Positions 1-64,000 of a stretch of DNA of 64,000 nt are shown here, in pieces. Position numbers and translations under genes: made by a program. The notes under the pieces are model-generated. The model did not search any database, was not told where the DNA came from, and saw only the letters and a program-made list of their open reading frames with translations. Location of the stretch: contig JAMPHY010000004.1 in the NCBI GenBank assembly GCA_023663185.1, positions 62,001-126,000 of the forward strand, read 5' to 3'. The DNA is from Clostridiales bacterium (lineage in GTDB: Bacteria; Bacillota; Clostridia; Lachnospirales; Lachnospiraceae). Every line of letters starts with the position of its first letter. Position 1 is the stretch's first letter.

Positions 1-1
1 C

Positions 2-433
2 ATAAAGGAGAAACCGAACGCCTTTTTATTGATGATTGGAGAGGGTGAGCTGAAAGCTGCTATAGAAGCGAAACTTAATGATATGGGATTTGCAGATAAA
101 TATTTAATTTTATCTAACCGCTCAGACATACCGGAATTGGATCATGCAATGGATGTCTGCGTATTTCCAAGTAAACATGAGGGCTTTCTTATTGCAGTAT
201 TAGAAGCGCAGGCATGCGGTGTAAAGTGTGTGTGTTCGCGCAATATTCCGTCCGCAGTATTTATAAATAAGAATGTTTATGCGCTGTCGCTTGATGATTC
301 CACTGAGCATTGGAAAGATGCCATACTATATGACGATATGCCGCAGAATATTTCATCAAATCGCTTAGGGGATTACGGCGCAGATGTAATTATAAACAAA
401 TTGGAACAAATATACAGAGGTCAAATACAATGA
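2..433 (+). CDS. Glycosyltransferase family 4-like, C-terminal part (cut by window edge)
   Basis: The reading frame is open to the left edge, so only the C-terminal half of the gene is seen and the real start lies outside. The visible part reads as the nucleotide-sugar-binding domain of a GT-B fold glycosyltransferase: a KPNAFLLMIGEGEL strand, then a D(V)CVFPSKHEGF motif followed by LEAQACG, the usual family 4 sugar-nucleotide binding signature (PSxxEGxxxxxLEAxACG). It probably adds a sugar to a lipid-linked exopolysaccharide repeat unit at the inner face of the membrane. It overlaps the next gene by 4 bases (ATGA), which indicates translational coupling in a polysaccharide operon. The exact sugar cannot be read from sequence. 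Confidence 0.85.
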   Translation: MKEKPNAFLLMIGEGELKAAIEAKLNDMGFADKYLILSNRSDIPELDHAMDVCVFPSKHEGFLIAVLEAQACGVKCVCSRNIPSAVFINKNVYALSLDDSTEHWKDAILYDDMPQNISSNRLGDYGADVIINKLEQIYRGQIQ

Positions 434-1386
434 AATACTTCATTATAACAATTGACACGGAAGGCGACGACCAGTGGAGCTGGAAGCCCGGCAGGGAAAT
501 AACAACGGAAAATGTAAAATATCTTCCACGATTTCAGAATTTGTGTAATAAATATGGGTTTAAACCTGTCTGGCTTAGTAATTATGAAATGATGCAGGAC
601 GCCGGGTATGTTGATTTTATTTCTTCTGTAGAGGCCTCTGGCACAGGGGAATTGGGAATGCACCTTCACGCATGGAGTACGCCGCCCTTTTATAAGCTGC
701 CCATACAGGAAAAAGGCGCACCTTACCTGATAGAGTATCCTGATGAAATTATGGAAGAAAAAATTGTGAAAATGACCGAAACCATTAAGCAAAGAACAGG
801 TATTGTGCCGGTTTCGCACAGGGCGGGACGCTGGGCTACAGATTCAAGGTATTTTTCGCTGCTTGATAAATATGGTTATTTGGCGGACTGTTCCGTGACC
901 CCTCATGAGAACTGGAAGGGAAGTATTGGCATGACCAGGGATTTTGGCGGGACGGATTATACCGGTTTCCCTGAAAATCCATATATTATTGAAGGGACAA
1001 ATATACTGGAAGTTCCCGTAACTGTCAGAAATGTACATTCATTGATTTTTGAGGACACTTTATCAGTAAGAAATATTGCAAGGAGTTTTTATCGCGTATG
1101 GAAAGGGCAGAATTTATGGTGCAATCCAAACCGCATGGGACTCCACGGACTAAAAAACATTGCAGACCATATAAGTATATCCTCAAAAGCCGGAGATGAT
1201 TACTTGATGTTTTTTACACATTCGTCACAGCTAATGCCGGGAGGCAGCCCGCAATATAGGACGATTGAGTCGATAGAGCTTTTGTATAAGAAGTTGGAAG
1301 CATTTTTCCAATATATATCCCGGAGTTATGTGGGAATAACGCTGAGAGAGTTTTATTTGTCAGAATTGAAGGAGATGAAATATTAG
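430..1386 (+). CDS. Polysaccharide deacetylase (NodB-like) family protein
   Basis: A 318-residue protein with NodB-type motifs: TIDTEGD near residues 7-13 (metal-binding Asp/Glu), GMHLHAW near 76-82 (metal-binding His pair) and SHRAGRW near 129-135 (catalytic Arg region). The family removes acetyl groups from carbohydrates using a divalent metal. No signal peptide or membrane segment is visible, so it probably acts in the cytoplasm on a precursor, as in WalW-like proteins of polysaccharide loci. It is coupled to the genes on both sides: 4-base overlap upstream and 1-base overlap downstream. The substrate is unknown. Confidence 0.8.
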   Translation: MKYFIITIDTEGDDQWSWKPGREITTENVKYLPRFQNLCNKYGFKPVWLSNYEMMQDAGYVDFISSVEASGTGELGMHLHAWSTPPFYKLPIQEKGAPYLIEYPDEIMEEKIVKMTETIKQRTGIVPVSHRAGRWATDSRYFSLLDKYGYLADCSVTPHENWKGSIGMTRDFGGTDYTGFPENPYIIEGTNILEVPVTVRNVHSLIFEDTLSVRNIARSFYRVWKGQNLWCNPNRMGLHGLKNIADHISISSKAGDDYLMFFTHSSQLMPGGSPQYRTIESIELLYKKLEAFFQYISRSYVGITLREFYLSELKEMKY

Positions 1387-2306
1387 TGGAAAGCATAAAC
1401 ATTGAACTTTTAGAAGGAACATATATTATAAATCCGGATGTTATATACAACCGCTTTGACATGGTGTATGGTACAAGGAAGTATATACATGTTTTACAAG
1501 GGAACCATGAATGGTCAATACCATATAGGATTGAAAATAATACGGCGTATCTGGGATTATATCTGGTTGATATGCCACAGGAAGTATTCAACCTGTTGGT
1601 TCGCTTTGTCTTTAAGCAGGACAGACACATCAGCAGGATATATTTAAAAAAGAGCAGAAATAATTATCATGGGCATATCAGGGAAGGTAACCATTTCAGG
1701 ATAGAACTTCCCGACACATCGGACAGTCTATTAATGAGATTGAGCAAAAAACGATGTGAATATAGGCGTAAAAAGCGGAGGTTAAATGATGTTGGGACAG
1801 TGGAATACATGCATTATGACAGTGTTGAAGCACTTAATAATATCGCGGCCATATTTCTTGAACTTAAATATAAGACGCATGGAAAAGACTACCACATGTC
1901 TCCCGAAGAATATATAAAAAATTATTTTGTGAGTGATGCCTACACAATAAATATAAATGGAAAGATAGTGGCAGTTTTATTTTCATGTGAGCAGTGCAGT
2001 TGTGTTTATCTGGAAAACTTAAGTTATGATGCAGAGTATGAAAAATATTCGGTTGGTTTTCAGATATATGTATATTTTTTGGAAGAAATGATTAGGAAAG
2101 GAAAGCGGCATATTTATCTCGGGGGGGGCAGTTATGAGTATAAAAAGCGTTTTGGAAGCATTGAAGAGACTGTGTATGATGGTTATGTCTACAAAACGAT
2201 GTGGCGTAAAATGTGGAGTGTAATAAAAAATAGGATTAATTTAGCTGGTTTAAGGTGGTCGGATAATGCACAAAGAAGAGGATTGGAAGAAAAATCAAAA
2301 GGATGA
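1386..2306 (+). CDS. GNAT acetyltransferase, CelD/BcsL-like (Acetyltransf_6)
   Basis: A GTG start at 1386 is used directly after the previous stop (TAG ends at 1386). The 306-residue protein has the layout of CelD/BcsL-type GNAT enzymes: a Lys/Arg-rich RLSKKRCEYRRKKRR stretch near residues 112-130, the strand KIVAVLFSCE, and a C-terminal IYLGGGSYEYKKRFG motif where the family normally has a Gly-rich YK..FG end. Members are proposed to acylate cell-surface polysaccharide precursors. The next gene begins inside its last 41 bases, so both are in the same operon. The substrate is not deducible. Confidence 0.65.
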   Translation: MESINIELLEGTYIINPDVIYNRFDMVYGTRKYIHVLQGNHEWSIPYRIENNTAYLGLYLVDMPQEVFNLLVRFVFKQDRHISRIYLKKSRNNYHGHIREGNHFRIELPDTSDSLLMRLSKKRCEYRRKKRRLNDVGTVEYMHYDSVEALNNIAAIFLELKYKTHGKDYHMSPEEYIKNYFVSDAYTININGKIVAVLFSCEQCSCVYLENLSYDAEYEKYSVGFQIYVYFLEEMIRKGKRHIYLGGGSYEYKKRFGSIEETVYDGYVYKTMWRKMWSVIKNRINLAGLRWSDNAQRRGLEEKSKG

Positions 2307-3801
2307 TAAAGTCAAAAGCAGTAAAGTAAATGTGCTGGGCGGTTTTTTTTGGAATTATGCTGAGCGGATAACAGCACAGCTGGTATCATTAATTGTGTCT
2401 GTTATATTGGCGCGCCTGCTCGAACCGGAGCATTATGGGGTAGTTTCAATTGTCATGATATTTATTTCGGTGGGTGATGTTTTCGTAACCGGAGGATTTG
2501 GCAATGCGTTAGTACAGAAAAAGGATGCAGAAGAAATAGATTTTAATACAGTCTTAATTTGCAGTGGTGTTATGTCATTATTTGTATACATAGTGATATT
2601 CCTGGCGGCTCCGTATATTGCAATTTTTTATGGTATGCCGGCAATTAAAACTCTGCTGAGGGTATTAGGGCTCAGAATTCCGGTTGCAGGGGTTAATTCT
2701 ATCCAACACGCACGTATACAGAAGAAAATGGCGTTTAAGAAATTCTTTATATCAACATTGATTGGAACCATTATATCGGCGTTTATAGGTATTATTATGG
2801 CTTATAAAGGCGCGGGGGAGTGGGCATTAGTGGCGCAGTATCTTAGCAATGCAGTGATTGATACCGTAATTCTGTATTTATCAGGTGACTGGCGGCCCAA
2901 ACTGATGTTTTCTATCCAAAGGGCACGCATATTAATGTCGTATGGCTGGAAGGTGCTGGGCTCAACACTTATATCTTCTTTAGAAATAAATTGGAGAAAT
3001 TTGATTATTGGAAAACAGTTTGGTACTGATGATTTGGCGTTTTATCATCAAGGCAGCAAGCTACCGAATGTGTTTGTTGCAAATATAATCTCATCAATAA
3101 GCAAAGTAATATTTCCACTGATGGCAAGTGAACAGGATAACAAGAATAAAGTAAAGGCAGTATGCCGTACTTCCATTCAGGAAGGAATTTTTTTGATGGC
3201 ACCGCTGATGATTGGATTAATCGCAGTTGGAGATAATTTTGTGCGAGTAGTGTTTACTGATAAATGGCTTCCATGTGTTCAATATCTTAGGATTTTATCG
3301 TTGGTATATCTGGTGCGTCCTATGACATCTACCTGCATGCAGGCAATATTAGCAATGGGGCGAAGTGGTATTGTATTAAAGATTGAGATTTTTTTAAATG
3401 TTATAGCGCTAAGTCTGGTCAGTGTTTCGGTATTTTATTATAAAAGCGTCTTGTTTATAGCAGTTGGGAATGTAGTGACAGAAATTATAAGCCTGATAAT
3501 CCATATGTACTTTATAAGAAAACTGATAGGATATCATTACAGAGAACAAATCAGGGATGTCATACCTTGTATCCTGCTTTCTTGTGTTATGGGGATTATA
3601 TGTTATGGGGTTACATTTGTCATTAATGCTCCGCCGATAGTGTTACTTATAATACAGATAGTTCTGGGCGCAGTAATTTATACTATAAGCACCTTGCTTT
3701 TCCGTATAGACGGTTGTATTTATATTTTAAAATCAATAGAGCCGAGACTGCTGGATTCTGTTGTACATAGAATATTAAATAAATATCTATATTTAAAATA
3801 A
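2266..3801 (+). CDS. Oligosaccharide flippase (Wzx-like, MOP/polysaccharide biosynthesis family)
   Basis: A 511-residue, very hydrophobic protein with about 12-14 transmembrane segments and the typical N-terminal start of flippases (GGFFWNYAERI, then ARLLEPEHYGVVSIV). The family moves undecaprenyl-linked sugar repeats from the inner to the outer face of the membrane. It starts within the preceding acetyltransferase gene (41-base overlap), and its first 20 residues are charged and cytoplasmic. The presence of transferase, deacetylase and flippase in one run fits an exopolysaccharide or wall-polysaccharide locus. No polymerase gene is seen inside the window. Confidence 0.9.
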   Translation: MHKEEDWKKNQKDDKVKSSKVNVLGGFFWNYAERITAQLVSLIVSVILARLLEPEHYGVVSIVMIFISVGDVFVTGGFGNALVQKKDAEEIDFNTVLICSGVMSLFVYIVIFLAAPYIAIFYGMPAIKTLLRVLGLRIPVAGVNSIQHARIQKKMAFKKFFISTLIGTIISAFIGIIMAYKGAGEWALVAQYLSNAVIDTVILYLSGDWRPKLMFSIQRARILMSYGWKVLGSTLISSLEINWRNLIIGKQFGTDDLAFYHQGSKLPNVFVANIISSISKVIFPLMASEQDNKNKVKAVCRTSIQEGIFLMAPLMIGLIAVGDNFVRVVFTDKWLPCVQYLRILSLVYLVRPMTSTCMQAILAMGRSGIVLKIEIFLNVIALSLVSVSVFYYKSVLFIAVGNVVTEIISLIIHMYFIRKLIGYHYREQIRDVIPCILLSCVMGIICYGVTFVINAPPIVLLIIQIVLGAVIYTISTLLFRIDGCIYILKSIEPRLLDSVVHRILNKYLYLK

Positions 3802-3818
3802 TCTATAAAGGGAATAAT

Positions 3819-4889
3819 ATGGAAAAAAGAATTGAATGGCTGGATATTGCCAAAGGGTTTAGCATTTTATTTATTGTCTTAGGTCATACATCGAATGGCT
3901 TTTTGCATTGGTTTTGTTTTTCTTTTAATAGCGCTATTTTTTTTATCTTATCCGGAATGACTTTTTGCAGAATTAGAAATGGAACAGACGAATTATTGTG
4001 TTTTGATAAAAGGGCGGTTAAAGAGTTCCTGAAAAATATATTGGGAAAGTTGTTTTTTCCATATTTCGTGTGGGGATGCATTAGTATAATAATATATTAT
4101 TTTATGGAAGGCGTGATTGTATCGCATCTACAATTAGAAGAGGCTGGGAACTATGCAATAATTCCTAATATTATCGGTTTGCTTTATGGAAATTCTGAAA
4201 CAGATTTTTTTGAATATTACAGTCCCTTGTGGTTTATACCATGTTTAATCAGTGTGCAGGGAATATGGTTTATTATTCTAAAAATAATGTATAGACTTTC
4301 CGGTAAAAAGGCATGGGGACTATATTATATAGTTATGGCAATATTCGTATTATTTGGATGTACGGAAAGCATTTTACAGTGGAATCTAATACTTCCATTT
4401 GAAATGGAAAGCGCAATCTTTATGTCATTTTTCTTTGGAATTGGATTATTGTTGAGAAGTTGGGGGGGGCAGAACAGAAAAATTATACATTTGCATATAG
4501 TTGGAAAAAATGGATTATGGTTTGTTATATGGATAACAATAGCAGTTATAGGAACATATATGAATGGGCATGCAAATGCCAGAGTGGATAATTTTGGAAA
4601 TATTTTGCTGTTTATATTTAATGTTTTATGGATAAGCGGAGGAATTATATATATATCGTATGCAATTCAAAGATGGTTGTTGGCAGAATATATCGGAAAA
4701 CGTACATTGGCTATTCTTGTTATGCACAAATATCCTATTATGTTTTTAAAGCTTTTTCCGTTTATTCAAAGAGAACTCGAAAAATGTAATTTTATAATTG
4801 AAATATCGGTAGCGCTTATAACGATTATGTGTTGTCTGGCAGCAGAAAAGATTATATCCAGATTTGTTCCGCAGCTTTATGGAATATAA
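3819..4889 (+). CDS. Acyltransferase family 3 membrane protein (OafA/NolL-like)
   Basis: A 356-residue integral membrane protein with about 10 hydrophobic segments. The N-terminus IEWLDIAKGFSILFIVLGHT, followed by FFILSGMTF, is the signature of acyltransferase 3 proteins, with the His of VLGHT as the proposed catalytic residue. Members O-acetylate or otherwise acylate extracellular polysaccharides. A GGGA ribosome site lies just before the ATG, 17 bases after the flippase stop, so it probably is the last gene of the polysaccharide operon. AT content rises strongly after it. Confidence 0.85.
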   Translation: MEKRIEWLDIAKGFSILFIVLGHTSNGFLHWFCFSFNSAIFFILSGMTFCRIRNGTDELLCFDKRAVKEFLKNILGKLFFPYFVWGCISIIIYYFMEGVIVSHLQLEEAGNYAIIPNIIGLLYGNSETDFFEYYSPLWFIPCLISVQGIWFIILKIMYRLSGKKAWGLYYIVMAIFVLFGCTESILQWNLILPFEMESAIFMSFFFGIGLLLRSWGGQNRKIIHLHIVGKNGLWFVIWITIAVIGTYMNGHANARVDNFGNILLFIFNVLWISGGIIYISYAIQRWLLAEYIGKRTLAILVMHKYPIMFLKLFPFIQRELEKCNFIIEISVALITIMCCLAAEKIISRFVPQLYGI

Positions 4890-5303
4890 ACTGAGGATAA
4901 CAGTCTAATAGTATATATTAACTATGATGCTTAAAAATGTCAGTATTTCATGAACTGTCTGGTTATATTGATAAGAAACCATCTGTAAGGTGGTGAGCAT
5001 GATAAGGATTCTTTGATTTAAGATAGTCTTAAAGGTTGGAAAGAAGAAGTAGAAAAATATGGAATATGGACAATAATGAGTATATAGAAAAGGCGGAACA
5101 ATCGCACTCTTTACTTATGTCACTGCCTCACAATATAGCAAAAAAAGCACGAAATGTGTCAATTTTGGTAGTGGAATACACCCATGACGTATTATATAAT
5201 AAATATAGTTAAGCTTTTAAGGGTTCTGTTTGTAAAATTGGATATCGGTTTTGCTTTAATAATAATAACTTTTTCAGTACTTTGATCTAAAATGAAGCTT
5301 TTC
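4890..5303 (+). other. AT-rich gap with a possible 48-codon ORF, otherwise unexplained
   Basis: About 400 bases without a convincing gene. The only notable reading frame runs from ATG 5066 to TAA 5212 (48 residues, beginning MDNNEYIEKAEQSHSLLMS). It has no clear ribosome binding site and no recognised family. The stretch just upstream (about 5010-5065) also reads like broken coding sequence (GWKEEVEKYGIW after a stop). It may hold remnants of a gene lost when the RelA/SpoT cassette was inserted. No tRNA, att-like duplication or transposase piece was recognised. Confidence 0.35.
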
Positions 5304-5332
5304 TTGACAAAAGCATATATAGTTTATAAAAT
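5304..5332 (+). promoter_or_regulatory. Sigma-A promoter of the RelA/SpoT cassette
   Basis: A perfect -35 TTGACA (5304-5309), a 17-base spacer and a -10 TAAAAT (5327-5332) predict a transcription start near 5339. This lies inside the longest ORF version that begins at 5292, so the real start codon must be further downstream. Confidence 0.7.
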
Positions 5333-5381
5333 GAGAATAATAAATTTAAAATATGAATTTTATAAAATGGAAACGAAGGTT

Positions 5382-6416
5382 ATGGAAAATAGCTTAGAAA
5401 AAAGAAGACAAACTTATATCAAAAATTATAAACGTGATTGGGAAAAATACAATGAATTTGCTGCCTGCGTGCTTAATATGATAAAAAAAGCGCTAAAAGA
5501 TAGGCAGATTTTTATAGCCTATTCTAGTTCTAGGGGAAAGGATGTAGAAAGTTTAGAGAAGAAATGTAATAAAATGCAATTAAATGAAGATGGGGAGATT
5601 GTTTATAAATATAGTGATTTTCGATCCGAAATAATGGATTTATCGGGTGTCCGCATTGTTACGTATTTACTTGAGGATATTGAGGAAGTATCTAAAATAA
5701 TAAGAGATTTGTTTGATGTAATTGAAGAACATAGTGGAAATAAGCTTGACTTATTAGCTGCTGATCGAATTGGGTATTTGTCAGTTCATTATATTGTAAA
5801 ATTAAAAGAAGATAAAATTGTGACTGGAGAAGAACAGTATCAAGAATTGCTCTGTGAGGTACAGGTCAGGACTGTTCTAGAGGATGCGTGGGCTCAAGTT
5901 TTTCATGATAGACAGTACAAGGCGATTGCAACACCAATGTCTATCAGTAATGAAATACAGCGTAGAACAAATTTGCTTTCTGGAAATCTTGAGTTATTAG
6001 ATTATCAAATTAACGAATTGGTTAATGAGTATGACAAAGAAAGTCAAGCTGAGAAAAAAAGGGAGCTACAATTTATTTTAAGTTGTCCTATAGGAAGAAA
6101 AATGTTATTAAAATACTTAGAAATAAAGATTAATAAGAGGCTGATTTTTTATGACTATAAAACGGTAGAACATTTGTTAAATGTTTTTAAAATAAAAAAT
6201 ATGAGAGGACTAAATGCAATATTTGAAGATACGCATTGTGAGAAGGCATTTGATGATTATAGAGGTCATTTGACGGGAGATAAAGTTATACGTTTGGTTT
6301 TAATAATAAAGTATGGACGGAAATATTTTGAAAAAACTGACGAAAAGCTTTTTTTAAGTGATGAATCAAAACTGTTTTTGCAGAATTATATTGATATAGA
6401 AAAAGTATTTAACTAA
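5382..6416 (+). CDS. RelA/SpoT-domain nucleotide pyrophosphokinase (possible toxSAS-type enzyme)
   Basis: A 344-residue protein counted from ATG 5382. ATGs at 5292 and 5331 lie upstream of the predicted transcript start; 5367 is an alternative. The first 180 residues form a RelA/SpoT synthetase domain: SSRGKDVESLEKK (about 49-61, ATP-loop Arg/Lys), MDLSGVRIV (85-93, with the Mg-binding Asp), GYLSVHYIV (131-139) and CEVQVRT (158-164) before EDAWAQVFHD. No hydrolase (HD), TGS or ACT domain is present, so it is a small alarmone synthetase. The last 160 residues are charged, helical and unrecognised. It heads a three-gene AT-rich unit with two unknown small genes, which fits a growth-inhibiting toxin with partners, but that role is inference. 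Confidence 0.75.
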   Translation: MENSLEKRRQTYIKNYKRDWEKYNEFAACVLNMIKKALKDRQIFIAYSSSRGKDVESLEKKCNKMQLNEDGEIVYKYSDFRSEIMDLSGVRIVTYLLEDIEEVSKIIRDLFDVIEEHSGNKLDLLAADRIGYLSVHYIVKLKEDKIVTGEEQYQELLCEVQVRTVLEDAWAQVFHDRQYKAIATPMSISNEIQRRTNLLSGNLELLDYQINELVNEYDKESQAEKKRELQFILSCPIGRKMLLKYLEIKINKRLIFYDYKTVEHLLNVFKIKNMRGLNAIFEDTHCEKAFDDYRGHLTGDKVIRLVLIIKYGRKYFEKTDEKLFLSDESKLFLQNYIDIEKVFN

Positions 6417-6446
6417 AAAATAGATTTTACAGGGAGGAGTTTTTTA

Positions 6447-6650
6447 ATGGAAAAGCAAATAATGGGAGTTGATGTACACGAAATTAGAAGGCAATGTAAA
6501 GCGAGCATCTTAAAGTGCGACTCGAACTCTCCTATTGAGGAATTTGAAACTTTAGAACCGTGTATCAAAGGCGGAGAAGAGATTATTTCGAATCCTGAAT
6601 TATTACAATTTTTTAGAACATTATATACGAGGGAGAGAAATAATGGATAA
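6447..6650 (+). CDS. Small hypothetical protein, RelA/SpoT cassette gene 2
   Basis: A 67-residue acidic, soluble protein (begins MEKQIMGVDVHEIRRQC) with a strong GGGAGGAG ribosome site, 30 bases after the synthetase stop. It has three Cys but no metal-binding pattern, no signal peptide and no membrane segment. I do not recognise the family. It overlaps the next gene by 8 bases, so the two are probably made together. Size, position and strong translation signal would suit an antitoxin or adaptor for the alarmone synthetase, but there is no direct evidence. Confidence 0.6.
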   Translation: MEKQIMGVDVHEIRRQCKASILKCDSNSPIEEFETLEPCIKGGEEIISNPELLQFFRTLYTRERNNG

Positions 6651-7212
6651 AATACGTTGGGACAAAGTAAATATAAGGTACGAGGAGCCACCGCAAGAAT
6701 ATATAGAAGCTGAAATGAGAAAATATGCATCAATAGTAGAACAGTACTGTTTGATTGCGGAAATAGACCCTAAGAGAGTAAAATATAATTCTCAAGCTTT
6801 AAAAGATGTCATCATACGTGTGGATATGAGAGGATTATATTTTAGGATTTTTCATGAAGGAATGAAAGCAAATGAATATAAGCTTATAATAGGGCTTGAA
6901 TGTTTTTGGATTTTAAAATTGAAACCTTTTTGGATGAGGATTGAAGAGAATGATAATGAAAAAATAATGCAAATTGCAACATGGATAAATGAGGAAATTG
7001 CGATGCATATGGCATGTAGTTTGTTGCAAAGATATAATCCTTCTTTTTTTAAGCAAGGTTTGGATATTTGTACACAATATTGCAATGAATTGGAATATTC
7101 CTTTAGATATAGGGATTTGAGTAAAGAGTCTATGTTTTTAATGTTTGATCCTTTTTATTTTATGAAATTGATAGATTCATCTGTAACAAAAGATGGGCAA
7201 GTTATATTATAA
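6643..7212 (+). CDS. Hypothetical protein, RelA/SpoT cassette gene 3
   Basis: A 189-residue protein, preceded by GGGAGAG and overlapping the 67-residue gene by 8 bases. It is rich in aromatic residues (a run containing IGLECFWILKLKPFWM around residues 85-105) and predicted to mix strands and helices, without a signal peptide or clear transmembrane span. I do not recognise the family. It is followed by a hairpin that probably ends transcription, so the cassette is synthetase, small gene, this gene. It may be a second partner or immunity component; this is inference from position only. Confidence 0.6.
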   Translation: MDKIRWDKVNIRYEEPPQEYIEAEMRKYASIVEQYCLIAEIDPKRVKYNSQALKDVIIRVDMRGLYFRIFHEGMKANEYKLIIGLECFWILKLKPFWMRIEENDNEKIMQIATWINEEIAMHMACSLLQRYNPSFFKQGLDICTQYCNELEYSFRYRDLSKESMFLMFDPFYFMKLIDSSVTKDGQVIL

Positions 7213-7227
7213 GCATACATAATTTTA

Positions 7228-7254
7228 AAAGGGGCTGTCGTACTGCAGCCCTTT
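7228..7254. terminator. Hairpin between convergent genes
   Basis: AAAGGGGCTG pairs with CAGCCCTTT across an 8-base loop, with one bulged G. Read on either strand the A-rich arm supplies a short T run, so it could end transcription of both the RelA/SpoT cassette (+) and the Rpn gene (-). Confidence 0.6.
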
Positions 7255-7271
7255 GAGTGGCTTCTGAAAAA

Positions 7272-8291
7272 TCACCTATAATATTTCTTTACCTGTTCCC
7301 TTGACACATTCCTATAGTCCTCGTTCTTTATGACTGCCTGGTGTACTGCGTCAAGGCTCGGTAGCAGGAGGCTCAATGAAAGTACAAGGGCACGCAGACC
7401 TATTTCAATGCCTTCTTCATGTCCTTCTTTCCTGCTGTCTTCCATAAGTTCTTTAAGTGCCTTACACATATCCACTTTGCCATCCTTTCCATAATAATCA
7501 TCTTTTACGTCTATTAGTTCCGTTGCATTTGTATAATGTGCTACTACGTCGTAGGCATCTTCGTCCATGCTCTTATATGTATCGTCGCTTTCGATAAGGT
7601 TCTTAAGCGCGTCCTTATTCCCAGAGCACCTTATGAAATCAAATACCTGCCGCACGTCAGTTTTGAACATACTCGTGTCCGTCAGCTTCCTGATTTCCAC
7701 TAGGTTAATCCTATAATCCTGCACCATGTTTTTAACGCTTTCCGGTATGTCCGTAAAATCTATTATCTCGTGCAGCGACTCAGGACCAGACCATTCTTCC
7801 TCACCCGAATAGATAATAAGTGTCACCACAGGGTGCAGTCGGTCTTCCTTTTTGAAACTATATAAGTATTCGCCCGCGGTTAATCCTTTACGTTTCTTCC
7901 TGTTCATCCTGCGTATCTTGGCTGCCTGCTTCTCGTATTCGCCCACGTCATATGACATATTTCTTAGGGACATGGAATAATCGGTAATTTCCTGATTTTC
8001 GATACCTATAACCGCGAAGTTTACTCCGAACGCGGCTTTTCTCAGGGTATCACGAATCTTTATCCCCCTGCCCATATTTTTGGAACTTTTCGTCTTGTTT
8101 AGAGCATTCGTTTCTTTGTGTCTTTTTACCACCATAAACAGCGGCTTCCATATGAACCCTGTCTGTGTGTCGAGTTCTTCAAGGTCGTCCCCTGTTACCA
8201 TCTGTCTGCCGCCGCAGCAGACTCCGTTAATAATGTCGGCATACCTGTCGTTGTCATCAAGGTATTCCTTCCAGCTGATGTCTTTGTTCAA
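7272..8291 (-). CDS. Rpn family PD-(D/E)XK nuclease (recombination-promoting nuclease / putative transposase)
   Basis: A 339-residue protein of the Rpn/YhgA-like group. The nuclease core shows IKIRDTL near residues 78-83 (Arg-Asp) and FAVIGIENQ near 92-100, giving the E-x-Q variant of the PD-(D/E)XK active site. Next comes LHPVVTLIIYSGEEEWSGP, the family's typical strand. The C-terminus holds the usual charged helix with repeated EG/KEG residues (DSRKEGHEEGIEIG). Members cut DNA and raise RecA-independent recombination. It stands alone on the minus strand, convergent with the RelA/SpoT cassette. A second family member lies at 53567 in this window. Confidence 0.85.
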   Translation of the reverse strand: MNKDISWKEYLDDNDRYADIINGVCCGGRQMVTGDDLEELDTQTGFIWKPLFMVVKRHKETNALNKTKSSKNMGRGIKIRDTLRKAAFGVNFAVIGIENQEITDYSMSLRNMSYDVGEYEKQAAKIRRMNRKKRKGLTAGEYLYSFKKEDRLHPVVTLIIYSGEEEWSGPESLHEIIDFTDIPESVKNMVQDYRINLVEIRKLTDTSMFKTDVRQVFDFIRCSGNKDALKNLIESDDTYKSMDEDAYDVVAHYTNATELIDVKDDYYGKDGKVDMCKALKELMEDSRKEGHEEGIEIGLRALVLSLSLLLPSLDAVHQAVIKNEDYRNVSREQVKKYYR

Positions 8292-8665
8292 TTCTTGCCC
8301 TCCTGTGTTCCGCAGGAGTACCGCTGTCCCGGAAACCCCTGCTTTTTGTTCTGTTTGGTTTTAGCATGGATTTTCCGAATCTGCGGCTGATACCGTTACG
8401 GTATGCCAGCCATCAGTTATATTGTCATCATGACAAAAGATTCTGGTTAGAATACAAAGCAGAGTTTGTGCTGTTTGTATATAGAAAATATATGCTATAC
8501 GTAGAATAACATACTTTTGTTCAGAATACAATATCTTTTTTTAACATTTTTCCACACTTGACTGTTGAAAAAAACGTTCAAATGGTGTACCATATCAATA
8601 AAGGGATATTTAATACACATATTACCGTCACATTCATACTTTAAAATACTAAGGGGGCAAGCTGT
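8292..8665 (-). other. Intergenic region upstream of the Rpn gene with a stem-loop
   Basis: This stretch carries an inverted repeat at 8385-8411 (GGCTG-ATACCG, TTA loop, CGGTAT-gc-CAGCC) and, near its right end, a weak promoter for the small gene at 8666 (TTGAAA 8566-8571, 16-base spacer, TACCAT 8588-8593). A GGAGGGCAAGAA-like ribosome site for the Rpn gene lies next to 8292 on the minus strand. No other coding signal is seen. Confidence 0.4.
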
Positions 8666-8866
8666 ATGCGAAGCAGAGATTTATTTTCAATATCGGTGGA
8701 GCTTGGTGGCGTTGCAATGACGTTATCCGGGCTTGGAAATCAGTTGAACCGAGAAGAAACGGACGTATTAACACCTGAGGCTATGAAAACTGCACTTAAT
8801 AGCATATCGAACCATTTAGAGCGCATAGCAGAAGATTTAGAGAGTATGGATGACAGGAAAGCATGA
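8666..8866 (+). CDS. Small hypothetical protein
   Basis: A 66-residue soluble protein (begins MRSRDLFSISVELGGVAMTL, ends in a predicted helix ISNHLERIAEDLESMDD) behind a strong GGGGG ribosome site. The composition is ordinary for a protein (Leu, Glu, Ser), and the strand has a plausible promoter, so I consider it a real gene. I do not recognise a family. It lies between the Rpn gene and the translation-factor operon and shows no link to either. Confidence 0.5.
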   Translation: MRSRDLFSISVELGGVAMTLSGLGNQLNREETDVLTPEAMKTALNSISNHLERIAEDLESMDDRKA

Positions 8867-9003
8867 AAGGTTACAAAGTGTTGAGTTAAGAGTTGAGAAG
8901 TTGAATGTTTTGAAGTTTTGGTTTTGGGAGTTTTTCTTTTGAGGGGGTTGAGAGTTCTTCGTTTGGGCGTTTGGGAGTTTTTGGAGTTTTTCAAATTTTC
9001 CGC
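8867..9003 (+). repeat. G/T-rich low-complexity stretch
   Basis: About 120 bases consist almost only of G, T and A on the plus strand, with recurring GTTGAG, GAGTT and GGGAGTTTTT words and almost no C. No coding signal is seen. It separates the small gene from the infC promoter and may be a simple-sequence expansion. Confidence 0.6.
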
Positions 9004-9032
9004 TTGACAGCACACAGAAACTATGATAGAGT
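9004..9032 (+). promoter_or_regulatory. Promoter of the infC-rpmI-rplT operon
   Basis: TTGACA at 9004-9009, a 17-base spacer and TAGAGT at 9027-9032. It starts a leader of roughly 200 bases before infC. Confidence 0.6.
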
Positions 9033-9038
9033 ATCATA

Positions 9039-9266
9039 CGTGTAAGGGGATTTACACATAAAATCAAGCAGAGTATCCACTCTCACCTTGCGGCGATTGT
9101 GCCAGCATGAGTTCATAACTCATAATGATAGGAAATATGTTTCCTATTATATGTATGTGCATAATTTCGGTATAAATATGTCCGAATTGTTCTGTACATA
9201 GGGTTGGGTGGATAGTTATGCTATCCATTTTTTGTTCTATTGAAAAATTGTGAGGAGGGTAAAGCT
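9039..9266 (+). ncRNA. infC operon leader (L20-leader-like attenuator)
   Basis: The untranslated leader holds successive hairpins: GTGTAA..TTACAC (about 9039-9056), TGAGTTcataACTCA (about 9109-9124), ATAGGAAAtatgTTTCCTAT (about 9129-9148) and a terminator at 9209-9233 just before the infC ribosome site. In Firmicutes this operon is commonly repressed by its own product L20, which binds the leader and favours termination. The position and terminator agree with that; the L20 binding fold itself was not verified. Confidence 0.6.
9209..9233 (+). terminator. Intrinsic terminator/attenuator before infC
   Basis: TGGATAG (9209-9215), loop TTATG and CTATCCA (9221-9227) followed directly by six T. It stands after the promoter and before the coding start, so it must act as an attenuator that is read through under some conditions. 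Confidence 0.85.
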
Positions 9267-9773
9267 ATTAGCGAATTATTCATTAACGAACAGATTAAGG
9301 ACAAAGAAGTCAGGGTAATAGGCGAAGACGGTGAACAGCTTGGAATTATGTCTCCTAAGGAGGCGCTTAAGCTTGCTGAGGAAGCGGGAGTCGATTTGGT
9401 GAAAATCGCGCCGACGGCTAATCCGCCTGTATGCAGGATTGTAGATTACGGTAAGTACAAGTACGAGCAGACCAGAAAAGAAAAAGAAGCAAAGAAAAAG
9501 CAGAGAGTCATTGAAATCAAAGAAATCCGGCTTTCACCGAATATTGATACCAATGATTTAAATACGAAAGTGAATGCGGCAAGAAAGTTCATTGCAAAAG
9601 GCGACAGGGTGAAGGTTACGCTTCGTTTCAGGGGGCGTGAAATGACGCATATGAACAACAGCAAACACATTCTTGATGATTTTGCCGAAGCGCTTGCAGA
9701 CGTAGCTGTTATTGAAAAAGCGCCGAAGGTAGAGGGGCGTAGTATGACTATGTTTTTAGCTGAAAAGCGATAA
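9267..9773 (+). CDS. infC: Translation initiation factor IF-3
   Basis: A 168-residue IF-3: N-terminal FINEQIKDKEVRVIGEDGEQLG, the linker with KYKYEQTRKEKEAKKKQR, and the C-terminal domain with RLSPNIDTNDLNTK and VTLRFRGREMTH. It binds the 30S subunit, prevents subunit joining and checks the start codon. The start is the rare ATT at 9267, placed 7 bases after GAGGAGGG. A TTG at 9240 lies before this ribosome site and would give extra residues not found in the family. The AUU start is the classic device by which IF-3 represses its own synthesis. First gene of the infC-rpmI-rplT operon. Confidence 0.95.
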   Translation: MSELFINEQIKDKEVRVIGEDGEQLGIMSPKEALKLAEEAGVDLVKIAPTANPPVCRIVDYGKYKYEQTRKEKEAKKKQRVIEIKEIRLSPNIDTNDLNTKVNAARKFIAKGDRVKVTLRFRGREMTHMNNSKHILDDFAEALADVAVIEKAPKVEGRSMTMFLAEKR

Positions 9774-9847
9774 GCTTGTTCAGTTTAAAATAATCGATAT
9801 CCCTTGATATCTCATGAATATATTAAATGTTAGGAGGAGTTTTTGAA

Positions 9848-10045
9848 ATGCCAAAAATGAAGACAAACAGGTCAGCAGCAAAACGTTTTAAAGTAACCGG
9901 TACGGGTAAATTAAAGAGAAATAAAGCTTATAAACGCCATATCTTAACTAAGAAATCTTCTAAGACCAAGAGAAATCTTAGAAAACCCGCTATTACAGAT
10001 TCAACGAATGTAAAGAATATGAAAAAGATATTGCCTTATTTGTAA
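9848..10045 (+). CDS. rpmI: 50S ribosomal protein L35
   Basis: A 65-residue basic protein starting [24 protein letters not shown], the family-typical N-terminus, with [17 protein letters not shown] in the middle and MKKILPYL at the end. Start chosen at ATG 9848 because AGGAGG lies 8 bases upstream; an in-frame ATG at 9827 precedes that ribosome site. L35 is a small component of the large ribosomal subunit. It sits between infC and rplT, the conserved bacterial order. Confidence 0.97.
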
Positions 10046-10097
10046 GATTTCACGTTTGCAGATATTTTGAAAGAGAGTCGTAAGGAGGAAGAAAGAA

Positions 10098-10454
10098 ATG
10101 GCAAGAATTAAAGGCGGTATGAACGCTAGGAAAAAGCATAACAGAGTTTTAAAACTTGCAAAAGGATACAGAGGTGCAAGATCAAAACAGTATAGAGTAG
10201 CAAAACAGTCCGTAATGAGAGCGTTAGCTTCATCATATGCCGGCAGAAAAGAAAGAAAACGCCAGTTCAGACGCTTATGGATTGCACGTATCAACGCGGC
10301 TGCAAGAATGAACGGAATATCTTACAGCAAATTTATGTATGGACTTAAGAATGCAGGCGTTGACATTAACAGAAAGATGTTAGCTGAGATGGCAGTAAAC
10401 GATGCGGAAGGATTTAAGAGTCTTTCAGAGCTTGCCAAAGCTAATCTTAAGTAA
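10098..10454 (+). CDS. rplT: 50S ribosomal protein L20
   Basis: A 118-residue protein with the family pattern [32 protein letters not shown], and the C-terminal [24 protein letters not shown]20 binds 23S rRNA early in large-subunit assembly and in Firmicutes and proteobacteria also represses its own operon by binding the leader or messenger. Preceded by AAGGAGGAAG. Last gene of the operon; no classic T-run terminator follows, but a palindromic element (10495-10564) lies 40 bases downstream. Confidence 0.97.
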
Positions 10455-10494
10455 GACAAGCGGTAATTGGGTATTTTGAAGTAACAGTTTGGCT

Positions 10495-10564
10495 CGGCAG
10501 CGAGGGACTCATATGTTTTACGAAGTGAGTGCGTACCGCAAGGAAAACACATGTCTCTCTGCCG
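10495..10564. repeat. Palindromic intergenic element, CATATG family (copy 1)
   Basis: CGGCAG (10495-10500) pairs with CTGCCG (10559-10564). The arms continue imperfectly inward through GACTCATATGTTTT on the left and AAAACACATGTC on the right. The apex contains GAAGTGAGTGCGTACCGC. It follows rplT and resembles, in its CATATG-bearing arms, the elements near 12.7, 22.8, 24.1, 26.1, 27.3 and 61.2 kb. Confidence 0.6.
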
Positions 10565-10607
10565 CCTGCAGACGAACTGCTGCTTTAGAACTTAAGCTTA
10601 TAGGGGC

Positions 10608-10636
10608 TTGCTTTTTTAAATGAAGTTGGTTATAAT
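10608..10636 (+). promoter_or_regulatory. Promoter of the tRNA-Pro gene
   Basis: TTGCTT (10608-10613), 17-base spacer, perfect TATAAT (10631-10636). The expected start falls about 4 bases before the mature tRNA 5' end. Confidence 0.7.
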
Positions 10637-10646
10637 AAATATGTTT

Positions 10647-10719
10647 CGGGATGTGGCTCAGGTGGTAGAGCGCTACTTTAGGGAAGTAGAGGTCGCAAGT
10701 TCAAGTCTTGTCATTCCGA
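10647..10719 (+). tRNA. tRNA-Pro (anticodon AGG)
   Basis: The 73 bases fold as a full cloverleaf. Acceptor CGGGATG pairs with CATTCCG (one G-T pair), the D stem GCTC pairs with GAGC, and the anticodon stem CTACT pairs with AGTAG around loop TTAGGGA. The T stem GCAAG pairs with CTTGT around TTCAAGT, and the discriminator is A. T33 precedes AGG and G37 follows it, as expected for proline tRNAs. CCA is not encoded. The body matches bacterial tRNA-Pro closely. The first anticodon base A is unusual in bacteria and would normally need conversion to inosine or a special decoding mode. Confidence 0.9.
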
Positions 10720-10765
10720 TTGGGAGAAAGTCTTAAGATATTGATATAGATGGGAGCTGGTAAGT

Positions 10766-11008
10766 TTGGATAATGAAATGAAATTGATGATAAATACTAT
10801 TATTGATGAAATGGGAAGAATGGAAGAAAGAATTAATAAACGTTTTATTGAGGTAGGCGGACGCTTTGACAGAATAGAAAAGCGTCTAGATGAAATGCAG
10901 CATGAAATTAATGCTTGTAAGTTAGAGCGTGAGTCAGTTGGATTATTGATTAAAAAAATAGACGAGTTAGAACGGCGAATTGAAGAATTGGAAAAGAAAA
11001 TAGCATAG
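10766..11008 (+). CDS. Small coiled-coil protein
   Basis: An 80-residue, highly charged helical protein with heptad-like repeats (RMEERINKRFIEVGGRFDRIEKRLDEMQ, then IDELERRIEELEKKIA), so it probably forms a coiled-coil oligomer in the cytoplasm. The likely start is TTG 10766 with GGGAG about 9 bases upstream; an ATG at 10778 is an alternative. I do not recognise a specific family; similar short coiled coils occur as phage or regulatory accessory proteins. A strong terminator follows at once. It may share a transcript with the upstream tRNA. Confidence 0.6.
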   Translation: MDNEMKLMINTIIDEMGRMEERINKRFIEVGGRFDRIEKRLDEMQHEINACKLERESVGLLIKKIDELERRIEELEKKIA

Positions 11009-11022
11009 GAGAGCCAATAAAA

Positions 11023-11063
11023 TAGCTGCAGTTCACATATACAAGTGAATTGCAGCTATAAAT
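11023..11063 (+). terminator. Intrinsic terminator
   Basis: TAGCTGCAGTTCAC pairs with GTGAATTGCAGCTA around an ATATACAA loop, followed by a T-rich tail (AAATATTTTATTC). It ends transcription of the coiled-coil gene. Confidence 0.85.
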
Positions 11064-11113
11064 ATTTTATTCAATTTGATAACAACCATTAAACAGATTG
11101 TGCAGTTATTAAC

Positions 11114-12442
11114 TTACATCACTAAATCCGACTTAGGCATATGGCTGTCAATAAAGCTCTCAAACTTATCCTGACAAATCGGCTTAGAGAAATAGTAGCC
11201 CTGCTGTATCTGACAGCCTATCTCAGACAGATAGTTGCTTTGCTCTAAAGTCTCGACGCCCTCACAAAGAGAAGTGATTTGCAGCCTCTTAGCCATATCC
11301 ACCACGCAGGAGATAATAACCTTATCATTTTCTTTAAGGTGTTCATCATCATCACTGTCTTTTAAGAAAACCTTGTCAAGTTTGATAATATCTATCGGCA
11401 GCTTGCTTAAAAGGTTCAGGGAAGAGTAGCCGGAGCCAAAATCGTCCATAGATACTCGCGCGCCCATCGCATGAAAACCATCAACTAATTGAAGCGCCTT
11501 ATCAGTATTCTCGATATAAATGCTTTCCGTCAGCTCAAATTCTATCATTTCCGGCGGAATCCGGTACTCGTCAAACAGCGATTTTATATAAGGAAGAATT
11601 TCAAGCTTCTGCAAATGAATCCTCGATACATTGACGGAAATCGGAACTATCGGTTTATTTTCACGAATCCGTTTGCTGATAAACTTAAAGACTTCACGGT
11701 ATACAAAATTATCCAAGTCGATTATCTGACCGCTATGCTCGATTAACGGTATAAATTCATCAGGGAAAATAAAGGTGCCGTCCGGTTTTTGCCAGCGGAT
11801 TAACGCTTCTGCACCTATTATGTTGAGCGTTTCAGTCTGCATTTTTGGTTGATAGTATACCTTAAATTCACCGTTTTGCAGAGCGTCGGGTAAACTGGAG
11901 GTAATCTCAACTTCCTTTTTAATACCCTCAAGCATCTGGTGGTTGAATAAAACACAACATTCATTATCCATCTCTTTAGCGACTTTTCGCGCTAAGTTGG
12001 CATTGGATACGACTGTTGCAGCGTCTAACCTTCTGTCATCTTTAGAAATGATGGAGATGCCTGTACACAATTTTAACTTTGCGTCCAGATATTTTCTTTG
12101 CAGTTTAATTTCAAAGTCGAGATTGGTCTGCTGTATTATATCCCTGAAATCGTTGTCAGACCTGTTTTCGCTTAAATACGACGCCGTTACTATATTATCA
12201 GAATAAACTCTTGCCGCGCAAATCGTATTTGGGTTATTTTTGGTCGCAAGCTCAACAAACTCTTTTAACAGCATATCGCCGCGCTGATATCCGTATGTGT
12301 CGTTAATATATTTGAAATGCTTGATATCGGTGTAAACAACGGCAATGCGCCGGTCGCCCATCTTGGCAATTTCTTTGTCCAATTTTATTAAAAAATCTTC
12401 GTATCTTTGTAGTCCGGTTAAAGTGTCTCTTGCTTGTGCCAT
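11114..12442 (-). CDS. GGDEF-EAL protein, likely active c-di-GMP phosphodiesterase with degenerate GGDEF
   Basis: A 442-residue soluble protein. Residues 1-165 form a GGDEF domain (TLTGLQRYEDFL, then DIKHFKYINDTYGYQRGD), but the active-site loop reads RVYSDNIV near 78-85 instead of GGDEF, so cyclase activity is not expected. Residues 185-430 form an EAL domain with the catalytic set intact: AEALIRW (211-217), NVSRIHL (271-277), ELTES (304-308), MDDFGSGYSS (332-341), IKLDKVF (353-359) and CEGVET (393-398). It should hydrolyse c-di-GMP to pGpG. No sensor or membrane segment is present, so the degenerate GGDEF may sense GTP. It is a single-gene unit on the minus strand. Confidence 0.92.
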   Translation of the reverse strand: MAQARDTLTGLQRYEDFLIKLDKEIAKMGDRRIAVVYTDIKHFKYINDTYGYQRGDMLLKEFVELATKNNPNTICAARVYSDNIVTASYLSENRSDNDFRDIIQQTNLDFEIKLQRKYLDAKLKLCTGISIISKDDRRLDAATVVSNANLARKVAKEMDNECCVLFNHQMLEGIKKEVEITSSLPDALQNGEFKVYYQPKMQTETLNIIGAEALIRWQKPDGTFIFPDEFIPLIEHSGQIIDLDNFVYREVFKFISKRIRENKPIVPISVNVSRIHLQKLEILPYIKSLFDEYRIPPEMIEFELTESIYIENTDKALQLVDGFHAMGARVSMDDFGSGYSSLNLLSKLPIDIIKLDKVFLKDSDDDEHLKENDKVIISCVVDMAKRLQITSLCEGVETLEQSNYLSEIGCQIQQGYYFSKPICQDKFESFIDSHMPKSDLVM

Positions 12443-12653
12443 GTAGATAACGCCGCCCTTTCTATGCGAGCAAAAGTGTTCGTTGAAATTTGTTTAAGAA
12501 CAGTTTACAATTTTCGAGTGTAAGTGTCAATAAAAATTTGGATAAATTTGCTATAAATTTATTGTATAATTTTATTATTTTATATATTTTTTATAGTGGT
12601 GTAAGTGGTGCAAAGGAATTATACTGTTAAATCCGCCGATTAGTTATGGACTA

Positions 12654-12709
12654 AGTTAAGGCTACAGGTACATGGAGACATATGCGTACATGGACTTGTA
12701 GCCCTAACT
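12654..12709. repeat. Palindromic intergenic element, CATATG family (copy 2)
   Basis: AGTTAaGGCTACAgGTaCATG on the left pairs with CATGgACtTGTAGCC-cTAACT on the right around GGAGACATATGCGTA. It lies between the divergent EAL gene and the 98-residue ORF, upstream of the promoter at 12737. There is no T run, so it is not a standard terminator. Confidence 0.65.
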
Positions 12710-12736
12710 GTCCTAACTGTCGTGTGGATAAATGAA

Positions 12737-12765
12737 TTGACAATATCAGAATTGTGAAATATGAT
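12737..12765 (+). promoter_or_regulatory. Sigma-A promoter for the gene at 12813
   Basis: TTGACA (12737-12742), 17-base spacer, TATGAT (12760-12765). The rest of the gap between 12443 and 12736 holds AT-rich sequence and the palindrome at 12654-12709; nothing else was recognised there. Confidence 0.75.
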
Positions 12766-12812
12766 TAAATATACGGAAAAAAGTAGTACAATATGAGGAG
12801 TAGCTTAAAATC

Positions 12813-13109
12813 ATGATTGATAAAGCAACATTCCACCCGCTTAACTATATTAAGAAAGAAGAGTATTCCGGCAGCATGGAAGGAATGCGCTATATGCTTA
12901 AGAAGGTAAAAGTTGAAGACGGGGAGAAAATCAGGGTGACAATTTGGCCGGAGCCATATGGAATTAGACGGACGCCGGTGGAAGAAAAGCAGCATATAGA
13001 TGTGCCGTTAAGTACAGAAGGAGTGGAGCAGGCAGCGGACTGGCTCAACGAACAGTATGAGGCGCAAAAAGAGCGCTGGAAGGAAAGTTTGCGTAAACCG
13101 TGGGTTTAA
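12813..13109 (+). CDS. Conserved hypothetical protein (98 aa)
   Basis: A soluble 98-residue protein (begins MIDKATFHPLNYIKKEEY; contains IRVTIWPEPYGIRRTPVEEKQ and a C-terminal amphipathic helix EGVEQAADWLNEQYEAQKERW). A good promoter and a GAGGAG ribosome site support it as a real gene. No signal peptide or membrane span. I do not recognise a named family. It is followed by a long A-rich simple-sequence stretch and then the MATE gene on the same strand, so co-transcription with that exporter is possible. Confidence 0.65.
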   Translation: MIDKATFHPLNYIKKEEYSGSMEGMRYMLKKVKVEDGEKIRVTIWPEPYGIRRTPVEEKQHIDVPLSTEGVEQAADWLNEQYEAQKERWKESLRKPWV

Positions 13110-13245
13110 GCGTGTAAATTAAGAGCAAATAAATAAAATAAACAAGCGAGAACAAACAAATAAATAAGTAAGAACAAATAAATTAAGAATAAATGAATTA
13201 AGTAAGAATAAGTAAGAATAAGTAAGAAGAAAGATAAGTAAGGAA
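13110..13245 (+). repeat. A-rich simple-sequence repeats
   Basis: A run dominated by AATAAATAAG and TAAGTAAGAA words; the unit TAAGTAAGAA occurs about three times in tandem near 13199-13230. Almost no C or G apart from single G. It forms the untranslated region just before the MATE gene and ends in the AAGGAAG ribosome site. Slippage could vary its length. Confidence 0.7.
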
Positions 13246-13255
13246 GTAGATATAC

Positions 13256-14632
13256 ATGTCAGATAAATCACAAAATGCAAAATACGAAATGGATATGTGC
13301 AGCGGGCCGATACTCAGTAAAATCCTTTTATTTACATTGCCGCTGATGTTTTCAAGTATTTTACAACTACTGTTCAATGCGGCGGATATTATTGTGGTCG
13401 GCAGATTTGCAGGCGATAATTCTTTAGCGGCGGTGGGTTCTACATCATCGCTGATTAATCTTTTGGTTAATTTTTTCATGGGCTTGTCGGTCGGGGCGAA
13501 TGTGCTGGTTGCACGGTATTTTGGGGCGAAGCAGTCAAAAGATTTATCCGAGACGGTGCATACCGCTATGCTTCTTAGTATATGCAGCGGAATTGTTCTT
13601 GCCTTAATCGGTCTGGTGGGTGTGAAGCAGATTCTTATCTGGATGGATTCGCCGGAAGAAGTGCTTCCGCTTTCTGCGCTTTATCTGCGCATATATTTTC
13701 TGGGAATGCCTGCGACGATGTTATATAACTTTGGCAGCGCTATTATGAGGGCGACGGGGGATACCAGACGTCCGCTCTACTATCTTTCGATAGCAGGAGT
13801 TATTAATGTACTTCTTAATCTGTTGTTTGTCATCGTATTTAAGATGGACGTAGCGGGCGTCGCCACGGCGACGGTCGTTTCTCAGTGTATCTCGGCATTT
13901 CTGATAGTCAGATGTATGATAGGCGAGCAGGCGGGGGAAATACGCCTTAAAATATCGGAGCTTCATATAAATAAGGACAAATTTTTCAGGATACTGCGTA
14001 TCGGACTGCCGGCTAGTTTTCAAGGGATTCTATTTTCATTTTCCAATGTAATAATTCAGTCTTCCGTCAATTCATTTGGCAAGACGGTGGTTGCGGGCAA
14101 TTCCGCCGCCGCCAATTTGGAGGGCTTTGTCTATGTGGCGATGAACGCTTTTCATCAGGCGACGATTTCCTTCACGAGTCAGAATGTGGGAGCCGCCAAA
14201 TATGAAAGGATAAATAAAATTCTCTACACATCTTTGGCGTGTGTACTGGTCGTGGGAACGGTGCTTGGGAATATCGTCGCATTATGCGGATATCCGCTGC
14301 TTAGCATGTATACGACAAGCAGGATAGTTATGGATGCAGGCATGAAAAGGGTGCGGGTAATATGCACGACATATGCGCTCTGCGGCATGATGGACGTTAT
14401 GGTAGGCTCGCTACGGGGCTTGGGATATTCCATTATGCCTATGATAGTATCTTTGATTGGCGCGTGCGGACTCAGGTTAGTATTTATTTTTACGATTTTT
14501 AGATTAGAACAGTTCCATAATGTGACGGCGCTTTATATGACCTATCCGATAAGCTGGCTGATTACGTTTCTTACGCATGTGGCATGCTTTATCGTGGTGC
14601 GGAGAAAAATAGGCGAGCGCAAGATAAACTAA
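13256..14632 (+). CDS. MATE family efflux transporter
   Basis: A 458-residue protein with about 12 transmembrane segments and MATE landmarks: GPILSKILLFTLPLMFSSILQLLFNAADIIVVGRFAG at residues 14-50, SLAAVGSTSSLINLLVNFFMGLSVGANVLVARYFGA, and the repeat in the second half (GLPASFQGILFSFSNVII, then NAFHQATISFTSQNVGA). The family exports cationic drugs or metabolites in exchange for Na+ or H+. It is preceded by AAGTAAGGAAG. The next gene, GH43, begins 25 bases after its stop and may be in the same operon. Confidence 0.95.
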   Translation: MSDKSQNAKYEMDMCSGPILSKILLFTLPLMFSSILQLLFNAADIIVVGRFAGDNSLAAVGSTSSLINLLVNFFMGLSVGANVLVARYFGAKQSKDLSETVHTAMLLSICSGIVLALIGLVGVKQILIWMDSPEEVLPLSALYLRIYFLGMPATMLYNFGSAIMRATGDTRRPLYYLSIAGVINVLLNLLFVIVFKMDVAGVATATVVSQCISAFLIVRCMIGEQAGEIRLKISELHINKDKFFRILRIGLPASFQGILFSFSNVIIQSSVNSFGKTVVAGNSAAANLEGFVYVAMNAFHQATISFTSQNVGAAKYERINKILYTSLACVLVVGTVLGNIVALCGYPLLSMYTTSRIVMDAGMKRVRVICTTYALCGMMDVMVGSLRGLGYSIMPMIVSLIGACGLRLVFIFTIFRLEQFHNVTALYMTYPISWLITFLTHVACFIVVRRKIGERKIN

Positions 14633-14657
14633 GTTTTTTATTACAAGGAGGCAGAGC

Positions 14658-16142
14658 ATGAAATACAAAAATCCGATTGTGCGGGGAATGAATCCGGATC
14701 CCAGCGTGTGCCGCGCAAATGACAAATATTATATGGTGTGCAGCACTTTTCAATATTTTCCGGGAGTGCCGCTGTTTGAGAGCGAGGATATGGTGAACTG
14801 GAAGAAGATAGGGCACTGTCTTACCAGAACGAGCCAGCTTGAGCTTAAGGGCGCGCAGACGACGGGCGGAATCTATGCGCCTACAATCAGATACAACGAC
14901 GGCAGATTTTATATGGTGACTACCAATGTGAGCATTGATAAGAATTTTTATGTATATACAGACGATATTTACGGCGAGTGGTCGGAGCCTGTATATGTGG
15001 AGCAGGGCGGTATTGATCCGTCTTTGTATTTTGAGGACGGCAGAAGCTTTTTTATAAGCAATGGGGAGGACGATAACGGCGGAAGCTGTATCAGAATGTG
15101 TGAAATCGAGATAGAAACCGGCAGGAAACTTAGCGAAACCAAACCGCTGTGGTACGGAAATGGCGGAAGGTACATAGAAGCGCCGCATTTATATAAGTTC
15201 GGCAAGTATTATTATATTCTGGACGCAGAGGGCGGTACGGAGTACGGGCATATGGTATGTTATGCCAGAAGTGAGAAGATGTGGGGACCTTTTGAGTCCT
15301 GCCCGAAAAATCCTGTGCTGACTAATCGTAATCTGGGCGGCTATCAACTTCAAGGTACGGGGCATGGCGACGTGATAGAAGATAAAGACGGAAACTGGTG
15401 GTTTATACATTTGGCGTTCCGCCAGATAGATAAGTGGCAGACCTATCACCATTTGGGGCGTGAGGTCTGTCTTGTTCCGGTTAAATGGCAGGACGGCTGG
15501 TTTTATATGGGCGATGGCACGGCTAAGTTGGAATATGAGCTTCCCGACATTGTGGGAGAGCAAAACGGACTTTCTTTCCGTAAGACTTTTGCGGATTTAT
15601 CGCTTAAAGCGGACTGGTGCTTCCTTAGGGAATACCGAGCAAGCCTTTATGAATTTGGTAAAGATTACCTGAAAATCAGAGCGTCAGCGGACGATATTTT
15701 TGGACTTGGCTATCCTTCCTTTGCGGCGATTAGGCAGAGCGAGTTCCAGATGGAAATCGAGTGTAAGGTGGAGGGAAACTGTAAAGAGGCTGGCGTAACG
15801 CTTTTCATGGACGAGAAGCATCATTATGATATATATTTGAATGATGAGGGCTGCGTGGTATTGCGGTATACGATTGGTTGCGTCAGCAAAGAAATGCAAT
15901 CGCTCAAGGTGCAGGACGGCAGCGCAGCGCTTAAAATCTCTGCCGATGCGCTGGGATACCGTTTTTATGCGGCGAGGGAAGGCGCACAGGGAGAGTATAC
16001 GGAGCTTGGATACGCCGATACGAGATACTTGTCTTCGGAGGTGGCAAGCGGCTTTACCGGAGTTATGATTGGACTTTATGCGGTAGATAGTGAGGGAAAA
16101 GAAGCAGTATTTAGGGATTTGGTGGTATCGCATGAGGAATAG
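14658..16142 (+). CDS. Glycoside hydrolase family 43 (beta-xylosidase / arabinofuranosidase-like)
   Basis: A 494-residue intracellular enzyme with no signal peptide. The five-bladed propeller (residues 1-310) has the GH43 catalytic triad positions: Asp14 in MNPDPSVC (general base), Asp120 in GGIDPSLYF (pKa modulator) and Glu174 in YIEAPHLYK (general acid). HGDVIEDKDGNWWFIHLAF near 235-253 is also typical. The C-terminal 180 residues form a beta-sandwich like GH43_C2, usual for beta-xylosidases of this type. It would release xylose or arabinose from imported oligosaccharides. It has an AAGGAGG site and follows the MATE gene closely. Confidence 0.92.
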   Translation: MKYKNPIVRGMNPDPSVCRANDKYYMVCSTFQYFPGVPLFESEDMVNWKKIGHCLTRTSQLELKGAQTTGGIYAPTIRYNDGRFYMVTTNVSIDKNFYVYTDDIYGEWSEPVYVEQGGIDPSLYFEDGRSFFISNGEDDNGGSCIRMCEIEIETGRKLSETKPLWYGNGGRYIEAPHLYKFGKYYYILDAEGGTEYGHMVCYARSEKMWGPFESCPKNPVLTNRNLGGYQLQGTGHGDVIEDKDGNWWFIHLAFRQIDKWQTYHHLGREVCLVPVKWQDGWFYMGDGTAKLEYELPDIVGEQNGLSFRKTFADLSLKADWCFLREYRASLYEFGKDYLKIRASADDIFGLGYPSFAAIRQSEFQMEIECKVEGNCKEAGVTLFMDEKHHYDIYLNDEGCVVLRYTIGCVSKEMQSLKVQDGSAALKISADALGYRFYAAREGAQGEYTELGYADTRYLSSEVASGFTGVMIGLYAVDSEGKEAVFRDLVVSHEE

Positions 16143-16193
16143 GCGTTTTTTTGACTTGAGAAAGTAAAAGTAAAATTTTTCGTTAAAAAGTAT

Positions 16194-16220
16194 TGACGGG
16201 GGGGTGAAACGTTGTATACT
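16194..16220 (+). promoter_or_regulatory. Putative promoter of the Sel1 lipoprotein gene
   Basis: TTGACG (16194-16199), 15-base spacer including seven G, and TATACT (16215-16220), about 45 bases before the start codon. The spacer is short, so strength is uncertain. Confidence 0.45.
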
Positions 16221-16262
16221 GTTTTTCGTTATAAAAACATATACAGTAAAAGGAGACGAAAA

Positions 16263-18029
16263 ATGAAGAAAAAATTACTTATGGCAGTTCTGTCGTTGTG
16301 CATTGTCATGTCAATGACGGCATGCGGCAATAATGCAGACACGGAGGAAGTTGTAGAGACAACTGCAACAGAAGACGGTGCGGACGTAAGCACTGACACC
16401 GGCACGCAGGAAGAAACAGGAACGCAGGAACAAGAGGGCGAGGAAACACAGGCGCAGGAAGAAGTGGACGAGTATTACGAGGCGGGACGCAAGAGCCTTT
16501 ACGGGCTGGACGGTGCGCAGATTAACCTTGAGGACGCTTATGCGAATTTCATAAAGTCGCAGGAACTTGGAAATACCGATGCGAATTTCTATCTTGGTCT
16601 GCTTGCCGACTGGTACAGCTATCCTGAGCAGGATTATGAAGAGGCGAAGGCGGCGGCAAAGGAATATTATGAGCAGAGCGGGGACAACCCTTATGCGCAG
16701 GTTGCTTTAGGAGTATTATATTATTATGGGCAGGGCGTAGAAGAAGATACGCAAAAAGGTGAAGAACTTTTTCAGTCAGCGGTAGATAAGGGCGCGGTTG
16801 AAGGATATTATGGGCTTGCTATTGCCGCATACGGTGGGGGAGATTATGAAACCGCACTGGAATATTATAATAAAGTAGTGGAAGAAGGCGGCGAGCAGTT
16901 TTTTATCACAAACGCAATGCGTACTATCGGCGATATGTATGCGTGGGGCAACGGAGTGGAGAAGGACGAGGCAAAAGCGCTTGAGTGGTATACTAAAGCA
17001 GCAGATTCAGGAGATACGTCTGTAATGAGTGATGTCGGCGATATGTATGCGCGTGGCTGGGGATTTGAACAGGACGCAGAAAAAGCGCTTGAATGGTATA
17101 CCAAAGCCGCGGATTCAGGAGATGAATCTGCAATGTGCGCTATCGGCGATATGTATGCGTATGGAGACGGAGTGGCTCAGGACATAGAAAAAGCCGCCGA
17201 ATGGTATACCAAAGCTGCAGATTTAGGGGATGCGTCCGGTCTGTATAATCTTGGCAGTATGTACTATTGGGGCAATGGCGTGGAACAGGACATGGAAAAA
17301 GTCATTGAATGGTATACCAAAGCCGCGGATTTAGGAAATACAGAGGCTATGATTATGCTCGGCGTTATATATAGGGATGGCGACGGAGTGGCTCAGGACA
17401 TAGAAAAGGCTATCGAATGGTATACCAAAGCTGCAGATTCAGGCGATACATACGGTCTGGTTTTGATTGGGAGTATATATGAGTATGGCAATGGAGTGGC
17501 TCAGGACGGCGAAAAAGCCATCGAATGGTATACTAAAGCCGTGGATTTAGGCGATACAGAGGCAATGCGTTCTATCGCCAGCATGTATAAGTTTGGCAAT
17601 GGAGTGGCTCAGGACGGCGAAAAAGCCATCGAATGGTATACCAAAGCCGCGGATTTGGGTGATGCAGAGGCAATGCGTTATATCGGTTATATGTATAGGG
17701 ATGGCGATGGAGTGGCTCAGGACAGCGAAAAAGCTATCGAATGGTTTGTCAAAACAATAAAGTCGGGCGATTCTTGGGGAGGATTCAGTGGCTTAAGGGA
17801 TATCTTAGGCGGATATGATGCGACACTGGAATGGTTCATAGAATCAGGCGATACAGAGGCAATGATATATATTGGCGATTATTATGAAAATAGCTATGGA
17901 AGTAATATAGAAGGAAAGTTGCCTGATTATGATAAGGCAATGGAATGGTATCAGAAAGCGGCAGATTTAGGGAGTGAAGAGGCGCAGGAATATCTTGAGA
18001 GGACACAGGAGAAGATGCAGAGGCAGTAA
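16263..18029 (+). CDS. Sel1-like repeat lipoprotein
   Basis: A 588-residue exported lipoprotein. The start at ATG 16263 follows AAAGGAG and begins a classic signal: basic KKK, hydrophobic stretch, lipobox SMTAC with Cys21. Residues 22-70 are acidic and low-complexity (GTQEETGTQEQEG), probably a wall spacer. From about 75 to the end run at least ten Sel1/TPR-like units of about 36 residues, each like GDGVAQDxEKAIEWYTKAADLGD. The family forms alpha-solenoid scaffolds that mediate protein contacts. The repeats at 17160-17760 are almost identical in DNA, which suggests recent unit duplication. It converges with the symporter gene, 6 bases apart. Confidence 0.92.
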   Translation: MKKKLLMAVLSLCIVMSMTACGNNADTEEVVETTATEDGADVSTDTGTQEETGTQEQEGEETQAQEEVDEYYEAGRKSLYGLDGAQINLEDAYANFIKSQELGNTDANFYLGLLADWYSYPEQDYEEAKAAAKEYYEQSGDNPYAQVALGVLYYYGQGVEEDTQKGEELFQSAVDKGAVEGYYGLAIAAYGGGDYETALEYYNKVVEEGGEQFFITNAMRTIGDMYAWGNGVEKDEAKALEWYTKAADSGDTSVMSDVGDMYARGWGFEQDAEKALEWYTKAADSGDESAMCAIGDMYAYGDGVAQDIEKAAEWYTKAADLGDASGLYNLGSMYYWGNGVEQDMEKVIEWYTKAADLGNTEAMIMLGVIYRDGDGVAQDIEKAIEWYTKAADSGDTYGLVLIGSIYEYGNGVAQDGEKAIEWYTKAVDLGDTEAMRSIASMYKFGNGVAQDGEKAIEWYTKAADLGDAEAMRYIGYMYRDGDGVAQDSEKAIEWFVKTIKSGDSWGGFSGLRDILGGYDATLEWFIESGDTEAMIYIGDYYENSYGSNIEGKLPDYDKAMEWYQKAADLGSEEAQEYLERTQEKMQRQ

Positions 18030-18035
18030 ACGCCC

Positions 18036-19334
18036 TTACGCCTTAATATGCTGCCTTAGCAGATAAAGCGCAAGCACATTAGGGATAACCATAATGCCGT
18101 TGATTAGGTCGGTGCATTCCCAGACAATGTTCATGGGAACGATTGCGCCGATGTATATCATCAGAATATAGAGCAGTTTATAACACGGAATACCTTTACT
18201 TCCAATAAGGTATTCCGTTGCTTTTTCACCGAAATAAGACCAGCCGATAAGGGTGGTGACGGCAAAGGCAATCAGTGAAACCGATAAAAAGGCGTCGCCT
18301 ATATAAGGAAGATGTGCAAATGCCGCCGAAGTCAAGCCGGTCGAGGGCACGTTTTGTATGGAAGAAGGATCATAGAGCATATTGGATACGATTACCAGTC
18401 CTGTAACCAGACACATTACTACCGTATCCCAGAAAACTGCGGTCATGGAGACATACGCCTGATGTTTCGGCTCGTTTACACCGGAAGCCGCCGCCGCGAT
18501 TGCCGAGGTGCCGATGCCTGCCTCATTAGTAAAAAGCCCGCGGGCTATGCCGTAGCGCAGCGCAAGCTGTAAAGTGGAGCCGGCAAAGCCTCCCATTATG
18601 GAAGAGAAGGAAAAGGCGTCTTTAATAATCCATAGGCAAGCGTTTGGCAGTTGCTTATGGTATAACAATAATAAAAGAAAACAGCCGAACAGATAGACGA
18701 AGCTTATAGCAGGGACTACGCGCTCGCATAGATTGCCGATTGCTTTTACCCCGCCTAAGATGACGACTCCGGTAAGGACTGCAAGTATTATGCCTACAAT
18801 GTGCGGGGATATGTGGAATGATGCAGTCGCCGCCTGCGTAGCGGAGTTGGACTGCGTAGTGCAGCCGGCGCCAAAGGCTGCGGCAAGCGTACACAGCGCG
18901 TATACAGCGCCAAGCTTATTATTATGTAAACCATTGCGCAGCACATACATCGGACCGCCGACAAAAGAGCCGTCCTTTTTTTTCGAGCGGAATAATACGC
19001 TTAAGTAGCATTCACTATAAGCGGTAGCCATGCCGAGAATTCCGGTAATCCAGCACCAAAAGATTGCGCCGGGACCGCCGAGCGCGACGGCGGTAGAGAC
19101 GCCGATGATATTGCCGGTGCCGAGGGTAGCGGCAAGGGTGGTGGCAAGGGCTGAGAACGGAGAGAGGTTTTTATCTTCCGCGTTGCCGCCCATGCCAAGT
19201 GAAAGTTTGATTGCATATATAATCCTGCGTTGTGGAAAATGCAGTTTCAAGGTAAAATATATGTGGGTTCCCAAAAGAATAATCAGAAGTGGGACTCCCC
19301 AGATAAAGTTGTTTGCCGCCTGTATGATTTGCAA
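18036..19334 (-). CDS. Alanine/glycine:cation symporter (AGCS family)
   Basis: A 432-residue membrane protein with about 10-11 transmembrane segments. AGCS signatures are present: SPFSALATTLAATLGTGNIIGVSTAVALGGPGAIFWCW near residues 57-95, FVGGPMYVL, and GLFTNEAGIGTSAIAAAAS in the second half. The family imports alanine or glycine with Na+ or H+. The start is TTG at 19334 preceded by GGTGA on the minus strand; no ATG lies nearby. It is a single gene convergent with the Sel1 lipoprotein and divergent from the 125-residue ORF. Confidence 0.93.
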   Translation of the reverse strand: MQIIQAANNFIWGVPLLIILLGTHIYFTLKLHFPQRRIIYAIKLSLGMGGNAEDKNLSPFSALATTLAATLGTGNIIGVSTAVALGGPGAIFWCWITGILGMATAYSECYLSVLFRSKKKDGSFVGGPMYVLRNGLHNNKLGAVYALCTLAAAFGAGCTTQSNSATQAATASFHISPHIVGIILAVLTGVVILGGVKAIGNLCERVVPAISFVYLFGCFLLLLLYHKQLPNACLWIIKDAFSFSSIMGGFAGSTLQLALRYGIARGLFTNEAGIGTSAIAAAASGVNEPKHQAYVSMTAVFWDTVVMCLVTGLVIVSNMLYDPSSIQNVPSTGLTSAAFAHLPYIGDAFLSVSLIAFAVTTLIGWSYFGEKATEYLIGSKGIPCYKLLYILMIYIGAIVPMNIVWECTDLINGIMVIPNVLALYLLRQHIKA

Positions 19335-19438
19335 GGTAAGTCACCGTATGAGGTTTGTTATTTTATTTATATGGGGGACAGGGGAAAAACAGAACATGGG
19401 TATTGGAAATTGTGCAGGAAAGGAGCATGGTAATTAGT

Positions 19439-19816
19439 ATGAATAAGCAGGATATGGCGTGGCGTTTTGCGCAAGCCTTGTGTCAGTATGCGGGGGAAGA
19501 TAATGAGTTCTTAGAAGGGTTCTGGGATTTGCTGATTAATTCTGAGGACATCTATAATGAATTTGTGTATTATATGGAAAATAGTAATTTTCTGTGTAAG
19601 TATAAGGTGGCAGGCTATACGGTAGTCGATATCATGGTATGGCAGATGGATCACTTTAAGGCGCAGATGGACAGGGGGCATTACGATATGAAGCAGAATG
19701 GGGATAAAATGCTGCTTAGGGCTTTTGATACGATGCTTAAGATGGAGAAACAGCCGGATAAGTATGTGCGGCTGCTTCAGACGGAAACCGGAACGGATTA
19801 TGAAGGGAAATATTAA
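19439..19816 (+). CDS. Conserved hypothetical protein (125 aa)
   Basis: A soluble 125-residue protein starting MNKQDMAWRFAQALCQYAGED and rich in aromatic residues and Asp/Glu (contains YTVVDIMVWQMDHFKAQMDRG). No signal peptide or membrane span. Start at ATG 19439 is chosen because AAAGGAG at about 19419 is too close to the ATG at 19427. I do not recognise a named family. It lies 108 bases before trkA on the same strand; a role in potassium uptake is not indicated. Confidence 0.6.
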   Translation: MNKQDMAWRFAQALCQYAGEDNEFLEGFWDLLINSEDIYNEFVYYMENSNFLCKYKVAGYTVVDIMVWQMDHFKAQMDRGHYDMKQNGDKMLLRAFDTMLKMEKQPDKYVRLLQTETGTDYEGKY

Positions 19817-19924
19817 GAATTTTTTAGTTTTTTGGAGATTGCGTATTGTAAAAAGAAGGAATATAATAACTAAGGCGGTATCGGTGTGAGCCGTAAATGT
19901 ATATGTTAAGGAAGGTACAAACAG

Positions 19925-21280
19925 ATGCAGATTATTATAGTGGGCTGCGGAAACGTAGGCGCGGCTCTTACGGAGCAGCTTAGTTCCGAGGGGCATGATA
20001 TTACAATTATTGATATAGAAAATCAGAGACTGCAAAATCTGGTGAACAGCTACGACGCTATGGGCGTGGTGGGGAACGGCGCGAGTTTCGCTGTGCAAAA
20101 GGAAGCGGACGTAGAGCATGCGCATTTGCTGATTGCGGTTACGGGTTCGGACGAGCTTAATCTTTTATGCTGTCTGATTGCGAAGAAAGCCGGCGGCTGC
20201 CATACGATAGCCAGAGTCAGAAATCCCATTTACAATATGGAAATCAACTATATTAAAGAAGAATTGGGCTTGTCGATGATTATTAATCCGGAGTTTGCAG
20301 CGGCGGAGGAGATGGCAAGGCTTTTAAAGTTTCCGTCAGCTCTTACGATTGACGCTTTTACGAAGGGAAGGGTGGAAATCGTAAAATATCGTGTAAAAGA
20401 GGATTCCATACTTTGCGACCAGTCGCTTAAGAATATTTCGGGGAAGCTTAAAGCCGATGTTCTTATATGCACGGTGGAACGTGGGGAAGATACCTATATT
20501 CCGAATGGCGATTTTATTATCCGCGCTAAAGATGAGATTTCGATATTAGGTACGCCGCAGAAGACGTTAGGCTTTTTTAAGAAGCTTGGCGCAGCGGTAA
20601 CAAGAGCCAAAAACGTCATGATTATTGGCGGTGGGGAGATGGCGTATTATCTGGCGCAGCTGCTTACGGCAATCGGCATTAAGATTAAGATTATCGAAAT
20701 TGACAAGGCGCGCTGCGACGAGTTGAGCGAGCTGCTGCCTAAGGCTGAGATTATAAACGGAAACGGTACTGATAAGGATTTACTTATGCAGGAAGGGCTT
20801 ATGCAGATGGAGGCTTTTGTCGCCCTGACGAATTTTGATGAAGAGAATATCATGCTTTCTTTGTTTGTAAAAAGTATCTCCAATGCGAAGCTGATTACGC
20901 TTGTACATAGGATTTCATATGATGAAATTATAGACAGTCTGGACATTGGCAGTATTATCTATCCTAAGTATCTGACTGCCGAAAACATTATTAAATATGT
21001 GCGTGCGATGGACAACTCCATAGGCAGCAATATTGAGACATTGTATCGTCTGAATGATAATAAGGTAGAGGCGCTTGAGTTCATTGTAAAAGCGGATTCT
21101 CCTGTGATTGGCATACCGCTTCAGGATTTGCCGATTAAGCCTAAAATCCTTGTCTGCTCGATTAACCACAAAGGGACTATCAGTATTCCGGGCGGTCAAA
21201 GCGTCATACAGGCGGGAGATATGGTAATTGTGGTAACAACCATCACGGGCTTGAATGATATCAGGGATATTTTGAAATAA
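19925..21280 (+). CDS. trkA: Trk system potassium transporter, peripheral NAD-binding subunit TrkA
   Basis: A 451-residue cytoplasmic protein with two tandem RCK units. The first Rossmann fold starts at residue 1 (IIIVGCGNVGAALTEQLSSEGHDITIIDIE), followed by an RCK_C domain; the second starts near 228 (VMIIGGGEMAYYLAQLL) and again ends with RCK_C (VIQAGDMVIVVTT). TrkA binds NAD(H) or ATP and gates the TrkH channel. trkH follows after about 50 bases, so both are probably one operon. All expected glycines of both nucleotide-binding loops are present. Confidence 0.95.
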   Translation: MQIIIVGCGNVGAALTEQLSSEGHDITIIDIENQRLQNLVNSYDAMGVVGNGASFAVQKEADVEHAHLLIAVTGSDELNLLCCLIAKKAGGCHTIARVRNPIYNMEINYIKEELGLSMIINPEFAAAEEMARLLKFPSALTIDAFTKGRVEIVKYRVKEDSILCDQSLKNISGKLKADVLICTVERGEDTYIPNGDFIIRAKDEISILGTPQKTLGFFKKLGAAVTRAKNVMIIGGGEMAYYLAQLLTAIGIKIKIIEIDKARCDELSELLPKAEIINGNGTDKDLLMQEGLMQMEAFVALTNFDEENIMLSLFVKSISNAKLITLVHRISYDEIIDSLDIGSIIYPKYLTAENIIKYVRAMDNSIGSNIETLYRLNDNKVEALEFIVKADSPVIGIPLQDLPIKPKILVCSINHKGTISIPGGQSVIQAGDMVIVVTTITGLNDIRDILK

Positions 21281-21331
21281 TTATTCAGCAAGTCTGCACA
21301 TTTGCATTTATGGAAAGGCACGGTCATTGAT

Positions 21332-22777
21332 ATGAACTTTTCAATTATAAGATATATATTATTTCGGGTACTTGAGTTTGCTGCGGTTTTTCTGGCGCTG
21401 CCCTGTCTGGTGGCGGTCGTTTATCATGAAAAGGCGGGGTTTGCCTTTGCAATAGTAATGGCAGCTTGTTTTATAATCGCGCAGATAGGAAAAAGATTAT
21501 GGAAGCCAAAAAGTCAGGTTTTTTATGCAAGGGAAGGGTTCGTCACGGTTTCGCTCGCATGGTTTCTGCTTAGTATTGTGGGAGCGCTGCCGTTTTTTAT
21601 AAGCGGTGAGATTCCGAACTTTATTGATGCGCTTTTTGAGACGATTTCGGGGCTGACGACGACGGGGGCAAGCTGTCTTACGGACGTGGAATGTCTGTCC
21701 AAAAGCGTACAGTTCTGGCGGCTTTTTACCCACTGGATAGGCGGTATGGGAGTGCTGGTGCTGATTATCGCGATACTTCCGCTCTCAGGCGGCTACAATA
21801 TGCACCTTATGCGTGCGGAAAGTCCGGGACCTACCGTGGGAAAACTTGTGCCGAAGGTTCAGACGACGGCAAAGATTTTATATTGTATATACATTGTAAT
21901 TACATTGATAGAGATGGTGCTGTTAAAGGCAGCAGGCATGAGTTTTTATGACTCGATTGTACTGTCGTTTTCAACGATGGGAACAGGAGGGTTCGGCGTA
22001 CTTAACAGCAGCGCCGGAAGTTATACCATCACAGTACAGGTTATTCTGACAATATTTATGATACTTGGCGGCATGAATTTTAACGTATATTATCTGCTGG
22101 TGGTTGCGAGGAAGCCGAAGGAAGCTTTGTTCCATGAGGAAGCGAGAGTCTATCTTATGCTGATTTTGGGCGAAGCGGCTCTTATTACATTTAGCATTTG
22201 GGGATATTATGACAGTATCGGTCTTGCCTTTAAAGACGCGATTTTTCAGGTGGCGTCGTTAGCAAGCAGTACCGGATTTTCCACCGCTGATTTTGATATG
22301 TGGCCGGAGTTTGCCAAAGCCGTGCTGATATTTTCAATGGTTATAGGAGCCTGCGCCGGAAGTACCGGTGGCGGTTTTAAGGTATCCAGATTTATGATTT
22401 TGATTCAGGATATGAAGAATGAGTTTATGCGGGTAACGCACCCACAGATAGTTAAAAAGCCGCATTTGGAGGGCAGGGCGGTAGATGATGCGACGGTGCG
22501 CTCCGTAAAATCGTATCTGATAATATATCTGGCAGTCTGCATGGTTTCGTTCATACTTTTATCGTTGGATAAGTTTGACTCGACGACGAATGTCACCGCA
22601 GTCTTAGCGACTGTGAATAATACCGGTCCGGGTATGCACGCGGTAGGTCCTGCCTGCAATTACAACGGATTTTCTGTGTTTTCCAAGCTCGTGTTGATGT
22701 TCGACATGTTGACGGGAAGACTGGAGCTTTTGCCGATGATGATATTGTTTTCGTCGAGGACGTGGAAGAAGTGCTAA
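21332..22777 (+). CDS. trkH: Trk potassium uptake channel subunit TrkH
   Basis: A 481-residue membrane protein of the TrkH/KtrB superfamily, with four pore loops visible by their filter glycines: GLTTTGASC, FSTMGTGGFG, ASSTGFSTADF and TVNNTGPGM. HWIGGMGVLVLIIAILP after the first loop is also characteristic. It conducts K+ inward under TrkA control. Start at ATG 21332 (an in-frame TTG at 21302 is possible). The C-terminus ends GRLELLPMMILFSSRTW, typical of full-length TrkH. A structured intergenic element follows at 22802. Confidence 0.95.
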   Translation: MNFSIIRYILFRVLEFAAVFLALPCLVAVVYHEKAGFAFAIVMAACFIIAQIGKRLWKPKSQVFYAREGFVTVSLAWFLLSIVGALPFFISGEIPNFIDALFETISGLTTTGASCLTDVECLSKSVQFWRLFTHWIGGMGVLVLIIAILPLSGGYNMHLMRAESPGPTVGKLVPKVQTTAKILYCIYIVITLIEMVLLKAAGMSFYDSIVLSFSTMGTGGFGVLNSSAGSYTITVQVILTIFMILGGMNFNVYYLLVVARKPKEALFHEEARVYLMLILGEAALITFSIWGYYDSIGLAFKDAIFQVASLASSTGFSTADFDMWPEFAKAVLIFSMVIGACAGSTGGGFKVSRFMILIQDMKNEFMRVTHPQIVKKPHLEGRAVDDATVRSVKSYLIIYLAVCMVSFILLSLDKFDSTTNVTAVLATVNNTGPGMHAVGPACNYNGFSVFSKLVLMFDMLTGRLELLPMMILFSSRTWKKC

Positions 22778-22801
22778 ATGTAATGCGTAATATTCTTGAA
22801 T

Positions 22802-22953
22802 GCGGCATGAAGTCATATGTTTCTGCTTGAGGTACGCTCTCGCTCCGTGGAAAATCGCAACGGTACTAAGTTCAAAAGCTCGTAAAGCAGCTTTTTCACT
22901 AACTACCGGCGTTTTCCAAGGACCTCAAGTAGAAACATATGATTTCATGCCGC
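22802..22953 (+). repeat. Large structured intergenic element (copy A)
   Basis: GCGGCATGAA at 22802 starts a near-perfect arm that pairs with TTCATGCCGC ending at 22953. The arm runs through TCATATGTTTCTgCTTGAGG and its partner CCTCAAGtAGAAACATATGA, about 33 base pairs. Inside are CCGTGGAAAA pairing with GTTTTCCAAGG, and a hairpin GGTActaAGT..AAAAGCT / AGCTTTT..ACTaacTACC. The core words GTACGCTCTCGCTCCG and CGGTACTAAGTTC recur in copies B and C. No coding sequence and no T run are present. Confidence 0.85.
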
Positions 22954-23035
22954 CCAAGATTGTGAATAAATGGCTGTAAATAATATTACTGTGAATAATG
23001 AATTTTGAAATTATTTGTTAATGGAAGGATAGAAT

Positions 23036-24055
23036 ATGCAAAAAGAAAACATCAGGATAAAGAAAGTCATAGTACATATCATGGACTCTACGGTTGGAAT
23101 GCCGGTGCTTTCGGATACAGAGTTGGAGTATGGTTCGGAATTTGCGGATTTTATCAAGGAGCATATCGCTAAAATCAGCTCTGGCGACGATGCGAAGGAG
23201 TGCCGTTTCTATAAGGAGGAGTCCGAAGTTTATCATATTTTGGAGCAATATTCTGATGATTCGTTCATAGATATAAGCAAGGATATCGCGCAGCTTCTGT
23301 ATGAAATTATGAACAGCAATATAGATATTCCGGCGGCGGACCTTGTGATTGTGCGTTTTCAATACGATGACAAAGAGTATCTTGCCCTGCTTAAGATGAA
23401 TTATAAATCCCTGTATACGCATAGGACGCTGCCTGTTTCTGACGGAAACAGCAACGAGATTATCAGGCATAAATCGATTCTGCCGTCTGAGAGCCAGCGG
23501 CTTACCGAAGCAGCGATTATCAGGCTTGATGACCTTGCAGTGTGGGTGATTGAGAAAAAGTATGAGGTCAACGGTGAAAAGACGGATTACTTTTCTTTCC
23601 TTTTCTTAAAATGCAGCAGCCATATGTCGCACAAGTCCAAGCTTTCCATAGTGAGCAGGGCGGTAGACAGCGTGCAGAGAGAGGGCTATGACGAGACTGA
23701 GTGTTTTGCGAAGCAGATGGAGGCTAAGCGCATTATTCAGGAGGAAATAGAGGAGAACGGCGGATTCACCGTCGAAACTATAGCGGAGAAAATTTTTGAA
23801 GAAAAACCGGAATTGAAAGTTGCTTTTCAGGATAAAATGGAAAAGTATAACATGGTGAAGGAAGAAGTGCAGCCGCAGAGCGAAAATACCGTTAAGAAAT
23901 ATCAGAGCCAGCATCTTTATACGGATACGGGCATTGAAATCAAGATTCCGATGGAGCAGTATAAGAATCCGAGGAGTGTGGAATTTATTACCAATCCTGA
24001 CGGGACGGTGTCTGTGCTGATTAAGAATATTGAGCATTTGGAAGCGAGGATGTGA
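23036..24055 (+). CDS. Nucleoid-associated protein, NA37/YejK family
   Basis: A 339-residue protein matching the NA37 (NdpA/YejK) family: it begins IRIKKVIVHIMDSTVGMPVLSDTELE, has LVIVRFQYDDKEYLALLKMNYKSLYTH near 105-130, and FFLFLKCSSHMSHKSKLSIVSRAVD near 187-213. The C-terminal part carries IEIKIPMEQYKNPRSVEFITNPDGTVSVLIKNI. The family associates with the nucleoid; its molecular job is poorly known. The Firmicute versions often stand near structural or defence genes. Start at ATG 23036 after GGAAGG. It is flanked on both sides by structured elements A and B. Confidence 0.85.
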   Translation: MQKENIRIKKVIVHIMDSTVGMPVLSDTELEYGSEFADFIKEHIAKISSGDDAKECRFYKEESEVYHILEQYSDDSFIDISKDIAQLLYEIMNSNIDIPAADLVIVRFQYDDKEYLALLKMNYKSLYTHRTLPVSDGNSNEIIRHKSILPSESQRLTEAAIIRLDDLAVWVIEKKYEVNGEKTDYFSFLFLKCSSHMSHKSKLSIVSRAVDSVQREGYDETECFAKQMEAKRIIQEEIEENGGFTVETIAEKIFEEKPELKVAFQDKMEKYNMVKEEVQPQSENTVKKYQSQHLYTDTGIEIKIPMEQYKNPRSVEFITNPDGTVSVLIKNIEHLEARM

Positions 24056-24063
24056 CAGTTAGA

Positions 24064-24225
24064 AGCCGACATGAACTCATATGCTTCCATTTGAGGCACG
24101 CTCTCGCTCCGTATAAAATCGCAGCGGTACTAAGCTCGAAAAGACCTCGCTAAAGTACAAGACCACTTTCAGTGGTCTGCGTTTTATAAGGACCTCAAAT
24201 GAAAGTATATGAGTTCATGTCGGCT
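24064..24225 (+). repeat. Large structured intergenic element (copy B)
   Basis: AGCCGACATGAACTCATAT at 24064 pairs with ATATGAGTTCATGTCGGCT ending at 24225, then ATTTGAGG with CCTCAAAT. The arm sequence differs from copy A at many positions but remains paired. The core repeats CACGCTCTCGCTCCGT and CGGTACTAAGCTC. CCGTATAAAA pairs with TTTTATAAGG, where copy A has CCGTGGAAAA and TTTTCCAAGG, so the change is compensated. An extra hairpin AGACCACTTTCAGTGGTCT sits in the apical part. Confidence 0.85.
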
Positions 24226-24277
24226 AAACATTGTGGATAGTAGAAGATATCTTAATAGTAGTTGACGGGGGGCGCAT

Positions 24278-25441
24278 ATGGGAACGATTATTAAATATAT
24301 TAAAGAATACGGCGATTATACGTTAGATGAGAAGCCGTTAAACGAGGTGGATAGTCTGGTCTTGTCGCAGTTTGCCTATCTTAAGTTTGACGGTCTGGTT
24401 CCTAATGTCGATGAAAAGAAGGAAGCTGTGGATATGCAGTATTTGCTGGCGCATGAGAATTATAACATGCTCTATGCAGATGAGCGTTACAGGGAGAGCA
24501 ATACGGAGCTTTTTAACGTAATGGCGAAAAGCAGGCGTTTCGGTAATATGAAATTGAATAATTATGTAAACCAGATAAATGATGAAGAAGAAACTCAGTT
24601 TTCAGCCGTAACCTGTCAGTTGGCGGACGATATTTTTTATGTGGTTTATCGTGGCACTGATGAGAAGATTGTAGGCTGGAAGGAAGATTTGAATCTGGCT
24701 TTTTCCGAGCCTGTTCCGGGGCAGGTAATGAGTGTGGAATATTTGTGCAGCGTGGCTAAAGGGATTGATACGCCTTTTTATGTGGGCGGGCATTCTAAGG
24801 GCGGAAACCTTGCGATATATGCGTCCATGAACTGTGGGGAGCAGGTGCAGGAGAAGATTAAAACCATCTTTTGCCATGACGGACCGGGATTCAGACCGGA
24901 AGTGCTGGAAAAGTGCGGATATAATAAAATTGAGAGTAAAATCAGAAGGACGATACCGCATTCTTCGCTGGTAGGGCTGATTTTGTATTCCGAGGGCAGC
25001 TATCGCGTAGTGGAGAGCAAATATATCGGGTTAATGCAGCATGATCCGTATTCGTGGCTGGTAGACGAAGATGATTTCAGAATCGTAAAAGACGTTTATT
25101 CCAGTGCGATGTTCAGGGATAAGGCGCTTAACGAGTGGATTTTGTCGCTTAATCAGGAGCAGATGCGGATTTTTGTGGATACGCTCTATGAGATAGTAAA
25201 AGCGTCGGAGGCGGACAATCTGATAGACTTTTCAGCCAACTGGAAAAGAAGTATTCAGGGTATCTTGGAAGCGGTCAAAAACGTCGATACGGAAACTAAG
25301 CAGATGATGAGCAATATGCTTAAGAACCTGTTCGATGTGATTTCACAACACGCCAAAGAGGAGCTTCAAATAAGAAAGAAAACGCAAAAAAGCAAGTGGG
25401 ACGAAGGTAAAAATTATTTGGAGCATATGCTTAAAAAATAA
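24278..25441 (+). CDS. DUF2974 (Mbeg1-like) alpha/beta-hydrolase-fold protein
   Basis: A 387-residue cytoplasmic protein of the DUF2974/Mbeg1-like group. It shows YRGTDEKIVGWKEDLNLAF near 124-142 and the nucleophile elbow VGGHSKGGNLAIYASMN near 169-185 (GxSxG with Ser173), and CHDGPGF near 198-204, where lipases carry an acidic residue. The fold resembles lipase class 3; the natural substrate is unknown. The C-terminal 130 residues are helical and charged. Its 3' end overlaps the convergent amidotransferase gene by 28 bases. It begins after structured element B. Confidence 0.85.
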   Translation: MGTIIKYIKEYGDYTLDEKPLNEVDSLVLSQFAYLKFDGLVPNVDEKKEAVDMQYLLAHENYNMLYADERYRESNTELFNVMAKSRRFGNMKLNNYVNQINDEEETQFSAVTCQLADDIFYVVYRGTDEKIVGWKEDLNLAFSEPVPGQVMSVEYLCSVAKGIDTPFYVGGHSKGGNLAIYASMNCGEQVQEKIKTIFCHDGPGFRPEVLEKCGYNKIESKIRRTIPHSSLVGLILYSEGSYRVVESKYIGLMQHDPYSWLVDEDDFRIVKDVYSSAMFRDKALNEWILSLNQEQMRIFVDTLYEIVKASEADNLIDFSANWKRSIQGILEAVKNVDTETKQMMSNMLKNLFDVISQHAKEELQIRKKTQKSKWDEGKNYLEHMLKK

Positions 25442-26058
25442 TATAGAAGTTCACAGCCGCCGCCTGCAAGGAGTCGTTCGGGGTGCCATTGCACCGCCAT
25501 AATCGGAAGTTTCTCATGTATAATACCTTCCACAACGCCGTCTTTGGACTGGCATACGGGGATAAGCCCTTTGCCGAGGCGGTCTATGCCTTGATGGTGC
25601 GCTGAATTGACGTAGGCGCTGTTTTCATAAAGCTGATAGAAAAAGTCTGTATTGTCGTCACCGATATGATATACATAATGAAACTGGTCGCCATCATTGT
25701 ATCTGTGGCGCTCTGCAGTTCTTAAATGCTGATGGATAGTGCCGCCAAAGTGGACGTTTATAATCTGAAGTCCTTTGCATATGCCGAGTATGGATTTTTT
25801 TTCATTTATAAACATTTCAAGCGCGCGAAACTGTTCAATGTCCAGATTCGTGTCGATGGATTTAGAGCCGCGGTTAAGCTGTCCGAAAAAAGCGGGAGTT
25901 ATGTCGCCGCCGCCGGGCAAAAGAAGGGCGTCGCAGTCTTTATACTGCGCGGGTTCAAGGGAAGTGACGGTATTTGCGCCCAGACTGTGCAGCGCATTTT
26001 CATAATTGACGGTATCGGGGCTTCTGCCTACGATGGCGATGGTTGCTGTCGGATACAT
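25414..26058 (-). CDS. Gamma-glutamyl-gamma-aminobutyrate hydrolase family (peptidase C26)
   Basis: A 214-residue class I glutamine-amidotransferase-like hydrolase. The catalytic set is visible: LLLPGGGDITP near 46-55, nucleophile Cys94 in LGICKGLQIINV, and His192/Glu194 in VQWHPERLL. Free-standing members (PuuD-like) cut gamma-glutamyl amides such as gamma-glutamyl-GABA. Members also process folate or peptidoglycan-derived gamma-glutamyl compounds, so the substrate is open. The 3' end overlaps the DUF2974 gene (28 bases, tail to tail). A GGAGA ribosome site lies before the start at 26058. Confidence 0.88.
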   Translation of the reverse strand: MYPTATIAIVGRSPDTVNYENALHSLGANTVTSLEPAQYKDCDALLLPGGGDITPAFFGQLNRGSKSIDTNLDIEQFRALEMFINEKKSILGICKGLQIINVHFGGTIHQHLRTAERHRYNDGDQFHYVYHIGDDNTDFFYQLYENSAYVNSAHHQGIDRLGKGLIPVCQSKDGVVEGIIHEKLPIMAVQWHPERLLAGGGCELLYYFLSICSK

Positions 26059-26130
26059 GGACTCTCCTTTCTAAACTCTGCCCTTAGGGGAGATTAAGAC
26101 ATATTATGTTATTATTCGTGGATTAGGGAT

Positions 26131-26220
26131 ATGAGCGAAAGTGTGCTACTCATGGCGCTATGCGCCAGTGGCGCATGTTTAGCGCCGACCGGAACGGAGT
26201 GTAGAAACATATAAGCTCAT
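26131..26220. repeat. Degenerate structured intergenic element (copy D)
   Basis: ATGAGC (26131-26136) pairs with GCTCAT (26215-26220), and the right arm GTAGAAACATATAAGCTCATGCCG closely matches the right arm of copy A. The interior has a strong hairpin, GGCGCTaTGCGCC with GGCGCAtgtttAGCGCC. It lacks the CTCTCGCTCC core of copies A-C, so it looks like a shortened or decayed member. Confidence 0.55.
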
Positions 26221-26257
26221 GCCGTATATGATTTATAGTATGCAAAATATGATTAGT

Positions 26258-26286
26258 TTGACATTGTTTATCTTTAGATGTAATAT
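26258..26286 (+). promoter_or_regulatory. Putative promoter of the serine protease gene
   Basis: TTGACA (26258-26263), 17-base spacer, TAATAT (26281-26286). About 125 bases lie between it and the start codon at 26412. The rest of the gap from 26059 holds element D. Confidence 0.6.
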
Positions 26287-26411
26287 AATTTTAGGCAAAA
26301 TGGCACATAATAGTGAAGAGATGATGTAGGTAAATGCGAAGATGCCGATACATACATTTTCTCTTTTTTTACTATAATAAACTATTTGTTAAGCGGGCGT
26401 GGAGGACATAT

Positions 26412-27230
26412 ATGCTGCGTAGGAAGCGGTTTGTAATCTTGTTTTCGGTAATCAGTTTAATACTTGCTGTAAATATGTCTGTACTGCCTGTGTATGCGCG
26501 TGAGCCGAATATGCCGCACCTTATACAGACGGTGACGGAGCAGGATATCTTTGAAGGGATGCTTTCGCTTGGCTTTCTGGAGATACAGCCGCTTGAAGAG
26601 GCGGACTGCGATAAGGCGTATGCAGATGTGAAAAACAGCATTGTGCGCATAGATATGGGAAATAATTACGGAAGCGGAATTATCTGGAAAATTACCACAG
26701 AGGATATTATAATAGTGACTAATAAGCATGTCCTTGATTATTGGGACGAACAGATAAGCAATGTCTGTTTCCCTATGGGATATTATGCAAACGCTGAGAT
26801 TCTTGGCATATCCGATGAGCATGACGTAGGCTTTTTAACGGTGGAAAATAAGGAGTTGGATTATATTCTGCTTGAGCGGCTTAAGTATGCGCATGTGGAT
26901 ATGGAAATTTATGAAAATATGTCCGAGGGCGACGAGATATTCAGCGTGGGCGCTAATTCTAGAAATGAAGATGGAATATATGATGTGGACGAGAGCATGA
27001 TATACTGTCTTGGCAGCGTGGGGAATATGTGGCAGTATATCGACGAGTTTGGCGAACATATGATATACGGATACGGTTATGGAGTGCCCGGAATGTCAGG
27101 CGGGGGTACGTTTGATGCCAAAGGCAATCTGATAGGAATGATTTCCGGCGGGACGTATGACGGGGAGATAGCGAGCATACCGCTGACGACTATTATAGAG
27201 GTGTTTGAGGAGCTGGCTTGGGAGGAGTAG
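26412..27230 (+). CDS. Secreted trypsin-like serine protease (S1C/HtrA-like, no PDZ)
   Basis: A 272-residue exported protein. Start at ATG 26412, 7 bases after GGAGGA; an in-frame ATG at 26334 would add residues before the signal peptide. Residues 1-29 are a signal peptide (RRKRF, hydrophobic core, VYA-R). The chymotrypsin-like triad is visible: His106 in VTNKHVLDY, Asp138 in DEHDVGFLTV, and Ser229 in VPGMSGGGTFD. No PDZ domain follows. It should act outside the membrane on proteins. It stands alone between elements D and C. Confidence 0.88.
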   Translation: MLRRKRFVILFSVISLILAVNMSVLPVYAREPNMPHLIQTVTEQDIFEGMLSLGFLEIQPLEEADCDKAYADVKNSIVRIDMGNNYGSGIIWKITTEDIIIVTNKHVLDYWDEQISNVCFPMGYYANAEILGISDEHDVGFLTVENKELDYILLERLKYAHVDMEIYENMSEGDEIFSVGANSRNEDGIYDVDESMIYCLGSVGNMWQYIDEFGEHMIYGYGYGVPGMSGGGTFDAKGNLIGMISGGTYDGEIASIPLTTIIEVFEELAWEE

Positions 27231-27241
27231 AGTGGTTCACA

Positions 27242-27433
27242 GGCAGCATGAACGCATATGTTCTCCTTCGTGGTACGCTCTCGCTCCAGTGAATAAACAA
27301 ACGAATGTCACGCTACGCGGACATTCTTATTGTTACGCAGCGGTACTAAGTTCAAAAGCCGTTTCACGTCTTTTTCACTAAGTACCGGCGTTTTTCAAGG
27401 ACCGCTCAGGAGAACATATGCGTTCATACTGCC
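27242..27433 (+). repeat. Large structured intergenic element (copy C)
   Basis: GGCAGcATGAACGCATATGTTCTCCT at 27242 pairs with AGGAGAACATATGCGTTCATaCTGCC ending at 27433, again with an arm sequence unlike copies A and B. The core repeats GTACGCTCTCGCTCC, CGGTACTAAGTTCAAAAGC and TTTTTCACTAAGTACCGGCGTTTTTCAAGGACC. It also carries an extra hairpin GAATGTCacgctacgcgGACATTC. It lies between the protease stop and the next gene; the short reading frame through it is not believable as a gene. Confidence 0.85.
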
Positions 27434-27477
27434 AGCAAGCTGGACAGAGCAGGATTTAAAAAGGAGTACGAAACAGA

Positions 27478-28455
27478 GTGATAAAGATAGAAGTAAAAGA
27501 AGGGAAGGCACAGTGGATTAGCGGTATCGGAGTGATTTTGTGCGGGATAGCGTATGGCGTTATCGTTACGGTAGTTCCGACTAAATCCGCCAAAGGTGAG
27601 ATTATATATTATCTGCTGGTATATCTGACGGCGGCGGTCTGTATTCTTGCAGGCGCATGGCTGTGCATGGGCGCAAAAAACAGAAAACTGCTCATAGAAG
27701 ATACTGCGCTTTGTTATACCAACTGCTTTGGGAAAAGGCGCAAATTTGCGCTAAGTGATATTGCATATTGCCGTACTGCGCTGGAAAATGGCGGAAACAG
27801 AAATTATCTAAAGTTGTATGACGTAGAGTACAAAAAGTTATGTAAACTTGAATATAATATGTGCGACTCTGCCTTATTCTTACAATATTTGATTGACAAT
27901 CAGGTTAAAATAGAATGTTCAGAGAAATCTGATTACATGTTGAAAAATATGTTGGAGATGGAAACCATATCTCAGGAAGCAATAGCAGATACCGTGAATA
28001 ATGTTTATAAAGAGGCGAAAGCGCTTATTGGAGAATGGACGGAAAAGAATAAAAGCTTCGGCGTGTCATGGAAAATGGGGCTTGCGGCTTATAATGACAA
28101 TGAAATAGAAGATAAGAAACAGTTGTGGGAGCAAAAAGGCTGCGCCATGTCGGAAAATCTGTCCGGAAATTCGACGGAAAATCTGCCGGAAGGCTACATA
28201 ATAGCGATGGAATGTTATTTGCTAAAAGATAGCGAATTTGTAATAAATAAAAGGGGGAAGGCGATTTGTTTCTTTGCCCCGGTAATCAGTACGTCAAAGT
28301 CTCTCAAAGTGGGAGAGATTTTAAAAATTAGCAATTATAGGAACGCAGTCAGCGAGCTTTCATATGGATTAAAAGAGCTTGCCAATGAACTTCCAAGAAA
28401 CAGATACCACACAGAAACGCTGGTTTTACAGCATGAATTAAAAGACGGTCTGTAA
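27478..28455 (+). CDS. Membrane-anchored hypothetical protein (325 aa)
   Basis: Starts with GTG 27478, 11 bases after AAGGAG. Residues 12-35 and 44-66 are two transmembrane helices (GIGVILCGIAYGVIVTVV and YYLLVYLTAAVCILAGAWLC); the rest is a cytoplasmic domain. A PH-like strand pattern follows the helices (KLLIEDTALCYTNCFGKRRKFALSDIAYC), then helical and mixed segments. I do not recognise a named family beyond this two-helix plus PH-like layout. It lies 22 bases before the aldose epimerase gene and may be co-transcribed with it. Confidence 0.6.
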   Translation: MIKIEVKEGKAQWISGIGVILCGIAYGVIVTVVPTKSAKGEIIYYLLVYLTAAVCILAGAWLCMGAKNRKLLIEDTALCYTNCFGKRRKFALSDIAYCRTALENGGNRNYLKLYDVEYKKLCKLEYNMCDSALFLQYLIDNQVKIECSEKSDYMLKNMLEMETISQEAIADTVNNVYKEAKALIGEWTEKNKSFGVSWKMGLAAYNDNEIEDKKQLWEQKGCAMSENLSGNSTENLPEGYIIAMECYLLKDSEFVINKRGKAICFFAPVISTSKSLKVGEILKISNYRNAVSELSYGLKELANELPRNRYHTETLVLQHELKDGL

Positions 28456-28477
28456 CGCCGTCGGAATGGAGGCAGGA

Positions 28478-29347
28478 ATGGCATTATTCCAGATAGGAAA
28501 CGAACAAATCACCATACAGGTAGACAGTATGGGCGCAGAACTGAAATCTCTGCAAAACTCTACTACAGGGATAGAGTATATGTGGGAAGGAAATCCGGCT
28601 TTTTGGAAACGCACTTCGCCTGTACTTTTTCCAATAGTAGGCGCTCTTAAGGACAACAGATACATACATGAAGGAAAGTCCTATGAAATGTCGCAGCACG
28701 GATTTGCCAGAGATATGGAATTTAGTCTGAAAAGTCAGACCAATAAAGAGATTTGGTTCTGTCTTAAATCAAATGAAGAAACGCTTAAGAAATATCCGTA
28801 TGAGTTTTTGTTAGAGCTTGGATATGAGCTTGATGAGAGCAGCGTTATCGTAAAGTGGAGGGTAAGCAGTCCTTCTAATAAAGAGATGTATTTTTCGATT
28901 GGCGGACACCCCGCGTTCAAATGTCCGCTTGCCGAAGGCGCTAAACAGTCAGATTACAGATTGTGGTTTGACGCTGACGAAGTGAAGACGGGAATATTGA
29001 AGTCCGGTCTTATGAGTGAAGAAACTGACGTTTATCTGCTTGAAAACGGATATCTCTGGATTACGGAGGATTTGTTTGATAATGATGCGCTTGTGATAGA
29101 GAATAATCAGGCTCATAAGGTGGCGTTGGTTAAGCCTGATGGCAGTCCGTATCTGACGGTAAGCTTCGATGCGCCGCTTTTTGGCATATGGTCGCCACCG
29201 AAAAAGAAAGCGCCTTTTGTCTGCATAGAGCCGTGGTATGGCAGATGTGATGCACAGGATTTTACGGGCACATGGGAAGAGCGCAAATGGGGACAGCATC
29301 TGAAGGCAGGGGAGAGTTTTGAAGCGTCTTATAAAATCACGGTGTAG
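28478..29347 (+). CDS. Aldose 1-epimerase family protein (LacX-like)
   Basis: A 289-residue soluble sugar mutarotase-like protein. Start at ATG 28478, 6 bases after GGAGG; the ATG at 28466 overlaps that site. Motifs: FQIGNEQITIQVDSMGAELKSL at the N-terminus, MSQHGFARDMEF (His74), GGHPAFKCPL (His144, catalytic acid position) and FVCIEPWYGR near the C-terminus with the Glu expected as base. The LacX branch acts on hexoses or hexose phosphates of uncertain identity. It is followed by the LytTR pair, which has its own promoter. Confidence 0.88.
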   Translation: MALFQIGNEQITIQVDSMGAELKSLQNSTTGIEYMWEGNPAFWKRTSPVLFPIVGALKDNRYIHEGKSYEMSQHGFARDMEFSLKSQTNKEIWFCLKSNEETLKKYPYEFLLELGYELDESSVIVKWRVSSPSNKEMYFSIGGHPAFKCPLAEGAKQSDYRLWFDADEVKTGILKSGLMSEETDVYLLENGYLWITEDLFDNDALVIENNQAHKVALVKPDGSPYLTVSFDAPLFGIWSPPKKKAPFVCIEPWYGRCDAQDFTGTWEERKWGQHLKAGESFEASYKITV

Positions 29348-29352
29348 TTAAT

Positions 29353-29421
29353 GTCCATTTGTATGTCAATATAGACCATCTATCGCATATCTGTTGAAAA
29401 CATTTAGCGCCGCCTTATAAT
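29353..29421 (+). promoter_or_regulatory. Promoter and putative LytTR operator of the LytTR/DUF3021 operon
   Basis: TTGAAA (29394-29399), 16-base spacer and perfect TATAAT (29416-29421). Upstream are two direct repeats, GTCCATTTGT (29353) and GACCATCTAT (29374), exactly 21 bases apart. Two such half-sites two helical turns apart suit dimeric binding by a LytTR protein, probably the one encoded next. Confidence 0.65.
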
Positions 29422-29442
29422 GATAATCAAAGGGGTGGTATA

Positions 29443-29883
29443 ATGCAGGTTGAAGTGAAAATAGACGACTCATACAACGAACCTAAAATAATTATTCTGA
29501 CGGCTTCGATGACAGATGAAGTAAACGAGATTGTTAAAAAACTGTCGGAGAAGTCGCCCAATATTATTGCGGGAAATAAAGAAGGAAGAATCGTCGTATT
29601 GGAGCAAAATGATATATTCAGAGTCTACGCCGATAACGGCAAGGTCATTGCCGTTACAAGCGGCGGGGAATATGTCCTGCGGCTTAGGCTGTATGAAGTA
29701 GAGGAGCGGCTGAATTCGCAGCAGTTTGTCAGAATTTCCCATTCAGAAATCGTCAACTTAAAAAAGGTCAAGAACTTTGATTTGAGTTTTACGGGGACAA
29801 TCTGCGTTGAATTAACAGATAACACGGTAACTTATGTCTCAAGAAGATATGTGGCAAAAATCAAAAAAATATTGGGAATATAG
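29443..29883 (+). CDS. LytTR family DNA-binding protein
   Basis: A 146-residue protein. Residues 1-50 are a small mixed domain; residues 55-146 are a LytTR DNA-binding domain (LRLRLYEVEERLNSQQFVRISHSEIVNLKKVKNFDLSF, ending VSRRYVAKIKKILGI). It has no receiver domain, as is typical for LytTR regulators encoded with a DUF3021 membrane protein. The pair is thought to control a small regulon and itself. An AAGGGGTGG site precedes the ATG. The DUF3021 gene starts about 30 bases later. Confidence 0.9.
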   Translation: MQVEVKIDDSYNEPKIIILTASMTDEVNEIVKKLSEKSPNIIAGNKEGRIVVLEQNDIFRVYADNGKVIAVTSGGEYVLRLRLYEVEERLNSQQFVRISHSEIVNLKKVKNFDLSFTGTICVELTDNTVTYVSRRYVAKIKKILGI

Positions 29884-29913
29884 GCTTTTTAAAGGAAGGG
29901 CATGGTGGTTTAT

Positions 29914-30366
29914 ATGAAAAAGAAAATATTTTTACGAAGCTTATCAGGATTTCCGCTTGGAGTGACTATAGGGTATTTTATAACAATAATAATTTCATTG
30001 ATATGGGCGGGCGGGTATTATTCGCCGTGCGTACCGGAGCTTGTCGATGTGATGGGGAATGAGATAAATGCGGTCATATTACAGGCGGTCTTGTGCGGAG
30101 TGCTGGGTATGGGCTTTGGCGGAAGCTCGGTTATATGGGAAATAGAAGATTGGGGGATTGCGAAGCAGACCGGAATTTATTTCCTGATTGTAGCTTTGGT
30201 GATGATGCCGATAGCTTATGTTACGTTCTGGATGGAACACAGCATGAAGGGGGCTTTAAGTTATTTCGGGATATTCGCCGCTATCTTCGTGATTGTATGG
30301 ATTATACAGTATACAATATTCAGGCATACAATTAAAAAAATGAATGAAAATCTGCATAGGGGATAG
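29914..30366 (+). CDS. DUF3021 family membrane protein
   Basis: A 150-residue protein with four predicted transmembrane helices. Its N-terminus MKKKIFLRSLSGFPLGVTIGYFITIIISLIWAGG is characteristic of DUF3021, the usual partner of LytTR regulators. Start at ATG 29914; the ATG at 29902 sits immediately after the GGAAGGG ribosome site and is less likely. It probably senses a membrane or envelope signal and restrains the LytTR protein. A strong terminator follows 30366. Confidence 0.85.
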   Translation: MKKKIFLRSLSGFPLGVTIGYFITIIISLIWAGGYYSPCVPELVDVMGNEINAVILQAVLCGVLGMGFGGSSVIWEIEDWGIAKQTGIYFLIVALVMMPIAYVTFWMEHSMKGALSYFGIFAAIFVIVWIIQYTIFRHTIKKMNENLHRG

Positions 30367-30391
30367 GGGAAGAGATTTCCCCTATTTTTTT
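30363..30391 (+). terminator. Intrinsic terminator of the LytTR/DUF3021 operon
   Basis: ATAGGGGAA (30363-30371), GAGAT loop, TTCCCCTAT (30377-30385) followed by seven T. It begins inside the last codon of the DUF3021 gene. Confidence 0.9.
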
Positions 30392-30418
30392 AAAAGCGAG
30401 CAATGTAGTATATTTTCA

Positions 30419-30452
30419 TTGTTTCTTGCGCAAAATTATGCTATAATTATGC
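30419..30452 (+). promoter_or_regulatory. Autoregulated promoter of the toxin-antitoxin pair
   Basis: Extended -10 TGC-TATAAT (30442-30447 for the hexamer) with a poor -35 TTGTTT (30419-30424, 17-base spacer). The direct repeat AATTATGC occurs at 30434 and 30445, 11 bases apart, covering the -10. This is where the Phd-type antitoxin would be expected to bind. Confidence 0.6.
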
Positions 30453-30472
30453 AATAGAAGGGAGTGAACATC

Positions 30473-30736
30473 ATGCCACTTATTATGCCTATTAAAGATT
30501 TACGCAATACAACTGAGATTTCCAATATTGCACACAAGGAACAGGAACCTATTTTTATTACAAAAAATGGATATAGTGATTTGGTTGTAATGAGTAGTGA
30601 ATTATATGATAAATTTGCAAGAATGAACCGCATTGACCAAGCTATCTATGAATCTGAGCAAGAGATTGCAAACGGAGCAGAAGCAGTTGATGCAGAAAAA
30701 GTTTTTGCAGAATTGGAGAAAAAGCACTTTGGATAA
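30473..30736 (+). CDS. Type II antitoxin, Phd/YefM family
   Basis: An 87-residue protein starting MPLIMPIKDLRNTTEISNIAHKEQEPIFITKNGYSDLVVMSSELYDKF, the standard Phd/YefM DNA-binding N-terminus. The C-terminal half is acidic and helical and would wrap the toxin. Start at ATG 30473, 8 bases after GAAGGGAG (a GTG at 30464 is inside this site). The complex should repress its own promoter through the AATTATGC repeats. The toxin gene begins inside its last 8 bases. Confidence 0.92.
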   Translation: MPLIMPIKDLRNTTEISNIAHKEQEPIFITKNGYSDLVVMSSELYDKFARMNRIDQAIYESEQEIANGAEAVDAEKVFAELEKKHFG

Positions 30737-31031
30737 ATACAAGGTAAAAGTCAATCCTAAAGCTATACGCGAATTAGATAATATTTATGGATATATCGCA
30801 AGTGAGAAAGCGGCTCCTGAAAATGCGAAAGGACAAGTTGATAGAATTAAAAATGCCATATTAAATTTAAACACTTTTCCACAAGCTCATCAAGAACGCA
30901 ACGAGGGAAGATATGCCGGAAAAGGTTATAGACAGTTGCTAATCGACAATTATATCGCTATTTTCCGCATTGATGAAGCACGCAAGACAGTATATGTTGT
31001 AACGATACAGTATCAGGGACGGAGTATATAG
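30729..31031 (+). CDS. Type II toxin, RelE/ParE family
   Basis: A 100-residue protein read from TTG 30729: LDKYKVKVNPKAIRELDNIYGYIASEKAAPENA, then AILNLNTFPQAHQERNEGRYAGKGYRQLLIDNYIAIFRIDE and VYVVTIQYQGRSI. This is the compact RelE/ParE fold; NYIAIFRID and the final strand are characteristic. No ATG fits the family N-terminus; the longer frame from 30633 reads through the antitoxin gene. Overlap of 8 bases with the antitoxin suggests coupling. Whether it cuts mRNA (RelE) or poisons gyrase (ParE) is not settled by sequence. Confidence 0.9.
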   Translation: MDKYKVKVNPKAIRELDNIYGYIASEKAAPENAKGQVDRIKNAILNLNTFPQAHQERNEGRYAGKGYRQLLIDNYIAIFRIDEARKTVYVVTIQYQGRSI

Positions 31032-31089
31032 TAAAAAATGAGTCAGGGCTATCAGATAGACGGTGGTTCTGGCTCAAACTAATATCCCG

Positions 31090-31257
31090 CTAATATCCCC
31101 TTACTTCTTTTCGGATTTCCTGCATATAGTCCTGCATTTCTTCTTCGGTAGAAAATCCAGCTTTCTTTGCTTCTCCGGAAAAAGCATCCTCCACTTTCTT
31201 AAAAGCGAGCATTGTAGGAATAGTAATCTGTCCTTTGTTGGAGATTTTTAAAAGTAT
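31090..31257 (-). pseudogene. Broken AbrB/MazE-type antitoxin gene with internal deletion
   Basis: On the minus strand a frame reads KISNKGQITIPT, the conserved AbrB swapped-hairpin start. It then passes directly into LAFKKVEDAFSGEAKKAGFSTEEEMQDYMQEIRKE and a stop at 31090. In full-length relatives about 30 residues of the DNA-binding hairpin lie between these parts, so an in-frame internal deletion is likely. A stop codon lies just upstream of the remnant with no start codon between, so the 5' end is also lost. It fills the gap between the toxin gene and 31442. An internal ATG could give a 41-residue tail protein. Confidence 0.6.
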
Positions 31258-31441
31258 ATGAAATTAAGTACATAAGATTTTAGCGAATGTAAACGGCAGA
31301 TATGCTGAAAATGTTATAAAATTAGTAAAATGAGTAACATAATGCAAAATTGCTTTTTAGTAAATTTTTTATTGAAATTATATGAATGAATATGATACAA
31401 TGTAGCCGTCAGATAAAAGAAATTTTGTAAGGAGCAGTTAC

Positions 31442-31966
31442 ATGGAAAAGAAAGTTAATATTATAAAAGACGCTGATGATAAAAGTATTGTGGTTATCAA
31501 TGATTTGCGTTTTAAAGGAAGAAGGAGTGTGGACTGGAATGTTGTTGAGGATTGCTTGAAGGAATATATTGGTGAGTGTGCAGAGATTACGGAAACATCA
31601 GACATTGTATACATAGGTACGGATTTTCCTGACGAATTTGCACATTCCAAAGACACAAAGGCATTACGGGGCGCATATATGTATGCAAAGGCAAATTCCG
31701 TGAGTGCCATTAAAGAGATGATAGAAATTGCTACAAATAAGACATTTGCAGAAAACTATGCGCAGAAACATAATACAGATGCAAAATTTGGCTGGTATCG
31801 GTATGACACACGCTTTGCAATTCCTGTTTATGATGATAATATGGAACTGGAGAGGTATAATGTATTCAAAGCAAGGATATTGGTGCGACATGCAAAAGAT
31901 GGGAAATTGTATCTGTATGATGTTTTAAGGACAAAAAAAGAAACGAGCAAGCCGCTTGAGCAATAG
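31442..31966 (+). CDS. Hypothetical protein with resemblance to phage/MuF-type nuclease-like C-terminal domains
   Basis: A 174-residue soluble protein with its own AAGGAGC ribosome site. The N-terminal half (DKSIVVINDLRFKGRRSVDW) and the middle (GTDFPDEFAHSKDTKALRG) are not recognised. The end, with FKARILVRHAKDGKLYLYDVLRTKKETSKPLEQ, resembles the last strands of the small nuclease-like domains (PBECR type) at the C-terminus of MuF and large polyvalent proteins. It stands alone with no immunity partner visible. The match is from memory of the motif, so function should be taken as open. Confidence 0.45.
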   Translation: MEKKVNIIKDADDKSIVVINDLRFKGRRSVDWNVVEDCLKEYIGECAEITETSDIVYIGTDFPDEFAHSKDTKALRGAYMYAKANSVSAIKEMIEIATNKTFAENYAQKHNTDAKFGWYRYDTRFAIPVYDDNMELERYNVFKARILVRHAKDGKLYLYDVLRTKKETSKPLEQ

Positions 31967-32058
31967 CTGTACGGTCGAAAAACTCATTTCTTTATAGTTC
32001 ATATTTTAAAGGTGCATGGCAGTTTTGTCAAGTATAAATTAGGATTGTAGGTGCAAAA

Positions 32059-32862
32059 ATGGTAAAATTAATAATGTTGGGAACAGGGCATGCAATGGTA
32101 ACAAGATGTTACAATACATGTTTTGTTTTGGAGAGCGACAGTGGTTCTTTTATGGTTGATGCAGGCGGGGGCAATGGGATTTTAACGCAGGTTGAAAAAG
32201 CGGGTGTCAAATGGTCGGGAATTAAAGCCTTGTTCGTTACACATGCCCATACAGACCATATCATCGGGTGTATTTGGGTGTTAAGGAAGATAAATTCATT
32301 AATAAAGCAGGGAAAATACAACGGCATTTTTAAGGTGTATGGGTTTCAGGAGAATTTGGATTATCTAAAATATAGCTGCAATTTTATGCTGCCTGATGTA
32401 CCCAGCGATAATATTCAATTTGTTTCAATATGCGGAGGGGACAAGATAGAAGAATGTGAAATGGAATTTGACGTGATAGATATTAATTCCACCAAGAAAA
32501 AGCAGTTAGGATTTAAGGCGTATTTCAAAGATAACGATAAAAAGCTGAGTATGGTCTGTCTGGGTGACGAACCCTGCCATGCAGCAAGTGAGCAGTATGT
32601 AAGAAATGCAGACTGGCTGTTATCGGAGGCGTTTTGTTTAAGAAGTGAAAAAGAGATATTCCACCCATACGAAAAACACCATAGCACGGCATATGATGTG
32701 GGAGAGACCGCAGAGAGATTAGGGGTTAAAAATTTGCTTTTATATCACACAGAGGACTCTGATTTGGAAAATCGTGCAGAAAGATATACAAAAGAGGCAA
32801 TGATGAATTTTAAGGGAAATATATTTGTGCCTTGCGATTTAGACGTGATTAGGATTTTATAA
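32059..32862 (+). CDS. MBL-fold metallo-hydrolase (RNase Z-like)
   Basis: A 267-residue soluble protein with the metallo-beta-lactamase signature: LGTGHAMVTRCYNTCFVL at the start, VDAGGGNGIL, and THAHTDHIIGC (His62, His64, Asp66, His67) as the zinc motif. Further zinc or catalytic positions appear as CLGDEPCH near 172-179, an EKHHSTAYDVGETA stretch near 213-226 and a YHTED near 233-237. The family of RNase Z-like hydrolases includes tRNA 3' processing enzymes and phosphodiesterases; it is too divergent for a definite substrate. Single gene. Confidence 0.85.
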   Translation: MVKLIMLGTGHAMVTRCYNTCFVLESDSGSFMVDAGGGNGILTQVEKAGVKWSGIKALFVTHAHTDHIIGCIWVLRKINSLIKQGKYNGIFKVYGFQENLDYLKYSCNFMLPDVPSDNIQFVSICGGDKIEECEMEFDVIDINSTKKKQLGFKAYFKDNDKKLSMVCLGDEPCHAASEQYVRNADWLLSEAFCLRSEKEIFHPYEKHHSTAYDVGETAERLGVKNLLLYHTEDSDLENRAERYTKEAMMNFKGNIFVPCDLDVIRIL

Positions 32863-32978
32863 CTACTTTGCACGAACCACTTTGCAGAAAGGTTGCAGTT
32901 GTATTTCTAAACCGCATATGGTAAAATAATGTCGTATTTTATGATAATAAAAGCACTATAGAAGGAGGAAAATGTCTG

Positions 32979-33623
32979 GTGGTTACGGATTTAGAGTTTA
33001 TGGTAGGGGCGAACGAAAATATTTTATGGAAGGGAAAGCCCGATAAAAAGTGCTTTATTCTGGAAAGCATTTTTAACCCGATGCTTCCCTTTGCTTTAAT
33101 CTGGGCGATAATTGACTTTTTTGTTATTTTTGTAGGTCTTATAGGTTCCGGTGTCTTTGTTGCCGGTATGGGATTTATACTGCCTTTCATGCTTATACAT
33201 TTGATGCCTGTATGGATTTACTTAGGCGGAGTGTTTTTGTGCGTCCGCAGGTATAAAAATACCGAATACATAATTACGGACAAAGGCATTTATGTTTCAG
33301 GGGGGACTTTTTCATATAACTACGAAATGAAGCCTTTTACAGACCTTTCACACATCAATATCCACAGGGGAATATTCGATCAATGGCTGGGAGTCGGAGA
33401 TGTGGTAACGGTATGCAATCATGGGGGATATAATTCAAGACAGTCACATTCGCACGACGGCTTGACAATTTGTGATATTGCGGATTACCAGCGGGTATTT
33501 GCAATGGTAAAGCAGTTACAGACGGACGTATATGCAGACACTATGTATCCGAATGATTACAGGCCGCAGGCGAACCACGGATACCAGACGGAATATAGGG
33601 GAGAATACCGGGGAAGACAGTAG
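32979..33623 (+). CDS. PH-domain (bPH_2/YdbT-like) membrane protein
   Basis: A 214-residue protein. It starts with GTG 32979, 10 bases after AGGAGG. The N-terminus (GANENILWKGKPDKKCFI) is the usual lead-in of bacterial PH membrane proteins. Two transmembrane helices follow (about 28-55 and 62-88), then a PH domain with the typical NTEYIITDKGIYVSGG and DLSHINIHRGIFDQWLGVGDV. The C-terminal tail is hydrophilic and rich in Tyr, Asn, Gln and Arg. Function of the family is unknown; it probably sits in the cytoplasmic membrane. A hairpin follows at 33659. Confidence 0.75.
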   Translation: MVTDLEFMVGANENILWKGKPDKKCFILESIFNPMLPFALIWAIIDFFVIFVGLIGSGVFVAGMGFILPFMLIHLMPVWIYLGGVFLCVRRYKNTEYIITDKGIYVSGGTFSYNYEMKPFTDLSHINIHRGIFDQWLGVGDVVTVCNHGGYNSRQSHSHDGLTICDIADYQRVFAMVKQLQTDVYADTMYPNDYRPQANHGYQTEYRGEYRGRQ

Positions 33624-33658
33624 AGACAGTAAAAGGCAGTAGAATACAGTGGAAGTTA

Positions 33659-33697
33659 GCGGCTGCTGACGTAATGCTAATGCAGCCGCATTTATTA
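33659..33697 (+). terminator. Terminator-like hairpin
   Basis: GCGGCTGC (33659-33666) pairs with GCAGCCGC (33682-33689), followed by ATTTATT. The T tail is short. Confidence 0.6.
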
Positions 33698-33705
33698 AAA
33701 TTTGT

Positions 33706-33723
33706 AGTTAGTCAAAACTAACA
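33706..33723 (+). promoter_or_regulatory. Putative operator upstream of the MFS gene
   Basis: GTTAG-TCAAAA-CTAAC (33707-33722) is a perfect 5-base inverted repeat, 24 bases before the MFS start. Such TTAGt..aCTAA sites resemble those of DtxR-family metal regulators or small repressors in clostridia. The regulator is not identified. Confidence 0.5.
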
Positions 33724-33746
33724 TATATTAGAAAGGGAAGGTACAT

Positions 33747-35000
33747 ATGGAAAAAAGAAATTATAGGATATTATTGACACAGAAGCAGTATTTAAAACTA
33801 TTATTGGCAAACGCGGTCAGCAGATTCGGGGATTCTTTAGACGTCATAGCTTATTCATGGATTATGTATGAAATTACAGGCAGCGAGTCACTGATGGCGT
33901 TGATTATGGGGCTTAATTATGTGCCTACGGTATTTTTGCAGCCTTTTGCGGGAGCGTTGGCGGACCGCATGAAAAAGAAAAAACTTATGGTCTTGACGGA
34001 TATTCTGCGTTTTGCAATCGTGGCAGTCTTTGTTGCCCTATATTCAGGCGGGCGGCTTACGCCGTTTCTTATTGCAGTTTTGACGATTTGCACATCTGTC
34101 GTCGAAGCGTTCCGAATGCCTGCCGGTAATGCTTTTATGCCGCTGCTGCTTACTCCGGACTGTTACACACTTGGAAAAGCGGCGAACTATTCATTATCGC
34201 AGGCTTGCCAGTTGGTCGGCTTGGTGCTTGCCGGCGGTTTGATTGCATGGATAGGGCTATCGGGCGTACTTTGGATTGATGCTGTTACATTTGCACTTTC
34301 AGCGGCAGTGATTGCGGCAATCAGGGTGATTGATGTCCATGGAAAAGAAAAGCTTGATATCCGCCGTATTTTTATGGATTTTACGGAAGGGATTGCTTTC
34401 TTAAAAAAGAATAAGACAGTTCAGGTTGTCAGCATTATAGGACTTGTTATCAATTTTGGGCTTATGCCGTTGTCTGTTTTTCAGACGCCGTTTGTCTACG
34501 ATTATCTGAAAATGGAACCGGAAATGCTGTCTTATATTAAGGTATTGATGCTTGTCGGCATGATGGCGGGGGCAGCAGTTGCGCCTAAGCTTTTGATTTA
34601 CGCCAAATCAAAGATAAGCATGATTGCCGGCGTAGGTATGGGGATATCCATTGTCTGCATGTATGTTACGGTTCAGCTTAAAGGCGTGGCGGCAATGGTG
34701 GCGCTGCTTACGCTTAGTATGCTTTTTGTGGGCGTGGGCGGCGGAGTCTTAAATGTTGTAATCGGCGGTTGTATGATGAACACCGTCCCAAAAGATATGA
34801 TGGGGCGGGTGAGCGGGCTGAATGCAGCTTTAATGGAAGCGTCAATGCCTGTGGGAGCGTTTCTGTGTTCAGCGCTCGCCCTGAAGCTGAATACAGTGCA
34901 GTTGTTTTTGATGTTTGGCATTTGCACGGTCATATTTTATTCTTATATGGGGCTGACACATAAGCTGGGATATCTTGATGATTTTACAGATACATATTGA
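33747..35000 (+). CDS. MFS transporter (macrolide-efflux-like)
   Basis: A 417-residue membrane protein with 12 predicted helices. The beginning (QYLKLLLANAVSRFGDSLDVIAYSWIMYEITGSESLMALIMGLNYVPTVFLQPFAGALADRMKKKKLM) is typical of MFS_3/Mef-type efflux proteins, including the loop DRxKKK between helices 2 and 3. It is likely a drug or metabolite exporter. AGGGAAGG precedes the ATG. The GTTAG..CTAAC palindrome in front suggests repression or metal control. A second half starting near 220 (VVSIIGLVINFGLMPL) completes the fold. Confidence 0.9.
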   Translation: MEKRNYRILLTQKQYLKLLLANAVSRFGDSLDVIAYSWIMYEITGSESLMALIMGLNYVPTVFLQPFAGALADRMKKKKLMVLTDILRFAIVAVFVALYSGGRLTPFLIAVLTICTSVVEAFRMPAGNAFMPLLLTPDCYTLGKAANYSLSQACQLVGLVLAGGLIAWIGLSGVLWIDAVTFALSAAVIAAIRVIDVHGKEKLDIRRIFMDFTEGIAFLKKNKTVQVVSIIGLVINFGLMPLSVFQTPFVYDYLKMEPEMLSYIKVLMLVGMMAGAAVAPKLLIYAKSKISMIAGVGMGISIVCMYVTVQLKGVAAMVALLTLSMLFVGVGGGVLNVVIGGCMMNTVPKDMMGRVSGLNAALMEASMPVGAFLCSALALKLNTVQLFLMFGICTVIFYSYMGLTHKLGYLDDFTDTY

Positions 35001-35072
35001 GTTACATTTCCCGATAAACATTGAGTCCTTGAGCTATTTGGAGTTGACAGATTTAAAAAATAGGAGCAAAAT

Positions 35073-35150
35073 ATGAAACGAACAGGAAATTGTGAATATG
35101 GAATTAAAACGTCTCGCAGTCGCGCAGACATGCAGTTGCACAGAATATGA
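35073..35150 (+). CDS. Possible 25-codon leader peptide before the CobW gene
   Basis: ATG 35073 to TGA 35150, preceded by GGAG at 35063 and by a TTGACA at 35044. The peptide is basic (MKRTGNCEYGIKTSRSRADMQ). Two hairpins and then the CobW gene follow within 80 bases. It may be a regulatory upstream ORF; coding status is uncertain. Confidence 0.3.
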   Translation: MKRTGNCEYGIKTSRSRADMQLHRI

Positions 35151-35160
35151 AAGGGGTATA

Positions 35161-35214
35161 GTGTGAAAAATAAATTTTTCACACGCAAATTTGTGCTTGA
35201 GTGCACAAATTCGC
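35161..35214 (+). promoter_or_regulatory. Twin inverted repeats before the CobW-like gene
   Basis: GTGTGAAAAAT-aa-ATTTTTCACAC (35161-35184) is a perfect 11-base inverted repeat. It is followed directly by GCAAATTTGTGC-ttgagt-GCACAAATTcGC (about 35185-35214), with one mismatch. They lie just before the ribosome site of a metal-binding GTPase gene, so they may be operators for a metal regulator or RNA switches. Confidence 0.55.
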
Positions 35215-35242
35215 AGGTTGAGAAAGGAGCATGGTTACTAAA

Positions 35243-36478
35243 ATGACAAAAATTGATATTGTATCCGGTTTTCTCGGAGCCGGCAAGACTACTTTGATAA
35301 AGAAGCTTTTAAAAGAGGCTCTCTCAGATACTAAGGTGGTACTGATAGAGAATGAGTTTGGCGAGATAGGAATAGACGGCGGTTTCCTTAAAGAAGCGGG
35401 AATTGAAATAAAAGAAATGAATTCCGGCTGCATATGCTGTTCACTGGTAGGAGATTTTGGGGCTTCTTTAAAAGAAGTGCTGTCAACATATACGCCTGAG
35501 AGAATACTGATTGAGCCTTCGGGAGTAGGCAAGCTTTCCGATGTTATGAAGGCTGTTCAGGGGGCGATGCAGAATGAGGACGTTGCGCTAAACAGCGCCG
35601 TTGCTGTGGTAGACGCGAGCAAGTGCAAGATGTATATTAAGAATTTCGGGGAGTTTTTTATTAATCAGATAGAACATGCCGGAACTATTATTCTGAGCAG
35701 AACCGACAAGCTGAGCGAAGAAAAGCTGTCCGCGTGCGTCGATATGATAAGGGAGCACAACAGCAAGGCGACTATCATTACGACTCCGTGGGACGAACTG
35801 GAAGGAAAAGATATCTTAGAGACAATAGAAGGCGCAAAGGACTTAGAGGCGGAGCTGATGAAAGAAGTTATGGCGCTTCGTGATGAGCACGAGCACCATC
35901 ACCATCATGACGATGAGCACGAACATGAGCATCACCATCATGATGATGACGACGAGCATGAGCATGAACACCATCACCACGATGATGACGAGCATGAACA
36001 TCATCATCACGACGATGAGCACCACCATCACCATGACGAACACGAGCACCATCACCATGATGACGACGAGCATGAGCACCATCACCATCACGACGATGAC
36101 GAGCACGAGCATGAACACTATCATCACGATGACGAACACGAGCACCATCACCATCACGATGAACACGGACACGACCATCACCACCATCATGCAGACGAGA
36201 TATTTACAAGCTGGGGTATCGAAACGCCCGCTTCATATACCAAAGAAGATATTGAGAAGAGGCTGCATGAACTTGATAAAGAAGATGAATACGGCATTGT
36301 ACTCCGTGCCAAAGGCATGGTTCCTGACAAGGACGGAACGTGGGTATACTTTGACTATGTTCCGGAAGAGTGCGATATCAGGGAAGGCAAGCCGGACGTT
36401 ACCGGTAAAATCTGCGTGATTGGCTCTAAGCTGAAGGAGGATAAGCTTGCGGAGCTGTTTAGCACGGAGAAGAAATGA
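35243..36478 (+). CDS. CobW/G3E-family metallochaperone GTPase with His/Asp/Glu-rich insert
   Basis: A 411-residue soluble GTPase. Walker A GFLGAGKTT (about 9-17), the metal-binding CICC (63-66), EPSGVGK (91-97) and ILSRTDKL (the NKxD position reads SRTD) define the COG0523 fold. Residues about 213-315 are almost only His, Asp and Glu (DDEHEHHHHHDDD-type units), a large metal store. The last 90 residues form the CobW C-terminal domain (YGIVLRAKGMVP, WVYFDYVP). It should bind Zn, Ni or Co and deliver it to client enzymes. Start at ATG 35243; the ATG at 35231 is one base from AAAGGAG. Twin palindromes upstream suggest metal control. Confidence 0.92.
   Translation: MTKIDIVSGFLGAGKTTLIKKLLKEALSDTKVVLIENEFGEIGIDGGFLKEAGIEIKEMNSGCICCSLVGDFGASLKEVLSTYTPERILIEPSGVGKLSDVMKAVQGAMQNEDVALNSAVAVVDASKCKMYIKNFGEFFINQIEHAGTIILSRTDKLSEEKLSACVDMIREHNSKATIITTPWDELEGKDILETIEGAKDLEAELMKEVMALRDEHEHHHHHDDEHEHEHHHHDDDDEHEHEHHHHDDDEHEHHHHDDEHHHHHDEHEHHHHDDDEHEHHHHHDDDEHEHEHYHHDDEHEHHHHHDEHGHDHHHHHADEIFTSWGIETPASYTKEDIEKRLHELDKEDEYGIVLRAKGMVPDKDGTWVYFDYVPEECDIREGKPDVTGKICVIGSKLKEDKLAELFSTEKK
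35880..36193 (+). repeat. Imperfect tandem CAC/CAT/GAC/GAG codon repeats (His-rich insert)
   Basis: About 310 bases made of short units such as GATGAGCACGAGCACCATCACCAT, encoding the metal-binding His/Asp/Glu insert of the CobW-like protein. The repeats are imperfect, mixing CAC with CAT and GAC with GAT, so the insert has been maintained at protein level. Reading frames on the other strand here are by-products. Confidence 0.85.
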
Positions 36479-36504
36479 TGTAACTATTTGGCAGGTCTGC
36501 ACAT

Positions 36505-36533
36505 TTGCAACACTGACTGTACTAAATTATAAA
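36505..36533 (+). promoter_or_regulatory. Putative promoter of the CD3324 gene leader
   Basis: TTGCAA (36505-36510), 17-base spacer, TATAAA (36528-36533), giving a leader of about 110 bases with a short ORF and hairpin. Confidence 0.5.
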
Positions 36534-36556
36534 TAATAAAATTGGAGGATTCATAT

Positions 36557-36617
36557 ATGAGAAGATATGTTATGTCTGCATAGCACCGGCTATTGCAGTC
36601 AAAACAATAGCCGATGC
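36557..36617 (+). promoter_or_regulatory. Leader 1: 8-codon upstream ORF followed by hairpin
   Basis: GGAGG at 36544 precedes ATG 36557; the ORF reads M-R-R-Y-V-M-S-A-stop (TAG 36581-36583). The stop lies at the base of a hairpin: GCAT (36578-36581) with ATGC (36614-36617), and CGGCTATTG (36587-36595) with CAATAGCCG (36605-36613). The arrangement GCA-TAG-C(A/G)C then GGCTATTGCA recurs in leader 2 at 37083. This suggests ribosome-dependent control of the next gene. Confidence 0.55.
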
Positions 36618-36650
36618 CATTCCTGAAAAATATTGATTTAGGAGGCGGAC

Positions 36651-36923
36651 ATGGGCTATATGAGAGCAGAAGAAATTCTGCCTATTGAAGTAATAGAGCT
36701 GATACAGCAGTATGTTGACGGAGAAAATATTTATATTCCGCGCAAGCCGGAGCATAGGCAGGCATGGGGAGAAGGCACGCAGATTAAGCAGGAACTTTTA
36801 CTGCGCGATGAGCAGATTTACAGGGATTATCTTGCTGGCAGCAAAACTTCGGAATTAGCAGGAAAATATTATCTGTCGGAAAAAAGCGTACAGCGTATCA
36901 TAAGAATACAGAGATGTTCTTGA
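36651..36923 (+). CDS. CD3324 family protein
   Basis: A 90-residue protein beginning MGYMRAEEILPIEVIELIQQYVDGENIYIPRK, the pattern of the CD3324 family. The C-terminal half (YRDYLAGSKTSELAGKYYLSEKSVQRIIR) reads as a helix-turn-helix like that of Mor-type activators, so it is probably a small DNA-binding regulator. AGGAGGCGG lies 7 bases before the ATG. It is preceded by leader 1 and followed by a terminator, so it forms its own unit. Target genes are unknown. Confidence 0.8.
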   Translation: MGYMRAEEILPIEVIELIQQYVDGENIYIPRKPEHRQAWGEGTQIKQELLLRDEQIYRDYLAGSKTSELAGKYYLSEKSVQRIIRIQRCS

Positions 36924-36939
36924 AAAATAGGCGAACAAT

Positions 36940-36977
36940 AATATGGGCTGATACTTGGTATTGGCTCATATTTTTTT
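36940..36977 (+). terminator. Intrinsic terminator after the CD3324 gene
   Basis: AATATGGGCTGA (36940-36951) pairs with TTGGCTCATATT (36961-36972) using three G-T pairs, followed by a run of T (to 36977). Confidence 0.8.
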
Positions 36978-37082
36978 ATAAAAATCTGTAAGGTAGTGTG
37001 TGATATTAAAATTATGATATTCTTAACCACATAAGCGCGATACGGCGGCGATTATTACAGCAGGAAAGGAGAATGATATTTT

Positions 37083-37159
37083 ATGATTACACCCGTTTAC
37101 TTTGCATAGCGCGGCTATTGCAAATATAACAAAACAATAAAGGATGTAATAGCCTGCGC
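37083..37159 (+). promoter_or_regulatory. Leader 2: 8-codon upstream ORF followed by hairpin
   Basis: GGAAAGGAG precedes ATG 37083; the ORF reads M-I-T-P-V-Y-F-A-stop (TAG 37107-37109). The hairpin follows at once: GCGC-GGCTATT (37109-37119) with AATAGCC-t-GCGC (37148-37159). GCATAGC and GGCTATTGCA are shared with leader 1 although the rest differs. An alternative ORF from ATG 37073 overlaps in another frame. Confidence 0.55.
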
Positions 37160-37189
37160 ATCATACTGCAAAATGAACAGGAGATGCAA

Positions 37190-37777
37190 ATGAGCTATTT
37201 AAAGAAAATTGAATATGAAATTGTCATACAGGACTCGTTTTGGGTGATTTGGAATTGCGCTAAATGCGGAAGAAAGACGCATTTTAAGAATACCAAGAAA
37301 TTCCGTATCAATGCTAATGGCAATAAACTGGATATCTGGCTGATTTACCAATGCGAGAAATGCAAACATACCCTTAATCTTTCAATTTATGAGCGGTGTA
37401 AGGTTTCTTCAATTCTCAAAGAAGAATATCGGCGTTTTCTTGATAATGACGAAGAGTTTGCGCAAATGTATGGTAAAAACATGCAGTTATTTAAGAAAAA
37501 CAGAGCAAATATTGATTGGGAAAAATTAAACTACGACTTTGTAAAGCGGCATGAAACTATGGAAAATAACAGTTCTGATGATATGCTTGCGGTTACTATA
37601 AGTAATCCGTATCAATTAAAAATTCGTCTGGAAAAGCAAATTTCAGAAGTCTTGGACTTATCAGTAAATCAGGTGAAAAGCCTGATTAAAAAAGGAGATA
37701 TAGCGATAAATGCCGAGCTGCCGCAGAGCGTTTCATTCAGCATCAGAGTTGAGAATTTACCTACATGCCAGTGTTGA
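37190..37777 (+). CDS. DUF1062 domain-containing protein
   Basis: A 195-residue soluble protein of the DUF1062 family: KKIEYEIVIQDSFWVIWNCAKCGRKTHFKNTKKFRINANGNKLDIWLIYQCEKCKHTLNLSIYER. The two CxxC pairs (CAKC and CEKC) form a likely zinc ribbon in the first 65 residues. The C-terminal part contains LDLSVNQVKSLIKKGDI, resembling an S4-like RNA-binding segment. Start at ATG 37190, 6 bases after AGGAG; the ATG at 37184 is inside that spacing. The family often accompanies antibiotic or stress response genes. Leader 2 lies directly upstream. Function is unknown. Confidence 0.8.
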   Translation: MSYLKKIEYEIVIQDSFWVIWNCAKCGRKTHFKNTKKFRINANGNKLDIWLIYQCEKCKHTLNLSIYERCKVSSILKEEYRRFLDNDEEFAQMYGKNMQLFKKNRANIDWEKLNYDFVKRHETMENNSSDDMLAVTISNPYQLKIRLEKQISEVLDLSVNQVKSLIKKGDIAINAELPQSVSFSIRVENLPTCQC

Positions 37778-37845
37778 GAAATTTCCTGAAACCGATTGAT
37801 TATTTTTGTAAATGTGGTATTATACTCCTAATGGAGTGATGAATT

Positions 37846-38775
37846 ATGAAACCTGTATATGTGATTAACGGATTCTTAGAAAGCGGCAAAACCGAATTTA
37901 TCTGCTATACACTCTCGCAGCCTTATTTTCAGATTAAGGGTAAGACTTTATTGATTCTATGCGAAGAAGGGGAGATTGAGTATGACGACAATCTTCTTAA
38001 AAACAGCAGAACGGTTTTAGAGCTGATTGATGAGGAAGAGGACTTTAACTCTGCGCATTTGATTGAGCTGGAGAAGAAACATAAGCCGGAGCGCATAATT
38101 ATTGAGTATAACGGTATGTGGAATTATAAAAATATGAAGCTGCCGTGGCACTGGACGATAGAGCAGCAAATCACGACTATCGACGCGTCTACGTTTCCGA
38201 TGTATTTTACGAATATGAAATCGCTGCTTGCGGAAATGCTTCGCAAATCCGAGCTGATTATTTTCAACCGCTGCGACGGAGTGGAAGATTTAAGCAGTTA
38301 TAAGAGAAACGTCAAGGCAATTAATCAGAAGGCGGACATTGTATTTGAGGATTCCAACGGAGAAGTCAATCAGATTATGGAAGACGACCTGCCGTATGAT
38401 TTGAAAGCGCCTATTTTGGAGCTTGATAACGAGGGCTACGGCATATGGTATCTTGATTCATTAGACCATATAGGGCGGTATGAGGGCAAAACCGTACAGT
38501 TTACGGCGATGGTGCTGATACCGAAGAATTTTCCGAAAGGATATTTCGTGCCGGGCAGAATGGCAATGACCTGCTGCGCCGAAGACATGGCGTTTCTGGG
38601 CTTTGCCTGCGAGTATGATAAGACGAGTACGCTCTCAGATAAGCAGTGGGTGAAGGTGACGGCAAAGGTATCCAAAGAATACTTTGAAGACTACAACGGA
38701 GAAGGTCCCGTACTCCATGCAATCAGCGTAGAGCAGACGAAGAAGCCGAAGGAAGAGGTTATTAGTTTTTCATAA
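37846..38775 (+). CDS. CobW-like GTPase fused to a YcgQ/TIGR03943-like C-terminal domain
   Basis: A 309-residue protein. The N-terminal 190 residues are a reduced G3E GTPase: VINGFLESGKTEF (Walker A, 7-19), ERIIIEYNGMWN, and LIIFNRCDGV (NKxD-like). The CXCC motif of classical CobW is replaced by LCEEGEIEYD. The C-terminal 110 residues read IGRYEGKTVQFTAMVLIPKNFPKGYFVPGRMAMTCCAEDMAFLGFACEY, which matches the end of YcgQ/TIGR03943 proteins (GR..M.CC..D motif). YcgQ proteins are linked to zinc homeostasis, so a metal-handling role is likely. A terminator follows. Confidence 0.8.
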   Translation: MKPVYVINGFLESGKTEFICYTLSQPYFQIKGKTLLILCEEGEIEYDDNLLKNSRTVLELIDEEEDFNSAHLIELEKKHKPERIIIEYNGMWNYKNMKLPWHWTIEQQITTIDASTFPMYFTNMKSLLAEMLRKSELIIFNRCDGVEDLSSYKRNVKAINQKADIVFEDSNGEVNQIMEDDLPYDLKAPILELDNEGYGIWYLDSLDHIGRYEGKTVQFTAMVLIPKNFPKGYFVPGRMAMTCCAEDMAFLGFACEYDKTSTLSDKQWVKVTAKVSKEYFEDYNGEGPVLHAISVEQTKKPKEEVISFS

Positions 38776-38785
38776 GAATAAGGAT

Positions 38786-38824
38786 AAAAAGCATGAGTGT
38801 CCGAGAGGAGCTTATGCTTTTTTT
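38786..38824 (+). terminator. Intrinsic terminator
   Basis: AAAAAGCAT (38786-38794) pairs with ATGCTTTTT (from 38814), around a longer loop, followed by seven T. It closes the unit with the CobW-YcgQ fusion. Confidence 0.8.
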
Positions 38825-38960
38825 ATGGGAACGGCAAATATGAATTGGAAAAGTAAACTGTTTATGATAGAATAAACATAATTAGGTGTGTTATGTCTAA
38901 AATCAGGGAAACAATAAAAGCAGATTTATAGGTAAAGATATAGAAAGAGGTTGTTTTAAT

Positions 38961-40070
38961 ATGGCAATCAAGTCAATTCAGATATTAAATGTAATGGTTT
39001 TTCAAAGACAACAGAGTAACAATAAGATAAATTGCAATGAAGATGGATTAAGAAAGGGCAATCCGTATTTGGGGGCATTCCATTTGGGTTTTTGTGACGG
39101 AATTAATGTGCTGATTGGCGAGAACGGCGTGGGAAAAACAACAATTCTTAAGATGATATATGCTGCAACGCAGTGGTCTTTTGAAAAAACAAATCCGGGA
39201 AAAACAAAAAGATTGTTGGATTTCTTTTCAAATAATATAAAAAATTCAGAGACGCTTAAAAATGTAGGTAATAAAGAGGGATATTGTTATTATAAGGTAT
39301 CCGATGGTACGCATGTATTTGAGGATAGTTTATCTCATGGCGGAATATTTAACTTTGATGATTGGCTTGGGCTTAACATTCCGTCGGTATTTATACCTAC
39401 AACTGAGATGCTCTCTCATGCTAAGGGATTTTTAGCAATGAATCAGAAGTATAGTATGCCTTTTGATGGTACACAAGTTGATATTATTGTAAACGCTTCT
39501 CTTCCGGAGGCAAGAGAAATACCGGATTCATGCAAGGCGATTCTGGGTGAAATAAGCGATGTGATTGATGGAACGGTAATACAGGAAGAAGATACATTTT
39601 ATGTATTGAAGAAAGATGGAAGAAAGATTGATTTTTCGCTTGAGGCGGAAGGTTTGAGAAAGCTTGGACTGTTATGGAAGCTGATTCGTAACGGTTTATT
39701 GGAAAAAGGCTCTATTTTATTATGGGACGAGCCGGAAGCAAATTTGAATCCGGAATTGTACCCGCTTGTAGCCAACATTCTGCTTGAACTGCAAAAAAAT
39801 GGGGTTCAGATATTTGTTGCAACGCATAGTTATAATTTTGCAAAATATTTGGAAATCAGACGAACAAAGACAGAACAGGTGATGTTTCATAATCTTTATA
39901 TGGGAACAGCAAGACAGTCGGAGGTTGTTCCAAAATCTTTGGTTTCAATCGAAGAAGATGAGAAAAAGCCGGAAGTGTATGGAGATTCGGCGTATAAGCT
40001 GGAAGATTTGAAACCGAATCATATTATGTTGGCGGATGATAAGCTATTAGATGAAGTATACGATATATGA
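38961..40070 (+). CDS. AAA/ABC-type ATPase (AAA_15/AAA_21-like), candidate defence ATPase
   Basis: A 369-residue soluble ATPase of the SMC/OLD-like single-chain type. Walker A is GENGVGKTT (53-61), the signature-like region is AEGLRKLGLLWKLI (229-242), Walker B is SILLWDEPEANLNPEL (251-266) and the switch His is VATHSYNFAKYLEIR (287-301). The tail to 369 is charged and has no TOPRIM domain, so it is not an OLD nuclease. It overlaps closely with the next gene (10 bases apart), a possible PD-(D/E)XK nuclease. Terminators flank both. Two-gene ATPase-nuclease sets of this layout usually are phage defence systems. Confidence 0.85.
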   Translation: MAIKSIQILNVMVFQRQQSNNKINCNEDGLRKGNPYLGAFHLGFCDGINVLIGENGVGKTTILKMIYAATQWSFEKTNPGKTKRLLDFFSNNIKNSETLKNVGNKEGYCYYKVSDGTHVFEDSLSHGGIFNFDDWLGLNIPSVFIPTTEMLSHAKGFLAMNQKYSMPFDGTQVDIIVNASLPEAREIPDSCKAILGEISDVIDGTVIQEEDTFYVLKKDGRKIDFSLEAEGLRKLGLLWKLIRNGLLEKGSILLWDEPEANLNPELYPLVANILLELQKNGVQIFVATHSYNFAKYLEIRRTKTEQVMFHNLYMGTARQSEVVPKSLVSIEEDEKKPEVYGDSAYKLEDLKPNHIMLADDKLLDEVYDI

Positions 40071-40080
40071 GGTACTGGTG

Positions 40081-40608
40081 ATGGAGAAGATTTTTACAGA
40101 TGAAAATGGAGAATATAGGCTGGATTGTTCCCGAGCTTTATGGGCGACAAATCAGATGCACCAAGTATATCATGACGCAAAAGTACAGCTTTCCGATGCA
40201 GATTTTGTTATTGAAGATATGGAAACTATTATGGTGATAGAATATAAAAATGCAAATATAAAGAAAGCAGTTGATTTGAGTTATAAAACAGAGCCTTTTA
40301 ACCCGATGGCTGACAGTAAGTTTCATTCAGTTATACGAAAATTCTATGATTCATGCCATTATTTATATTTGTTAGGTAAGTCGAAACCGATTCAATACAT
40401 TTATGTTGTAGAAACAGCAAATGGTGATGCCACAATGCGCAAGAGATTAAGGGAGCGAATGAAGACGCAGTTGCCATTTGCGTTACAACGGAATATGAAT
40501 ACAGGTATTAAGTTGATTGAAAAGGTAGATGTGGTAAATATTAAAGAATGGAACGAAGATAGTACATATGGAAAATATCCTTTTGTTCAGATTGATAAAA
40601 TAACATAG
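40081..40608 (+). CDS. PD-(D/E)XK-like putative nuclease, partner of the AAA ATPase
   Basis: A 175-residue soluble protein. ATG 40081 has GAGGT 7 bases upstream; an ATG at 40051 within the ATPase gene is less likely. Residues 39-58 read DADFVIEDMETIMVIEYKNA: an Asp in a strand followed by E54-x-K56 in the next, the hallmark of the PD-(D/E)XK fold. A later YLYLLGKSKPIQYIYVVE strand completes a restriction-like core. It probably cuts nucleic acid, activated by the neighbouring ATPase. Family identity is unknown to me, and the nuclease claim rests on this motif. Confidence 0.6.
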   Translation: MEKIFTDENGEYRLDCSRALWATNQMHQVYHDAKVQLSDADFVIEDMETIMVIEYKNANIKKAVDLSYKTEPFNPMADSKFHSVIRKFYDSCHYLYLLGKSKPIQYIYVVETANGDATMRKRLRERMKTQLPFALQRNMNTGIKLIEKVDVVNIKEWNEDSTYGKYPFVQIDKIT

Positions 40609-40625
40609 AATTTCTGGTAAACAAA

Positions 40626-40650
40626 AAAGCCTTCAATTTTTGAAGGCTTT
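40626..40650. terminator. Bidirectional-looking intrinsic terminator
   Basis: AAAGCCTTCAA (40626-40636) pairs perfectly with TTGAAGGCTTT (40640-40650), with A-run before and T-run after. It ends the AAA/nuclease pair. Confidence 0.9.
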
Positions 40651-40689
40651 ACATTTTGTAAAAAATATTTTAAAAAAAGTAAAATATAT

Positions 40690-40718
40690 TTGACATACAA
40701 CAATATATATGCTACTAT
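40690..40718 (+). promoter_or_regulatory. Promoter of the Xre regulator operon
   Basis: TTGACA (40690-40695), 17-base spacer, TACTAT (40713-40718). GCTACTATAGC around the -10 is a short palindrome and may be the operator of the Xre protein. Confidence 0.6.
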
Positions 40719-40759
40719 AGCATAAAGCGGAGATATGAGTATTCGGAGGTGGTTTGGTA

Positions 40760-40975
40760 TTGGCAAGAAATATACAGATTAAAGTCGCAAGAGCGCAGAA
40801 GGATATGACGCAAAAAGCGCTTGCGCAGGCAGTTGGAGTATCAAGGCAGACGATAAATGCGATTGAGCAAGGAGAGTACAATCCGACAATCAATCTGTGC
40901 CGCGCCATTTGCCGCGCATTAGATAAGACGCTGGACGACTTATTTTGGGAAGAACAGGAAGAACATAAAGAATAG
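40760..40975 (+). CDS. Xre-family helix-turn-helix regulator (YozG-like)
   Basis: A 71-residue protein read from TTG 40760, 7 bases after GGAGGTGG: ARNIQIKVARAQKDMTQKALAQAVGVSRQTINAIEQGEYNPTINLCRAICRALDKTLDDLFWEE. This is the classic short HTH_3 protein where the recognition helix is VSRQTINAIE. Such regulators normally control the downstream membrane-protein and ABC genes. The following genes run in the same direction with short gaps. Confidence 0.92.
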   Translation: MARNIQIKVARAQKDMTQKALAQAVGVSRQTINAIEQGEYNPTINLCRAICRALDKTLDDLFWEEQEEHKE

Positions 40976-41009
40976 GAAGAGCATAAAGAACAGGAAGGAG
41001 AGGACGGAA

Positions 41010-41555
41010 ATGAAAAACCGCAATAAAATTAAAGAAAACCTGAAAATAAAGAATAAATTGGACGAAATGCAGGAGCAAAACCTGTTGAGAATGGAGAGCA
41101 CAGGTTTTTGGATTGGCTTTTTTGGGCTTTTTATCGCGCTGCTTGTGCAGATTATTATATATGGACAGGGCGAATGGAAATATCTTATAGGCGAGTGGCT
41201 TGTGTTTATGTGCATGGCGCTGTATCTTGCCATCGGCTGCGCCAAAAAAGGTATCTGGGACAGATGGCTTTCACCTACGACGAAGTCTAATTTGTATACA
41301 AGTATAGTTGCCGGATTGATTGTGGGAATTGTATATTTTAGTACGTCTTATAAAAAATATGGTAAGTTGGCAGGCTCGATAGCGACGGGAGTATATATGT
41401 TTGTAGCTATATTTACGGCGTGTTTTGCCGGTCTCAGCTACGGCGCGCACAAATACCGCAGACGGATTGAGCGTGAAGAAAATGCCGAAGAGCTGGAAGA
41501 TGAAATGATGAAAGAAAACGTCGCAAAAACCGACAGAAAGGAGCAAGATAAATAA
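41010..41555 (+). CDS. Membrane protein accompanying the Xre regulator
   Basis: A 181-residue protein with four predicted transmembrane helices in two pairs (FWIGFFGLFIALLVQIIIYG, WLVFMCMALYLAIGCA, YTSIVAGLIVGIVYF and GVYMFVAIFTACFAGLSYGA), and charged Lys/Glu-rich ends. It resembles DUF6773-type proteins that follow a short Xre regulator in Lachnospiraceae (recalled, not verified). It lies 34 bases after the regulator and 1 base before the ABC ATPase gene, so all belong to one operon. Confidence 0.65.
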   Translation: MKNRNKIKENLKIKNKLDEMQEQNLLRMESTGFWIGFFGLFIALLVQIIIYGQGEWKYLIGEWLVFMCMALYLAIGCAKKGIWDRWLSPTTKSNLYTSIVAGLIVGIVYFSTSYKKYGKLAGSIATGVYMFVAIFTACFAGLSYGAHKYRRRIEREENAEELEDEMMKENVAKTDRKEQDK

Positions 41556-41556
41556 G

Positions 41557-42360
41557 ATGAGCGAGACTTGTATTATAGCCGACAATCTGGTAAAGACATT
41601 TACCAAGAATGAAAAGAAGAATAAAAAAGTGGATATTAACGCGGTGGACGGTATCTCGCTTAAGGTGGACAAAGGTGAAATCGTCGGGATATTGGGACCG
41701 AACGGAGCGGGTAAAACGACGCTGCTGCGTATAATGTCGAAGCTTATGAAGGCTACCAGCGGGCAGGTGGGAATAAGAATAGACGGCAGGGACATTACCG
41801 ACGATATAGAGGTGAAGAGGCACATAGGCTATCTGTCCAACAATACTAAACTGTACGGAAGATTTTCTACTAGGGAGCTCCTGCAGATGTTGGGTGAAAT
41901 TTATGGAATGAGCGACGAAGAAATTAAGAAAAAGGTCGCACAAATCTGCGAAGTACTTTCAATGGAGAGTTTTATAGATAACAGAATCGAGAAGCTCTCA
42001 ACAGGACAGACGCAGCGCGCGTCGATTTCCAGATGTCTTGTGCATGATCCGCAGGTATATATATTTGACGAGCCAACGCTGGGACTGGATATAATAAGCA
42101 GCGCGGCAATAATTGATTTTATGAAAAAGGAGCGGGAGCGTGGAAAGACGATACTTTACTCCACTCACTATATGGAAGAGGCAGAGTTTCTTTGCGACAA
42201 AATTCTGTTAATTCATAAGGGGAAAATTATCAGCGAGGGCACGCCAAAAGCTTTAAAAGCACAGACCGGTAAAGAGACTTTGCGAGATGTATTTACGGAT
42301 TTAATAGTAAAAGAGGGCGATGAGGAATTTGCACTCTATGGCGCGGATAAGAGCTTATAG
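41557..42360 (+). CDS. ABC transporter ATP-binding protein (NatA-like)
   Basis: A 267-residue ATPase: Walker A GPNGAGKTTLLRI (about 44-56), signature LSTGQTQRASISRCL (about 147-161), Walker B VYIFDEPTLGLD (167-178) and switch His in YSTHYMEEA. It resembles NatA and bacitracin/antibiotic ABC-2 exporters. Its partner is the ABC-2 permease/CPBP fusion encoded just after (20 bases). The transported substance is unknown; NatAB systems export Na+. Confidence 0.92.
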   Translation: MSETCIIADNLVKTFTKNEKKNKKVDINAVDGISLKVDKGEIVGILGPNGAGKTTLLRIMSKLMKATSGQVGIRIDGRDITDDIEVKRHIGYLSNNTKLYGRFSTRELLQMLGEIYGMSDEEIKKKVAQICEVLSMESFIDNRIEKLSTGQTQRASISRCLVHDPQVYIFDEPTLGLDIISSAAIIDFMKKERERGKTILYSTHYMEEAEFLCDKILLIHKGKIISEGTPKALKAQTGKETLRDVFTDLIVKEGDEEFALYGADKSL

Positions 42361-42379
42361 AAAGGGACAGGAAACATTT

Positions 42380-44476
42380 ATGAATACGAAAATTATTAAA
42401 GCGTTAATTAAGAAAGAAGTTCTGGACGTTTTTCGTGATAAAAAGACCGTTCTTATGATGCTTGTAGTGCCGGTAATCCTTTATCCGCTGATTTTTCTTG
42501 GGGCAATGCAGATTGCGGCAATGATTTCTTCCGGCATGGAGGAGCAGACCTATCGTATAGCGGTTGAAGTGAACGGCGATGACGGAGCTTTTTTACAGAA
42601 GCTAATGGGTAAAAGCAAGGATAATACAGATAATGCGGAGAGTGCAAATGGCGTAGATAATGTGGATAATATAGAAGAAGGCTATCTGCTTGAAATAAGC
42701 GACATAAATTACTTTGATTCCGCTATATCGTATGAGCAGTATCTTAATGATGAGGTATTTGACGCATACATTATCGGCAGGCTTGAGAATGGTAAGATGC
42801 AGTACGACGTTTATTATCTTTCATCAGTCACCAATTCAAACTATGCGATGAATATAGTTATGGATACGTTTGACGAATACAGGGAAGAACTGACGAAGGA
42901 GAAAATCATTGAGGCAGGGTTGGACGTACATGAAATCTTAGAACCTGTCGCTTACGAGAATAAGGATATAGCGAGCAACGAGCAGTCGTTAGGCAGCATA
43001 ATGGGCTCCATACTTCCGTTTATGCTGGTAATAAGTTTGTTGATGGGAACCATGTATCCGGCGATTGACACTACGGCGGGAGAGCGCGAGCGGGGGACGC
43101 TGGAAACAATTCTTACCCTGCCTGTGACTAACAGACAGCTTATTATCTCCAAATTCCTGACGGTTGCAGTAATAGGCATTATATCGGCGCTTTTAAATAT
43201 TCTGTCGATGGGCGGCATTGCGGCGTATATGTATAAGATATTGGAAATGCAGACCGATACTCAGGCTTTTGACTTAGCGATGTTTGTACCGGCAATTTTG
43301 GTATGTATTTTGGCAATTTTTGCATTCTCGTTATTTATAAGCGCGATTACCATGTGTGTGACTGCCTTTGCCAAGAGCTATAAGGAAGCGAACAACTATA
43401 TAACTCCGCTTATGCTGGTGGTGATGTTTATAGGCTATATAGGCTTTATCCCTAACATAGAGCTTAATCAGACGATGGCGATGGTTCCGGTGGCGAATAT
43501 TTGCCTTTTGATTAAAAATTTGCTGGTTTTTAAAGTCGATTATACGGCAATCGGGATTGTGCTGTTTAGTAACGTTGCTTATGCGGTGCTTGCAATTTTG
43601 TTCTTAAGTAAAATTTATGACAGCGAATCGGTTCTGTTTGGCGACGCTAAAGGCGGTATGCAGCTTTTTGAAAGGCGCAGCAATCTAAAGAAGGGCGGCG
43701 TACCTACGACGGCGGACGCATGGTTTGTGGTAGCGCTTACAATTATGCTGGTGCTTTATGCAGGCAGCCTGCTGCAATTAAAGTTTGGTCTTGCCGGAGT
43801 CTTGGGGACACAGCTTATACTGCTTGGCGTTCCGCTGTTTATCGTGCTTTATACTAAAAAGGACATAGGCATGACATACGGTTTTCATAAAACAAAGGCT
43901 AAAAATTATCTGGGCGCGTTAATTATGGGAATAGGCTTATTCTTTACGAATATAGTGATTTCAGCGGCGCTGGTACAGTTGTTCCCAAGCAGCGCGGAAG
44001 GAGTAAATGCGACGTTTTCTATACTGCTTGACAATAACATATTAGAAGTATTCTTCGTAATTGCCGTAGCTCCTGCAATCTGTGAAGAAATGCTTTTTAG
44101 AGGAATGATATTCCATGCGCTGAAGGGCAGATACCGCATAAGGACGGCAATCGGCATAGTGGCTGTGTTATTTGGCGCCTACCATATGAGTCTGGTTAAG
44201 TTCATTCCCACGGGGCTGCTCGGACTGGTATTGTGCTATGTGGTTTACATAACTGGAAGCATTTATCCGTCGATGATTATGCACTTTGCCAATAACGCCA
44301 TGAGTGTGCTGATATCCTGTTATCCTGAACAGCTTGAGAAAATACTGCCGATATTCTATAAGGAAACAATCAGCATATTTGAAGCCGTGATTTTGCTTAT
44401 TGCAGGGCTTGCGCTTGTCGGATTAGGGTATATAATAATGAAGGGCAGGAAGGAAATTCATGACCGCTACAACTGA
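42380..44476 (+). CDS. ABC-2 permease fused to CPBP intramembrane protease
   Basis: A 698-residue membrane protein. Residues 1-420 are a NatB-like ABC-2 permease: an N-terminal helix after KKEVLDVFRDKKTVLMMLVVPV, a large extracellular domain with an acidic Asn/Asp-rich insert (about 80-105), and then a helix bundle with TTAGERERGTLETILTLPVTNRQLI. From about 450 on there is a CPBP (Abi/CAAX-like) protease: EEMLFRGMIFHAL (EExxxR), FGAYHMSL (FxxxH) and HFANNA (HxxxN). The CPBP part may process a peptide that the exporter carries. Start at ATG 42380 after AGGAAA. It forms an operon with the ATPase. Confidence 0.9.
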   Translation: MNTKIIKALIKKEVLDVFRDKKTVLMMLVVPVILYPLIFLGAMQIAAMISSGMEEQTYRIAVEVNGDDGAFLQKLMGKSKDNTDNAESANGVDNVDNIEEGYLLEISDINYFDSAISYEQYLNDEVFDAYIIGRLENGKMQYDVYYLSSVTNSNYAMNIVMDTFDEYREELTKEKIIEAGLDVHEILEPVAYENKDIASNEQSLGSIMGSILPFMLVISLLMGTMYPAIDTTAGERERGTLETILTLPVTNRQLIISKFLTVAVIGIISALLNILSMGGIAAYMYKILEMQTDTQAFDLAMFVPAILVCILAIFAFSLFISAITMCVTAFAKSYKEANNYITPLMLVVMFIGYIGFIPNIELNQTMAMVPVANICLLIKNLLVFKVDYTAIGIVLFSNVAYAVLAILFLSKIYDSESVLFGDAKGGMQLFERRSNLKKGGVPTTADAWFVVALTIMLVLYAGSLLQLKFGLAGVLGTQLILLGVPLFIVLYTKKDIGMTYGFHKTKAKNYLGALIMGIGLFFTNIVISAALVQLFPSSAEGVNATFSILLDNNILEVFFVIAVAPAICEEMLFRGMIFHALKGRYRIRTAIGIVAVLFGAYHMSLVKFIPTGLLGLVLCYVVYITGSIYPSMIMHFANNAMSVLISCYPEQLEKILPIFYKETISIFEAVILLIAGLALVGLGYIIMKGRKEIHDRYN

Positions 44477-45230
44477 TAAGGACTTATTACAATTAAAAAA
44501 CAGGCTGTTAGAATTGGCGGAAAAGTCGTATAGCAGAGGCGTATACACCTTTACGTCGTTTCTGGGGCTTTCGGAGCAGCAGGTCTTTCATTCCGTGGCA
44601 AGAGAAGTTGCCTATGCAGGCTATGGAATGGAGGGCGGCTCGCCTATTTGCGACAGAAAGATTATACGTTTCGGCAGCCCTGAAAATCTGGGATATGAGG
44701 AAGCATACCCGATTGCGCGCATAGAAATGCTTCCTGCGGCTCCTAAATTTGCCGAGGCGCTTACCCATAGGGATTTCTTAGGGGCGATTATGAATCTTGG
44801 CATAGAAAGAAGTACGATAGGGGATATTTTCGTGCAGGAAAAAGGCGGAATTTTGTTCTGTCAGCAGAGTATTGCCCCATATTTAATAGAAAACTTAAAT
44901 AAAGTGAAGCATACCAATATAAAATGCCGAATCCGCGAAAATGCGGAAGAACTTGAAGAGGCGCAGCCGCGGATAGTCTCTGTTGCCGTATCTTCCTTAA
45001 GGATTGACGGTATTGTTTCTAAGCTTTATAATATTTCAAGGAGCGTGAGCCTTGAGCTTTTTAAGTCCGGCAGGATTTTTGTCAATGGAATTAGGCTTGA
45101 AAATAACAGCTATCAGTTAAAAAATGACGACGCCGTGACTGTGCGTGGTTATGGAAAGTTTATATTTTATGGACAATCAGGCGAAACGCGAAAAGGCAAA
45201 GAGCGGATATCCGCTGGGATATTCGGGTAA
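44460..45230 (+). CDS. S4-domain RNA-binding protein (YlmH-like)
   Basis: A 256-residue soluble protein. The N-terminal 180 residues contain TFTSFLGLSEQQV, a strand RKIIRFGSPENLGYE, and RDFLGAIMNLGIERSTIGDIFVQ, found in YlmH-type proteins. The S4 RNA-binding domain covers about 180-245 (RIDGIVSKLYNISRSVSLELFKSGRIFVNGIRLENNSYQLKNDDAVTVRGYGKFIF). In Bacillus YlmH rescues stalled ribosomes (RqcH-like pathway) and lies near the cell-division cluster. Here the start overlaps the ABC-2/CPBP gene by 17 bases, an unusual context. Confidence 0.9.
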   Translation: MTATTDKDLLQLKNRLLELAEKSYSRGVYTFTSFLGLSEQQVFHSVAREVAYAGYGMEGGSPICDRKIIRFGSPENLGYEEAYPIARIEMLPAAPKFAEALTHRDFLGAIMNLGIERSTIGDIFVQEKGGILFCQQSIAPYLIENLNKVKHTNIKCRIRENAEELEEAQPRIVSVAVSSLRIDGIVSKLYNISRSVSLELFKSGRIFVNGIRLENNSYQLKNDDAVTVRGYGKFIFYGQSGETRKGKERISAGIFG

Positions 45231-45289
45231 GCGCGAATTTGCGAGTGTATGATAAAATATAATATACAATTAAGAAGAGGTAACAGTTT

Positions 45290-46225
45290 ATGTTTCACTA
45301 TAATATGTCCCAGTGGCTTTTTTTCTTTTATTTCTACTCCTTCATGGGCTGGTGCTTTGAATCGGCGTGGGTTTCCTTAAAAAGTAAAAAGCTTATCAAC
45401 CGCGGCTTCATGCGCGGACCGTTTCTGCCCCTATATGGAAGCGGCGCTACCATGATGTTGGTGGTTTCAATGCCGTTTCGGGATAATGTAATTCTCACAT
45501 ATTTTGCCGGCTGCGTGGGCGCGACCGCCTTAGAATATGTGACGGGCGTTTTGATGGAGACGCTTTTTCAGGTCAGATATTGGGATTATTCTGGCAGAAG
45601 GTTAAATTTTCAGGGACAGATATGTTTAAGGTCTACGGTTGTATGGGGATTTTTTACAATCATGATGACAAGGGTGGTGCATAGCCCGATAGAGCGTTTG
45701 GCGCTGTCGATTCCGCATAGAACGCTGGGGTATATAACTTTTCTGACGACGGTTTATATCGTAGCCGATTTTGCGCTTTCTTTCAAAGCCGCGATAGATT
45801 TGCGCAATATTCTTGCTAAGGTACAAAGGGTAAAAGAAGAGCTGCTTAGAATGCAGAAACGTCTGGACGTTATCGCCGCTTTTAATAATGACGAAAAGGA
45901 GCAGAGGCGGCAGGAACACGGCTCCAGAATCGATGAATTGATAGACGGTATCGGGCAGCGGTTTAGCAGCATAAAGGAGACAATTCAAAATGCGCCGGGA
46001 GTATATATGGACGGCGTGCGCGAAGAGATTGCCGAACTCCGCGCCAGATACACCTTATATATGGAAGGACGTAGAAACTATAAGGAATTGTTGGATTTCT
46101 ACGAACGCGATATGATTCGCAACAATCCCGATATGGTTTCTACGACGTTCAATGATACTCTTAATGATATAAAAAGCGTGGTATCTGATGATACCGACAA
46201 AAACAGACGGCAAGGCATCAATTAG
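45290..46225 (+). CDS. Putative ABC transporter permease (CmpB-like membrane protein)
   Basis: A 311-residue protein with five or so N-terminal transmembrane helices (FFFYFYSFMGWCFESAW, MMLVVSMPF, etc.) and the PF06541-type words RGFMRGPFLPLYGSG and VTGVLMETLFQVRYWDYS. A long cytoplasmic coiled region follows (about 175-311, AKVQRVKEELLRMQKRLDVI). The family is called an ABC transporter component in databases, but no ATPase is near and its job is unknown. RBS AAGAGG. Converges with the PHP gene. Confidence 0.8.
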   Translation: MFHYNMSQWLFFFYFYSFMGWCFESAWVSLKSKKLINRGFMRGPFLPLYGSGATMMLVVSMPFRDNVILTYFAGCVGATALEYVTGVLMETLFQVRYWDYSGRRLNFQGQICLRSTVVWGFFTIMMTRVVHSPIERLALSIPHRTLGYITFLTTVYIVADFALSFKAAIDLRNILAKVQRVKEELLRMQKRLDVIAAFNNDEKEQRRQEHGSRIDELIDGIGQRFSSIKETIQNAPGVYMDGVREEIAELRARYTLYMEGRRNYKELLDFYERDMIRNNPDMVSTTFNDTLNDIKSVVSDDTDKNRRQGIN

Positions 46226-46235
46226 GCTCAGGCGA

Positions 46236-46267
46236 GCGTGCCGCAAGTGAATCATATGCGGGCATGC
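46236..46267. repeat. Palindromic element between convergent genes (possible CATATG-family copy)
   Basis: GCGTGCC-GCA (46236-46245) pairs with TGCGGGCATGC (46257-46267) with one wobble and one bulge. It contains ATCATATGCG at the apex. It lies 10 bases past the CmpB-like stop and could end transcription of both genes. Membership in the CATATG family is uncertain. Confidence 0.4.
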
Positions 46268-46285
46268 GTTCGGGCTGAACTATTA

Positions 46286-47104
46286 TTATGATAAAGTGAT
46301 ATACTTTACCTTGTGGTATCTTGGCTGTCTTGTCAGGATACTTTTGGTTAATTCCCTTTTTCTTGGCTTGCTTCTGAATAACGCCATAAATTTATTATAG
46401 AACCAGAAAGAGTATACAAGGATATTGTTGGCTTTGCCTAATTTCTGCTTAGTAGTATAGAAATATCGGGTTCCGCCGGAGGTTACAGGGGAGCCGCTTT
46501 TTATATATTTAATCAGTTCCGATTCATTTGCGACATTTTTCTGTAAAAGCGTATAGCCAAAACCGACGCTGTCCGGCTTATGCGAATCGCTTCCGCCCAT
46601 TTCGGGAAGGTTATATTTTACTGCAAGCGCTTTAGCATGTGCGTTAGCGTTTTCGTCTTCACAGGCATTATAGGTTTCTATGAAGTCGAACCTTGTCATT
46701 AGTTTTTCCTGTGTCCGTTTTCCAATCTTAGTATTGAAAATGCTTAAAAATTTCTCGCCGCAGGGGTGCGCCGGTCCTAAAATCCCGCCCATTCTGTGCA
46801 CGAGTTCAATCAGGAAAATTACCGGAAGCCCGCGGAGTTCAAAAATACGGGGCTGCAGTCCTGTCGGCATGATGATTAAGATATGTCCGGCGTCAAGCGT
46901 ATCATATTCTATTCCGCACAGCACAGTGAAATCCTTTGGTTTATTTTTAAGTTTTTTGTAGTATTTGTATGCTTTGTAGGAATTATGGTCCGTGATAAGC
47001 ATACCGTTATATCCTTTCGCCTTTAGCGCGGCGATATTTTCAAGCAGCGGCGTCTTACCGTCAGGAGAGCCCTCTTTCGTATGACAGTGCATGTCAAGTT
47101 TCAT
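46286..47104 (-). CDS. PHP-domain phosphoesterase
   Basis: A 272-residue soluble protein. The start at 47104 (ATG after AAAGGTAC on the minus strand) gives MKLDMHCHTKEGSPDGKTPLLENI. PHP metal-binding motifs are DMHCHT (4-9), ITDHNSYKAYK (His42-Asn43), CGIEYDT (Glu-Tyr) and GGSDSHKPDSVG near 190. It also keeps GPAHPCGEK. Members hydrolyse phosphoesters, including histidinol phosphate and small nucleotides. The C-terminal 50 residues are very basic (RSKPRKRELTKSILTRQPRYHKVK), which may bind RNA or DNA. The substrate is unknown. Confidence 0.88.
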   Translation of the reverse strand: MKLDMHCHTKEGSPDGKTPLLENIAALKAKGYNGMLITDHNSYKAYKYYKKLKNKPKDFTVLCGIEYDTLDAGHILIIMPTGLQPRIFELRGLPVIFLIELVHRMGGILGPAHPCGEKFLSIFNTKIGKRTQEKLMTRFDFIETYNACEDENANAHAKALAVKYNLPEMGGSDSHKPDSVGFGYTLLQKNVANESELIKYIKSGSPVTSGGTRYFYTTKQKLGKANNILVYSFWFYNKFMALFRSKPRKRELTKSILTRQPRYHKVKYITLS

Positions 47105-47260
47105 AATAATGAGTACCTTTCTTTTGCTATTCAAGCTATTTTAACTTACATATATTATATAATACCATATTTTTCGCAAAAGTAGTATGGACAATTTTCG
47201 GCAACTTATGAATGTACGGTTGAACTGCTACACAATTTTATGAATAATTGGCGGTTTTAC

Positions 47261-47289
47261 TTGAAAAGCACCCAATATAAATGTAATAT
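47261..47289 (+). promoter_or_regulatory. Promoter of the TrpXYZ-like ABC operon
   Basis: TTGAAA (47261-47266), 17-base spacer, TAATAT (47284-47289). The leader is only about 25 bases, so no riboswitch or T-box fits before the first gene. Confidence 0.6.
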
Positions 47290-47317
47290 ATAGAGTGAAA
47301 GAAGGAGGAGAAACATT

Positions 47318-48403
47318 ATGAAAAAAAGATTATTAGCGTTACTCTTAGCGGTAACGACTGTTGCAGCTATGACAGGCTGCGGTAACACAGAAACAGGCAG
47401 CAATACGTCTTCCGACAACGAGACTGTCGTTAATGACGGCGAAGAAACAGGAGATGTATACAAGGTAGGCATAGTCCAATATGTTGACGACGCTTCGCTC
47501 AATCAGATTGTGGCGTCTGTGAAAGCGCAGCTCGATAAAAGGGGAGCGGAGCTTGGAGTTACCTTCGACTATGCGAAATATACATACAACGGACAGGCGG
47601 ACGCAACGACCATGAACCAGATTGCAACGGAGCTGATTGCTTCAGAAGTTGATATTATCGTCCCTGTCGCAACGCCTACGGCTATGGTTATGCAGAATGC
47701 GACTGCGGAAAGTCCGCGTAGTGACGGCTCGCTTATCCCCGTTGTTTTCTCGGCGGTATCAGATCCTGTGGGTGCAGGACTTGTAAACAGTATGGAAGCG
47801 CCGGGCTCTAACATAACAGGAACTTCCGACTCGCTGGACACGGATTCGATTTTTGATTTGATGTTCGCGGCTAATCCTAATATAAGCAAAGTGGGGCTGC
47901 TCTATAATAAGAGTCAGGACTCTTCCACGGCGGCAATCGCGGCGGCGAAGGCGTACTGCGAGAATAAGGGCGTGGAAGTAGTGGAAAAGACAGGCACCAG
48001 CAATGATGAGATTGCTCTTGCTGCCGACGCGCTGGTGGCGGCGGGCGTAGAGGCAGTTTTTACCCCTACCGATAACGACGTTATGACGGCGGAGCTTGCC
48101 ATTTATGAAAAATTCATTAATGCGGGCGTTCCACACTACTGCGGCGCGGATTCTTTTGCCTTAAACGGCGCTTTCTTAGGATACGGCGTAAACTATGAAG
48201 AACTCGGAGTCGCTACGGCGGATATGGTAGTGGATATTCTGGTGAATGGCGCTTCGCCTGAGAGTACGGCGGTAGTGACGTTGGATAACGGTATAGCGAC
48301 GGTCAATACTGAAACGGCGGCAGCGATAGGGCTTGATTACAGCATGTTCAACGGTATGTGCGATAAACTTATCGAGATTACCACGGCAAAAGAATTTGAA
48401 TAA
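47318..48403 (+). CDS. ABC transporter substrate-binding lipoprotein (TrpX-like)
   Basis: A 361-residue lipoprotein: signal KKRLLALLLAVTTVAAMTGC with lipobox Cys21, then an acidic linker. The mature part matches the ABC_sub_bind (TrpX/COG2984) fold: KVGIVQYVDDASLNQIVASVKAQLDKRG, VATPTAMVMQNAT, AVSDPVGAGLVNS, ITGTSD and YCGADSFALNGAFLGYGVNYEELG. The family imports tryptophan/tyrosine or similar amino acids. The permease and ATPase genes follow directly, so this is a complete importer. Confidence 0.9.
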   Translation: MKKRLLALLLAVTTVAAMTGCGNTETGSNTSSDNETVVNDGEETGDVYKVGIVQYVDDASLNQIVASVKAQLDKRGAELGVTFDYAKYTYNGQADATTMNQIATELIASEVDIIVPVATPTAMVMQNATAESPRSDGSLIPVVFSAVSDPVGAGLVNSMEAPGSNITGTSDSLDTDSIFDLMFAANPNISKVGLLYNKSQDSSTAAIAAAKAYCENKGVEVVEKTGTSNDEIALAADALVAAGVEAVFTPTDNDVMTAELAIYEKFINAGVPHYCGADSFALNGAFLGYGVNYEELGVATADMVVDILVNGASPESTAVVTLDNGIATVNTETAAAIGLDYSMFNGMCDKLIEITTAKEFE

Positions 48404-48432
48404 AACACAACTAATTTAAGGACGGTATATTT

Positions 48433-49389
48433 ATGTCTTCCATATTTACATTATCAATTTTGCAGAGAGCGCTGGAATTAGGCTGTATTTATTCGCTGGT
48501 GGCGCTGGCGTTGTTTATTTCGTTCAGTATCTTGAACATTGCGGACTTATCCACCGACGGCTGCTTTACATTAGGCTGCGCCGTCGGCGCTGTGGTAACG
48601 ATGGCGGGACACCCGATTTTAGCGCTTTTTGCTGCGACCGCGGCGGGCATATGCTCCGGCTTTATTACCGCTTTCTTACAGACCAGACTCGGAGTGCCGT
48701 CTATTCTGGCGGGCATAATAGTTAATACGGGACTTTATACGGTTAATATCGTGGTGATGGGATATTCATCTTATGTAAACCTGTTCGGCTGCGAAAGGAT
48801 ATTCAGCCTTGCCGAAGGTAAGATAGATGCGTCATGGTACAACGACTGGTATAAAACGGCGATTGTGCTGGCGATTGTTATTGTGGTCGGGATATTTTTG
48901 ACATGGTTTTTTAATACAAGACTGGGGCTTTCCATACGCGCTACCGGAGATAACGAATTTATGGTGCGTGCTTCCAGCATTAACCCGCTGTTAATGATTA
49001 CCGTGGGCTTATGTATAGCTAATTCTTTAACGGCGCTCTCAGGTGCGATTTTAGGGCAGTATCAGAACTCTTGCGACATTAATCTGGGTACAGGAATGGT
49101 AACTAACGCGCTTGCCAGCTTGATGATTGGCGAGACTTTGATTGGAAGAAAGGGCAGTATTCCAAGAAAAGTGGCGGGAGTCGTGTTAGGAAGCTGCATA
49201 TATCGTTTTATCGTGGCGGCGGCTCTTAGAATGAGCGTGCCAGCAGAGGCGCTTAAAGGCGTGTCCGCAGTTATCGTGACGATAGCGATTTCGTTCCCTT
49301 ACATAAAAAATAAGGCTTTATTCTATAAGCAGAAAAACATAGCTGTGCGAATGAATAGAAAAGGTGGTGGAAATTATGCTGACGATTAA
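48433..49389 (+). CDS. ABC transporter permease (TrpY-like)
   Basis: A 318-residue permease of the branched-chain/TrpY type with about 9 hydrophobic helices. SLVALALFISFSILNIADLSTDGCFTLGCAVGAVV is the conserved first part, and VTNALASLMIGETLIGRKGSIPRKVAGVVLGS marks the ATPase-contact region. It forms the membrane channel of the importer with the lipoprotein upstream and ATPase downstream. The last 14 bases overlap the ATPase gene. Confidence 0.9.
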   Translation: MSSIFTLSILQRALELGCIYSLVALALFISFSILNIADLSTDGCFTLGCAVGAVVTMAGHPILALFAATAAGICSGFITAFLQTRLGVPSILAGIIVNTGLYTVNIVVMGYSSYVNLFGCERIFSLAEGKIDASWYNDWYKTAIVLAIVIVVGIFLTWFFNTRLGLSIRATGDNEFMVRASSINPLLMITVGLCIANSLTALSGAILGQYQNSCDINLGTGMVTNALASLMIGETLIGRKGSIPRKVAGVVLGSCIYRFIVAAALRMSVPAEALKGVSAVIVTIAISFPYIKNKALFYKQKNIAVRMNRKGGGNYADD

Positions 49390-50179
49390 AAATATTTCCA
49401 AAACCTTCAATCCCGGTACAATTACCGAGAAAACAGCGTTAAGTCATGTCAGTCTTGAAATGGCGGAGGGCGATTTCGCTACGATAGTAGGCAGTAACGG
49501 AGCCGGTAAGTCCACGCTTTTTAATGCAATTACCGGAAACTTTTATGTCGATGAAGGGCAGATTGTTTTAGATGGAGAGGATATTACTTATCAGAAGGAG
49601 CATATAAGAAGTAAGGTAATCGGGCATCTTTTTCAAGATCCGCTTAAAGGAACTGCCCCGAATATGACGATAGAAGAGAACATGGCGTTAGCGTACCTGC
49701 GCGCGTCAACTGTGCGGCATGCGTATTTCAGCCGTATAAGTAACAAGGACAAACAGAAATTCAGAGAGCAGTTAGCGCTGCTTGATATGGGGTTAGAGGA
49801 CAGAATGAAGCAGCCCGTAGGTCTTTTGTCAGGAGGACAGAGGCAGGCGCTTACGCTGTTGATGGCGACTATGGTAACGCCGAAGATACTGCTTCTTGAC
49901 GAACATACGGCGGCGTTAGATCCGACGACGGCGGATAAGGTGTTGAAGCTCACTAAGAAAATCGTCGCAGAAAGAAAAATAACCTGTCTTATGGTAACTC
50001 ACAATATGAAGCAGGCGCTTGAGATGGGAAACCGCACACTGATGATGGACGGCGGCAGTATCGTTTTTGATGTGCAGGGGGATAAAAGGGATAAACTGAC
50101 TGTCAATGATTTGCTGGAACAGTTTAAAATCTGCGTCGGAAAGCAGCTTGATAACGATAGGATTTTATTGTCAAAATAA
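49376..50179 (+). CDS. ABC transporter ATP-binding protein (TrpZ-like)
   Basis: A 267-residue ATPase: Walker A GSNGAGKSTLFNAI (about 39-52), Q-loop LFQDPLKGTAPNMTIEENMALAY, signature LLSGGQRQALTLLMA (150-164) and Walker B ILLLDEHTAALDP (170-182); in the last, EHTAALD replaces the usual EPTAALD, normal in this subfamily. The start ATG 49376 follows AAGGTGG; the GTG at 49364 lies inside that site. It powers the TrpXYZ-like importer. Confidence 0.92.
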   Translation: MLTIKNISKTFNPGTITEKTALSHVSLEMAEGDFATIVGSNGAGKSTLFNAITGNFYVDEGQIVLDGEDITYQKEHIRSKVIGHLFQDPLKGTAPNMTIEENMALAYLRASTVRHAYFSRISNKDKQKFREQLALLDMGLEDRMKQPVGLLSGGQRQALTLLMATMVTPKILLLDEHTAALDPTTADKVLKLTKKIVAERKITCLMVTHNMKQALEMGNRTLMMDGGSIVFDVQGDKRDKLTVNDLLEQFKICVGKQLDNDRILLSK

Positions 50180-50314
50180 GAATAAAGGTAACTGTGAAGG
50201 TACTGAACAATTACGAATAAATCCCTGCGTACCGGACATAATGTACACTAAGGTAATGGGCGTAAAACTAAACAAACGTCTATAGTTGTGCAGTATGGAA
50301 AGGAAAAGGTCTGT

Positions 50315-51937
50315 ATGGTTACTCTATATGGAAAGAGCGTGTATAAGGACATCTGCATAGGAAAGCTTTCTTATTATGCCGGAAAGGAGTTTACAATCAG
50401 GGAATATCAGATTGAGGATTCCGATAAGGAGATAGAGAACTATCGGGAAGCTAACAAAAAAGCCGTCGCCCAGCTTAATAAGCTTTATAAGAAAGCTTTA
50501 AAAGAAGTCGGGGAGAAAAACGCGGCTATTTTTGAAGCGCACAAAATGATGCTAGAGGACGCCGAGTACCGTCAAGCGATTGAGACGAAAATAAGCAAGG
50601 AAAAAATCAACGCCGCCTGCGCTATCAGCATGGTTGGAGAGCAGTTCGCCGGAATGTTTCAAAACATGGATAATGAATATATGCAAAATCGCGCCGTGGA
50701 CGTGAAAGATGTCTCAGACAGACTTATTAAGCTACTTTTGGACGAAAACAACGACGAAAATACGTCAGACGAGCCCGTTATTCTGGCGGCGCGGGATTTA
50801 ACGCCCTCCGATACTCTCCAATTTTCCCAAGATAAACTATTAGGCATTATGTTAGAGCAGGGTTCGGAAAACTCACATACGGCGATTTTGGCAAGAAGCA
50901 TGGGAATACCTGCGCTTGTCTGCGTACAGACGCTCTGTATGGAAAAATATGACGGGCATCAGGTTATTCTTGACGGCGAGAATGAAGTCGCCTATGTAGA
51001 TCCGGATAAAGAAACCTACGACGAATATAAGAAAAAAGTCGCAAAAATAGATAAGAATAAGAAAAAGCTACAAAGTTTAAAAGGTAAAGAAACCGTGACT
51101 AAAAATGGAAAGAAAGTACGACTGTATGCAAATGCAGGAAATTTAAGAGACGTGGACAACGCTATAGAGAACGATGCAGAAGGGATAGGGCTTTTTAGAA
51201 GCGAGTTTTTGTATCTGGAAAATAACGATTTTCCTACGGAAGAACAGCAGTTTGAAGCATATAAGCAAGCGCTTGAGAAGATGGACTCTAAATCGGTTAT
51301 AATTAGGACTCTGGATATAGGTGCAGATAAAAAGACCGATTATTTTAAGCTGGAAGACGAAGAAAATCCGGCGCTGGGATACCGTGCGCTGCGGATATGC
51401 CTGACAAGAACCGAGATTTTTAAGACACAGCTTCGCGCCTTGTACCGTGCGGGCTGTTACGGCAATCTTGCGATAATGATTCCGATGGTAATTTCATTGG
51501 AAGAAATACAGATGGTAAGGGAAATAATCTCACAGGTACAAAAGGAACTGAAAGAAGAAGGCGTACCATACAAAGAAGATGTGGAGTTAGGGATAATGAT
51601 AGAGACGCCTGCCGCCGCGCTGATTAGCGATAAGCTGGCGAAGGAAGTGGACTTTTTCAGTATCGGGACGAATGATTTAAGCCAGTATACGATGGCGATA
51701 GATAGACAGAACCAGAACCTGCAGCCGTTTTTTAATCCGCACCATGAGGCTGTGTTTAAATTAATTGAGATGTCGGTAGAAGCAATTCATAAAGAGGGCA
51801 AATGGGCAGGCGTCTGCGGAGAACTGGCGGCTGACCTTGAAGTGACCGAGAGGCTTATCAAAATGGGGATTGATGAACTTAGCGTATCGCCGGGGCTGCT
51901 GCTTAAGGTGCGGCAGAAAATTAGGGAGATGCCGTAA
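50315..51937 (+). CDS. ptsI: PTS enzyme I (phosphoenolpyruvate-protein phosphotransferase)
   Basis: A 540-residue enzyme I. The active-site His188 sits in GSENSHTAILARSMGIPALV. The PEP-binding barrel shows GIGLFRSEFLYL, LDIGADKKTDYF, ALGYRALRICL, MIPMVISLEEI, GIMIETPAA, and FFSIGTNDLSQYTMAIDRQN with the C-terminal GVCGELAADL. It passes phosphate from PEP to HPr. No ptsH is visible here. The start ATG 50315 follows AAAAGG; the earlier TTG at 50288 adds unsupported residues. It sits alone before rarA. Confidence 0.95.
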   Translation: MVTLYGKSVYKDICIGKLSYYAGKEFTIREYQIEDSDKEIENYREANKKAVAQLNKLYKKALKEVGEKNAAIFEAHKMMLEDAEYRQAIETKISKEKINAACAISMVGEQFAGMFQNMDNEYMQNRAVDVKDVSDRLIKLLLDENNDENTSDEPVILAARDLTPSDTLQFSQDKLLGIMLEQGSENSHTAILARSMGIPALVCVQTLCMEKYDGHQVILDGENEVAYVDPDKETYDEYKKKVAKIDKNKKKLQSLKGKETVTKNGKKVRLYANAGNLRDVDNAIENDAEGIGLFRSEFLYLENNDFPTEEQQFEAYKQALEKMDSKSVIIRTLDIGADKKTDYFKLEDEENPALGYRALRICLTRTEIFKTQLRALYRAGCYGNLAIMIPMVISLEEIQMVREIISQVQKELKEEGVPYKEDVELGIMIETPAAALISDKLAKEVDFFSIGTNDLSQYTMAIDRQNQNLQPFFNPHHEAVFKLIEMSVEAIHKEGKWAGVCGELAADLEVTERLIKMGIDELSVSPGLLLKVRQKIREMP

Positions 51938-51962
51938 GATATTATAAAAGGGAAGTTTGCAT

Positions 51963-53285
51963 ATGGAACAGATGACATTGTTTGATAATAGGGAAGAAAC
52001 GATACCGCTTGCCAGCCGCTTAAGACCGCAGCGGCTTGAAGATTTCATAGGGCAGGAGCATTTGCTTGGACAGGGTAAGATGCTTAGACAAATAATTGAG
52101 AAAGACCAGATTTCTTCAATGATATTCTGGGGACCGCCCGGAGTCGGCAAGACTACGTTAGCGAGTATAATTGCAGGAAGAACCAAGGCGGATTTTGTTA
52201 ATTTCAGCGCCGTTACGAGCGGCATAAAAGAAATTAAAGACGTGATGAATCAGGCAGAATTAAGTCGCAGAATGGGTAAACGAACAGTCCTTTTCGTAGA
52301 CGAAATTCACCGTTTTAATAAAGCACAGCAGGACGCATTTCTTCCATTCGTAGAAAAGGGAAGCATTCTGTTGATAGGAGCGACCACTGAAAACCCTTCG
52401 TTTGAAGTAAATGCCGCGCTGCTTTCCAGATGTAGAGTATTTGTATTGAAGGCGCTGGAAGAAGATGAAATAGTCAGGCTCCTTGATAATGCAATACATA
52501 ATCCGGCGGGTTTTCCGGGACAGAGAATAGAGATTAGGGACGAGCAGCTTCATGCAATCGCGGTTTTTGCTAATGGCGACGCCAGAACTGCGCTTAATAC
52601 ATTGGAAATGGCGGTCTTAAATGGTGAAATTACCGCACAAGGCAGTATCGTAGTCACCGACGAAGGACTTTCACAGTGCATTAATAGGAAATCACTTTTA
52701 TATGATAAGACAGGCGAGGAACATTATAATTTGATATCCGCGCTGCATAAGTCCATGCGCAACAGTGACGCGGACGCAGCTATTTATTGGCTGTGCAGAA
52801 TGCTTGAAGGCGGTGAAAATCCGCTTTATATTGCCAGAAGACTGATTCGTTTCGCCAGTGAAGATATCGGAATGGCGGACAGCAACGCCATACAGGTAGC
52901 AGTCTCTGTTTATCAGGCGTGTCATTTTCTGGGAATGCCGGAATGCGACGTTCATCTGACGCATGCGGTTACATATCTTTCGATGGCGCCCAAATCCAAC
53001 GCACTGTATGCAGCGTGCGAGAAGTGTAAGGAAGATGTAAAGCACAATATTGCGGAGCCGGTGCCTTTGCAGCTTAGAAATGCGCCGACTAAGCTCATGA
53101 AAGAGTTAGATTATGGCGCGGGATACCAGTATGCGCATGATACCGAAGAGAAGCTTACGCATATGGAATGTCTGCCTGAATCCATGAAGGGCAGCCGCTA
53201 TTATTTCCCCACAGAGCAGGGAGATGAAGCGCAGGTCAAGGCGAGGTTGGAAGAAATCTTGGAGTGGAAGAAGGGGAAAAAGTAA
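51963..53285 (+). CDS. rarA: Replication-associated recombination protein RarA (MgsA) AAA ATPase
   Basis: A 440-residue AAA+ clamp-loader-like ATPase: N-terminal PLASRLRPQRLEDFIGQEHLLG, Walker A GPPGVGKTTLA (57-67), Walker B VLFVDEIHRFNKAQQDAFLP, sensor ATTENPSFEVNAALLSRCRVF, and C-terminal MLEGGENPLYIARRLIRFASEDIGMADSNA. RarA binds stalled replication forks and interacts with SSB. The start ATG 51963 is chosen over TTG 51957. The N-terminal MEQMTLFDN resembles the usual SSB/PCNA-binding-like lead-in. It follows ptsI after 25 bases. Confidence 0.95.
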   Translation: MEQMTLFDNREETIPLASRLRPQRLEDFIGQEHLLGQGKMLRQIIEKDQISSMIFWGPPGVGKTTLASIIAGRTKADFVNFSAVTSGIKEIKDVMNQAELSRRMGKRTVLFVDEIHRFNKAQQDAFLPFVEKGSILLIGATTENPSFEVNAALLSRCRVFVLKALEEDEIVRLLDNAIHNPAGFPGQRIEIRDEQLHAIAVFANGDARTALNTLEMAVLNGEITAQGSIVVTDEGLSQCINRKSLLYDKTGEEHYNLISALHKSMRNSDADAAIYWLCRMLEGGENPLYIARRLIRFASEDIGMADSNAIQVAVSVYQACHFLGMPECDVHLTHAVTYLSMAPKSNALYAACEKCKEDVKHNIAEPVPLQLRNAPTKLMKELDYGAGYQYAHDTEEKLTHMECLPESMKGSRYYFPTEQGDEAQVKARLEEILEWKKGKK

Positions 53286-53566
53286 AATCCTCTTGCATTA
53301 CCACAAATCCTATGATATTATATACGAAATAAAACAAATCTTGACTCTTATACATGACAACTGCGGCATATGTTTGTATCATAACATATTAGCGTTTGCA
53401 GTTACATGATTCCGGCAGTTCTGCCAGAGATTCAATTTTGTTTGGCAGGATTGCGGTAAATGATGGAAACACAGCCTATGATGTGATTTTTCTATCTTCC
53501 AATACCATAGCTTATTATGGCAGCACTCCTGCAAAATTATAACCAAGAGAAAGGCAGGGGGATTAA
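53286..53566 (+). other. Intergenic region upstream of the second Rpn gene
   Basis: No gene is seen. It holds an imperfect inverted repeat, GGCAGTTCTGCC near 53413, and the related GGCAGGATTGC nearby. The region ends with a GGGGG ribosome site before the Rpn gene. No att site or transposon end was recognised. Confidence 0.35.
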
Positions 53567-54415
53567 ATGGAAGAAGAAACAATACTAAAGACTTATGAAG
53601 AAAGAAGAAAACAGGCAGGGGAATTTAACTTAACAAGCGACTTATTCGCAGGAAAGGTATTTGAGGACAGGGAAGCATGTCAGGAATTGTGTCGGATATT
53701 GCTGCAGGATAACAAAATCGTCATTAAGGACGTAAAGACCAAATATGCTATCCGCAACCTAGAAAACCATTCGGTAGAGTTGGATATTTTCGCAGAGGAC
53801 ATAAGTGGAAAACTTATCAACGTCGAGATACAGATGTATGAAGAAAAGTCGCCGTTTAGGAGAGTGCGATATTATCTATCGAGCATAGACATGAGTATAC
53901 TGGAAAAAGGAAAGCCCTACAATGAATTGCCAGATGTGACGCTAGTATACATATCTAAAGGAGATTTTATCGGCGCTGAAAGAGGACGTTATAAATCACC
54001 CAGAAAAGCAGACGAGCAGGACGTTACCATGTCACTTGACAATGGACTGCAGGAGATATATTTTAATCTTGAATACTACACGGACGATGCCAAGATAAAT
54101 GAACTGCTTGAATATTTCAAGGACTCGAAACCTGACTACATAACAAAGAATTTTCCAAGAATAGTGGAGCGTGTAAGATATTTTAAGGTACAGAAGGAAG
54201 GAGTAAATACTATGTGTGAAATAGCTGATAGAATTAGAAGAGAAGGAGAGCAGGAAGGAATAAGGAAAGGAAAACAGGAAGGAATTAGAGAGAGCATTAT
54301 AAATTCCCTAAAGAACCTGATAAAAAACGCGCATATGACACTAGAACAGGCTATGACAGTATTGGAAATTCCAGAGAATGACAAACAGATGTATGTTATG
54401 GAACTGAAACAGTAG
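53567..54415 (+). CDS. Rpn family PD-(D/E)XK nuclease (second copy)
   Basis: A 282-residue protein of the Rpn family, more typical than the copy at 7272: TSDLFAGKVFEDREACQELCRILLQDNKIVIKDVKTKY, then the active-site SVELDIFAED..LINVEIQM (Asp72 and E-x-Q). It continues with FRRVRYYLSSIDMSILEKGKPYNELPDVTLVYIS and ends in a charged GEQEGIRKGKQEGIRE helix. The C-terminal cassette is repeated downstream at 54416, so the gene sits next to its own duplicated tail. Such nucleases are linked to recombination and anti-plasmid or phage effects. RBS GGGGG. Confidence 0.88.
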   Translation: MEEETILKTYEERRKQAGEFNLTSDLFAGKVFEDREACQELCRILLQDNKIVIKDVKTKYAIRNLENHSVELDIFAEDISGKLINVEIQMYEEKSPFRRVRYYLSSIDMSILEKGKPYNELPDVTLVYISKGDFIGAERGRYKSPRKADEQDVTMSLDNGLQEIYFNLEYYTDDAKINELLEYFKDSKPDYITKNFPRIVERVRYFKVQKEGVNTMCEIADRIRREGEQEGIRKGKQEGIRESIINSLKNLIKNAHMTLEQAMTVLEIPENDKQMYVMELKQ

Positions 54416-54488
54416 AAGGGGTAAATACTATGTGTGAAATAGCTGACAGAATTAGAAGAGAAGGAGAGCAGGCTGGAATAAGGAAAGG
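54198..54488 (+). repeat. Direct repeats of about 73 bases from the Rpn tail (54198-54270 and 54416-54488)
   Basis: AAGGAGTAAATACTATGTG at 54198 and AAGGGGTAAATACTATGTG at 54416 start two near-identical 73-base copies with about four differences. They encode CEIADRIRREGEQ(E/A)GIRKG. The first lies inside the Rpn gene, the second just after its stop. Confidence 0.85.
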
Positions 54489-54624
54489 TATAAAGGAAGG
54501 CGAAAATCTGTTTGCCTCGCTGTTAAACCTGCTCTTTGCCGACGGCAGAACAGAAGACGCAAAGAAGGCAGCGGCAGACGTTACAGAGAGAAATAAACTC
54601 TACAAAGAATACGGAATTGTATGA
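54430..54624 (+). pseudogene. Duplicated Rpn C-terminal tail cassette
   Basis: A 64-residue frame from ATG 54430 (MCEIADRIRREGEQAGIRKG, the Rpn tail repeat) followed by a different C-terminus, SLLNLLFADGRTEDAKKAAADVTERNKLYKEYGIV. That is a typical alternative end of other Rpn proteins. It has no N-terminal nuclease domain, so it is a spare tail or a fragment left by a recombination. It could become the active end if the two repeats recombined. A ribosome site GAAGGGG precedes it, so it may also be expressed as a small protein. Confidence 0.6.
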
Positions 54625-54756
54625 CATTATGTATGTAAAAACCGGGCGAATGTTTTCATAGCTTAGATAACCAGCCGTAAATTTCTTGACAGAAAGATAT
54701 ACGTCATGTAAGATAATTATAATGATTACGTTGCAGAAACTTGCGAGAATGTGACT

Positions 54757-54791
54757 GGAGAAGAACCTGCGGGAGTCTTCTCCTTTTCTTT
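54757..54791 (+). terminator. Intrinsic terminator after the Rpn cassette
   Basis: GGAGAAGA (54757-54764) pairs with TCTTCTCC (54776-54783) and is followed by TTTTCTTT. It separates the Rpn unit from the small-gene array. Confidence 0.8.
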
Positions 54792-54832
54792 CCCATTTAT
54801 CCGTATTAAGCATAAGGAAATGCTAGATATGT

Positions 54833-55789
54833 AGACCAAGTACATTTAAAAAGGAGAAAAGCATGAAAAATAAAAGAACAGCAAAAGCAATAGGTATATT
54901 GATTTTAGTTATTGCATTGGCGGTTGTCGGATATCACAGCTATTGTCACCATATGGTAAGTAAATTCTACAAGAGCGTTGATGAAGGCAACACAGAGGAA
55001 ATAATTGCCTGCATTGAGAAGATGCCCGATGTTAATATGCTTAATAAATGCCGACCTTTGTATAACATAGAAGGATTTTTGACGCAGTATTCAAATATGA
55101 AGGGATATCCTTTATATTATGCCATTTGGAAAGAAACTGATACAAGTGTGATTGAAGCATTGCTGAATAAAGGGGCAAATCCAAATAAAAAGAGTTTTTC
55201 ATTTTCGGAATCACCGCTTAGATGTCTATGCCGTAATCCGCAAAAGGGATTGTATGAAAAAGTAAAATTATTGGTAGAGCATGGGGCAGATATAGACGGC
55301 ACAGGGTTGCTTTTCAATTTTGCATGCAGCTTTGATAATTGTACTGAGGGCTCAAAAGAAATACTATTAAAAACCATCATATATTTATGGGAACATGGTG
55401 CAGACGAAAGAAGTAACGTAGGGACAGAGTATGAAAATACAGTTTTGCATGTAGCTGCTGAATATATGGATATAGACTATTTTGGCAGATTATACAATAA
55501 TGACAAAAGAACAATGACGGATTTATTGAATATGCAGGACGCTAACGGCGAGACTCCACTCTTTTATGCCATTCGTGGAGAAATGTTTGATAATTGTACT
55601 TTTTTAATTGAAGAAGGCGCAGACACCAGCATACGAAACAATGAGGGAAAAAGCGTTTATGATGTGGCTGTTGAGTTAGGGTACGAGGATTACATAAAAA
55701 TTTTATAACTCGAAAACAGATGAGATATTTTTACAAAATCTAAGACCAAGCATATCTAAAGATGGAGAAAACCATGAAAAATAAAAGAA
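54833..55789 (+). repeat. Duplicated 46-base start region (54833-54878 and 55743-55789)
   Basis: AGACCAAGtacATtTAAAaa-GGAGAAAAgCATGAAAAATAAAAGAA is found before the ankyrin gene and again, slightly changed and one base longer, before the gene at 55774. It includes the ribosome site and first codons, so the array probably grew by gene duplication. Confidence 0.7.
54863..55708 (+). CDS. Membrane-anchored ankyrin-repeat protein
   Basis: A 281-residue protein: N-terminal transmembrane helix (residues 9-24, AIGILILVIALAVVGY), then at least four ankyrin-like units, best seen as SVIEALLNKGANPNKKS, EKVKLLVEHGADIDG, ENTVLHVAAEYMDI and DANGETPLFYAIRGEMFDNCTFLIEEGADTSIRNNEGKSVYDVAVELGY. The repeats should face outside or cytoplasm depending on topology. 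Ankyrin proteins of this size are frequent in polymorphic-toxin immunity arrays. RBS AAGGAG. Confidence 0.8.
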   Translation: MKNKRTAKAIGILILVIALAVVGYHSYCHHMVSKFYKSVDEGNTEEIIACIEKMPDVNMLNKCRPLYNIEGFLTQYSNMKGYPLYYAIWKETDTSVIEALLNKGANPNKKSFSFSESPLRCLCRNPQKGLYEKVKLLVEHGADIDGTGLLFNFACSFDNCTEGSKEILLKTIIYLWEHGADERSNVGTEYENTVLHVAAEYMDIDYFGRLYNNDKRTMTDLLNMQDANGETPLFYAIRGEMFDNCTFLIEEGADTSIRNNEGKSVYDVAVELGYEDYIKIL

Positions 55790-56616
55790 TAATAATATGT
55801 ATATTAGTTTTAATAATATTAATAACCGCTTTATTTATCATAGCAAACTGGATTCCGGAAAAATATGCAATAAAAGATAGTGAATTTAGTGACTATGCAC
55901 CTTTTATATTAGTGAAAGAAGTACACTATACAGGAACTGGCTGGCTGCAGGTGGGAAACGAAAATGGTTATTTCCCTAAAGAAACCTGTGTCGATATAGA
56001 CCTGACAAATGGAAATATACTGCCGCAGATGAAGCTATATGATGAAGATTATACAAACACATTCCTATGCAAAGTAGAATACAAAGGAAAAGTAAATCAT
56101 GACGCTTTTGAAGAGCAGATAGACTCTTATTATATAGTTGAATGGTATCCGGTATATCCGATACTCAGGGATACGATACTACCTAACTGGCTGTACCCCA
56201 AAGCTTTTATGACAAAGCGGGAAGTTAAAAGCGAATACAAAGATTTATGCAAATATACAGAAAACCTATTAGATATTGAATGGAATAACTGCATTGAGTC
56301 AGTCGAGGGCAGCGTGGAAGGTAAATATAATATATCTGAAGAAGAAAGGGCTTTTATTAAATTAAAGGTACAGAGTGGGTGCGAAGAAACTGTTTCAGAT
56401 ATTTTACAGGAACGATTTAAGCAAAATATTATGGAGCTGCCCGGCTTTTCCGTACTCAACTATCAGGGGCATGATTTTGAAATCGAACTTAAAAACAGTG
56501 ATATTCAAGCCGTTTATTCAAAATTCATGGAAGGGAAAGCGGCAAAGACCAGAGAGATAACGATTTATGTAGTTTATAATGAAGATAACCTGATGTATAT
56601 ATATGTGATGGGCTAA
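55774..56616 (+). CDS. Exported or membrane-anchored hypothetical protein (280 aa)
   Basis: Starts at ATG 55774, 8 bases after GGAG, in a start region duplicated from the ankyrin gene. Residues 5-24 are one hydrophobic helix (IIICILVLIILITALFIIA) followed by an extracellular domain with several Tyr/Trp-rich strands and one pair of Cys. No recognised domain. It is AT-rich, and like its neighbours it has a small membrane anchor. Similar unassigned proteins are common in immunity-type arrays. Confidence 0.6.
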   Translation: MKNKRIIICILVLIILITALFIIANWIPEKYAIKDSEFSDYAPFILVKEVHYTGTGWLQVGNENGYFPKETCVDIDLTNGNILPQMKLYDEDYTNTFLCKVEYKGKVNHDAFEEQIDSYYIVEWYPVYPILRDTILPNWLYPKAFMTKREVKSEYKDLCKYTENLLDIEWNNCIESVEGSVEGKYNISEEERAFIKLKVQSGCEETVSDILQERFKQNIMELPGFSVLNYQGHDFEIELKNSDIQAVYSKFMEGKAAKTREITIYVVYNEDNLMYIYVMG

Positions 56617-56625
56617 GGGAAAACT

Positions 56626-57177
56626 ATGAAAACATTACATGCAAAAGTTGGATTTATATTGTTTCTTGGTATGTCTGGGATATGCAGTGCTTGTATTCTT
56701 GTTTTGGGCGCTGCTGTTGACTTGCCGGAAGGGAACGTAGATGGTTTTATATTTATGACAATCTTTGCCATTCTGCTTAATTTACTGGCAGTTCTTGGAG
56801 GCATATATATGTATCGTCAAAAAAGTATTACATATGGAAATGGGAGAGTTACCTTAAGGCGCGTTAGTAAAGAATGTGTAAACGGTACAGGTACACCAGT
56901 GGGAAAATGGAAAAATAGGGAAGATACATTTTTACTTGACGAATTGGAAACATATGGTGTATCACGGCAGGTTTTAGGTTATGAGCTGGAATATGACCGT
57001 GCAAGAATGAGGGATAGATATAATTTAGAAATATTTTTTCAGTTAAAAGATGGAAAAAAATTAGCCTATGAAATGTCATACCATACCCACAAACAAATAA
57101 AAGAATTTTTAAATTACATACATGAAGAAACAGGGCTTGAATTCCAGAAGGCTAAGCCTGCATGGAAGCGGAAGTAG
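56626..57177 (+). CDS. Two-helix membrane protein, tandem paralog 1
   Basis: A 183-residue protein with two transmembrane helices (about 8-30 and 43-64) and a soluble domain containing YGNGRVTLRR, DTFLLDELETYGV, and YHTHKQIKEFLNYIHEETGLEFQKAKPA. The next gene shares MxTLHAK, YGNGxV, LLxELExY, and QIxEfxxYIHEETGLExQxxKPA, so the two are tandem paralogs. Function is unknown; the layout is like small immunity proteins. It starts 10 bases after the previous stop. Confidence 0.65.
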   Translation: MKTLHAKVGFILFLGMSGICSACILVLGAAVDLPEGNVDGFIFMTIFAILLNLLAVLGGIYMYRQKSITYGNGRVTLRRVSKECVNGTGTPVGKWKNREDTFLLDELETYGVSRQVLGYELEYDRARMRDRYNLEIFFQLKDGKKLAYEMSYHTHKQIKEFLNYIHEETGLEFQKAKPAWKRK

Positions 57178-57205
57178 TAAACTATATATATTTTAAGGGG
57201 GAGAT

Positions 57206-57697
57206 ATGAATACATTACATGCCAAAGGAACGATAATATCAATTTTGCCTCATTGGATAGGATTAAATGTTGTGTTTATAGCGCAGGGGATATGCGCATG
57301 GCTGGTAAGACATAAGCATACAGGGCTTTTAATAGCCGTGCCGATTATTGCAGTTGTAGCTAACTTATATGTACTGCGTGGCATTATTATTGCATACCGC
57401 CAGAATTGCATTATGTATGGAAACGGAAAAGTCATCATAAGGCGTGGCAGAATAATAATGAAAAAGGGCTGGAAATATAAAGAAGATGAAATCCTGCTTT
57501 CAGAATTAGAATTATATGCAGTGATATATTATCATAACAAAGTCAGGGAAGATGCAACGGTAGTATCATTCCAGCCAAAAGGCAGACAAAGAACAGGATA
57601 TGCGTTAGGCTATTATTCGCATGAACAGATAGACGAGCTGTTCCGTTACATACACGAAGAAACCGGACTTGAAGTACAGATAACCAAGCCTGCCTGA
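57206..57697 (+). CDS. Two-helix membrane protein, tandem paralog 2
   Basis: A 163-residue paralog of the preceding protein (shared MNTLHAK, YGNGKVIIRR, EILLSELELYAV, SHEQIDELFRYIHEETGLEVQITKPA). Two transmembrane helices lie at about 10-33 and 41-63. It is shorter in the middle domain. A GGGGGAG ribosome site precedes the ATG. Duplication with divergence is typical of immunity-gene arrays that face varied toxins; the role is inferred. Confidence 0.65.
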   Translation: MNTLHAKGTIISILPHWIGLNVVFIAQGICAWLVRHKHTGLLIAVPIIAVVANLYVLRGIIIAYRQNCIMYGNGKVIIRRGRIIMKKGWKYKEDEILLSELELYAVIYYHNKVREDATVVSFQPKGRQRTGYALGYYSHEQIDELFRYIHEETGLEVQITKPA

Positions 57698-57747
57698 GTA
57701 TACAGTCAATACTATCATATTACTAAGCAAGACGGAGAACATTTTAG

Positions 57748-58149
57748 ATGAAGAAAAATAAAATATTTATTGCTTTAGCTTGTATAGGCATAGTTCTAAT
57801 CAGCTTAATTATTATTGTAAATAAGAATTTGCTGGAAAGTAAAAATAAGTATCCTGAAGCAATAATGGTAGGAGGCTTGTTTGCAACATATGAATATATT
57901 GACAGAGATATTGATATTGATTATTTTTACGATTTAGACGCTGATACAACATACAAAGACTTAGAAAATGAAATAGGCAAGCCTAATGGCGATAGAGGCT
58001 CCGGTCTTATATTTCCTTATTATCAAGTAGGGGAGCAATATGTTGTGATATGGTTTGCCCGTGATGAAGAGGGAATGTATACAAATATATCACGAATGGC
58101 TTTATATACGCAGGAGGAGTATGTAGGAGATATTCCTTTGAAAGAGTAG
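57748..58149 (+). CDS. Single-helix exported hypothetical protein
   Basis: A 133-residue protein with an N-terminal hydrophobic helix (IFIALACIGIVLISLIIIV, residues 6-24) and an acidic extracellular domain containing TYKDLENEIGKPNGDRGSGLIFPYY and VVIWFARDEEGMYTNISRMALY. That pattern resembles the SmpA/BLIP-like small fold (a weak resemblance). No lipobox Cys is clear. It belongs to the same-strand array of small membrane proteins. Confidence 0.55.
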   Translation: MKKNKIFIALACIGIVLISLIIIVNKNLLESKNKYPEAIMVGGLFATYEYIDRDIDIDYFYDLDADTTYKDLENEIGKPNGDRGSGLIFPYYQVGEQYVVIWFARDEEGMYTNISRMALYTQEEYVGDIPLKE

Positions 58150-58211
58150 AAAGAACAGACCTTTTTATCAGAGTGGAAGCAGGGAATTTTGAACTTGTGG
58201 AGATAAATAAA

Positions 58212-58631
58212 ATGCCTCATCAAATTGATAAATTATTAAAAAGAAAAGAATATGATATATACAATAATAAATACATCAGCGACAACGAAATTAGTGAGAT
58301 AGCTAAGACCATTTCTGATGATAAAAGTATTGATTTGAACGAATATTTTAATTTGTTGAAGTGTTCTTCTAAATTTTGCTGGTTCAACTACTTAAAAATT
58401 CTGGCAGAAATGTCCCAAGAGGATAGAACCAGAGGACTTCCAATTTTATTTGAATTATTACAAGACAGCAACTGGCCTACTTTTCAAAAGACTATGGAGA
58501 TATTTGAAACTATTGATAAACAAGCGCTTGAGCCATATTTGAAGAAATATTTAGAGCAAGCCTATGCGGAAGATGATGAGATGTGGATTGCTAATATACA
58601 GTTGTTGGGGGAGAAAGTGGAGAAATCATAG
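58212..58631 (+). CDS. DUF5071-like small protein
   Basis: A 139-residue soluble protein with start ATG 58212 (GGAG 9 bases upstream; a GTG frame start at 58173 has no site). LPILFELLQDSNWPTFQKTMEIFETIDKQALEPYLKKYLEQAYAEDDEMWIANIQLL resembles DUF5071, a family of small HEAT-like proteins often encoded beside toxins or unclassified arrays. It is the last gene of the AT-rich array before metN. Identification is by motif memory, so moderate. Confidence 0.55.
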   Translation: MPHQIDKLLKRKEYDIYNNKYISDNEISEIAKTISDDKSIDLNEYFNLLKCSSKFCWFNYLKILAEMSQEDRTRGLPILFELLQDSNWPTFQKTMEIFETIDKQALEPYLKKYLEQAYAEDDEMWIANIQLLGEKVEKS

Positions 58632-58634
58632 AAC

Positions 58635-58663
58635 TTGACACGCCGCATGATGTAGGATAGTAT
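58635..58663 (+). promoter_or_regulatory. Promoter of the metNIQ operon
   Basis: TTGACA (58635-58640), 17-base spacer, TAGTAT (58658-58663), about 65 bases before metN. The leader is short, so no SAM riboswitch or T-box is present. Confidence 0.65.
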
Positions 58664-58728
58664 ATATTTGTTAAAAACTTAGAAGACGGCATTACATATA
58701 TTAGATTGAGCGAAGATTGGAAAAGCAT

Positions 58729-59514
58729 ATGGACGAGAAGTTTATAGAGGTATCACAATTATATAAAACCTTCTATAATAAGAAGCAGAAGATAGAGGTC
58801 TTAAAGGGTATCGACCTTTCGGTAGAAAAAGGTGAAATCTATGGTATCGTAGGATTTAGCGGCGCCGGAAAGTCCACCTTAGTCAGATGTATGAACCGCT
58901 TAGAAGAGCCTGACAGCGGCAAGGTCAGAATCGGTGAGATGGAGATTACAAGTCTGGGCAAAGCAGCCCTGAATGAACAGCGCAGAAAAATCGGCATGAT
59001 TTTTCAGCAGTTTAATCTATTTGATTCCATGACGGTATCGCAGAACGTTGCATATCCGCTTAAATTAACGGGGATAAACGGTAAAGAAGCGGACGAGCGT
59101 GTAGAAGAAATGCTTACGTTAGTAGGACTTATGGAAAAAAAGAACGCCTATCCGGGAGAACTTTCCGGCGGGCAGAAACAGAGAGTCGGCATTGCGAGAG
59201 CTTTGGCGAACCGTCCCGACGTGCTTTTATCGGACGAGGCGACCAGCGCGCTGGACCCGCAGACTACTCTGTCCGTATTAGACCTTTTAAAAGAAATAAA
59301 TAAAAAGCTGGGGCTTACCATTATTCTTATTACGCACGAACTTGAAGTAATCAAATACGCCTGTCATAGAATGGCGGTTATGGAGAATGGCAGGCTGCTT
59401 GAACAGGGGCTTGTGAAAGATATCTTCATGAATCCTCAGTGCGAGACGGCGAGAAATTTTATCGGCGTGTATAATAAATTCAGAAGCGATAAGTGGCAGG
59501 AGGAAACGGAATGA
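58729..59514 (+). CDS. metN: Methionine import ATP-binding protein MetN
   Basis: A 261-residue ABC ATPase: FIEVSQLYKTFYNKKQKIEVLKGIDLSVEKGEIYGIVGFSGAGKSTLVRC (Walker A), IGMIFQQFNLFDSMTVSQNVAYPL, signature ELSGGQKQRVGIARAL, and DEATSALDP with ITHELEVIKYACHRMAVM. It matches MetN without a clear C-terminal ACT-like domain (261 rather than about 340 residues), so it belongs to the short version without the methionine-sensing C2 domain. Start ATG 58729; it overlaps metI by 4 bases (ATGA). Confidence 0.92.
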   Translation: MDEKFIEVSQLYKTFYNKKQKIEVLKGIDLSVEKGEIYGIVGFSGAGKSTLVRCMNRLEEPDSGKVRIGEMEITSLGKAALNEQRRKIGMIFQQFNLFDSMTVSQNVAYPLKLTGINGKEADERVEEMLTLVGLMEKKNAYPGELSGGQKQRVGIARALANRPDVLLSDEATSALDPQTTLSVLDLLKEINKKLGLTIILITHELEVIKYACHRMAVMENGRLLEQGLVKDIFMNPQCETARNFIGVYNKFRSDKWQEETE

Positions 59515-60221
59515 GCCTTTATAAGTATTCTTTTTGGGAAGTATTAAAGCATTCCTTCAGCGCGGAAGTGTGGGAGAAAGTAACCCCCGCCATAGGCGAA
59601 ACAATGTATATGGTGGCGATATCATCGGTTTTTGTCCTGATTTTCGGAATCCTGCTCGGACTTATCTTAGTAATGACGAGTAAAGAAGGTCTTGTGCCAT
59701 GCAAGGCAGTACATAGTATTTTAGGGGCTGTTATTAATTGCTTTCGCTCGCTGCCGCAGGTTATTATCATTATCGTAATGCTGCCGGTGGCAAGGGCGCT
59801 AGTGGGGAAATCCTACGGCTCCAACGCCTGTATCATCTCGCTGATTGCAAGCTGCGTACCGCTTTTTGCAAGGTTGGTTGAGAGCAGTCTGCTTGAGATT
59901 GATAAGGGAAAAATTGAGGCGGCAAAAGCTATGGGGAGCGGCAATGCGCGTATCCTGTTTACCATTATGGTGCCGGAAACGCTGCCGTCGTTGATTCGCG
60001 CTTTTACGAATGCGGTGGTAATCGTTATCTCCATGACGGCATTGGCAGGGAGCTTCGGAGCCGGTGGAATCGGATATATTGCGGTTACATTCGGTTACAC
60101 CAGATACCAGCATGACCTTTTATTTGCAACTATCGTCGTTTTGATTGTGATTGTGCAGGCGGTTCAGCTTGTAGGGGATACAATCTCTAAGATAATTTTA
60201 AAGAAGAGGCATTTAATCTGA
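59511..60221 (+). CDS. metI: Methionine ABC transporter permease MetI
   Basis: A 236-residue permease: EVWEKVTPAIGETMYMVAISSVFVLIFGILLGLIL, IINCFRSLPQVIIIIVMLPVARALVG, AKAMGSGNARILFTIMVPETLPSLIRAFTNAVV and the end GAGGIGYIAVTFGYTRYQHDLLF. Five transmembrane helices. The coupling loop IEAAKAMG is the ATPase contact. It starts at ATG 59511, within the last codons of metN. Works with MetN and MetQ. Confidence 0.93.
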   Translation: MSLYKYSFWEVLKHSFSAEVWEKVTPAIGETMYMVAISSVFVLIFGILLGLILVMTSKEGLVPCKAVHSILGAVINCFRSLPQVIIIIVMLPVARALVGKSYGSNACIISLIASCVPLFARLVESSLLEIDKGKIEAAKAMGSGNARILFTIMVPETLPSLIRAFTNAVVIVISMTALAGSFGAGGIGYIAVTFGYTRYQHDLLFATIVVLIVIVQAVQLVGDTISKIILKKRHLI

Positions 60222-60278
60222 CATTTCTGGCGCGTATGCGTCTTAAATGAATATACAAGCTCTAAGAGGAGGAAAATT

Positions 60279-61112
60279 ATGAAAAAGAAACTTGCAACAT
60301 TATTGCTTGCAGTCCTGACAGCGTCTACGCTGCTTGTTGGCTGCGGCAATGCGGAAGAAACAACTGCGTCAGGTGATACGCAGGGAGACAAAGTAGTGCT
60401 TAAATGCGTTTGCGACCTTACGCCGCACAGTGAGATTTTAAATTCGGCGTCTGAGCAGCTTGCGCAGCAGGGAATTGAACTGGACATCGTATCTACGACA
60501 TGGGACGCTACATGGAATGACATGCTGGTTGACGGTGATATCGACTTCGCTTATTTCATGCACGTACCGGCGATGGAGAGTATTGAAGAAGAGATGGGAG
60601 TCACCCTTTACAGCATGGGCGGCGTTCATGTAGAGCCTTACGCCTGCTTTTCCGATAAGTATGCGTCTAAGGACGAGCTCCCCGAAAATGCGGTTATCGC
60701 CCTGCCTAATGATTCGTCTAACGAGTACAGAGCGCTTAAGGTTCTGGAAAAAGAAGGCTTTGTGAAGCTTAACCCGGACATGACTGCGATTGACGCATCT
60801 GCGGACCAGATTGAAGAATATCTTATTCCTATCGAAATCGTGGAAATGGATCAGGCTAACATCATTCCTTCGTCAGCGGATTTTGACGCTTATTTCGTAA
60901 ATGTCAACAGAGCTTTGGAAGCAAATATTGACACTACGGCTTATCTGATGAGAGAAGGCGAGGACTCTGAGTATGCTAACATCATCACGGTAACAGAGGC
61001 AAACAAAGACAACGAAGCAATCAAAAAGCTCGTAAGCGTGCTTCAGTCCGATGAAACAAAGAAGTTTATTGAAGATAACTTTAATGGCGCGGTTATTCCG
61101 GCTATGCAGTAA
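60279..61112 (+). CDS. metQ: Methionine-binding lipoprotein MetQ (NlpA family)
   Basis: A 277-residue lipoprotein with signal KKKLATLLLAVLTASTLLVGC and lipobox Cys22, then the NlpA fold: VVLKCVCDLTPHSEILNSASEQLAQQGIELDIVS, YFMHVPAMES, ALPNDSSNEYRALKVLEKEGFVKL and a C-terminal VSVLQSDETKKFIEDNFNGAVIPAM. It captures methionine (or a methionine derivative) outside the membrane for MetNI. GAGGAGGAAA precedes the ATG. Confidence 0.92.
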   Translation: MKKKLATLLLAVLTASTLLVGCGNAEETTASGDTQGDKVVLKCVCDLTPHSEILNSASEQLAQQGIELDIVSTTWDATWNDMLVDGDIDFAYFMHVPAMESIEEEMGVTLYSMGGVHVEPYACFSDKYASKDELPENAVIALPNDSSNEYRALKVLEKEGFVKLNPDMTAIDASADQIEEYLIPIEIVEMDQANIIPSSADFDAYFVNVNRALEANIDTTAYLMREGEDSEYANIITVTEANKDNEAIKKLVSVLQSDETKKFIEDNFNGAVIPAMQ

Positions 61113-61186
61113 ATAATTCTTATCATAACATTATACAACGGTAAATGCGGGGTGTGGCGGCTGCCATGCCCTGTATTAGTTAATAA

Positions 61187-61238
61187 TTCAGCCCACGGGA
61201 GCATGAAGGCATATGCGTTCATGTACTTGTGGGCTGAA
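61187..61238. repeat. Compact palindromic element, CATATG family (copy 3)
   Basis: TTCAGCCCAC (61187-61196) pairs with GTGGGCTGAA (61229-61238), and inside is CATGAAg-GCATATGC-gTTCATG, itself a near-perfect palindrome. The interior motif CATGAA..GCATATG equals the arm motif of elements B and C, as if the core between the arms were missing. It lies downstream of metQ and may act as a terminator, but no T run is seen. Confidence 0.7.
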
Positions 61239-61280
61239 CTGTTATTAAAAGAAAAATAAAAAATGGGAATAAATAATTCT

Positions 61281-61309
61281 GTCATAACTTGGCCTTCTTT
61301 TCATATATT
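61281..61309 (+). promoter_or_regulatory. Putative sigma-E promoter of the spoIIIA operon
   Basis: GTCATAA (61281-61287) with a 15-base gap after ATA to CATATATT (61302-61309), close to the Firmicute sigma-E pattern (-35 ATA, -10 CATAcanT). It fits mother-cell expression of the spoIIIA operon. Confidence 0.6.
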
Positions 61310-61329
61310 GAGATAAGGGGGCGGCGGAT

Positions 61330-62280
61330 ATGCAGAAAGAAGAAATTTTACATATTTTTCCTGACTTCATGCGCAGCAGATGGGAGAAAGTGGCAGAGCA
61401 GGCAAAACGCCTTCAGGAAATACGAATGCGCGTCAATCAGCCTGTTATGATACTCATGGACAATAAGGAGTGGTTTCTTAAAAGCAGCGGAGAGTTGACA
61501 AACGATGTGTCTTGGGCAGTATGCAGTAGTGAAAAGGAGCTGGAAGCGGTGCTTACCCATGTGTGCCATTACTCCATCTATGCTTTTGCAGATGAGATAA
61601 GGCAGGGGTTTATGACGATTCCGGGCGGACACCGTATCGGACTGTCAGGACAGGTTATATTGGAGAATAGTGAGCAGATAAGAAATATAAAATACATTCG
61701 CTATCTTAATATCCGTATTGCGCATGAAATCAAAGGAGTATCGGATAAAACGCTTCCTTATTTATATCAGGGTAAAGAGGTCTTAAATACCTTGATTATT
61801 TCACCGCCCGGCTGCGGTAAAACCACGATGTTAAGAGATTTAGTGAGAAACTTTTCTAAAGGAAATGCCTATGGAAAAGGGCGCAACGTAGGGCTGGTAG
61901 ACGAACGTTCTGAGATTGCGGGAAGTTTCTTAGGAGTGCCGCAGAACGATATCGGGACGCGCACAGATGTGATGGACGCCTGCCCGAAAAGTGAGGGAAT
62001 GATGATGTTGATTCGCTCTATGTCGCCAGATATCCTTGCTGTTGATGAATTAGGAAGCGCTAAAGACGTAGAGGCGATACATCAGGCGCTTCAATGCGGC
62101 TGTAAAATGCTTGCCACGATACATGGTTTTTCCCTTGAAGAAGTAGAACGCAAAGAGTATATGAAGTCCGTTATTAAAGAGCAGCTTTTTGACAGGTACA
62201 TGCTGCTTGGCAAGAAAAACGACAAGTGCGTCATAATTGGCATATATGATAGAGAGAGGAAACTATGCTCAGACTTGTAG
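61330..62280 (+). CDS. spoIIIAA: Stage III sporulation protein AA (SpoIIIAA ATPase)
   Basis: A 316-residue secretion-ATPase-like protein. QEIRMRVNQPVMILMDN, FADEIRQGFMTIPGGHRIGLSGQV and IKYIRYLNIRIAHEIKG precede the nucleotide-binding part: Walker A SPPGCGKTTMLRD, Walker B DILAVDELGSAKDVEAI, and the Glu-rich DERSEIAGSF. It powers the SpoIIIA-SpoIIQ feeding-tube complex between mother cell and forespore. The downstream gene starts 16 bases inside its 3' end. Start ATG after GGGGGCGG. Confidence 0.95.
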   Translation: MQKEEILHIFPDFMRSRWEKVAEQAKRLQEIRMRVNQPVMILMDNKEWFLKSSGELTNDVSWAVCSSEKELEAVLTHVCHYSIYAFADEIRQGFMTIPGGHRIGLSGQVILENSEQIRNIKYIRYLNIRIAHEIKGVSDKTLPYLYQGKEVLNTLIISPPGCGKTTMLRDLVRNFSKGNAYGKGRNVGLVDERSEIAGSFLGVPQNDIGTRTDVMDACPKSEGMMMLIRSMSPDILAVDELGSAKDVEAIHQALQCGCKMLATIHGFSLEEVERKEYMKSVIKEQLFDRYMLLGKKNDKCVIIGIYDRERKLCSDL

Positions 62281-62783
62281 GTATAATTATGCTTATGTTC
62301 GGTTGTATAGGGCTTGGAGTCAATAAAGCCTCGGAAGAAAAACAGCGTATAGTCAGGTTGCGGGAAATCAGACGTATGATTGTGCGGATTCAGGGCGAGA
62401 TGGCTTATGGCAAAAGGACTCTGCCGGAAATCTGTTTGATATTTTCTGAAAACAGCACAGAACCGTATAATGACGCTTTTTTAGGGATTTTTAAACAGTT
62501 AGAGGCAAATGACGGGCGCGCATTGGAAGATATCTGGAAAGAAAGCCTTACGCATTGTATGAAAGATATGCCGCTTGAGATAGAGGAGAAGGACATACTT
62601 ATCAATCTGACGGACCATATGGGTATCATGGACGAAGCATCGCAGGCGGCGGATATCGGACAATCTCTTGATATGATTACTGACCACATAGCGCAGGCGG
62701 AAGCGGAATATAAGAATAAAGTCAAAGTTATTATGAGCGTAAGCATTATGGCAGGCTTGTTTCTGGCAATATGGCTGATATAG
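62265..62783 (+). CDS. spoIIIAB: Stage III sporulation protein AB
   Basis: A 172-residue protein with a N-terminal transmembrane helix (MLRLVGIIMLMFGCIGLGV), a cytoplasmic-type helical region (RLREIRRMIVRIQGEMAYGKRTLPEICL), and a C-terminal helix (MSVSIMAGLFLAIWLI), typical of SpoIIIAB. The family resembles GspF and anchors the complex in the mother-cell membrane. It overlaps spoIIIAA by 16 bases, a conserved arrangement. Confidence 0.93.
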   Translation: MLRLVGIIMLMFGCIGLGVNKASEEKQRIVRLREIRRMIVRIQGEMAYGKRTLPEICLIFSENSTEPYNDAFLGIFKQLEANDGRALEDIWKESLTHCMKDMPLEIEEKDILINLTDHMGIMDEASQAADIGQSLDMITDHIAQAEAEYKNKVKVIMSVSIMAGLFLAIWLI

Positions 62784-62798
62784 GAGAAAGGTTATAAA

Positions 62799-62996
62799 AT
62801 GGGCATTGGTCTTATTTTTAGGATTGCGGCAGTAGGCATATTGGTAACAATATTAAATCAGATATTGAAGCACAGCGGCAGGGAAGACCAAGCCTTTTTA
62901 GTCAGTCTTGCCGGACTGATTCTGGTGCTTACATGGATTGTACCGTATATATATGATTTGTTTATGATGATTCAGGATTTATTTTCAATCGAATAG
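62799..62996 (+). CDS. spoIIIAC: Stage III sporulation protein AC
   Basis: A 65-residue membrane protein (MGIGLIFRIAAVGILVTILNQILKHSGREDQAFLVSLAGLILVLTWIVPYIYDLF) with two helices, exact size and pattern of SpoIIIAC. It is a small membrane component of the SpoIIIA complex. Position between spoIIIAB and spoIIIAD fits the conserved order. Confidence 0.95.
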   Translation: MGIGLIFRIAAVGILVTILNQILKHSGREDQAFLVSLAGLILVLTWIVPYIYDLFMMIQDLFSIE

Positions 62997-63022
62997 TTAA
63001 TTGCAGGCAGGGAGAAGTCACT

Positions 63023-63409
63023 ATGGATATTATTAAAATCGTACTGATTGGTCTTATCGGCGTATTATTTGCCGTACCGTTAAAAAGCTATAAAGCAGAA
63101 TACAGCATTTATATCGGACTTGCCGTGTGCCTTATTATACTGACATATTCCGTAAATTACTTTACGAGTATATTAAACGGCATGGAAAGCCTGCATACTT
63201 ATCTGGGCGAAAATTTTAAGTATCTTTCAATCCTGTTTAAAGCGGTAGGGGCGGCGTATGTATGCGAATTTTGCTCGTCTATATGTAAGGACGCCGGATA
63301 TATCGGCATAGCGGGACAAGTAGAGACGGTGGGCAAGATGTATATTCTGTTAATCGGAATGCCGGTATTGTTTGCTTTAATGCAGAGCATACATGAACTG
63401 GCAGGGTAA
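63023..63409 (+). CDS. spoIIIAD: Stage III sporulation protein AD
   Basis: A 128-residue membrane protein with four hydrophobic segments (IIKIVLIGLIGVLFAVPLK, YIGLAVCLIILTYSV, YLSILFKAVGAAYVCEFC, MYILLIGMPVLFALM). The CEFCSSICKDAGYIGIAGQVE motif is characteristic of SpoIIIAD. It works with AC in the mother-cell membrane part of the complex. Confidence 0.95.
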   Translation: MDIIKIVLIGLIGVLFAVPLKSYKAEYSIYIGLAVCLIILTYSVNYFTSILNGMESLHTYLGENFKYLSILFKAVGAAYVCEFCSSICKDAGYIGIAGQVETVGKMYILLIGMPVLFALMQSIHELAG

Positions 63410-63496
63410 TAGATTGAAATCACATATGTTATGCAATATTTATGTAGGCATTGCATATGTTTTAGGGCGCAAATCCTCAGGCTAAGGAGCATTATT

Positions 63497-64000
63497 ATGA
63501 AAATAAGAAAGAAAACAGCAGCAGTTTTCACACTTACATTTATTATCCTAGTGCACCCTGTTGAGACATACGCATATTCAGGTGAAAACATATGGCAGGA
63601 GAATGATTTCGACTTGGCACAGGATACGTTCAAGTCCATGTTTCCCGAATACAGCTTCGATGGAAAACAGGTGTTATCTTTGATAGCACAAGGGAAAATT
63701 ATCTCCGCACTGTCAATGCTTGCCTCAGGGCTGTTGGATATGGTTAAGGCGCAGTTTGGCGAGATAAAAATGATTTTTGTAATGATTTTGCTGCTGGGGA
63801 TTACGGCGGCGCTGTTTTCTAATTTTGCAGACGTATTACAAAGCCATCAAGTGTCGGATATTGCATTTTACTTTATATACCTAATGCTGATTACAGTCTT
63901 GATAAAGGTGTTTGGAAATGCGGCAGCGATTGTAAAAGAAATGTTAAATCAACTTATAACTTTTATACAACTGTTTATTCCGGCGTATATCCTGACTATT
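63497..64000 (+). CDS. spoIIIAE: Stage III sporulation protein AE (cut by window edge)
   Basis: Starts at ATG 63497 (AAGGAG 8 bases upstream) and stays open to the window edge; 168 codons are visible and the remainder lies outside. It has an N-terminal signal-like helix (KKTAAVFTLTFIILVHPVETYAYS), a short linker, and several hydrophobic segments (IFVMILLLGITAALFSNFADVLQ, IAFYFIYLMLITVLIKVFG). SpoIIIAE is the large multispanning component of the SpoIIIA channel. The order and context leave little doubt. Confidence 0.92.
   Translation, partial: MKIRKKTAAVFTLTFIILVHPVETYAYSGENIWQENDFDLAQDTFKSMFPEYSFDGKQVLSLIAQGKIISALSMLASGLLDMVKAQFGEIKMIFVMILLLGITAALFSNFADVLQSHQVSDIAFYFIYLMLITVLIKVFGNAAAIVKEMLNQLITFIQLFIPAYILTI

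Follow-up and report, generated by a model that had tools for sequence, protein, structure and literature searches.

The window analysed here, a stretch of 64,000 nucleotides from a Lachnospiraceae genome, carries three palindromic elements of 152-192 bp, A, B and C, together with a decayed relative, D, and a shorter relative close to a tRNA gene (Table 1). The initial annotation had delimited A, B and C by complementary outer arms, and a repeat search recovered these arms at 94%, 94% and 88% complementarity, respectively. The core words reported as common to the three copies were likewise retrieved: ACGCTCTCGCTCC is exact at 22834, 24098 and 27275 (5 matches in the window at up to 2 mismatches; mean of 1.08 in shuffles) and GGTACTAAG at 22862, 24126 and 27342 (3 matches; shuffle mean 0.21), and the inner pairs quoted as covarying, CCGTGGAAAA/TTTTCCAAGG versus CCGTATAAAA/TTTTATAAGG, are present in the sequence. 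Elements A-C hold no ORF of at least 80 codons, as expected from the claim that no gene lies inside. The accompanying statement that they hold no T run is not quite right, since four or five T stand directly 3' of the inner hairpin (GCGTTTT). Furthermore, the elements had been read on the plus strand; it is the opposite, minus strand of A-C that is the structured one and bears the recognisable RNA motifs. D is real but only a remnant, in which we read, on the plus strand, a single arm and a GCGAAAGTGTGCTACTCATGG stretch; it gave no covariance-model match, model R1 at E <= 0.01 detecting nothing in the window besides A, B and C, all on the minus strand. A PADLOC scan of four neighbour proteins returned weak matches only, e.g. 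to the trypsin-like domain of the protein encoded at 26334-27230.

Table 1. Coordinates of the elements and their parts in the window
Feature	Position	Strand	Observation
Element A	22802..22953	-	Outer stem 22802-22833/22922-22953 (find_repeats arms), three-way junction, inner arm; R1 162.0 bits on minus strand, a score that is not independent as A is among the rows that R1 was built from
GNRA mini-hairpin of A (GC-GAGA-GC on minus strand)	22836..22843	-	Sequence; loop census
Terminal repeat remnant TTRCTRTTCACAG, 5' side of structured strand of A	22960..22970	-	Flank TTATTCACAATCTTGG, read by eye; the script chose another place
Element B	24064..24225	-	find_repeats arms 24064-24096/24193-24225; R1 109.7 bits on minus strand; outside alignment A1
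GNRA mini-hairpin of B	24100..24107	-	Sequence, from shared-word position
Extra hairpin AGACCACTTTCAGTGGTCT within B	24160-24178	-	Sequence; terminator pattern scan
Terminal repeat of B, 5' side of structured strand: CTACTATCCACAA	24231..24243	-	Script; 3 mismatches
Element C	27242..27433	-	find_repeats arms 27242-27274/27401-27433; R1 89.0 bits on minus strand; outside alignment A1
GNRA mini-hairpin of C	27277..27284	-	Sequence
Additional hairpin of C (~40 nt), inserted in inner stem as in copy L021	about 27291-27333	-	
Element D (one arm and GNRA-side stretch), a remnant either decayed or rearranged	26140..26227	+	Repeat search (pair I4, family D5)
Short relative (arms and part of junction), upstream of tRNA gene at 10647	10489..10566	+	nhmmer E 2.6e-4

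A conserved and covarying fold

Copies of the element occupy at least 50 distinct places in this genome among the matches listed, B and C being outside those listed; this number greatly exceeds chance. Copies shorter than 100 nt (3 of 45, all partial) were left out of the later sets, and alignment A1 comprises 38 of the 42 remaining copies, the four omitted ones (L021, L023, B and C) having large internal insertions; L003:16532 stayed in despite a similar insertion. Alignment A2 has 66 rows, including a few reverse-strand and partial ones, and in alignment A4 such matches were taken out by an E-value cut-off. Pairs defined by listed coordinates were picked by eye, and the complete count for the copies collected is the locus-based one.

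On the structured strand, a long outer stem leads to a three-way junction, from which two parts emerge: a hairpin of two pairs closed by a GNRA loop, and the inner arm, which holds the conserved core, a bulge of two nucleotides and the conserved stem CGGYACUUAG/CUUAGUACCG. One and the same script detected the GNRA loop in all 38 rows of A1 (38 of 38) and in 56 of the 66 rows of A2; all four bases occur at its N position. RNAalifold, run on the 38 copies aligned without structure, predicted 53 pairs, 29 of them with compensatory changes. In the alignment of 64 copies from about 29 genera, which was fitted to the model, two-sided changes occur at 53 of 53 pairs, 94.0% of the paired cells can pair (61.6 +/- 0.5% when shuffled, 34-44% when slid) and the covariation score is 0.832 against 0.205.

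The asymmetry between G-U and A-C combinations in the outer stem indicates which strand is folded. Counted on the GNRA strand, G-U exceeded A-C by 44:12 in the copies of this genome, which were collected without the covariance model, and by 72:40 in other genomes, with a weak excess in the G007 set (93:71, p 0.10). The ratio is alike in antisense (102:51) and sense copies (51:24), which speaks against a mutational strand bias; copies lying between genes that converge or diverge showed no excess (37:35). The selection on structure proposed in the initial annotation is supported, with the qualification that part of the covariation in the arms could stem from gene conversion or palindrome template switching.

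Mobility and terminal repeats

The elements are mobile and MITE-like, which upholds in part the earlier suggestion of a non-autonomous mobile element with palindromic arms. Their main class ends in GTTACTRTTCACAG and is flanked by 8-bp target duplications: flank identity over 8 bp is 0.483 against 0.309, and 8 of 29 bounded elements reach at least 70% identity where 0.58 are expected. The duplication is exact in L190 and L047, and most of the 29 show none any more. A search for direct repeats in the flanks that was not anchored on the element ends revealed no clear excess. Two elements with GTTACTRTTCACAG-type ends have flank repeats of 25 and 28 bp instead of 8; a target duplication of 20-25 bp, as suggested by L025, was rejected because the aggregate signal lies at 8 bp, L025 and L208 being exceptions.

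At up to 4 mismatches, GTTACTRTTCACAG/CTGTGAAYAGTAAC bounds both ends of 8 of 41 copies of this genome and one end of 16, in comparison with 1 of 41 random 130-nt stretches. The figures in other genomes (both ends 3/62, one end 8/62, control 5/62) show that other ends dominate there; within the genus, only 4 of 41 genomes contain GTTACTRTTCACAG in exact form. The same core resides inside at least three MITE classes that differ in their ends and have arms unrelated in sequence, and MITEs that bear these ends but lack the core also exist. In genome G022, a PF03050 transposase gene lies between the ends GTTACAATTCATGG and GTTACTATTCACGG, which are 3 and 1 mismatches away from GTTACTRTTCACAG; this single IS66-type transposon has no clear 8-bp duplication, and PF03050 had no match in G000 or G007.

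Insertion polymorphism was assessed on 15 candidate rows, 9 of which were aligned. The corresponding sites in a relative look empty for L025, L003:4592, L089, L114 and L065 and less clearly for L081; the pairs L115/L017 and L118/L004 look like internal deletions, and L020/L134 differ by a longer stretch of about 480 bp. The L115/L017 pair had raised the idea that one of the arms derives from target DNA copied during insertion. This was rejected, as other copies of the class have related arms, and L017 is thus a deletion remnant. The elements thus show the features of a MITE: terminal inverted repeats, a target duplication of fixed length, insertion polymorphism and a small size without coding capacity.

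Pairing persists after insertion. Fifteen orthologous copies showed 47 compensated pairs with about 2 expected, 31 of them in the outer stem (1.6 expected; none changed on both sides and broken) and 16 in the inner part (0.6 expected; one changed on both sides and broken). Gene conversion, copy exchange and palindrome template switching could contribute part of this compensation. The core has diverged at 37 of 924 sites and the arms at 119 of 959.

Interpretation

That these are mobile elements with a fold conserved at the RNA level we regard as very probable, and some of the rival readings discussed further on are compatible with that identity. The fuller account that we favour, with a probability of about 0.6, is that of a MITE, i.e. 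a non-autonomous DNA transposon, whose whole body forms a single long hairpin, tipped by a conserved, folded RNA domain. The GTTACTRTTCACAG class would be moved in trans by an IS66-type transposase such as that of G022. What the core does is a more tentative part of the account, held at somewhat less than even odds: it may act in cis, as RNA, each time the GNRA strand is copied into a transcript, its most likely role being to bind a protein or a nuclease. A sense copy just behind a stop codon would then alter the 3' end of the mRNA and be mostly selected against, the antisense orientation would be tolerated, and selection on the RNA activity would act copy by copy after insertion, aided by exchange between copies.

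The position of the copies relative to gene ends bears on this account and on its strongest competitor. Of the 188 placed copies, 117 have a stop codon on the 3' side of the GNRA strand, at a median distance of 26 nt and in 93 cases no more than 60 nt away; the copies at most 60 nt behind a stop codon amount to 93 of the 188 in antisense and 33 in sense, counts from which copies at locus edges were omitted (1/42, 18/106 and 4/63). Such a location would suit a mobile bidirectional terminator or insulator whose core, an A-tract, GC hairpin and T-tract on both strands, ends gene transcripts, the post-stop position being functional; this had been among the initial proposals and stays as a rival, though an unlikely one. 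Of the 64 copies, 34 have at least 4 T among the six bases that follow the inner hairpin when read on the GNRA strand, and 42 when read on the opposite one, but this also means that half of the copies lack the tract on the former strand and a third on the latter. Moreover, the most strictly conserved part, the GNRA hairpin, would on its own strand not belong to such a terminator, and a pattern scan of 22500-27600 flagged none of the shared core hairpins of A-C, its only hits being the extra hairpin of B and a site within a gene.

A structured RNA in 3' UTRs had also been considered. The strand-specific covarying fold agrees with it, but where both flanking genes run in one direction, the GNRA strand is antisense to them in 94 of 138 copies, so that a simple RNA of this kind is not the whole story. 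Since, in addition, no promoter signal was detected at a fixed distance 5' of the hairpin, expression of the GNRA strand is putative. TATAAT-like words (up to 1 mismatch, directed towards the element) occur on the 5' side of 32 of 42 copies of this genome, compared with 24-28 of 42 in three other settings.

Still less likely, in our judgement, is an ordinary MITE devoid of RNA function, in which palindrome repair through template switching and copy conversion feign the covariation of the arms. The arms are indeed near-perfect in pairing yet free in sequence, and in 6 of the 15 orthologous pairs the terminal hairpin has been exchanged at the same site, short in one copy and long in the other. 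Nonetheless, the asymmetric parts that repair would erase (GNRA loop, bulge and one-sided junction) are conserved across about 29 genera, the two-pair GNRA stem itself shows compensated changes (GC/GC to AC/GT and GT/AC), and G-U exceeds A-C on one strand.

The strand-specific fold, the intergenic position and the mobility could also be accommodated if the structured strand acted as single-stranded DNA, for example as an intermediate of transposition or replication, and G-T pairs are also tolerated in DNA. We deem this improbable: the third loop base is mostly a purine and tandem G-A pairs are present, both of which fit RNA better. Besides, replication strand is not favoured as the cause of the orientation bias: at 5 of 6 lagging-strand sites, the only informative ones, orientation goes with the genes and not with replication. 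No better are the prospects of a family of small RNAs acting in trans, for instance as sponges or regulators, which the high copy number and conserved core would suit, given the lack of a fixed-distance promoter signal and of any family shared by the 10 proteins adjoining copies in five low-copy loci.

Relation to known elements

Intergenic palindromic repeats in many copies include ERIC, REP/BIME and Correia/NEMIS; compared by description, the Lachnospiraceae elements differ from these in their conserved centre, variable arms, GNRA three-way junction and other ends. Integron attC sites form a strand-specific hairpin just after stop codons and keep structure while sequence varies, with the core-site consensus RYYYAAC/GTTRRRY. 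The GTTACTR ends do not fit GTTRRRY, as judged by eye, and the scanned neighbours of the copies are ordinary chromosomal genes. A further comparison is with MITEs of IS66-family transposons: the GTTACTRTTCACAG ends are similar to those of the IS66-type element in G022, and the present MITEs have an 8-bp target duplication, but they are set apart by the conserved RNA core.

As described, the bcr1-bcr18 repeats of the Bacillus cereus group are intergenic, 100-400 bp long and have mobile features, with an average of 39 bcr1 copies per strain (PMC6542083); bcr1-bcr3 are MITE-like, and bcr mobility is linked to a TTTAT motif. Conserved secondary structures are described for bcr10 and bcr18, with transcription of about half of the copies (PMC3446304). 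By these descriptions, both bcr repeats and the present elements are intergenic, mobile and in many copies, in different host groups; in the former, MITE-like behaviour and RNA structure belong to different families, whereas here both reside in one, and the core is common to MITEs with different ends. The core may overlap with the structured-RNA candidates from human microbiomes, of which 250 of 3161 are palindromic, 230 of these with predicted terminators, the named examples in the sections available being mostly or only from Bacteroidetes (PMC8040213).

In agreement with the initial annotation, which recognised no described family, neither Rfam nor the open-access papers listed by the literature searches yielded one. 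At gathering thresholds, Rfam returned a tRNA as the sole match in the whole window, and at E <= 5 it had no match over 22700-24300 (A and B). Literature searches with the core words gave no title on bacterial repeats among the matches listed, that for Lachnospiraceae and MITE nothing relevant by title, and the others general papers only.

If our account is right, a structured RNA widespread in a large family of gut bacteria, missing from Rfam and reaching at least 50 copies in some genomes, has been spread by transposons. It would be a well-defined case of a mobile element keeping an RNA fold under selection after insertion, thereby making the old question of an RNA-level role for bacterial intergenic repeats directly testable, and a covariance model such as R1 or R2 would allow annotation by others. 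It is conceivable, though slightly more doubtful than the function in cis, that the core is a passenger RNA, a single module that came to be carried by several MITE families differing in ends and transposases, colonised about 100 genera and has retained its function in each copy after insertion, perhaps as a novel ribozyme or protein binder controlling the 3' ends of host transcripts. The core is present in 96 of the 249 sampled genera of the Lachnospiraceae and also in at least one genome from a different family within the phylum.

Structure and its strand

Elements A, B and C were found where the initial annotation had placed them, as inverted repeats with arms of 32-33 bp separated by 88-126 nt, and the core words attributed to the three proved exact and above the chance expectation; the fourth element proposed, D, is present, but only as a remnant without a covariance-model match. 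A-C are flanked by protein genes, with matches including TrkH, NA37, Mbeg1-like and trypsin-like peptidase. With A as the query, a BLAST-type genome search gave 48 matches (40 of 91 first-look candidates scored), some being the reverse strand of one place, and the covariance-model search recovered at least 50 distinct copies.

Coordinates of the elements, their copies and other repeats
Feature	Location	Remark
Element A	window 22802-22953	minus strand structured
Element B	window 24064-24225	minus strand structured
Element C	window 27242-27433	minus strand structured
Element D	window ~26140-26227	
Close pairs (examples; others exist)	L003 11007/11318; L018 2495/2760; L129 2155/2345; L158 1019/1182	
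Orthologues with short and long terminal hairpin	L019 2501/L081 6982; L015/L106; L017/L075; L010/L119; L016/L065; L009 11011/L121	
Copies of the core in G906	L249, L254, L258, L263	several contigs
Core-less 87-bp MITE	L027 2791-2877	member of the AGGTAATTGCGAAACT class; ends AGGTAATTGCGAAAC; exact 11-bp duplication AATAAATGAAT
Short relative of the element	window 10489-10566	directly upstream of the sole tRNA gene matched by Rfam in the window
108-bp-period repeat	window 16826-17753	seven copies
Low-complexity repeat	window 35859-36182	all spacings divisible by 3 nt; probably part of a protein with internal repeats
Pair of 86-nt copies	window 54197-54500	92% identical; starts 218 nt apart

The covariation claimed for these elements is borne out by the genome's own copies, since RNAalifold on a MAFFT alignment of 38 of them returned 53 pairs, 29 of which changed on both sides. 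A set of 64 copies from about 29 genera, with one or two taken from each locus, was aligned to the model. All 53 pairs then showed two-sided changes, 94.0% of cells paired (compared with 61.6% after shuffling and 34-44% after sliding) and covariation scored 0.832 versus 0.205; these figures favour the structure because the alignment was fitted to it, yet the margin is still large. The outer stem is unconstrained in sequence, while the core is conserved (CGYCGGYACTTA, CTTAGTACCG, a YT bulge and GAGCGNRAGCG, with single-copy exceptions).

A typical copy in reverse orientation reads 5' arm, TCCTTGTAAAACG, CCGGTACTTAG, terminal hairpin, CTTAGTACCGCTGCG, ATTTTACACGGA, GCGAGAGC, GTG and 3' arm, GCGAGAGC being a two-pair hairpin closing a GNRA loop. 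This loop occurs in all 38 aligned own-genome copies (GAGA 32, GAAA 4, GGGA 2), in which the changes in its stem are compensated (GC/GC 34, AC/GT 3, GT/AC 1), and, by script, in 56 rows of a 66-row alignment that takes in a few reverse-strand and partial rows (GAAA, GAGA, GCAA, GGAA, GGGA, GCGA; other letters in 7, no hairpin in 3). The folding energy was lower on the GNRA strand in 8 of the 9 copies folded on both strands, A being the exception (-83.2 on the other strand versus -80.3). Outer stems read on the GNRA strand hold more G-U pairs than A-C mismatches (44:12 in the own genome, 93:71 in the set of its syntenic relative G007, 72:40 in others). The ratio is similar in sense (51:24) and antisense (102:51) copies, and a mutational bias linked to transcription or replication is therefore an unlikely cause of the excess; the ratio was 37:35 in copies between convergent or divergent genes. 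The conserved fold is strand-specific.

Mobility and shared core

The element is a transposon, bounded by terminal repeats and flanked by duplications of its target. G007 is syntenic with the own genome (about 85-96% identity in most aligned flanks), and nine of the 15 candidate empty-site rows were aligned. Locus pairs L025/L113, L003:4592/L097, L114/L030 and L065/L016 are insertion-like, as is L089 of G007 when compared with the window around position 19813 and, less clearly, L081:6697/L019; L115/L017 and L118/L004 resemble internal deletions, and the two loci of L020/L134 differ on a larger scale. The full mobile unit exceeds the hairpin, starting with GTTACTRTTCACAG and ending with CTGTGAAYAGTAAC. 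The flanking duplications that had been suggested as a check appeared outside these ends: across 29 bounded elements the 8-bp flanks were identical at 0.483, compared with 0.309 for shuffled pairs, and at least 70% identical in 8 elements versus 0.58 expected. Duplications of 8 bp are exact in L190 and L047, and L025 and L208 have duplications of 25 and 28 bp that contain mismatches; a flank-repeat search without anchoring on the ends gave no clear excess.

Of 41 genomes from the genus, 4 contain the exact end, and core-less elements with the same ends exist. One core is common to several MITE classes, occurring also with ends AGGTAATTGCGAAACT and with ends CACGGAAATCAATTTTCAG, the latter with an 8-bp duplication exact in L067 and matching 7/8 in L123 and L093. 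Long-arm ends gave 7 or 8 matches of 8 in 11/62 copies (2/62 in the shifted control). Genome G022 carries an IS66-type transposase gene between ends GTTACAATTCATGG and GTTACTATTCACGG, with no clear duplication there, and PF03050 had no match in G000 or G007. An enzyme of this type would move the element in trans.

Change after insertion

In 15 copies orthologous between G000 and G007, 31 outer-stem pairs had changed on both sides and still paired (1.6 expected) and none had changed on both sides and broken, single changes keeping the pair in 16 cases and breaking it in 12; the inner stems gave 16 two-sided compensations (0.6 expected) and one two-sided break, with 11 single changes kept and 8 broken. 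Differences affected 37/924 core sites, 119/959 arm sites and 681/2804 sites of the 100-nt flanks, a figure that takes in badly aligned flanks. Three processes can each have a part in this compensation: selection, exchange between copies, and template switching inside the palindrome. Exchange is shown by six of the 15 pairs, in which the terminal hairpin is short in one copy and long in the other (GCGAGG...TTTTCGAGC versus GTGAAAAAGC...GCTTTTGAAC), the arms being nearly unchanged in some; the asymmetry of the core argues for selection.

Position and possible function

Neighbours on both sides (ORFs of 120 codons or more) were present for 188 copies. A neighbour's stop codon faced the 3' side of the GNRA strand in 117 of these, at a median distance of 26 nt and within 60 nt in 93, and the 5' side in 67, at a median distance of 62 nt and within 60 nt in 33; between co-directional neighbours, 94 copies were antisense and 44 sense. 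Of the 15 distinct pairs of copies less than 600 bp apart in the sampled loci, 14 lie head to head, with the 5' ends of their GNRA strands towards each other (15/16 before merging two pairs that were one place sampled twice), and none lie tail to tail; gene orientation in the neighbour census does not account for this arrangement.

The main rival explanation, a bidirectional terminator, draws on T-tracts in 34/64 copies on the GNRA strand and 42/64 on the other. We favour a folded RNA domain that would bind a protein or nuclease and would be poorly tolerated in sense immediately after a gene, the core presumably acting at the RNA level, in cis.

Distribution and published relatives

Rfam holds no such family (window at gathering thresholds; A and B together at an E-value limit of 5). 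Among the published elements covered, the bcr repeats described in Bacillus cereus come closest (PMC6542083, PMC3446304), and palindromic candidate RNAs are catalogued in PMC8040213; in the open-access literature, the element was unreported among the matches listed for its core words and for Lachnospiraceae MITEs. A first covariance model (R1) matched 34/61 genomes of the relatives set, comprising 34/37 genomes of the genus (own included) and 0/24 from other families of the order, and 97/250 genomes (96/249 genera) within the family. A second (R2) matched 42/294 genomes of the order, 42/42 in the window's family, and 5/398 of the phylum. Four of these five belong to that family; the fifth, G906, gave 7 matches and comes from another family, with the same core in the four copies inspected. 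L067 and L093 belong to JAMPHJ01, a MAG labelled Muribaculaceae, and their element contig coordinates are identical to those of G017, from the window's own genus, so that the label looks wrong.
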